A stretch of 24,929 nucleotides of DNA from a virus: the IMG/VR virus record IMGVR_UViG_3300006793_000260, positions 1 to 24,929 of that record. One strand, 5' to 3'. A program made the position numbers and the translations under genes. Positions within the stretch are counted from its first letter, which is position 1. Each line of letters starts with the position of its first letter. The notes under the pieces were generated by a model, which did no database searches, was not told the origin of the DNA, and saw only the letters and a list, made by a program, of their open reading frames with translations. Shown here in pieces: positions 1 to 24,929 of the stretch.

Positions 1-2433
1 GGAATAGGTCTGAGTATTGTCATACCAGTCGTCGCCAAGTTGTGTCCCAGTTTTTTGGTTGTCCCCTGACGGCGTTCTTCTGTTTTTTACGTTTTTACTC
101 TTGTCACGTTGTTCAACAGGAGGCTTGTCTGGAAAAAATCCCTTCTGCTCTTTTCGACGACTTCTTACTCGTTTTCTTACTTGCTGTTGAGTACGTGGTA
201 TTGCTCGTCCGTCAGGTGTCTGCTCGACAAAGTCATTTCCCTTTGTCCCGTTTGGTTCATTATCCAAAACAAAGCCGGGATGTTTCCCGGCCATGTCTTT
301 TTTGAGCTTGGTCCCACGCTCGACGCTTTCGTCAATTCCGGGTTTAAAATCTTTTAGCGCCTGAAATTCTTCAAAAGCCAGATTTTGCATTTGCTCGCCA
401 GAAATAACTTTTTTGACGTCTTCGTTTGTGAAAAACGATTTGCGACCGGGACGCCCAAGAATTACTTTAGTGCCAGCAAGAAGATCTTGCCCTTTCAGCG
501 CGTGGGCAATTGATTCTGCAAATATCTCTTCGTGGACCCAATACGGGTCTTCAGCATTTTGTTTACCAATATAGTCATTAACCGTAGACTCGTCGGAATT
601 TTTCCCCAGTAGGGCTTTTGCGTAGTCAACTTTTGCGGCGTCAATTTGTTCAGTAGTTAAAAGCCCATTTATTGTCTGAAAAATATTTTGTTTATTTTCG
701 ACATGTGACCTTAATAAGCCGTGGCCAAGTGCTTCATGTAAGAGCAGTCCGTCGGTGTCTTTTAACGCTACATTAATATATGCAGTGTTCGTTGACGAAT
801 CAAACGCGGCTGCTTGCTGACCTTCTAGCCTCGGGTCATCGGGCCCAAGCAATTTTACGCTCAAGCCTCTGCCGCCAGCAAAACCTCCTTCAAACAGTGC
901 CTGTAAGACTACGGCAGTATCCAAAAGTGCGTCGTCGGCACCAAAAGCGATGGAAGGTTCAGTGCCGTCTTTTATCGCCGCGTCAAGGAATCTTAATTTA
1001 TCGTAGGCAACCGCCGTTTGCATTCGTTGTTTGCGAGATGCAAAATGACCTAGTAAACCGCCGCCGCCGCCAAGGTGAAATCCAACTGCACTACCACCAC
1101 CAATTTCTTCACCCGTCTTGTTCGGGTCAAGCGCCATCAGTCCTCCACCAATAGCAGCACCGGATGCTGCACTTTTGACTCCGGGTTTTACCGTTCGCAG
1201 CCCAGTTTCCAAAACGGACGCAACAGGCACACCTCTGACTCGTTGAGTCATTAATTGGCGAAGCCATCGTGGAGCGCCTTGTGCCTTGGAAAGTTGCATG
1301 TAGACAGGTATTGCAGATCCCCAGTCAGCCTTTGCTGCCGCCTTTAAAGCGCGGCTGGCCGAGTCTGCCATTGACGTAATCCTGTCAACTACTTTGACGG
1401 CGTCTGGCAGTTTAGAACCAATAATAGCCCCAAGAGGACCGTCGGCTACTGCACCCACCAAACCGCCCGTAACCTGCATTGGTCGTCGGTATTTATCGAC
1501 GAGGTCTGCTGCCTTGCTCGCCATGCCGGACGTCTGTGAAAGTCCTTCTGAAGTCTGTTCAATCGCTCGTTGACCAAATGACGGCTTGACGTTTACAACC
1601 TTATCCACCGCTTCAACCGCTGGCTGCGTTGCACGTTGGCTTGCCCCAAACAAATTTGGGACTCGTGCTTGTTTTACTCTTTGCGAAGCTTCTAAAATTT
1701 GCCGCGCTCTGGCTCCCCCTTTTAGTGCTAAACCTCCGGGTACAGCCAACGTTGGATCTACAAAATAACTTGACGCTTCCGAAAATTTTGTTGGCGGCTT
1801 AAAAAGTTTGGACATGGTCTCCGGGTTTGCCCCAAGGTATGATCCGCCAACAACTGCAAGATCCTGTAAATACGACGGCTGAGTTCCGTCCATTACTCCC
1901 TGCCGCTTTCCTTTGTAATCGCGATCCGCAAGTAATCGCTGACGCGCAATTTCTCCGTCATTTCCGCCTAACAACGCTACACGCGCTGGATCAAGAACTC
2001 GCCCTTTGAAAAAATCGGTAGCCATTTTACCGAGATCTGACGTTCCACGAAGCCCCCCTTCAACCAAACCTAAACCCACTTTTGCCTTGTCCAGCGGATT
2101 AGGGGACATCATAAGTTGCGCTCCCTCGACTCCCCCTCCCACTAAATCAGAACCTGCTTGCATTAATGCCGGAGGCATTCCAGCCAAAAATTTTGGTAAA
2201 GTTCTACTGTCTCGGCGGTGCTGCCTGATTTTTAACGCCTCTTCAGGAGTTATGTCCTGTAGGACGCCCGAAGAAAAAAGGCGGTCCAACTCAGAACCGC
2301 TTGGCTCAACGTTAGTGTCTGTAAATTTCGCTTTCCCAGACCCAACGTTGTCATCCAGAAATTTAGCTTTTCTACGAGGCCCAACGTTGTCTTCTAGAAA
2401 TTTAGCTTTTCGTGGCGGCTGTAAATTGTCCAT
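1..2433 (-). CDS. Large polyvalent/internal virion protein with zincin-like motif (C-terminus cut by window edge)
   Basis: This frame is open from the ATG at 2433 to the left edge with no stop, so at least 811 codons are present and the C-terminus lies outside the window. Residues 8-42 hold three copies of a K-A-K-F-x-x-x-N-V repeat. Two Gly/Ala-rich, weakly hydrophobic stretches lie near residues 320-345 and 425-460. Around residue 566 is LLLHEALGHGLLR (His566, Glu567, His571), and at 635-640 is EEIFAE. This pattern resembles the His/Glu zinc-site signature of metallopeptidase-like domains in large phage 'polyvalent' proteins. After that the chain is Lys/Arg/Gln-rich and probably disordered. 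It is the last gene of the virion block, following two other internal-type proteins, which fits an ejected protein. The catalytic role is inferred, and the order HExxxH differs from classic HExxH. The coding call is firm and the function tentative. Confidence 0.85.
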   Translation of the reverse strand, partial: MDNLQPPRKAKFLEDNVGPRRKAKFLDDNVGSGKAKFTDTNVEPSGSELDRLFSSGVLQDITPEEALKIRQHRRDSRTLPKFLAGMPPALMQAGSDLVGGGVEGAQLMMSPNPLDKAKVGLGLVEGGLRGTSDLGKMATDFFKGRVLDPARVALLGGNDGEIARQRLLADRDYKGKRQGVMDGTQPSYLQDLAVVGGSYLGANPETMSKLFKPPTKFSEASSYFVDPTLAVPGGLALKGGARARQILEASQRVKQARVPNLFGASQRATQPAVEAVDKVVNVKPSFGQRAIEQTSEGLSQTSGMASKAADLVDKYRRPMQVTGGLVGAVADGPLGAIIGSKLPDAVKVVDRITSMADSASRALKAAAKADWGSAIPVYMQLSKAQGAPRWLRQLMTQRVRGVPVASVLETGLRTVKPGVKSAASGAAIGGGLMALDPNKTGEEIGGGSAVGFHLGGGGGLLGHFASRKQRMQTAVAYDKLRFLDAAIKDGTEPSIAFGADDALLDTAVVLQALFEGGFAGGRGLSVKLLGPDDPRLEGQQAAAFDSSTNTAYINVALKDTDGLLLHEALGHGLLRSHVENKQNIFQTINGLLTTEQIDAAKVDYAKALLGKNSDESTVNDYIGKQNAEDPYWVHEEIFAESIAHALKGQDLLAGTKVILGRPGRKSFFTNEDVKKVISGEQMQNLAFEEFQALKDFKPGIDESVERGTKLKKDMAGKHPGFVLDNEPNGTKGNDFVEQTPDGRAIPRTQQQVRKRVRSRRKEQKGFFPDKPPVEQRDKSKNVKNRRTPSGDNQKTGTQLGDDWYDNTQTYS
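2308..2412 (-). repeat. Three tandem K-A-K-F-x-x-x-N-V coding repeats
   Basis: The start of the large polyvalent protein encodes RKAKFLEDNVG, RKAKFLDDNVG and GKAKFTDTNVE in a row, with a period of 12-13 codons. The first two DNA copies are nearly identical and the third has diverged. The position at the extreme N-terminus suggests a short linear motif that is presented several times, for example a packaging or docking signal. That role is inference. Confidence 0.85.
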
Positions 2434-2436
2434 TGC

Positions 2437-3660
2437 TTAATATCCCACTGCTCTCCACCGTCTTGCACTTGGGTCCCAAACTTGTCCAGTGGCGTTTCCA
2501 CTATTCTCAAAATCTTCCATGGAATCAAATTTTTGCATCCGAGGCCGTTCTGGATTTTTACGATGAGAAGTTTTTAATTTGTCAAAATCTTCCCGAAATC
2601 CAAGATAGTCAACACGAGTGTTTAATTGTTCTCTAAGTCGTTTTATCGCAGCCAAAGTCGCTTTACTGCTCACAGGTACACCCCAATCACCAAACCCTAA
2701 AGGAACCAAAAACTTTTGAGCGGCTGCAACTTCTCCCTCACGAGCAACAGACCCCGGATCGACAACTTTAGCCATTGCTATTGCAAGCTCATACGGATCA
2801 GCCAATAAAGTTGCGGCAGAATCCGAAGGTAAATTAGGCTTGTCTACCATAGTTGCCTTTCCAGCGGCATAATCTTTTTTCCACTGCTCAAATTTATCCT
2901 CATACCCAACAGCAAAAGCATCTTTCATGGGTAACAAGCCAGCCATTGATGATTCGTAACCCCCATGCTGTCTTACCGCTCTTTCCAAGTTATCCAATGA
3001 CGAAAACGCCATCCCAACATTTGCTAGAGTTACGGTGTCGTCATCCGTTACAGGTTTTACCGGCGGGACATACTTTGTGTATTCTTTCCGGCCAGTGTCG
3101 GGATTTTTTTGAGTAATGTATTGTTGAGTAACTCCGTTGCCTAGATCCACTGTTTCAAGTTGGGGTGGGCCAGTTTCAAAGATCGATTTATACGTGTTTC
3201 GTACTTGCCCATCTGCGCCAACGCTGGTCCCGCTCAAGACCATAGTAGGCCCAAATGGGTTTTGGCCTTGCATGGGCATACCCATTCCCATACCCATCTG
3301 AGGTGGTTGTGGAGAATATCCGGGCATTCCCGGAAGCATCGACTGAAACCCTGATCCGGGCCGTCTATAATTGCCCGGTCTATATCCCTGCAACAATTGG
3401 TCTTGATCGAACATTTGTTTATCAACAGCAAGACCCTGTTTTTCTTTTTCTAGCTCAAATGCTCGATTTGCTTGGTTTTGCTGTTGTGCGAGAGTATCTT
3501 TTCGGTAGGCGGCTGTCGCTTCGTTTGCCACCGCCTGTTGCTCAAGCGTGTTTTGTCGGTAATCCGCCAACGCTTTGGCCTGTTCTTCTTGTGCCTGTTG
3601 CGATTTTTTAAATTGCAACGCTGATCGCATTGCGTCAAAACCTGATGTCCAGTCTGCCAT
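2437..3660 (-). CDS. Probable internal virion protein, 407 aa, unknown function
   Basis: I do not recognise a specific family. The N-terminal 75 residues are a Gln/Ala/Lys-rich helix that is probably a coiled coil. They are followed by a low-complexity Pro/Gly/Met segment with repeated M-G-M-G-M units near residues 100-135. The rest is an ordinary soluble domain, with no signal peptide or membrane helix. AAGG-type Shine-Dalgarno sequence (TAAGGAATAATT) precedes the ATG at 3660, which supports this start. The gene sits between the 266-residue Ala/Gln-rich protein and the large polyvalent protein, with 3 bases before the next ATG. In short-tailed phages this block downstream of the nozzle usually encodes proteins held in the head and ejected with the DNA, which is my basis for the call. 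Confidence 0.8.
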   Translation of the reverse strand: MADWTSGFDAMRSALQFKKSQQAQEEQAKALADYRQNTLEQQAVANEATAAYRKDTLAQQQNQANRAFELEKEKQGLAVDKQMFDQDQLLQGYRPGNYRRPGSGFQSMLPGMPGYSPQPPQMGMGMGMPMQGQNPFGPTMVLSGTSVGADGQVRNTYKSIFETGPPQLETVDLGNGVTQQYITQKNPDTGRKEYTKYVPPVKPVTDDDTVTLANVGMAFSSLDNLERAVRQHGGYESSMAGLLPMKDAFAVGYEDKFEQWKKDYAAGKATMVDKPNLPSDSAATLLADPYELAIAMAKVVDPGSVAREGEVAAAQKFLVPLGFGDWGVPVSSKATLAAIKRLREQLNTRVDYLGFREDFDKLKTSHRKNPERPRMQKFDSMEDFENSGNATGQVWDPSARRWRAVGY

Positions 3661-3669
3661 AATTATTCC

Positions 3670-4470
3670 TTATACAAAGAGTGATCCGATTTGTAATCCG
3701 TAGTCTACTAAACCGGGTTTGTAGTATGAGCCCGGATTCACTACTTGCCCCCCGCCAGACAATGCTGTTGCCAAACTAGCAGACTCATTGAGTCCGCCGT
3801 ATCTCATTCCGGGAACAGCACTAAGTATTTCAAACGGTTTAGTATTTGCCATTGCGGAAATATTTCCAGCTTGCTGCTGTAGTTGCCGCTCCTGTTGCAG
3901 ACGTGCGGCTTCCAATGCTAAATTTCTGTCCGATAGACTAGCCATGATCTGATTTTCGTTTGCGGCAAGTTGGGCTTGACGAGAGGCTTCGTTCCTAGCA
4001 ATTTGACTATTTAAAGCAACGTTTGATGAGTCTTGCGCTTGACCCATACCAGTCCCAAACGTCTGACCTGTCCGTGCAAACTGACTTCGGAGCCTCCGCT
4101 GTTGATCACCTAAACTAGCCCTTGCATTGCCATATTGATTTTGCGCTCCAACATCGCTCGCAGTTCGCGACGCCTGTAACGCGTTTTGAGTTTGTTTTCT
4201 TGCATCCGCCATCGCGTTGTTTAGTTGAGGACTGCGATTTAAATACTGACCGCCCAATGCATTTTGCGCGTACGCTTGCAGTGGAGCAAAACTAGATGCT
4301 GCATTTTGTGCGGCTCGACTTGCTGTACTTGCGTCATTCTGGCTTTGGTTCATTAAAGACGGCAACCTGCCAAAAATATTGTCACGAATTTCATCACCGC
4401 CACTGCCCGGAAATAGAGGGTCAAATTGTTTTGGTTTAATTGTTTTTTGTTTTCCGAAAAGTCCAAACAT
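3670..4470 (-). CDS. Probable internal virion protein, 266 aa, Ala/Gln-rich
   Basis: The family is not recognised with certainty. The protein starts MFGLFGKQK and then runs for most of its length as a strongly helical, Ala/Gln/Asn/Ser-rich chain (roughly residues 35-210), with few charged patches and no cysteine. The last 50 residues are Gly/Tyr-rich and hydrophobic, ending GLQIGSLFV. Such composition is typical of phage proteins that pack around the portal inside the head. The spacing of 9 bases to the next start suggests one transcript. No good Shine-Dalgarno sequence precedes this ATG, where the leader is A/T-rich. The coding call is firm and the role is inferred from position and composition. 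Confidence 0.75.
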   Translation of the reverse strand: MFGLFGKQKTIKPKQFDPLFPGSGGDEIRDNIFGRLPSLMNQSQNDASTASRAAQNAASSFAPLQAYAQNALGGQYLNRSPQLNNAMADARKQTQNALQASRTASDVGAQNQYGNARASLGDQQRRLRSQFARTGQTFGTGMGQAQDSSNVALNSQIARNEASRQAQLAANENQIMASLSDRNLALEAARLQQERQLQQQAGNISAMANTKPFEILSAVPGMRYGGLNESASLATALSGGGQVVNPGSYYKPGLVDYGLQIGSLFV

Positions 4471-4532
4471 AATATTTAATTTTTAGTTTACTAACGATCT
4501 ATTGGCTGGTCCAGTGCGAACATGACACGCTC

Positions 4533-4727
4533 TCAGTCATCAATTTTTTTTAGTTCTTCTTGAAGTTCCAAGATAGCCAAGGTCTGTGATTTTATTGTTT
4601 GCTGTACCTCGCGACACCACATGTCCATTGCAGTTTTTTCTGCTGGAGATAATCGACTGTTTCCCGGCCATCGAGGTCCGCTTGAAACCACGGCGTCGCT
4701 TAACGTTTTTGTAATTTTTACTGTCAT
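4533..4727 (-). CDS. Small helical protein, 64 aa, unknown
   Basis: I place the start at the ATG at 4727, which overlaps the stop of the nozzle gene in a TAATG junction, rather than at an upstream ATG at 4898 that would run deep inside that gene. The product begins MTVKITKTLSDAVV and ends in a predicted amphipathic or coiled-coil helix from about residue 28 to 62 (LSPAEK...LEELKKIDD). No family is recognised. Small helical proteins just after the nozzle or fibre genes of phages are sometimes lysis or assembly factors, but there is no membrane segment here, so a holin is unlikely. The 62 bases after it hold no gene I can support. Confidence 0.65.
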   Translation of the reverse strand: MTVKITKTLSDAVVSSGPRWPGNSRLSPAEKTAMDMWCREVQQTIKSQTLAILELQEELKKIDD

Positions 4728-6904
4728 TAGTACGTAGCTCCTAAACGTGCGATCATTCGATACGAAGACACTTGCCATTTCGCATCCACTGTATTGGAAC
4801 GAAATTTCAAACGAATGTACCTGCCAGAAGTAACTAAATTTACTCGTGTTATTCCGTTGCCACTTCCAGTAATGCTTACTGTTTGTGGACTTGTCCAACG
4901 AACTGCTTCATCTAAGTTGTCACGAGCCCCCGCGTATACTTCCAAAGTTTGCGAACCGGCTAAAGGTTTTGGGACGTGAAGTGATAAAAAAACGGTGTCC
5001 AAATACTTGAAAGACTCTGGCTCACCCCAATCGAAATCTGGAGTTTCTGCAAGACACTCATAATTATTGTTGTTATCAGCGTTGCAGTCATCGCGACTAT
5101 TACGGCTGTAATTACGACCATGAACAAGAAGCCGAGGAATGTTTTTGCTACCATCTTCGTACAGCCTTGTATTCCCCAGATCTCCACCTGTTGCAATAAC
5201 GGTATATTCCTGTTCGCCCTCATCTACGTATTCATAATATTTTTTTGCAGCATCATTAAACTCTTCGCCAATATCCAAAGAATTCCACGTCGGAGCCAAC
5301 TCCCACTCAACTGTACCAATACCGCTTATTCCGTTTTGCTGGCTATCGTACTCATCAATCGTAATCGTTTGAAATTCGTAGTTAAAAATTAAAACCTTGG
5401 TTTGGTTGGTCAGCGTCGGATACACAAACCAGATTTCAGAAAAGGCTCTGTTGTGGTGTGCGACAATTTCATCTCGCCGCGCTCTATCAAGTTCTTTTCT
5501 GAACGTGTCCCATTGCGTGGATGCAATCGCCTGAAGATCCTGACCTCCTGTGTAAACGTAAAAGTTTTTGTGTCCTATGAAAGCAATTGATCTGTCACCA
5601 AAACGGGTCCACGAATATTTACTTAATAAACCCTCGTCATGTATCTCAGTTCGAAAAAAGAAAGTACCTTGGTCGGGCCCAACATCCTGTATACTTTGTA
5701 TGGACCACTCTTTGAGAACATAAGCCTGATCTGCCAATGTTGTTATTGCGTGGATGTCACCATTTATTCGTGAGCCAGCATTTATAACTTCTCCAGATTC
5801 ATTTGCAGAAAGTGTTTCCAATATTGACCGCGCCGGGATGCGGTCCCCCGTCGTTGTAGAACCAGTATACCCCAGTGTTTCAAGTTTCACTGATGGTGTA
5901 ACAGTTAACTCGGATGAGCTTTGTATACCTTCATTTGTTGCTCCTTTATTTTCAACCCTGACAAACGGTTGAAACACAACGTACTTATCTTTTCCAATCA
6001 ACTCTGTACCAACAACAGTATCTTTATGTATGCCTTTGCCAGTTCTCCGCAAGGTCATAAAGTTTCCGGGATTTATGACCTCATAAATATCCGATCCATA
6101 TGAGTTACTAAGTTTCTCAATGCTGACAAAGTCTCCAGCTTCAAGGTTTGTTGCAGACTGCTCTATTTTAATAGTTACATGCTCGTCAAAAGCTGGGACT
6201 AAAACATTTTTGTTGTCACTGTTTGTCGCCGTAAAATCAATATCTTTGTTTTTGCTTTTGTCGGTAATAGTCAGTTCAGTTGATTTTTCACCTACGGTTA
6301 GACGCGCCCCAATCGTCCAGTCATTGTAATAATCAGGTCTCTCCAGAAAAATTTCTGTTGTGGCTTGGCTATCCACACTTTGAATAACGCCTATGCTGAT
6401 AGCGTTTTCATCTTCAGGTTCTGCAAATTTAACAACTTTATAATAATCGTAGACAATCTCTTCTGGACTAAACTCATTAGAGACAATTCGCACATACTGG
6501 CCGTCTGCAAACGATCCTGTAACATCAGTTAAATCAACCGGCCCAATTGTGCTGGATAGTTCTCCAGCAGTGATATCATTTTTCAACAAACCACTGCCTA
6601 CGCTTGGCGTTTCAGAAATTGGTATCCAGAGACTGTAATCATTTTTCGCTGACCACTTAATTTTGTCTTCGTAAAAAATCAGAAGATGCCCATTAAAAAC
6701 TTCCAGCCCAGAATAACCTTGAGTCGATACCAGTCCCGGTATCTCTCTCGCTCTCTCCATACCCGGAGACCAAAACAAAGGTTTCGCCCCCGGTGCTACA
6801 AATAATATTCGATCAAACCAGTCGGCAGCAGTCCATCTGCTCTCTTTGTTGGTCTCAGCGCCACTATAAATTTCGTGAATCTTTGCTTTAAATTGAAGAG
6901 GCAT
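4727..6904 (-). CDS. Tail nozzle / DNA-stabilisation protein, main part (P22 gp10-like), 725 aa
   Basis: The protein is rich in beta strands and aromatic residues throughout, with propeller-like repeats: WFDRILFVAPGAKPLFW at 29-45, GLEVFNGHLLIFYEDKIKW at 66-84, then a region with TFFFRTEIHDEGLLS and FGDRSIAFIGHKNFYVYTGG (about 414-454), and ALEIVAHHN-like and IWFVYPT segments (about 478-497). The C-terminus (GRYIRLKFRS, then SSYRMIARLG) is a small beta domain. This architecture matches the nozzle or DNA-stabilisation proteins of short-tailed phages that close the tail tip. Such proteins normally begin with about 100 residues describing a first blade. Here the start (MPLQFKAKIH) looks like mid-propeller, and matching N-terminal sequence is found in the 752-residue gene at 7679-9937. 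The 3' end of the glycosyltransferase gene overlaps its start by 17 bases. The family call is by pattern, not by search. Confidence 0.7.
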   Translation of the reverse strand: MPLQFKAKIHEIYSGAETNKESRWTAADWFDRILFVAPGAKPLFWSPGMERAREIPGLVSTQGYSGLEVFNGHLLIFYEDKIKWSAKNDYSLWIPISETPSVGSGLLKNDITAGELSSTIGPVDLTDVTGSFADGQYVRIVSNEFSPEEIVYDYYKVVKFAEPEDENAISIGVIQSVDSQATTEIFLERPDYYNDWTIGARLTVGEKSTELTITDKSKNKDIDFTATNSDNKNVLVPAFDEHVTIKIEQSATNLEAGDFVSIEKLSNSYGSDIYEVINPGNFMTLRRTGKGIHKDTVVGTELIGKDKYVVFQPFVRVENKGATNEGIQSSSELTVTPSVKLETLGYTGSTTTGDRIPARSILETLSANESGEVINAGSRINGDIHAITTLADQAYVLKEWSIQSIQDVGPDQGTFFFRTEIHDEGLLSKYSWTRFGDRSIAFIGHKNFYVYTGGQDLQAIASTQWDTFRKELDRARRDEIVAHHNRAFSEIWFVYPTLTNQTKVLIFNYEFQTITIDEYDSQQNGISGIGTVEWELAPTWNSLDIGEEFNDAAKKYYEYVDEGEQEYTVIATGGDLGNTRLYEDGSKNIPRLLVHGRNYSRNSRDDCNADNNNNYECLAETPDFDWGEPESFKYLDTVFLSLHVPKPLAGSQTLEVYAGARDNLDEAVRWTSPQTVSITGSGNGITRVNLVTSGRYIRLKFRSNTVDAKWQVSSYRMIARLGATY

Positions 6905-7682
6905 AATAATTTTTTATGTTATTCCAAAGAGAGGGCGCTTCGGACTTTAATCGACGCATGACACGTTTTTTCATGCTAGGCCAAGTTTTTGCATTGACGA
7001 GATGCGTGTAACCGAGTTCAGCAGTTAGGTCGTCGTTATCGTGCCGGTCGAGTAAGCACGTTATTTTTTTGTTTTGCTCCTTGGCCATTTTTGCGAACAA
7101 GGTTTGTTCTGCAAGGACCATACCCACTCTTACCGCTTTGTTTTTAGCAGTCATTTCCCGCATCCAATCAAGACTACGGTGGGCATAGTCATGAATAAAC
7201 TTTAAGTCTGATCCGCCTATCAATCCTGCGTTATAGCAGTCCCAATTTTCAAACGGTAAAACTACTTTTTCAGAATCAACATTGTCGTGTGCGTCCAAAC
7301 AAAACTGATAACATTTGAGCATATCTTTTGAACGCTCTGGGCTCTGGGCAAATAAACAAGAATCTAAAAATGTTTTCGGTAATGAATTAAATAGAAATAC
7401 ATCATCATCGATGTGGCAGAAAGGCTCGTCCTGAATCGAGTAACTAATCAGTTTTCCTGCCGCCCAATAAATTGGGTCCACTGAAATAAAGTCATTTAAA
7501 TCCGTATTGACTTTATCAAAACCAATACCAAGATTTTCCATTATATTTTTACCGTGAGAATCTGTTACCAGTTCACAACGGTACCCATGTTTTTTGACAA
7601 GGTGTGTGGAGAGCGCCCAGCGAATTGCTGTGTCTCTATTAAACGGACCCGGTCGAGTCCATAATGTGTAAACCATTTTCAT
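6888..7682 (-). CDS. GT-A-fold glycosyltransferase-like protein (DUF6734-like), 264 aa
   Basis: The chain starts with a short Rossmann-like strand (MVYTLWTRPG) and has the sugar-nucleotide metal-binding motif HIDDDVFLF at 90-98 (Asp92-Asp94). It continues with ENWDCYNAGLIGGSD (about 145-159) and AEQTLFAKMA (191-200), where Glu192 may be the general base, and a late YTHLVNAKTWP. This order is typical of nucleotide-diphospho-sugar transferases of the GT-A fold, and it resembles the uncharacterised DUF6734 group. It would transfer a sugar from a nucleotide donor in the cytoplasm of the infected cell. The start ATG at 7682 overlaps the TGA of the upstream gene (ATGA), so it is translationally coupled. 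It lies between two genes that look like pieces of one nozzle protein. The substrate is unknown; the family assignment rests on motif pattern. Confidence 0.65.
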   Translation of the reverse strand: MKMVYTLWTRPGPFNRDTAIRWALSTHLVKKHGYRCELVTDSHGKNIMENLGIGFDKVNTDLNDFISVDPIYWAAGKLISYSIQDEPFCHIDDDVFLFNSLPKTFLDSCLFAQSPERSKDMLKCYQFCLDAHDNVDSEKVVLPFENWDCYNAGLIGGSDLKFIHDYAHRSLDWMREMTAKNKAVRVGMVLAEQTLFAKMAKEQNKKITCLLDRHDNDDLTAELGYTHLVNAKTWPSMKKRVMRRLKSEAPSLWNNIKNYYASSI

Positions 7683-9937
7683 GGGTTAGCAGTCCCCGCT
7701 CCCGCTCCACTTGTTTCTTCTTCTTCTTTTTCACAGAGATCCAAAAACAAATCACTGAAAGTGTCCACAAGTTCGTCGCCTGATTCGGCGTCATAGTAAA
7801 GTCCAGTTGTTGCCCAGCCAGTGATCGTGCTGTAATAACTCGTGTATCTCTTTACGTCATACCCAATTACAATAAGTGTGATGTTGTCGTTTTTAATTGC
7901 TGTCGCTTGTGTGGTTGCCGCCGCCATGGCTTGGTTAAAAACCGCTACATAGTTGGTAGCTAATCCGGGCCCATTATAGGTAGGCAGTACTCTTGAGCTA
8001 TTAAGGTCTGAAGAAACAATATTTGAAATCCCGTCCGTGAACAAAACAATTACCTTTTTGTGGCCGTCTTCGGTATATTCGTTAACCATTTTGTGAGCAG
8101 TGCTTAACCCATCAGCCACGGCAGTATACTCATAGGACTCTAAATTTTTTACGTCTTGGTAGAGAGATCCTATGTCGTCGGTTAGCCCCACTATCTCATT
8201 TATTCGTGCCGTTTGATCTTTGTAGTCGCCGCTAAAAGTCATAAGACCAACATAGTCTGTCCCGGTTTTTGCAGCAGAATCTAAAAACAATTCCAGCCCC
8301 TCTTTTGCGCGATCCAGTCGAGACTCCCCAGTAACTGACGATGAAGTAATATTCATACTTCGGCTGACATCGACCGCGACAATAACATCCAGAGGGGTAT
8401 CAACGCATGTGTACCTGACTTCAAGATCTGCAATTCCAGTGAGTCCTTCGTAGCTCGCGATTACTTCACAAGTGCCAACCTCTTTGGCTTGCACATTTCC
8501 AGTGTTTTCCGCAACTGCGATTTTAGAATCTGATACAGACCAACTTGCCTTTAACGTGACCTCCTCTTTGTAGCCGTTGCTGTATTCGATGTAGGCTCTA
8601 AATGGGTGCTTCGTGTTTACCTGTAATTTTTTAGTTGTTGGTGTCACAACTAATTTTCGTGGTTGCCTAGAAAAATCCCCTCGGTAACACAGTTGTAATT
8701 CTCTGGAGACACCTTTACTAAACGTATCTTGGACGTTTCCATCCTCATCAATAAATTGACACGTAAAAACTGAGTCACTTGCCTCTCCGTAAAGAAACCC
8801 AAATTTATCACTGTATCGAACTTGGCTACCGTAAACATTGCTCGTGTTGTTGTAGGTTCGTTTTGAGTGCCCCCCTAAACCAACAGTAACCATCGTGCAG
8901 CCATCAGGCATTATGATCCGTTCATATCCATGTGTGTGACCGCATATCAATAAATCCGTCCCCCACTCTGCCCATGGCCATCTTAAAACTTCATAACCCG
9001 GATAGTAGCTGGCCGAAGTAGTGTCGCTGGTGTAGGGCGGATGGTGCATTACCACAATTCGAATTGGGCAATCGCTTGTTGCCATTGTAAGTTTCAACCA
9101 CGTAGCCATCGGGCCTGTACTACTTAGGTCGGCTTGGCCTTTGCCGCTGGCTGCACCAGTCCCACCAATACTGCTACCTCCGGGACCATTAGCCGCTGGA
9201 CCACTACCATAAGAATCCAGAAAAAAGAAATGAACTGGCCCCCGCTTTATGTCGTAAAATTGTTCGTTTCCGGGTAAGTCAAAAAATCCTAAATATTTGG
9301 TTCCGGGCCCATCATCCCAATCGTGGTTACCTAACACTGGGAATAAATAATTTTCGTCGCCGCCTGTGTAAGCGCCCCCGTATTGACCCATGGCCCAAGA
9401 GTACCATTGAGCAAGTTGCTCTTCGTAATTATCCGTGTCCGGATCTCCAGATCCCCCGTCGGCATAAACAATATCGCCAGCGTGTAAAACCACATCGGGT
9501 TCTTTTTTCCGCATGGCGTTTGAAACTTTTTTGATGCCTTCGCCAATGCTTCCTGAATCACTTGTCGCAGCAAATTTTAGTGTGCAAGGTCCATATGGGT
9601 TTTCGCCTCCTACCACACATGCGTATTCGCTGGATCTTTTCTCAACTGTGTATAATGACGTGTCAGTTCCAATGACTGGAATTTTTCTCGACTCCTCATC
9701 AGCAGATGTAATGTTGGCTTGATGAATGAGGTTGGCAGGAGTCTGTAAATTTTTTGGGGTTACCTCAACGCGCTCGTGACCGGGCGCACTTTTCAATGAC
9801 CCGTCTTCGACTCTGACATTTTTCGCTTCCGTTAAATATTCTTTTGCCTGATTTTTTTGAAGATCAGGAGGCAAGTTTTTAAGCAAGCCCTTGCCCGGAT
9901 TATTTACGACCGTGATTCTTGCATTTTTTCTACGCAT
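7679..9937 (-). CDS. Virion fusion protein: nozzle-like N-terminus, PAP-type metallophosphoesterase, BIG2 Ig domain, VWA domain; 752 aa
   Basis: Residues 9-57 (VVNNPGKGLL, later NVRVEDGSLKSAPG) and 84-98 (IPVIGTDTSLYTV) read like the start of a phage nozzle propeller. Residues about 118-395 carry all metallophosphoesterase motifs in purple-acid-phosphatase style: ATSDSG (Asp127), GDIVY (Asp155, Tyr158), GNHDW (Asn204, His205), VVMHHPPY (His298) and GHTHGYER (His334, His336). Residues about 426-508 match a BIG2 bacterial Ig-like fold (LVVTP, YSNGYKEEVT, WSVSD, GNVQAKEVGTCEV). Residues about 515-735 are a von Willebrand A domain with a complete MIDAS metal site: DVSRS (523-527), Thr605 and FTDG (Asp635). 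There is no signal peptide, so surface display would be on the particle. Expected activity is hydrolysis of phosphomonoesters or diesters, with VWA giving metal-dependent adhesion. Start ATG at 9937 overlaps the preceding stop by 8 bases. The domain calls are strong; the biological role is inference. Confidence 0.9.
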   Translation of the reverse strand: MRRKNARITVVNNPGKGLLKNLPPDLQKNQAKEYLTEAKNVRVEDGSLKSAPGHERVEVTPKNLQTPANLIHQANITSADEESRKIPVIGTDTSLYTVEKRSSEYACVVGGENPYGPCTLKFAATSDSGSIGEGIKKVSNAMRKKEPDVVLHAGDIVYADGGSGDPDTDNYEEQLAQWYSWAMGQYGGAYTGGDENYLFPVLGNHDWDDGPGTKYLGFFDLPGNEQFYDIKRGPVHFFFLDSYGSGPAANGPGGSSIGGTGAASGKGQADLSSTGPMATWLKLTMATSDCPIRIVVMHHPPYTSDTTSASYYPGYEVLRWPWAEWGTDLLICGHTHGYERIIMPDGCTMVTVGLGGHSKRTYNNTSNVYGSQVRYSDKFGFLYGEASDSVFTCQFIDEDGNVQDTFSKGVSRELQLCYRGDFSRQPRKLVVTPTTKKLQVNTKHPFRAYIEYSNGYKEEVTLKASWSVSDSKIAVAENTGNVQAKEVGTCEVIASYEGLTGIADLEVRYTCVDTPLDVIVAVDVSRSMNITSSSVTGESRLDRAKEGLELFLDSAAKTGTDYVGLMTFSGDYKDQTARINEIVGLTDDIGSLYQDVKNLESYEYTAVADGLSTAHKMVNEYTEDGHKKVIVLFTDGISNIVSSDLNSSRVLPTYNGPGLATNYVAVFNQAMAAATTQATAIKNDNITLIVIGYDVKRYTSYYSTITGWATTGLYYDAESGDELVDTFSDLFLDLCEKEEEETSGAGAGTANP

Positions 9938-10652
9938 ACCACTCTAAAATTACTAGTCCACCTCGTCCGCTCTGAGAGCCTGAAGTCCCGCCTTGGCCGT
10001 ATGGAAGGTATGGACGAATATACCCTAAACCGGGTGAGGCATTTGTTTTTATTTTGTGTAATACTGATGACGTACTATCAGTGGCAGAAGTTCCTGCATG
10101 GAAGGTGCCTTGTGTTTGTGTTTCAATAAATGTCCCGCCTACATCATTAATTTGGTATGCCGATTCTTTATCCGCTCCGTCCCCTACTACTATTTGCAAA
10201 GTCTCAAATGGCCGCACTCGTAAAACAGTTTCCGAATAGCCGCCTGTGTGCCCGTCTCCTGCCGTGTACCCGGCTTGCCCGGACGCAATATATCGCCCAC
10301 CTCCCTCAACCAGAATAGCGTTAATGCGAGTTACAAATTCTGGGACTATAAACTTAAACAGAGTTTGGTTTGTGCTAGACTTTTCTCCCACATCGGGACC
10401 AACGGTTGCGGTTTTTTCGTTGTCGTCGATATAGGCTACGGCGTTGGTTCCGATTCCGGGACTTGCTCCCGTAAAATACGCAAGCGATGACCGTGGGCTC
10501 GTGTATTCAAGTTCAGAAATAATCTCAACAATTTGGCCTTTGGAGTTAACGCGGACACGCTGACCTTTACCAGACGGATCGTCGGCTAGGTCCATAAGTG
10601 ACCCCGGACCAATCGACGACGATTTTAACGTTCCTGAATCGCAGTTAAACAT
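9930..10652 (-). CDS. Glycine-rich tail appendage protein, second copy without adaptor domain, 240 aa
   Basis: This is a paralogue of residues 41-304 of the 304-residue protein at 11260-12174. Shared landmarks in order are MFN at the start, V-x-VNSKG (residues about 34-38), a short strand region, a Gly-rich fold beginning RINAILVEGGG, and the ending GLVILEWYA (compare GLVVLEW in the paralogue). The Gly-rich fold is of the kind found at the tips of phage fibres. Compared with its paralogue it lacks the N-terminal attachment segment, which is encoded separately at 11063-11263. It joins the upstream gene through TAAAATG and overlaps the next by 8 bases. It probably forms a trimeric receptor-binding tip or cap. 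The fold is suggested by family resemblance, and the receptor is unknown. Confidence 0.75.
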   Translation of the reverse strand: MFNCDSGTLKSSSIGPGSLMDLADDPSGKGQRVRVNSKGQIVEIISELEYTSPRSSLAYFTGASPGIGTNAVAYIDDNEKTATVGPDVGEKSSTNQTLFKFIVPEFVTRINAILVEGGGRYIASGQAGYTAGDGHTGGYSETVLRVRPFETLQIVVGDGADKESAYQINDVGGTFIETQTQGTFHAGTSATDSTSSVLHKIKTNASPGLGYIRPYLPYGQGGTSGSQSGRGGLVILEWYA

Positions 10653-10653
10653 T

Positions 10654-11061
10654 TTACGAATTGGCCATCCACGTCAGTTTGTCGTTCGCGGTACCTATGG
10701 CGTATAATTTATTAACATTATCGACGTCTAGCTCAACTGAGTCTCCAGCCTGTAGCGCATACCCAGTTGTGGCTGAAACTCCGCTTGGTCCAACATACGT
10801 AATTCCGGAATTAGTGCTTAGAGCCTTAACCAATAGTTTATGTTTGACGGCTACGCTGGTCCCCGAATTTAACTGTACAGCACTAGTTGTTATTGTCTGT
10901 TGGCCTGTAACAACGGTTGAGGACGGAGCTTGTTTGACACTCGTCGCTGCTCCGCTCGGGAGGGCGCTACTGTCAATTATGTGGTGAGCAATGTGCTCAG
11001 TCCCGCTGATAGTTGTCTTAACCTGTTTAGTCGTCCCGACTGCGTCTTTAACTTGTAGCAT
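10654..11061 (-). CDS. Small beta-rich virion protein, 135 aa (fibre/decoration type)
   Basis: The sequence is Thr/Ser/Val-rich with almost no aromatic core until the end. It matches a pattern common in phage structural proteins: a MLQVKDAVG start, an IAHHIID strand, SGTSVAVKHKLLVKAL, then SGITYVGPSGVSATTGYALQAGDSVELDVDNVNKLYAIG, which I cite here only by its key elements (YVGPSGV, GYALQAGDSVELDV, LYAIG). This pattern describes a small beta sandwich that is often displayed on particles. The gene lies between the detached adaptor gene and its glycine-rich partner, and joins both by TAAAATG-type junctions. It could be an intermediate ring or spacer between the two. Function is inferred from position. 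Confidence 0.75.
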   Translation of the reverse strand: MLQVKDAVGTTKQVKTTISGTEHIAHHIIDSSALPSGAATSVKQAPSSTVVTGQQTITTSAVQLNSGTSVAVKHKLLVKALSTNSGITYVGPSGVSATTGYALQAGDSVELDVDNVNKLYAIGTANDKLTWMANS

Positions 11062-11062
11062 T

Positions 11063-11263
11063 TTATATTATGTGTATGAGGTTTGAAGATTCCCCACCGG
11101 AACTGTAAGAGAGCGTTCCAGTGCTATTTGCCGTGTGGCAGAAAAAATCTTTTATTCTAAATTTTAAGTCGCGTAGTTCCGAAGCAAACTGATCCTTGTC
11201 AGGCGACCTGACAAACTCGCCGTCTGTTGGTTGAGCCGGATTAAAATCGTCTCCAAATTTCAT
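11063..11263 (-). CDS. Stand-alone tail-fibre adaptor domain, 66 aa
   Basis: I start this gene at the ATG at 11263, not at an upstream GTG (11272), because the ATG overlaps the stop of the preceding gene as ATGA and has a GGAG at 11275-11272 with an 8-base spacer. The product begins MKFGDDFN and contains ELRDLKFRIKDFF at about residues 29-41. The same elements form the N-terminus of the 304-residue protein (FFGDDFDV, then FLRDIKARLKRFL). This region is the particle-attachment segment of several short-tailed phage fibres. Here it stands alone, with a Ser/Gly-rich tail of about 20 residues. It is probably a dissociated attachment piece for the 240-residue protein downstream. Confidence 0.7.
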   Translation of the reverse strand: MKFGDDFNPAQPTDGEFVRSPDKDQFASELRDLKFRIKDFFCHTANSTGTLSYSSGGESSNLIHII

Positions 11264-12174
11264 TGTAGCCACTCCAATACAACTAATCCGTCATTACCAG
11301 CGGTATCGGCAGATTCCAGTGGCGCTCCATAACCATACTCTTTCCAGTAACTACCACTAGCCCCGCCGCTGGTAGCGGTTCCTGCTGACCCCGAAAAAAC
11401 GATTTCGGTTAAGACTCCGTTTGAGTTACCATTCACCGCTGCTCCACCGCCAGATGCTGTCCCTTTAGCTCCTCCAGCCGCCTCGCTATACGCGCTTCCA
11501 GCTTTAACGCTACTTATCCCGCCATTTTGTCCTGCTGCACCACCCGCTCCTACATGAACTACAATTGTATTTATGGAAGTGGCTTCGACATCAAAATTCG
11601 TAATCCGCATTTCTCCACCAGCGCCTCCTTTTGTCGAACCAGACGTAGAATCCTTGCCTCCACCACCTCCAATAATCGTTGCTTTTATACGACGTACATC
11701 GCTTGGTAACGTCCAAGTGAACGCGGCGTAATTTGAACCATCAAGGCTACTGTATTGATTTTGGTAAGGGGACGCAGCGCCTCCACCGTATGCGGTAGTA
11801 CTATTTGGTCCATTTGAAGCACTCGCCCCACTTGTACCATCTATCAAAGCTACTACCTTTGGTCCTGAAGTATTGTATGTAAAAACTGCCCGGAATAAGG
11901 CGGCACTCTGCTGCGTTGTCGCATTGGTTCCTTCAGTAACCAACCCTTTACTATTGACTGTAACCTCCGTGTAGGTGCCAGCGGTTGTTAGGTTGGTGAG
12001 CATGTTGCTTGACACAACATTGTTTTTCATTTTCCCAGTTTCGAGGTTAAACATGACCGCAAGGAATCTTTTGAGCCTTGCTTTAATGTCTCTCAAAAAT
12101 GAGGCACCAAATTTTACAGGACTGGCGTCCTCCGGAACTGTTACGTCAAAGTCATCTCCAAAAAATCCGCTCAT
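11260..12174 (-). CDS. Glycine-rich tail appendage/fibre protein, full-length copy, 304 aa
   Basis: Residues 1-40 are an attachment segment (FFGDDFDVTVPEDASPV, then FLRDIKARLKRFL). Residues 41-80 form a shaft start ending in VTVNSKGLVTEG, a motif frequent in phage fibres. The C-terminal part from about residue 150 is a glycine-rich domain (KATIIGGGGGK, later VHVGAGGAAG and AAGGAKGTASGGG) ending GLVVLEWLQ. Such glycine-rich tips bind surface receptors in several phages. A strong Shine-Dalgarno (GGGAGG at 12184-12179) lies 4 bases before the ATG, which is joined to the adaptor stop as TAAATG. It is paralogous to the downstream pair at 11063-11263 and 9930-10652, indicating duplication. The receptor is not known. 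Confidence 0.8.
   Translation of the reverse strand: MSGFFGDDFDVTVPEDASPVKFGASFLRDIKARLKRFLAVMFNLETGKMKNNVVSSNMLTNLTTAGTYTEVTVNSKGLVTEGTNATTQQSAALFRAVFTYNTSGPKVVALIDGTSGASASNGPNSTTAYGGGAASPYQNQYSSLDGSNYAAFTWTLPSDVRRIKATIIGGGGGKDSTSGSTKGGAGGEMRITNFDVEATSINTIVVHVGAGGAAGQNGGISSVKAGSAYSEAAGGAKGTASGGGAAVNGNSNGVLTEIVFSGSAGTATSGGASGSYWKEYGYGAPLESADTAGNDGLVVLEWLQ
11272..11275 (-). promoter_or_regulatory. Ribosome binding site deciding the 66-aa adaptor start
   Basis: A GGAG sits 8 bases before the ATG at 11263 and within the end of the upstream gene. It makes this ATG the better start than the GTG further upstream, since the GTG coincides with the start of this motif. Confidence 0.6.
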
Positions 12175-12837
12175 TTATCCTCCCATTCTGAGTTTACGTC
12201 CAGAGTGCTTCCGCCCTTGATCATCTCTCCAAGCTTCTTGCAAATAATTTTTGTATAAGGCCATAAAATCTGCCGCTATCGGATCGTTGACAGATAGAAA
12301 AGCAATCTCTTTGATTTTTGAAATTAGCATATCTTCATAATTATTTGTTATGTAATTAGATTCCAAATCATTCACAAGATCGTTAAAAAATCCAAAATAC
12401 TGTAATCGATAAACAACGTCTTGGTCTACCGTATCGTCTATATTAAAAATATAACTTCCAGAACTAGTTTGTTCAATGAAAGCTTCCAAGTGCGATTGAC
12501 TACCTGCTGAGACAGATGGCCAAAGTGCCTGTGAATGCTCGTCCATGTATGCACGAGATGTAACTGACACTGGAGCTTTTGTTTCTGACCCGTCTGACGA
12601 AATTAAGAAAACCGCCGGTCGCTCATTTTGTAGTTCTTTGAAATCAGATGGTAGCTGCACGGAACTAAAGCCGGAGGCAATGGTCGCGTTTGTCGTTTTC
12701 CGCATACAATTCCAAGAACGGTCTTGGCATATTTTTTTAATGGCTCTGTTAATCCATTTTGTATACCAACCACTCTGCTCCTTGTCGTATCGAGCAAAGT
12801 CCTCTTGCAGCATTAATTTTAAGTCTCCTAAATTCAT
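12175..12837 (-). CDS. Head-tail adaptor (SU10/T7 gp11-type connector), 220 aa
   Basis: The protein starts MNLGDLKLMLQEDFARYD, has a KWINRAIKKICQDRSW helix near residues 27-42 and a ...SVQLPSDFKELQ strand near 57-68. It ends with a helical region (FFNDLVNDLESNYITNNYEDMLI and later helices) and a basic tail KHSGRKLRMGG. The order of N-terminal helix, W-x-N-x-A helix and LPxDF strand is characteristic of adaptor proteins that form a dodecameric ring below the portal. Its place after the capsid and before the appendage genes fits. The ATG at 12837 has no clear Shine-Dalgarno and lies 9 bases after a terminator-like hairpin T-tract. The family call is by pattern and position. Confidence 0.75.
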   Translation of the reverse strand: MNLGDLKLMLQEDFARYDKEQSGWYTKWINRAIKKICQDRSWNCMRKTTNATIASGFSSVQLPSDFKELQNERPAVFLISSDGSETKAPVSVTSRAYMDEHSQALWPSVSAGSQSHLEAFIEQTSSGSYIFNIDDTVDQDVVYRLQYFGFFNDLVNDLESNYITNNYEDMLISKIKEIAFLSVNDPIAADFMALYKNYLQEAWRDDQGRKHSGRKLRMGG

Positions 12838-12845
12838 GTCTGTAT

Positions 12846-12881
12846 AAAAAGGAAGCCGTGCCAGATCATGTCCAGCACGGC
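12846..12881 (-). terminator. Intrinsic terminator-like hairpin
   Basis: On the minus strand a 7-bp GC-rich stem GCCGTGC / GCACGGC (12881-12875 with 12861-12855) encloses a 13-base loop and is followed by TTCCTTTTTA. It lies between the head genes and the adaptor gene, so it probably attenuates read-through. It could also be an RNA-processing site, because the adaptor has no Shine-Dalgarno of its own. Confidence 0.7.
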
Positions 12882-12904
12882 ACCCCTCGGTTTGTCCCCG
12901 TTAA

Positions 12905-12928
12905 TAATCCGGCAGCGAACGCGGATTA
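12905..12928. other. Second inverted repeat upstream of the terminator
   Basis: A 7-bp inverted repeat (TAATCCG / CGGATTA, with a 10-base GC-rich loop) begins 9 bases downstream of the stop of the 53-residue gene. No clear U-tract follows on either strand, so it may protect the 3' end of the head mRNA or act with the adjacent terminator-like hairpin. Confidence 0.5.
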
Positions 12929-12936
12929 AAATTTAG

Positions 12937-13098
12937 TTATCGCCCGATTCCAGTGGGGGATTTCTTAGGCAAATTTGCCTTTTCAATCGCTTCCACATTT
13001 TTCTTTCCGGGGATGCCGCCTAATTGATTGACGTAATCTCCAGTGCTAACAGTTCCGGATTTTGCGGAACTCGATGCGTATCTACTTTTCTCTGGCAT
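12937..13098 (-). CDS. Small protein, 53 aa, unknown
   Basis: An ATG at 13098 opens a short frame MPEKSRYASSSAKSGTVSTG... that ends IGR-stop (TAA) at 12937. It has a high content of Ser, Lys and Gly and no recognisable domain. A purine-rich AAAGAAAG lies before the start. It fits exactly between the 89-residue protein and the tandem hairpins, on the same strand and with normal phage spacing, so I accept it as a gene. It is the last member of the head gene group. The function is unknown; a minor head or capsid-associated role is a guess from position. Confidence 0.6.
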   Translation of the reverse strand: MPEKSRYASSSAKSGTVSTGDYVNQLGGIPGKKNVEAIEKANLPKKSPTGIGR

Positions 13099-13116
13099 AG
13101 TATTTCTTTCTTTAAT

Positions 13117-13386
13117 TTATTGTTTCTCAAAAATAAGAGCCCACGGATTATTTTTTGCGTATGCCCTTAGAGCTTTAGCAACCTTCTCATCAGTCGTTAC
13201 AAACGTACTGTAGTCAGGATAACTTCCGTTTGGCATTTTAGTTCTAGAAAACTTAATAGTAACCTGTTCACCTAAATCGCACGGCGCTTCAAAGCTTGTG
13301 TTTTTGTTAAAAACATAAGTTTTTTTACCTGAAGTCTTTTTCGTCACTTCAGTACCTTCTTCAGCTACCAGTTTTGGTTTAGGCAT
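13117..13386 (-). CDS. Small capsid-proximal protein, 89 aa, unknown
   Basis: The gene follows the major capsid gene by 14 bases. The start MPKPKLVAEE is charged. The middle carries alternating beta-type residues (KKTYVFNKNTSFEAP, then LGEQVTIKF), and the end is a short helix with KALRAYAKNNPWALIFE. One cysteine is present and there are no membrane segments. Small proteins right after a capsid gene are often head decoration or completion proteins. I recognise no family, so this is a positional suggestion only. Confidence 0.7.
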   Translation of the reverse strand: MPKPKLVAEEGTEVTKKTSGKKTYVFNKNTSFEAPCDLGEQVTIKFSRTKMPNGSYPDYSTFVTTDEKVAKALRAYAKNNPWALIFEKQ

Positions 13387-13400
13387 CTTAATACAATCTA

Positions 13401-14624
13401 TTAAGCACTAATAGTTTGTATATTTTTCGCATACCCAAATGCGTCAGCAAATTTCAATTTCAGACCGTACTTAGCGCGAAACTGCTCTTTGTATGAATCT
13501 TGTCCCGGAGTCTGAATGTTAGGCTCAAGGAACAATGGCTCCATATATTTTTGAACCAACATAGGCAGATCACAAACAACCATCCAATCGTTGTATTCAC
13601 CGATCTCTTTGAAGAGCGGATGCATCGCAAGACTGACTTCCCCGAATGGAGTAAGAATTGTTTGGATGTTCATTCCGAAAACAGTTTCAGAACCAGTGAT
13701 TCGGAAACCATTGGACTCGCTATTAGCGAAATTAGATAATGCAGAATATGCTTTAGGTCCGGCAAACGCGAGTTTGGCGTCTGAACCAACTGTCATGAAC
13801 TCTTCAAGCCAGCCTTTAAAGTTGGCAAGAGTCACAGTATTAGTACCTCCCCCGTTCAATACTTGGCTTGCATTACCTGTAGCATCCACACTAGCCTGAA
13901 TGCCTCCAGTGTAATATGCGTGACCGTTTGACCCTGTTGCTTTGGCGGCTTTACCGAAAAAGTACGAAAGTTCAATATCACGGCCAATACGTTCCAAAGC
14001 TTGAACACGTCGCTCTTTAAGCGGACCTTCAATATCGGTGCGAAGTTTTGACCCTTTGAAAGCATTCGTTAGTTCAACGGTACTGTTGTAAGTTTGGATG
14101 TAGTTTTCCAGTGTCGTAGGGTTTTCGTAGACCGCATCTACTGGAGTAGCCCCTTCGTCTTTACCTAATGTAATAACCACAAACTCGTTGTTATCACCAA
14201 TATTTACAGCGGACCCAATAAAACCACGCTGGACTTCATAGCTACCCGCGCTGTTTTTTGACTCTAACCTAATTCCTTCTCCGGTAGCAGTATTATACAA
14301 TACTGAACCAACCTGAATAATTCCATCGGCATTAAGACCGGCAGCAGCGCCGGAGGAAGAATTATCATCAAACACAACGGTTTTTTCAGTAGTACTACCA
14401 ACCGCGCCTTTTGCATAAACTACACGTTTTACTGGATCTCTCTCGAACCATTTGTATTCTGTAGTTTCTGATGGCTCATTTTTGAGCCTACTCATGAGAC
14501 CAAACAATGTAGTCCCTGCATTCATTCCTTTAGCATTACGAACCAAAATAGTATCCTGATATTCGGATACCCATTCATTGGTTGCTGCATCACCTAGACT
14601 TAAAATTCCGCTAACTGCACTCAT
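13401..14624 (-). CDS. Major capsid protein (SU10-type HK97 fold, DUF5309-like), 407 aa
   Basis: The chain has the order expected of the SU10 major head protein group: an N-terminal arm with MSRLKNE and TTEYKWFERD (about 45-63), a beta-rich insertion (70-160), the conserved stretch KERRVQALERIGRDIELSYFFGKAAK (about 203-228, given here as landmarks KERR, ALERIGRDIE and YFFG), YYTGGI at 237-242, and an HK97-like core continuing to the C-terminus. The family forms the shell and matures with the portal and scaffold proteins. A good Shine-Dalgarno (AAGGA) sits ahead of the ATG at 14624. The preceding 105 bases are non-coding and A/T-rich, which probably contains a promoter or regulated leader. The call is firm on sequence pattern and position. 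Confidence 0.9.
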   Translation of the reverse strand: MSAVSGILSLGDAATNEWVSEYQDTILVRNAKGMNAGTTLFGLMSRLKNEPSETTEYKWFERDPVKRVVYAKGAVGSTTEKTVVFDDNSSSGAAAGLNADGIIQVGSVLYNTATGEGIRLESKNSAGSYEVQRGFIGSAVNIGDNNEFVVITLGKDEGATPVDAVYENPTTLENYIQTYNSTVELTNAFKGSKLRTDIEGPLKERRVQALERIGRDIELSYFFGKAAKATGSNGHAYYTGGIQASVDATGNASQVLNGGGTNTVTLANFKGWLEEFMTVGSDAKLAFAGPKAYSALSNFANSESNGFRITGSETVFGMNIQTILTPFGEVSLAMHPLFKEIGEYNDWMVVCDLPMLVQKYMEPLFLEPNIQTPGQDSYKEQFRAKYGLKLKFADAFGYAKNIQTISA

Positions 14625-14729
14625 ATATTTTCCTTACACTATTTTACTTTAATAGGTAGTTAATTTATCGTTGCAGTTAGCGGAATGTACAACCGCAAAC
14701 TAGTATAATTTAATTTTTATCTCTATTAA
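14625..14729 (-). promoter_or_regulatory. A/T-rich leader before capsid gene, possible promoter
   Basis: This is a rare non-coding gap of 105 bases. In the transcription direction it holds a TATACT-like -10 candidate (ending about 14690) with a weak TTAATA 16 bases ahead, then an 8-bp imperfect stem TTGCGGTT / AACTGCAA with a 12-base loop, then the capsid Shine-Dalgarno. The promoter reading is weak, and the hairpin may instead stabilise the abundant capsid mRNA. Confidence 0.35.
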
Positions 14730-15896
14730 TTAAACTAGACTGTTTGCAGTTTTTTTATGCCAATTCTCAGGTTGTCCTCCTGAGATTCTCGGACTCGATG
14801 TTGCGGGTGGTTTTGGTCTAGGCGCTGGTTTTGCTTTTTCCGCAATAGGCGCTTCAGGTTCCGCAACAGTCGGTTCAGGTTCCGGCTGATTACTTACCTT
14901 TATATGGTCTTTCCAATTGCTTTCACTGTTGGGATACCATCGTTTAAATTCATGAGAAACAACAGAATCAGCTTGCCTAGCTACTTCATCCACAAATTGC
15001 TCTCGCGACATTTTGGATACATGTTCTGGAAATTGTTTTGTCATTTCCTCTGCCATGTGTACTGCTAACTCCATTTGCCCAGCCTGTTGAAACTCCGGGT
15101 GTCGTTGGTTAAACATCTGGCTAGTCGTGTATTTTTCCAACTCCGCCGTTTGTTGAATTACCGGAGTCACCTTGCTGGTTAAATCCGCAAGAACTGGATT
15201 TAGCTCATTGTAGATGCTCTTTCGAGCTTCTAGCACTGCTCGTGCCGCCGTGTCTTTTGCAAACCTTTTAAAAGTTTCTACGGCTTTTTCCCCGCCCACC
15301 AAAATGTCTTCAACATCTTCATCCGATAACATATCATCGGTTGCGATTCGGTCACCGGTTTGTTTTAAGTATTCAATTTCTTGAATTCTTAATTCCTCTT
15401 GTGCCTGTTCAGGAGTTTTTTCAGGCTCTGCTTTTTCAACAGGTTTTGTTTCTGGAGCGGGGGCGAGTGCTTTTTCTACTAATGCAGACAACTCCTCCTC
15501 GGTGTATTCCCGGCCATGCAGATTATATTTTTGTGGCTCTGGCTCCGCTTTTGGTTCCGGAGATTCAGGTTCTGGTTTTGGTTCTGGCTCCGGAGTTTCA
15601 GTAGCTTCAGGTTCGGGTTCTGCTGCCGTTTCAGGTTCTGGCTCTGGCTCCGGAGTTTCAGTAGCTTCAGGTTCGGGTTCTGCTGCCGTTTCCTGCCCTA
15701 AACTTAAATTAATTTGTTCAGGCGGGTTAAAGCCAGCGACTTTTTCCTGCTCGTATTTCAGGATGTCTTTTAGGCTACTATCAAGACCAAGGGCGCTGGT
15801 CGCGTCCGTTACAAACGTGCGCTCGGTGGGGAAACCGAGATCCCCAGCTACGTGCTCTGGGTTATTTATATCTACATTTTCAACTGTTTCAGACAT
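14730..15896 (-). CDS. Scaffold-like protein with Glu/Pro repeats, 388 aa
   Basis: The gene precedes the capsid gene, as expected for a phage scaffolding protein. The N-terminal 70 residues are ordinary. Residues about 70-120 are an acidic low-complexity block made of PEPE and TETPEPEP units, with a perfect 20-residue repeat. The middle (about 150-330) is a long, charged, helical region with FKRFAKDTAARAVLEARKS, typical of scaffold coiled coils. The C-terminus is a basic/Pro-rich tail (KPAPRPKPPATSSPRISGG, then NWHKKTANSLV) that could contact the capsid. Acidic spacer plus helical core plus basic tail is the common scaffold plan. Scaffold function is inferred; no protease gene is visible nearby. 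Confidence 0.75.
   Translation of the reverse strand: MSETVENVDINNPEHVAGDLGFPTERTFVTDATSALGLDSSLKDILKYEQEKVAGFNPPEQINLSLGQETAAEPEPEATETPEPEPEPETAAEPEPEATETPEPEPKPEPESPEPKAEPEPQKYNLHGREYTEEELSALVEKALAPAPETKPVEKAEPEKTPEQAQEELRIQEIEYLKQTGDRIATDDMLSDEDVEDILVGGEKAVETFKRFAKDTAARAVLEARKSIYNELNPVLADLTSKVTPVIQQTAELEKYTTSQMFNQRHPEFQQAGQMELAVHMAEEMTKQFPEHVSKMSREQFVDEVARQADSVVSHEFKRWYPNSESNWKDHIKVSNQPEPEPTVAEPEAPIAEKAKPAPRPKPPATSSPRISGGQPENWHKKTANSLV
15583..15692 (-). repeat. Two-copy 60-base coding repeat in scaffold gene
   Basis: Bases 15583-15632 and 15643-15692 are identical over 50 bases, with a period of 60. The repeat encodes TAAEPEPEATETPEPEP-type sequence, so it is a recent in-frame tandem duplication that lengthens the acidic linker. 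Confidence 0.9.
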
Positions 15897-16116
15897 GGGG
15901 CTCTTTCCATTTTGGGGTTTTACCTTTTAGGATTTGTATGTTTTTTCGAAGCTCTCTCACCCTTGTTTGGATAACGAGTAGCTCAGAATTTTCGACCGAT
16001 TCCAACCGTTTGCACTCATTACACAAACGTTCATTATATTGGTTTAGCAATAATTGGTACGCGTCACTATTTTTAAAAACGTTCCACGCATTTTCTGCTC
16101 GCTCTCCTGCTATCAT
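15889..16116 (-). CDS. Small helical protein between portal and scaffold, 75 aa
   Basis: I use the ATG at 16116, one base overlapping the TGA of the portal gene, rather than the TTG three bases earlier. The product MIAGERAENAWNVFKN...ELRKNIQILKGK is almost entirely helix, with leucine spacing that suggests a coiled coil. Its stop overlaps the scaffold start by 8 bases, so the two are probably translationally coupled. No family is recognised. A small portal or head assembly helper is plausible from position alone. Confidence 0.65.
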   Translation of the reverse strand: MIAGERAENAWNVFKNSDAYQLLLNQYNERLCNECKRLESVENSELLVIQTRVRELRKNIQILKGKTPKWKEPHV

Positions 16117-18200
16117 CAATAATTTTGTGGTCTCACTTCGGGAGGACTGACATTAGGTAATGTCGGCATCGAAGGATCGGATAATCCTAGAACGCTTGGG
16201 TCCGGGCCGGGAGTGTTAAACGGGATTGGCGGTGGTTGAGTTTGTGCGTCTGGTGGAAATTGTCCGGGAGGAACTTCTGGCATGACGCCCTCCTGTGACA
16301 TTACCTGACCTTGCACGGCGGAGTTGAATGCAGACTCGTTGTATTTAAATCTTTCCAGATCGCTTAAACCTGCTGCTTTTGCACCTGCTAAAATTAATGC
16401 TTTAGGATCAAGATTGCCCGGAGCAGGAGCGAAGACTTGTGGGAACGCAGCACTGCTCTGCAACAACCCAGTTATCGCGGCGACTTTCTTTGCGTCTCCT
16501 GTCGGTAAGGTTCCGTCCGAAGCCACAAAATCAAATGTGCCCTGTATGGTGTCGAGTGATATTTCGAGCGACCGTTCATTAGCCATGGGCTCGGGCGAAC
16601 TCATCGGATCGTAGTTATACCGGACGATTTGGCTATCCTCCAAAAATTGCTGGAACAAAGTTACGAATTGACGAGTTTGTGGAACTACGCCTTGAACACT
16701 AATGAGCCTAGCTATGCTACTCATTCGGCCAGCAGCCATTTGTTGTGTCCCGGCAAATTCCGTTGCACTTCCGGCGTCACCGCCAGATCCCTGCATATAA
16801 CTATTGGCACCTGTAACGGACTCTGAATAATTCATGAACATCTGAGCCTCACCAGCAAAACCTTCAGTCAAATCTTTTATCGGTATCTGCTGAATGCTGT
16901 CCCTTATATTACCACCGGGTTTTAAAGGAATGATTTGACCCTCTCGATCTGGATCAAGAAAATCTTCAACGTCCACATGCTCGGGATCGACAATGAACAC
17001 ATTTCCAACAGTTCGTTGCAGTGCTTCTTGATGTCGATTTTTTAAATAGTCAATATGGTCTTGCAGACCTTTAAGCATAAAAGCCCATGACGGTGAAAAC
17101 TGATAGTGTCCGCTTGGCCTACCTTCGGCTACTGCGTATGGAAACTCTCCGTGGTCGTATGGAACTTCGTTGACACTTAAAACGCATTCTCCGTTTGCGA
17201 TAACGATTTGATATAAACAAGGATCGTAACCATCGTAAAAACCGTAGTCTGCCGGAACTAATTTTACCCACAATTCCACACATTCAATTGTCCCCGTATC
17301 ATTTTTATTAGCTCGCTCTGTAGTAAGGGGACCGGCAATACGTTGCCGCTCGTATGCGCTTCGGCTTAACTCTCCGTTTGCTCTCGTAGCCGCTACACCA
17401 ACTCCAGTAGAGATACTCGGCAACGGAGAAGAGGGTCTCTTTTTTTCTTTAATCTTTGCGACAGATTCAGGAAGTACAAAAGCTGGATCGTCGGTAGATA
17501 ATTTTGAGCGACGACATAATTCGTCGTAGGAAATTCTGAAACGATGACCTGCAAAACGTCCCTCTTGAAATCGGTGAAGAGGCAGCGACGGATCACAAAA
17601 CCAGTCGTATGGACTGACTAATTCGTGCTTGCAAAAACCACCCACATTTTCCTGCCGAGTTTGCATTTGGAAAAATGTTTCCGGGTTGCCTTCATCATCA
17701 ACTTCGCCGGGTATTTCGACTGCAACATATTCTCGTTTTGGCTTAAAAATAGGAGCCCACGAGTTATACATAATACCTCTATTATATGTCAGGCAGTCCA
17801 TTACCCAGAGGTAGCCAAGTGAGTACGTTGGTTGTTGCTCTGCATTCCATCTCAACAACGTGTTGAGATGCTCGGCGGGAACCTCATCTTCTGGACCTCT
17901 CCCGGTAACTTTGTGGGGCTGATCATCGCCAAACAATACTTGAGAGATGAACGTACCCATCGTGGTAAGCTGGGTTGCCGTCATCGGCAAAATAAAACGT
18001 CGCGGGTGCCCTTTGTCCAAATTCTCAAAATCGTTTTTGGTCAATGACGCATAGGCCATCAGCATGTCATGGGCATAGTCCCACTCTCCGGACCAATATT
18101 CGACGTTGTTGGTACCAAGCTGAAGATACTCACGAACCGTGGTTGAGATCCGTTTGTAAACAGCATCATCACCCAGCCTATGTATAGTTACTCTATCCAC
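16116..18200 (-). CDS. Portal protein (P22/SU10-like), 694 aa
   Basis: This long protein lies between the terminase cluster and the scaffold and capsid genes. It has the portal hallmarks MYNSWAPIFKP and ELVSPYDWFCDPSLP (landmarks at about 145-215), a ...GHYQFSPSWAFMLKGLQDHIDYLKNRHQEALQ helix, a GGNIRDSIQQIP... region, and AGTQQMAAGRMSSIARLISVQGVVPQTRQFVTLFQQ near residues 480-520, shown here by their key elements. The C-terminal 60 residues are Pro/Gln-rich (PPIPFNTPGP, then PSMPTLPNVS) and probably flexible. The ring-forming portal is the channel for DNA packaging and ejection. The start is a GTG at 18200 with GAGG 8 bases upstream. It overlaps the previous stop by 8 bases. Confidence 0.9.
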   Translation of the reverse strand: MDRVTIHRLGDDAVYKRISTTVREYLQLGTNNVEYWSGEWDYAHDMLMAYASLTKNDFENLDKGHPRRFILPMTATQLTTMGTFISQVLFGDDQPHKVTGRGPEDEVPAEHLNTLLRWNAEQQPTYSLGYLWVMDCLTYNRGIMYNSWAPIFKPKREYVAVEIPGEVDDEGNPETFFQMQTRQENVGGFCKHELVSPYDWFCDPSLPLHRFQEGRFAGHRFRISYDELCRRSKLSTDDPAFVLPESVAKIKEKKRPSSPLPSISTGVGVAATRANGELSRSAYERQRIAGPLTTERANKNDTGTIECVELWVKLVPADYGFYDGYDPCLYQIVIANGECVLSVNEVPYDHGEFPYAVAEGRPSGHYQFSPSWAFMLKGLQDHIDYLKNRHQEALQRTVGNVFIVDPEHVDVEDFLDPDREGQIIPLKPGGNIRDSIQQIPIKDLTEGFAGEAQMFMNYSESVTGANSYMQGSGGDAGSATEFAGTQQMAAGRMSSIARLISVQGVVPQTRQFVTLFQQFLEDSQIVRYNYDPMSSPEPMANERSLEISLDTIQGTFDFVASDGTLPTGDAKKVAAITGLLQSSAAFPQVFAPAPGNLDPKALILAGAKAAGLSDLERFKYNESAFNSAVQGQVMSQEGVMPEVPPGQFPPDAQTQPPPIPFNTPGPDPSVLGLSDPSMPTLPNVSPPEVRPQNY

Positions 18201-18531
18201 CTAGTTTTCCTCGTTTGATGGGAGGAATAATTTTTACTGCTGGCCCCATACTTCCATCTGGATTTTTGAGGTGTAGCAATACCGATCCGTCCTCCTGCGT
18301 TATGGCAGCGTATTGCTCCGCCATGGGATCGTCCATTCCCATCATGGCACCAATTGGTGCCCCACCCATTGGGACTCCACCCATTGGGACTCCACCCATT
18401 TGAGGATCAGCCATTGACTGCATAGCCTCTGGACTAATTGTTGGATCGTACATGCCCCCGTCTCCGGGCATTCCTTCTGGCATTGTCGGAGCCATGGCTG
18501 GCGACGGCTGGCTCCCTAAATAATTTAACAT
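18193..18531 (-). CDS. Small Met/Gly/Pro-rich protein, 112 aa, unknown
   Basis: The sequence is unusually rich in Met, Gly and Pro, with GGVPMGGVPMGGAPIG-like repeats near residues 44-59. A more normal C-terminal half follows (YAAITQEDGSVLLHLKNPDG, then KIIPPIKRGKLGG), which reads as a small beta domain with a basic end. It lies immediately ahead of the portal gene and overlaps it by 8 bases. Function is unknown. The low-complexity part may be a flexible linker, and the C-terminal part may contact nucleic acid or the portal. Confidence 0.7.
   Translation of the reverse strand: MLNYLGSQPSPAMAPTMPEGMPGDGGMYDPTISPEAMQSMADPQMGGVPMGGVPMGGAPIGAMMGMDDPMAEQYAAITQEDGSVLLHLKNPDGSMGPAVKIIPPIKRGKLGG
18350..18402 (-). 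repeat. 15-base coding repeat (M-G-G-V-P)
   Basis: The 15-base unit cccattgggactcca occurs twice in tandem (18365-18379 and 18380-18394), with a diverged copy before and a partial one after. It encodes the M-G-G-V-P repeats of the 112-residue protein and may change copy number by slippage. Confidence 0.85.
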
Positions 18532-18535
18532 AAAT

Positions 18536-18862
18536 TTAAATAGCTAAACTCGCTGCGTCCATTGCTGGGACTGGTTTTGGGTTAGTCATGGAGCCGTATT
18601 CGTAACCAAGCATTTCGTCCATGTTCGTGTCCTCCTCTTCCTCACGCTCAATGTCCAACTCGATCATCATTTTACCGCCTTGCGGTGCCGAAGCAGCAAA
18701 AGCAGTTAGCGTAACGCTATCCCCCTCTTCCGGGATCTTCCCAAAAATTTTTGAGACATCTGCCTCATCAATTTCTAGGGTAGGAAATTTTTTACGCGGC
18801 ATGTCTTTTTTATCCGGATCAGGTTTATTTTCTAAACCACTTGCATTATAACTATAACTCAT
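18536..18862 (-). CDS. Small acidic protein, 108 aa, unknown
   Basis: The start ATG at 18862 overlaps the TGA of the preceding gene (ATGA). The product has a short strand-rich segment (FPTLEIDEADVSKIFGKIPEEGDSVTLTAFA, with key elements LEIDEADVSK and EEGDSVTLT), then a strongly acidic stretch of Glu/Asp near 70-82, and an Ala/Met tail. This acidic block would suit a chaperone or a DNA-mimicking or assembly role. I recognise no family with certainty; similar small genes are common between the terminase and portal of marine-type podoviruses. Confidence 0.65.
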   Translation of the reverse strand: MSYSYNASGLENKPDPDKKDMPRKKFPTLEIDEADVSKIFGKIPEEGDSVTLTAFAASAPQGGKMMIELDIEREEEEDTNMDEMLGYEYGSMTNPKPVPAMDAASLAI

Positions 18863-19257
18863 TTTTTTACCTCGCCGCGATTTGTTTTAGTGGTCCAGTT
18901 ACGCTTGTCGGTTAGTGAGTACTCCTCAAAACCAATAACTGCACCTTTAAATAATTTTTTTAAACTTTGGTCAGTCCCAAATGGAATGTTCAGGCAATCC
19001 AGAACACTCACGGCTTGTGACTGTATAAAAATTCTTTCCTTTTTTAGTTTTTCGTCATGTAGCAAAAACCAAGTTCGTGGATCATTGGTGGGTTTTTTTA
19101 ACGTTGCCCAGTTTGCTGCACACTCTCCTAAAAAATATTTTTTTAGCCTGTCGTCCCAAATATACTTTGCCTCAATGACATCAGTTGTTACTCCCCAGAT
19201 CGCTTTAACCTCTCCACTGGGCATCCTGTGACAACTAATAGGAACAACTTCTTTCAC
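18859..19257 (-). CDS. Small protein, 132 aa, unknown, coupled to terminase
   Basis: The start is a GTG at 19257 that overlaps the TGA of the terminase gene (GTGA), so translation is probably coupled. The product has an ordinary soluble composition, with SCHRMPSGEVKAIWG at the N-terminus, KYIWDDRLKKYFLG and KERIFIQSQAVSVLD in the middle, and a basic C-terminal end (DKRNWTTKTNRGEVKK). There is no membrane segment. The tight link to the large terminase suggests a packaging accessory role, but no family is recognised. Confidence 0.65.
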   Translation of the reverse strand: MKEVVPISCHRMPSGEVKAIWGVTTDVIEAKYIWDDRLKKYFLGECAANWATLKKPTNDPRTWFLLHDEKLKKERIFIQSQAVSVLDCLNIPFGTDQSLKKLFKGAVIGFEEYSLTDKRNWTTKTNRGEVKK

Positions 19258-20819
19258 CTATATTTTCTTATTTTATTTAGTTTACGTTTTGTAAACAGTC
19301 TACCCACGTTGGGTTTTTTGGCAACCCCGACTTTCATTACTCTTAAAATTCCGGCTTTTTGATATCTGCTTGCATCAGCCAAATGATCAAAATTCCCAAA
19401 ATACGGACCTTTGCCCGGAGTGTCGCCGCCGTAACCCGGCTCCCCTTCGGAGGGATACCTGTAACCACCAGCACTCGCGGCAAATAATTTGGGACAACCA
19501 GTTTCGTCAATTCGATAGCACGGATCGCCCTTATCATCTTTTGCTTCAAGGAATCGATTATACGCTGTGATACTATTTTGCAAACCAACTCGACGGTAAC
19601 CCGGATGAAACCCGTGAGTTTTTAAAATCGATAAACTGTCTCCTGTGTCTCGACGTTGAGTACCAGCCGGATCACAGAAATGGAGGATTCCCGCACAAAA
19701 CGTACGGTCATTGTGAAATTCAAATACTTCGTTTAAAATTTTGCTTACGGATCGGCATTGATTTTCTGTATCCGTCTGCTCCTCATAATGCTCCCATAAA
19801 TCCCAGACATATTCGTGCCCATTTTTTTCGTAGTAGCACGAAAAAACATTTGCTTGTGCTGTTGCACCAAAATCCCAACCAACCAAAAGGTATGCGCCCT
19901 TCACAAAAGGTAGCTCTCCGTGAGCATGGCTTTGATTAAAAGCCCAAAAAACTGGACTACCGTCAAAAGCCTCTGCGTATTCTCCACGAAGCATTCGCGC
20001 ATACATCGCCGGGTTGTTGGCATACTGCCGCGCTAAATTTTCAATGTAGTTTGGAGGAAGGTTGGCTCGGTTTTCCTCGGTGGGTATATGCCAAAACCGA
20101 ATGAAATTGTCGTCTTTGTACCCTTTGCTTTCTTCTTCCCATTTTGCAATCCAGTGCCGTGGGCTGGGCGGGTTTGTATCTAAAATTAAGCATTGCTCTT
20201 TTAAAAATCCACTTTCATCACAATCTTTTGGATCGGTTCCTTTCCAGCGCAAACATGCCATGGCCAAGTCCACGTCTTCTCGATCAAACTGGTCTGCTTC
20301 GACCAAAATAATCATCGATGCTTCGAAACCCCTAAACCTAGTCGCTCGATGACTACTCGTAGGGACGCCAGCAAATAACAGACTTGAGCAATACCTCTCG
20401 CCCTCGCTATCGAGCCATCTATTTTTTTCTGTCTTAGTTGCGGCTGGGTGGGCTTGTAGCCATGTGTTGTACATAGCGACCGCTTTTGCGCTTGGGATTC
20501 GAAATGCTCGTCCGCCCTCCTTTTTTTTGAACAGACTTTCGCCGTTGTCAACATACGCTGTTCCTGAGTTTCGAAAAACGAGTTCGAACGTTTCGAGCGT
20601 CGTGTCTTGGTTCGCTTGCTGGGTTTTTCGAAGTATGTAAATACGTGCCCCCGCGTTTCTCCAACCATGTTTTAAAATTGCCTCAACCGCATCCCCGGTT
20701 GTCTTGCCACTTCCACGCCCCCCGATAATTACACGTACTCGTGCACTGGAATTATGAAACTCCAAAACAGATTTACCCGGCCTATACCATTCTTTCGGGG
20801 ATGTCTGGGGACTAGTCAC
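19254..20819 (-). CDS. terL: Terminase large subunit, 521 aa
   Basis: Residues 33-41 are the Walker A loop GGRGSGKTT with Lys39. A Walker B-like strand IILVEADQ (about 170-177) has Glu174, and LILDTNPPSP (about 211-220) is the coupling motif. The C-terminal nuclease half has LLVGWDFG (Asp316), CDPAG (Asp383) and DHLADASRY (Asp478 and Asp482), which fits an RNase H-type active site. The enzyme uses ATP to pump DNA through the portal and cuts the concatemer. Length is normal for the family. The start is a GTG at 20819; an in-frame TAA 12 bases upstream rules out a longer protein. No clear Shine-Dalgarno is visible. All expected motifs are intact, so this is a firm call. Confidence 0.95.
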   Translation of the reverse strand: MTSPQTSPKEWYRPGKSVLEFHNSSARVRVIIGGRGSGKTTGDAVEAILKHGWRNAGARIYILRKTQQANQDTTLETFELVFRNSGTAYVDNGESLFKKKEGGRAFRIPSAKAVAMYNTWLQAHPAATKTEKNRWLDSEGERYCSSLLFAGVPTSSHRATRFRGFEASMIILVEADQFDREDVDLAMACLRWKGTDPKDCDESGFLKEQCLILDTNPPSPRHWIAKWEEESKGYKDDNFIRFWHIPTEENRANLPPNYIENLARQYANNPAMYARMLRGEYAEAFDGSPVFWAFNQSHAHGELPFVKGAYLLVGWDFGATAQANVFSCYYEKNGHEYVWDLWEHYEEQTDTENQCRSVSKILNEVFEFHNDRTFCAGILHFCDPAGTQRRDTGDSLSILKTHGFHPGYRRVGLQNSITAYNRFLEAKDDKGDPCYRIDETGCPKLFAASAGGYRYPSEGEPGYGGDTPGKGPYFGNFDHLADASRYQKAGILRVMKVGVAKKPNVGRLFTKRKLNKIRKYR

Positions 20820-20888
20820 AGTACGCGGTTAGGTATTTCGGTAGGTTTGTTTTATGGTTTCCGCCCCAGACAGAGGATTGCGTCGGAA

Positions 20889-21167
20889 TCACTTCGCGTT
20901 CGGTGTGTTTCCTGCCAACGGTTTAACCTTTTTCGGGACTTCTTGTTTTCCGGGTTTTTCCAAAACTTCAATTACCGGCTTTTCCTCTTCTTCAACTTGG
21001 ATGTCGTTAACAACCATGTCTACAAACTCCAGTGCGCCTTGGTTCGCTCTTATTTGCTCCTCGATCCGCACCAATTGTGTATGTGCTTCGATTTGCTGTT
21101 TCTGCAAATTCTGCAAATTTTCCGTGATTTGCAGTTTTCTTGTTTCGATTATATTTTTTTCAGTCAT
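20889..21167 (-). CDS. Coiled-coil protein, 92 aa, at position of a small terminase subunit
   Basis: The start ATG at 21167 overlaps the TGA of the glycosyltransferase gene (ATGA). Residues 1-45 are a long helix rich in Gln, Glu and Lys (LQKQQIEAHTQLVRIEEQI), followed by an acidic segment and a Pro/Lys-rich tail (VPKKVKPLAGNTPNAK). There is no helix-turn-helix that I can recognise. It sits where phages usually encode a small terminase subunit, so that is one possibility, but composition alone does not support it. The 69 bases that follow, up to terminase, hold no gene. Confidence 0.6.
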   Translation of the reverse strand: MTEKNIIETRKLQITENLQNLQKQQIEAHTQLVRIEEQIRANQGALEFVDMVVNDIQVEEEEKPVIEVLEKPGKQEVPKKVKPLAGNTPNAK

Positions 21168-21868
21168 AATTTTTGTTCGTGCCTACAAATAGCATCCGGT
21201 GCTAACACAACCGGAGAGTCTTGGTCCCAGCATTGTTTTGCGTAGTCCATGCATTCCCCCCAGCGGATCATCTGACCACTGTGATGCTCTTTTGCCGTTT
21301 GATTTTCTTCACACCCACTCCTAAATTCTGTCCGCTCTAAAAGGTCTCGTTTTATCAAGCAGCACCCCAGCGGAGCTAGATGTGTGTAAGTGGTTTTATA
21401 GTCTCGGACAAATTCGTAGTGGGAAAATGACTCATCTTCCAAAAACATTCCTGCACAATATAAATGTTTCACTATTGTGCTTCCGTCTTGTGGGTTTTTG
21501 TAAATTGTTTTATCGGGTAAAGGTATCCAACCGCCTACGGCCTCGTGTCCTTGCTCCGCTGCCGCTAATAATTTTTCAATGACATCTGGCTCCGGGACAA
21601 CGTCCGAGTCTAACATTAGTAAGTAATCAGTTTCCTCGTCGCATAATGCTCGCTGCCTCAAATCTTCTCTTGCTTCGCTACATCTCCGATAGAATTTTTG
21701 AACATCTGATTTATCGCAATTACCTTTCGGGTCTTTACGCAACAAAACATGATAATTACCATACGTAAACCCACCTTTGCATAGCTTTTGCAGATCCGGG
21801 TGTATCCAGTCTGTAAATGGTACGCATACTAAAACGTTTGGTTTTTTCACGATTTCTTTAACCACCAC
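21164..21868 (-). CDS. GT-A-fold glycosyltransferase (family 2-like), 234 aa
   Basis: A N-terminal strand PNVLVCVPF (10-18) is followed by a helix RCSEAREDLRQRAL and the metal-binding motif YLLMLDSDVVPEP (82-94, Asp87 and Asp89). Then come GGWIP, an LYCAGMF core strand, GCCLIKRDLLE near 168-178, and GECMDYAKQC near 204-213. This matches GT-A-type sugar transferases that use a nucleotide-sugar donor and a divalent metal. Candidate acceptors are phage fibres or host surface sugars. The start is GTG: either 21868, or the second GTG at 21865, which has AGG 7 bases ahead. It overlaps the preceding collar gene by 22 bases, so expression is coupled to that gene. The acceptor is unknown. Confidence 0.75.
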   Translation of the reverse strand: MVVKEIVKKPNVLVCVPFTDWIHPDLQKLCKGGFTYGNYHVLLRKDPKGNCDKSDVQKFYRRCSEAREDLRQRALCDEETDYLLMLDSDVVPEPDVIEKLLAAAEQGHEAVGGWIPLPDKTIYKNPQDGSTIVKHLYCAGMFLEDESFSHYEFVRDYKTTYTHLAPLGCCLIKRDLLERTEFRSGCEENQTAKEHHSGQMIRWGECMDYAKQCWDQDSPVVLAPDAICRHEQKL

Positions 21869-22635
21869 TCTACCTGATAATATTTAGGCAAATTAGACGC
21901 AGATGAAGTATTTAGATCAGTCACAAAATAAAAATTTTGCCCCGAATAACAAAACGCGCAAGCAGTCGCGGTTATAGTGTGCGTATGAGTATCTGCTCCC
22001 CCGGTACCTCCTGTATTTCCTGTTGTCCCTCGCAAAAATTTTTCATGTAAACTTGGGGTTGACCTACCACTGTAAATACCACCACTTACACTGTTACCGT
22101 CGCAAATCACCCAATTGCTAGATGGAGTAGGAGAACTGGTGCCGCCCAGCGAATCGACTCTTGCCACAATTGCACCTACAAATAAATCACTTGAGCCGTC
22201 TGCACCATCTGCACCATCTGCACCATCTGCACCGTCAGAACCATTGGTGCCGTTGGTGCCATTATTACCTCTCAAATATGCGACAAAACTCCAACTACCA
22301 GATGTTTTTTTATAGTATGCCTGATGACTATTATTAGTATCTACATAAAAATCACCGTTAGACCCGGTAGACGAGGAAGGCGCACCTGCCCCGCTTAACC
22401 ACGTATTACCGTCAGCACCGTCATTGCCTGTTGACGCACTAGACCAACTACTACCGTTATAAAACCATAGTTTATCGTTTGTCGTATCAACTGCTATCGG
22501 TGCGGCTCCAGACTGAGTGCCCGGAGTGCCTGTTGGTTGTCCGGCCATTTTTGGTATGTACAAAAATCCAGACGTGGCGCTCGTAGCCAAATCAGCCGTG
22601 TTTGCTTCTACTCGTTTTCCAAGGTTTCTGGGCAT
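21847..22635 (-). CDS. Collagen-like tail-collar protein, 262 aa
   Basis: The N-terminal part has two short-fibre units (VDTTNDKLWFYNGSSW at about 49-64 and YVDTNNSHQAYYKKTSGSW near 97-115). A collagen-like Gly-x-y stretch follows at about 123-147 (GNNGTNGTNG, then GADGADGADGADG). The C-terminal half begins GAIVARVDSLGG and has WVICDGN, SLHEKFLRG and the histidine-rich GADTHTHTIT (His217, His219), which match the phage tail-collar fold. The gene is joined TAAATG to the gene before it and overlaps the glycosyltransferase after it. Expected role: a trimeric, receptor-facing fibre tip. The receptor is unknown. Confidence 0.85.
   Translation of the reverse strand: MPRNLGKRVEANTADLATSATSGFLYIPKMAGQPTGTPGTQSGAAPIAVDTTNDKLWFYNGSSWSSASTGNDGADGNTWLSGAGAPSSSTGSNGDFYVDTNNSHQAYYKKTSGSWSFVAYLRGNNGTNGTNGSDGADGADGADGADGSSDLFVGAIVARVDSLGGTSSPTPSSNWVICDGNSVSGGIYSGRSTPSLHEKFLRGTTGNTGGTGGADTHTHTITATACAFCYSGQNFYFVTDLNTSSASNLPKYYQVEWWLKKS
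22201..22269 (-). repeat. 9-base collagen-like coding repeats
   Basis: The unit tgcaccatc is repeated perfectly three times (22201-22227), with a fourth copy that differs by one base (22228-22236). It encodes Gly-Ala-Asp triplets, and a second set of Gly-Thr-Asn triplets follows. Such tracts can change length by slippage and so alter fibre length. Confidence 0.9.
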
Positions 22636-23526
22636 TTAATCGCTCGATTCCAATACTGGCATTAGTCCTCCGGTAACTCCGCCGGACGGAGTCGCTAAGT
22701 CGTCGTCAAACTCGTCCAAGGAGATTGATCTGACTCCAGTAAAGTCGATAACCTCTTCTAATTTTTCGTCTACCCAACGCTCAAACTCTTCAATTTTTGC
22801 TTTAGGTATCTCCCCATTTTTATTAAGTTTTTCCAACTCCTGTTTTTTATTTTCTTGCTCGGTCACAAATGGCTCAACTTGTTTACGTATACACTCCGCA
22901 TTCCAAAATAATTTTGAAGCAAGATCCCACCCACAATTATTCGGGAAACGAATGTCGGCAGATATTTCTTGTTCCGGGTTGTTTTGTTTTATCGAGTCTA
23001 TTTCCCAAGGCGCGGGTGCGTACAGATACAATTGAACGGATCGTCTAACTCCTAGCGCGTCGCCAATTTTCATTTTGTATGTTGCATCTTTTGCGTCTTC
23101 GCACTCCCAAATATCTCTTAAATTATCGAGTACCCAAAATGCTGGCGTTCTAGTTTTCCCACTAACATTTGATAAATCTAATTTGTGTAGAGTAATGTCC
23201 TCCTCCTGCTGCAAAATAGAAAGACGATCTTTTTCAAAACTGTCTTGAGTGGATTTAATTTTTTTACGAACCTGCTCTTTTTTCTTACCTGACAAATCAG
23301 ATAATTGTTGTTGCAGTTCAGCAATCTCTTTTTGGTACGCCTCTTCTAAACCACGTAACGGTTTTAGAGGTATGTCCAAATAATCTGCCGTCCTGTTGAG
23401 GCTGTACGCCGCTTTGATTCCCATGTCGTAATCACTGTTAACTCGCGATTCGCCTTGGGGTTGTAATTCGTCAATGGCTCTGTACATCGCCACTGCGTCC
23501 ATTATTTTTTGTTTTGCTGATGCCAT
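22636..23526 (-). CDS. Coiled-coil protein, 296 aa, between fibre genes, unknown
   Basis: No family is recognised. A helical start MASAKQKIMDAVAMYRAIDELQ is followed by a coiled coil at about 60-110 (EIAELQQQLSDLSGKKKEQV), a mixed central domain (about 125-210) with WVLDNLRDIWECED and SVQLYLYAPAPWEID, a second helical stretch (about 215-265), and an acidic/Gly tail. There is no signal peptide or membrane segment. It is joined TAAATG to the collar gene and lies 13 bases after the preceding fibre gene. The location suggests a fibre-assembly chaperone or a virion component; the sequence does not decide. Confidence 0.7.
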   Translation of the reverse strand: MASAKQKIMDAVAMYRAIDELQPQGESRVNSDYDMGIKAAYSLNRTADYLDIPLKPLRGLEEAYQKEIAELQQQLSDLSGKKKEQVRKKIKSTQDSFEKDRLSILQQEEDITLHKLDLSNVSGKTRTPAFWVLDNLRDIWECEDAKDATYKMKIGDALGVRRSVQLYLYAPAPWEIDSIKQNNPEQEISADIRFPNNCGWDLASKLFWNAECIRKQVEPFVTEQENKKQELEKLNKNGEIPKAKIEEFERWVDEKLEEVIDFTGVRSISLDEFDDDLATPSGGVTGGLMPVLESSD

Positions 23527-23539
23527 GTTTAGGGATTTT

Positions 23540-24929
23540 TTATGCTACTATAGTTACCGTGTACTCATTTGAGGTTGCGACTTCCTGTAGACTGACAGTT
23601 ATGTTATTGGCGTTAGTGTACGACCAGTCAACCTCAAAATATTCTCCGCTCGACGTATCTCGCATTGTTACCGCCGCTGGGGCTCCACCAAGATTGTGAG
23701 TTACCGTGAAACTTGTCGCGGAACCGTTACCTATTGTTGTTTCATAAACTTGAGCAATTCGGGCCCGGTTACCTGATGACCTAGTAAAATATAAACGTGC
23801 ATTTGTCTCATTCGAAAACTCAAACAGCCCTGTCACCATGGAGCCCGAAGACAGTAGAGCTTTACTATCTAATTTGAGATAGCTGGGAATTACGTGACCG
23901 GAGGATGTGAGTTCTAATCGACTTGTGCCGCCTGTGACAAATTTTAAATGATCTGCACCAGCGCGAAACATTCCGGTGTTGGTGTCAGCCCTGAAACTAA
24001 AGCTGGGATAAGTATTATTACCGTCACCAGCGTAATAGGAGTTTTGAGCGTAAACCGATCCGCCTGTCGTAACTTTAAGCTTATAATTTGCGTCATACTC
24101 CGATTGACTGCCTGTCTGGTCCCAACCGATCACATAAGCATTAAATGCCCCACCATACATCAACCCAGCGAACCACTCTTCACCTGTGTATGTGGAGTTT
24201 TCGAAGAAAAGTCCTTGAGCCCTGCTTTCGTAGCCTTTGAATTTAATTATGCTAGTGTAAGCAGGTGATCCACTGTCATCACTCGCTTCGATCAGCAAAC
24301 TAGTTGATGTTCGACTTCCTCCTATTCGGGCATCTCCGTCAACATCGAGTCTGTAGTTTGCGTTTGGTGTGCAGTTAATACCAACGTTACCAACAGAATC
24401 AATACGCATTCTTTCTGCTGTATTACCACCACTTCTAGTATCAAATCTTAAGTAGCCATTAGAACCATCTACTCGTTTACCAAATATAGCAGCATGAGCT
24501 GAATTGGTTGCCCAACCTGATGTTGTTGATTGAAAATATATTCCTTGCCCACTATCAGCAGAAGTTGAATTAGCGGTAAGGAACAAATCTCCCGACATTC
24601 CGTGAATAAGAGCAGCAGGAGAATCAGTGCCGAATCCAACGTTGCCTCCATTCTTAAATGTTGCAACCGCATGTCCAACACTGCTTGATGATGCACTGAT
24701 CCCGGCGATTACTATTGCGTTATCAGACCCACCTCCGAAATCGCCTCTGTAGGCGATATTCATTCCGTTATTAAAACCTGCTCCTGTGGTTTCTGAAAAC
24801 TGGATTGCAGGTGCGTTGCTGGTGTCCGATTGCAAGACCAATACATTGTCTACAGATCCTGCGCTACCGCTTCCAGTTATGTGAAGTTTAGCTTGTGGCG
24901 ATACCTGATTGATCCCAACGTTGCCTCCA
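23540..24929 (-). CDS. Tail fibre protein, N-terminus cut by right window edge
   Basis: The frame is open from the right edge to a stop at 23540, giving 462 residues in the window. A TTG at 24841 is not the start, because the frame continues upstream with GNVGINQVSPQAKLHITGSG, a classical fibre repeat. Further repeats include GNVGFGTDSPAALIHG and GNVGINCTPNANYRLDVDG with DARIGG. The C-terminal domain begins near the VYETTIGNGSATSFTVTHNLGG segment and ends VTIVA, a small beta domain found at the end of many short-tail fibres. No C-terminal self-cleaving S74 peptidase signature is visible. The fibre probably binds the host surface. The N-terminal attachment part is outside the window. Confidence 0.85.
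   Translation of the reverse strand, partial: GGNVGINQVSPQAKLHITGSGSAGSVDNVLVLQSDTSNAPAIQFSETTGAGFNNGMNIAYRGDFGGGSDNAIVIAGISASSSSVGHAVATFKNGGNVGFGTDSPAALIHGMSGDLFLTANSTSADSGQGIYFQSTTSGWATNSAHAAIFGKRVDGSNGYLRFDTRSGGNTAERMRIDSVGNVGINCTPNANYRLDVDGDARIGGSRTSTSLLIEASDDSGSPAYTSIIKFKGYESRAQGLFFENSTYTGEEWFAGLMYGGAFNAYVIGWDQTGSQSEYDANYKLKVTTGGSVYAQNSYYAGDGNNTYPSFSFRADTNTGMFRAGADHLKFVTGGTSRLELTSSGHVIPSYLKLDSKALLSSGSMVTGLFEFSNETNARLYFTRSSGNRARIAQVYETTIGNGSATSFTVTHNLGGAPAAVTMRDTSSGEYFEVDWSYTNANNITVSLQEVATSNEYTVTIVA

Follow-up and report, generated by a model that had tools for sequence, protein, structure and literature searches.

Phage tail enzymes and nozzles with inserted domains are both already known, and the usual seats of the enzymes are fibres, spikes and lysins. 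The closest described counterpart of the locus analysed here is gp17 of the Kuravirus SU10 (PDB 7z47, 7z4b, 7z4f), a one-chain nozzle that carries four Ig-like nozzle domains and neither an enzyme nor a VWA domain. These Ig-like domains sit between blades 2 and 3 of the propeller, and after receptor binding they straighten towards the cell, extending the tail (PMC9509320). The nozzles of the PaP3, Pa223 and VP1 type (PDB 9nwi, 8zkk, 8zkm) belong to the same family, are matched by both nozzle pieces of our locus, and differ from it in being a single chain of about 515 residues without an insert. Our study reports on a viral locus with homologues of both the N-terminal piece and the body of the SU10 nozzle, and with extra domains, one of them Ig-like, at the same junction; in contrast to SU10, the nozzle gene is divided in two, with a phosphatase, a BIG2 domain and a VWA domain as the insert. 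The novelty lies in this purple acid phosphatase (PAP)-type enzyme with a VWA domain on a split nozzle.

The window, that is, the whole stretch of DNA analysed, comprises 24,929 bases and is the entire IMG/VR record IMGVR_UViG_3300006793_000260, a metagenomic viral contig. Its genes lie on the minus strand; among their products Pfam recognises SU10-type proteins of the capsid, portal and adaptor, families shared with the SU10 genome; the adaptor of the neck is encoded at 12175..12837 (SU10_adaptor, 1.3e-11). The composite protein, P0001 (752 aa), is encoded at 7679..9937 and the nozzle body (725 aa) by the next gene but one, at 4727..6904. The two are separated by a DUF6734 gene (6888..7682, 264 aa; PF20508, E 3.9e-44), which begins within the final codons of the P0001 gene with an overlap of 4 bases and holds the same position in all four close relatives. 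A preliminary description of this DNA had placed the composite gene in the tail block, and this is well supported. A large protein at 1-2433, possibly of ejection type, has a HEALGH motif resembling that of zinc peptidases and no Pfam match. RNA families and tRNAs were looked for in the window and none were found. Neither a host nor a prophage was found in two GTDB scans, for which the portal and the composite protein served as queries.

P0001 joins four parts, and its Pfam matches all exceed the gathering cut-offs. Residues 1-101 (9635..9937) form the N-terminal piece of an SU10/PaP3-type nozzle. A metallophosphoesterase follows at residues 118-412 (8702..9586; Metallophos PF00149 at 121-338, E 3.2e-17), then a BIG2 Ig-like domain at residues 423-509 (8411..8671; Big_2 at 431-494, E 3.6e-6) and a VWA domain at residues 511-736 (7730..8407; VWA_2 PF13519 at 518-636, E 6.7e-16; VWA PF00092, E 3.4e-11). 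All of these lie on the minus strand, and the extent of the gene and the joining of phosphoesterase, BIG2 and VWA domains are as first described. The metal-site residues named at that stage are likewise all present: the seven PAP metal ligands D127, D155, Y158, N204, H298, H334 and H336, the second-shell histidine H205, and the complete MIDAS of the VWA domain (DxSxS, T, D: D523, S525, S527, T605, D635). The VWA domain lies between Cys511 and Cys735, two of six cysteines that are invariant across the five composite proteins known to us. P0001 has no obvious signal peptide.

By its fold and its seven ligands the phosphatase domain is of the PAP type, and PAP activity is predicted. A profile of the domain matches solved PAPs at 2.5e-14, with the mammalian type-5 enzymes matched across the full length. 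P0001 shares with the mammalian and plant enzymes (1ute, 2bq8, 4dhl) the fold, the seven ligands including the charge-transfer tyrosine, and the motifs GDxxY, GNHD and GHxHxYER; its GDxxY and GHTHGYER variants had already been read as those of PAPs in the preliminary description. It differs from them in being only about 16-20% identical, in lying within a phage structural protein and in the apparent lack of a signal peptide. The AlphaFold models of P0001 and of the nozzle body are of low confidence (pLDDT 44 and 50; the P0001 alignment had five rows and 44 is its mean) and were taken only for fold matches, among which residues 116-412 of P0001 match pig PAP 1ute with Z 17.8 and an rmsd of 3.8 over 244 residues, and residues 423-509 match the LigA Ig domain with Z 14.4. 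Of the three domains proposed for structural comparison, the phosphatase and BIG2 domains are thereby upheld; the VWA part of the model is unusable, and that assignment comes from Pfam and the motifs.

The nozzle-like look of the N-terminus, remarked upon in the preliminary description, is borne out, and the remainder of the nozzle lies in the body gene. An eight-row profile of the P0001 N-terminus matches six intact nozzles with E 1.1e-6 (hhalign), compared with P 0.11 or worse in 17 control comparisons with other families and a reversed nozzle. The body matches intact nozzles of Mel-JY34, tf, PaP3 and others with E 2e-17 (hhalign) and phrog_3287 at 1.4e-26, and the best PDB matches of its model in Foldseek are the nozzles of Pa223, SU10 and VP1. 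It is without the first ~100 nozzle residues, which are carried by P0001. Searching with the N-terminus also led to three phages (L065, L066 and L067) in which both pieces form a single 817-aa chain without the insert; residues 38-103 of P0001 match residues 36-97 of the L065 nozzle (blastp 5e-8), and residues 22-99 of the window body match its residues 118-195 (9e-12). In a tree of nozzle bodies the intact L065 and L066 are nested, fully supported, among the split ones, which means that the split arose repeatedly or was undone. Neither piece matched the candidate nozzles of Vibrio ABTNL-3, Kuura, CRP-810, Desulfofustis and PaP2. The body also has, at residues ~101-365, a beta-rich stretch additional to PaP3-type nozzles, modelled with better confidence than the remainder.

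The insert lies at the site of the SU10 nozzle domains. SU10 gp17 matches the nozzle profile over residues 1-106 and 522-1004, with an interruption of ~415 residues, the four Ig-like domains, at the same junction. In profile positions the SU10 insert falls between ~93 and 102, and the window's N-terminal piece ends near 95 and its body resumes near 104. The correspondence is one of place only: P0001 has one BIG2 domain with its phosphatase and VWA domain, and an SU10-like array of four Ig-like domains is absent. Compared directly with a five-row N-terminal profile, the N-terminus of SU10 is non-significant by itself (P 0.23); the link to SU10 was established via the family profile of nozzles together with the unsplit nozzle of the L065 type. 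The split, the site of the insert and the other cargo described below go beyond the preliminary description.

The whole architecture, which it had been proposed to seek in other phages, recurs, with gene order preserved, in another four distinct phages, which come from several metagenomes (L002/L007, L003/L009, L004 and L005/L006/L008), with 35-44% identity to P0001; the composite genes of L002 and L005 are near-identical and their contigs differ. These relatives were found by scans of viral contigs, with the capsid protein as the first query and then the composite protein; each scan depended on a small number of short peptide patterns, and the count of relatives is therefore too low. Every metal and MIDAS residue is invariant across all five composite proteins. 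Purifying selection is evident: the phosphatase domains of L002 and L003 are 82% identical, with dN 0.12 and dS 2.3, the latter near saturation. The phosphatase is conserved like the nozzle body (69% and 71% identity, respectively, between L002 and L004), and the VWA domain diverges faster than either (72% between L002 and L003, 49% between L002 and L004), as expected for a recognition domain. Among 50,697 isolate phage records neither P0001 nor the composite protein of L003 has a match. The G+C content of the window is 45%, compared with 54-65% in the four nearest relatives (L002-L005), so their hosts probably differ.

In other phages the N-terminal piece carries other cargo: a PKD domain with a propeller-like stretch in L032, PKD repeats in L031, a Ser/Gly linker with a beta domain in L064, and a short extension in L058, L060 and L061; in L030 it is a 106-aa protein without cargo. 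The reading frame of L031 is broken between the N-terminal piece and the PKD repeats (3049-5213), by a programmed frameshift or a sequence error. The balance tips slightly towards the view that the nozzle of this SU10-like branch is modular, with a slot for cargo at the propeller junction, where the gene has been cut and the N-terminal piece has become a free-standing carrier, such that a two-chain nozzle would bring an exchangeable enzyme or adhesin to the surface of the cell.

A related phosphatase occurs in a second context. In L010, L011 and L041 it is 27-32% identical and follows an adaptor-like protein in one fused chain. BIG2-VWA has a gene of its own there, the next one downstream in L010 and L011 and one further downstream in L041; the BIG2-VWA parts of L004 and L041 are 27% identical over 267 residues (1.4e-13). 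Here, too, cysteines lie directly ahead of the VWA domain. The fused N-terminal part is probably the neck adaptor, an assignment that leans on gene position, its sequence match being weak (P 6e-4, probability 28%). That the enzyme and BIG2-VWA are paired in two virion contexts argues that enzyme and VWA protein act together on the particle. The phosphatases of L011 and L041 are without the PAP tyrosine, and metal use may therefore differ across the group. The L010 phosphatase domain has one weak, unannotated match among the isolate phage records. Within the adaptor-like half of the L010 fusion (8756-10858; protein residues 94-227) lies an intein with Hint and intein splicing domains, and a 303-kb viral contig (L044, 7584-8807) encodes a related phosphatase as a separate 407-aa ORF without VWA. 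Glycosyltransferase-like genes accompany the cargo genes in L010, L011, L031 and L041, and the window has a family-2 glycosyltransferase gene at 21164-21868, away from the nozzle genes; together with the DUF6734 gene between the nozzle pieces, such genes may point to glycosylation of virion proteins.

We propose a model in which P0001 is one half of a split nozzle and the product of 4727-6904 the rest. The two chains would assemble into a nozzle beneath the adaptor, its expected docking partner being the product of 12175..12837, with the copy number of six taken from SU10 by analogy. An arm of phosphatase, BIG2 and VWA domains would hang from the junction, in the position of SU10's four Ig-like nozzle domains, with BIG2 as a spacer and the whole presented near the cell surface. 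Most likely, the VWA domain uses its MIDAS metal to bind a surface ligand; the phosphatase, with its two metals, would remove or cut phosphates of the host envelope (LPS core or lipid A phosphates, phosphoglycans or similar) during adsorption. We regard this reading as reasonably probable. A virion location of P0001 is strongly inferred. As for the earlier proposal of a phosphatase displayed on the particle, its attachment to a virion protein, the nozzle, is well supported, and the display itself is what the model would predict.

The PAP fold of Plasmodium GAP50 serves as an anchor, and the phosphatase fold could in the same way serve the nozzle for structure or binding, without catalysis. GAP50 (3tgh) ranks among the top structural matches, phage tails often turn enzyme folds into adhesins, and the tyrosine ligand is absent in L011 and L041, as noted above; this reading is nevertheless improbable in view of the seven ligands and second-shell histidine kept in five of five composite proteins at an overall identity of about 40%. 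We give a similarly small chance to an enzyme that acts within the infected cell, for example in counter-defence, on nucleotides, signalling molecules or proteins, or in phosphate supply, with the nozzle link secondary. The cytoplasm is where the composite protein would be made, and there is a counter-defence precedent in gp48 of mycobacteriophage A10ZJ24, a metallophosphoesterase reported to aid immune evasion (PMC12287305). The particle is favoured over the cytoplasm, however, by the enzyme's fusion partners (a nozzle piece in the first group, a probable adaptor in the second), by the BIG2-VWA partner, by the conserved cysteines flanking the VWA domain and by the structural operon. Phosphate supply for phage or host, a role the preliminary description had allowed, was considered and ranked low, as it finds no support: the protein lacks an obvious signal peptide, its phosphatase is part of a fusion with a tail component, and none of the genes seen in the window is a phosphate gene.

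It is less probable still that P0001 is a decoration protein attached elsewhere, with its N-terminal piece out of the nozzle and the product of 4727-6904 as the sole nozzle. No split phage has the first ~100 residues on its body, and in L030 and L031 the N-terminal piece is encoded several kb from it; against this, the piece is kept in at least nine phages, including the cargo-free form of L030, which suggests that it is needed in itself. The window is a metagenomic contig, and an assembly chimera or chance might be invoked, but the repetition of architecture and gene order in four distinct phages from different metagenomes already refutes this and leaves it a negligible chance.

No similar fusion was found among the isolate phage records or in the literature searched for virion PAP or VWA fusions, in keeping with the initial impression that no phage structural protein with this combination had been described. 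GDPD-type tail enzymes have an enzyme fold other than that of the P0001 phosphatase. Such tail-associated teichoic-acid-degrading enzymes (surveyed in PMC10194240) are akin to our reading of P0001 in the idea of a virion enzyme that cuts phosphate-bearing surface polymers, but their hosts are Gram-positive. ORF22 of the Thermobifida phage P1312 also joins a metallophosphatase to a putative surface-binding domain (CBM); unlike P0001, it has a signal peptide, is predicted to be secreted, has neither a nozzle fusion nor a VWA domain, and lies outside an SU10-type tail (PMC4569894).

The function of the nozzle extension becomes directly testable with expressed proteins. If our model is true, a nozzle-built PAP-type enzyme with a VWA domain would constitute a new class of tail enzyme and indicate host-envelope phosphate as an entry target, and the split nozzle, with cargo that varies between phages, would give short tails a natural attachment point.
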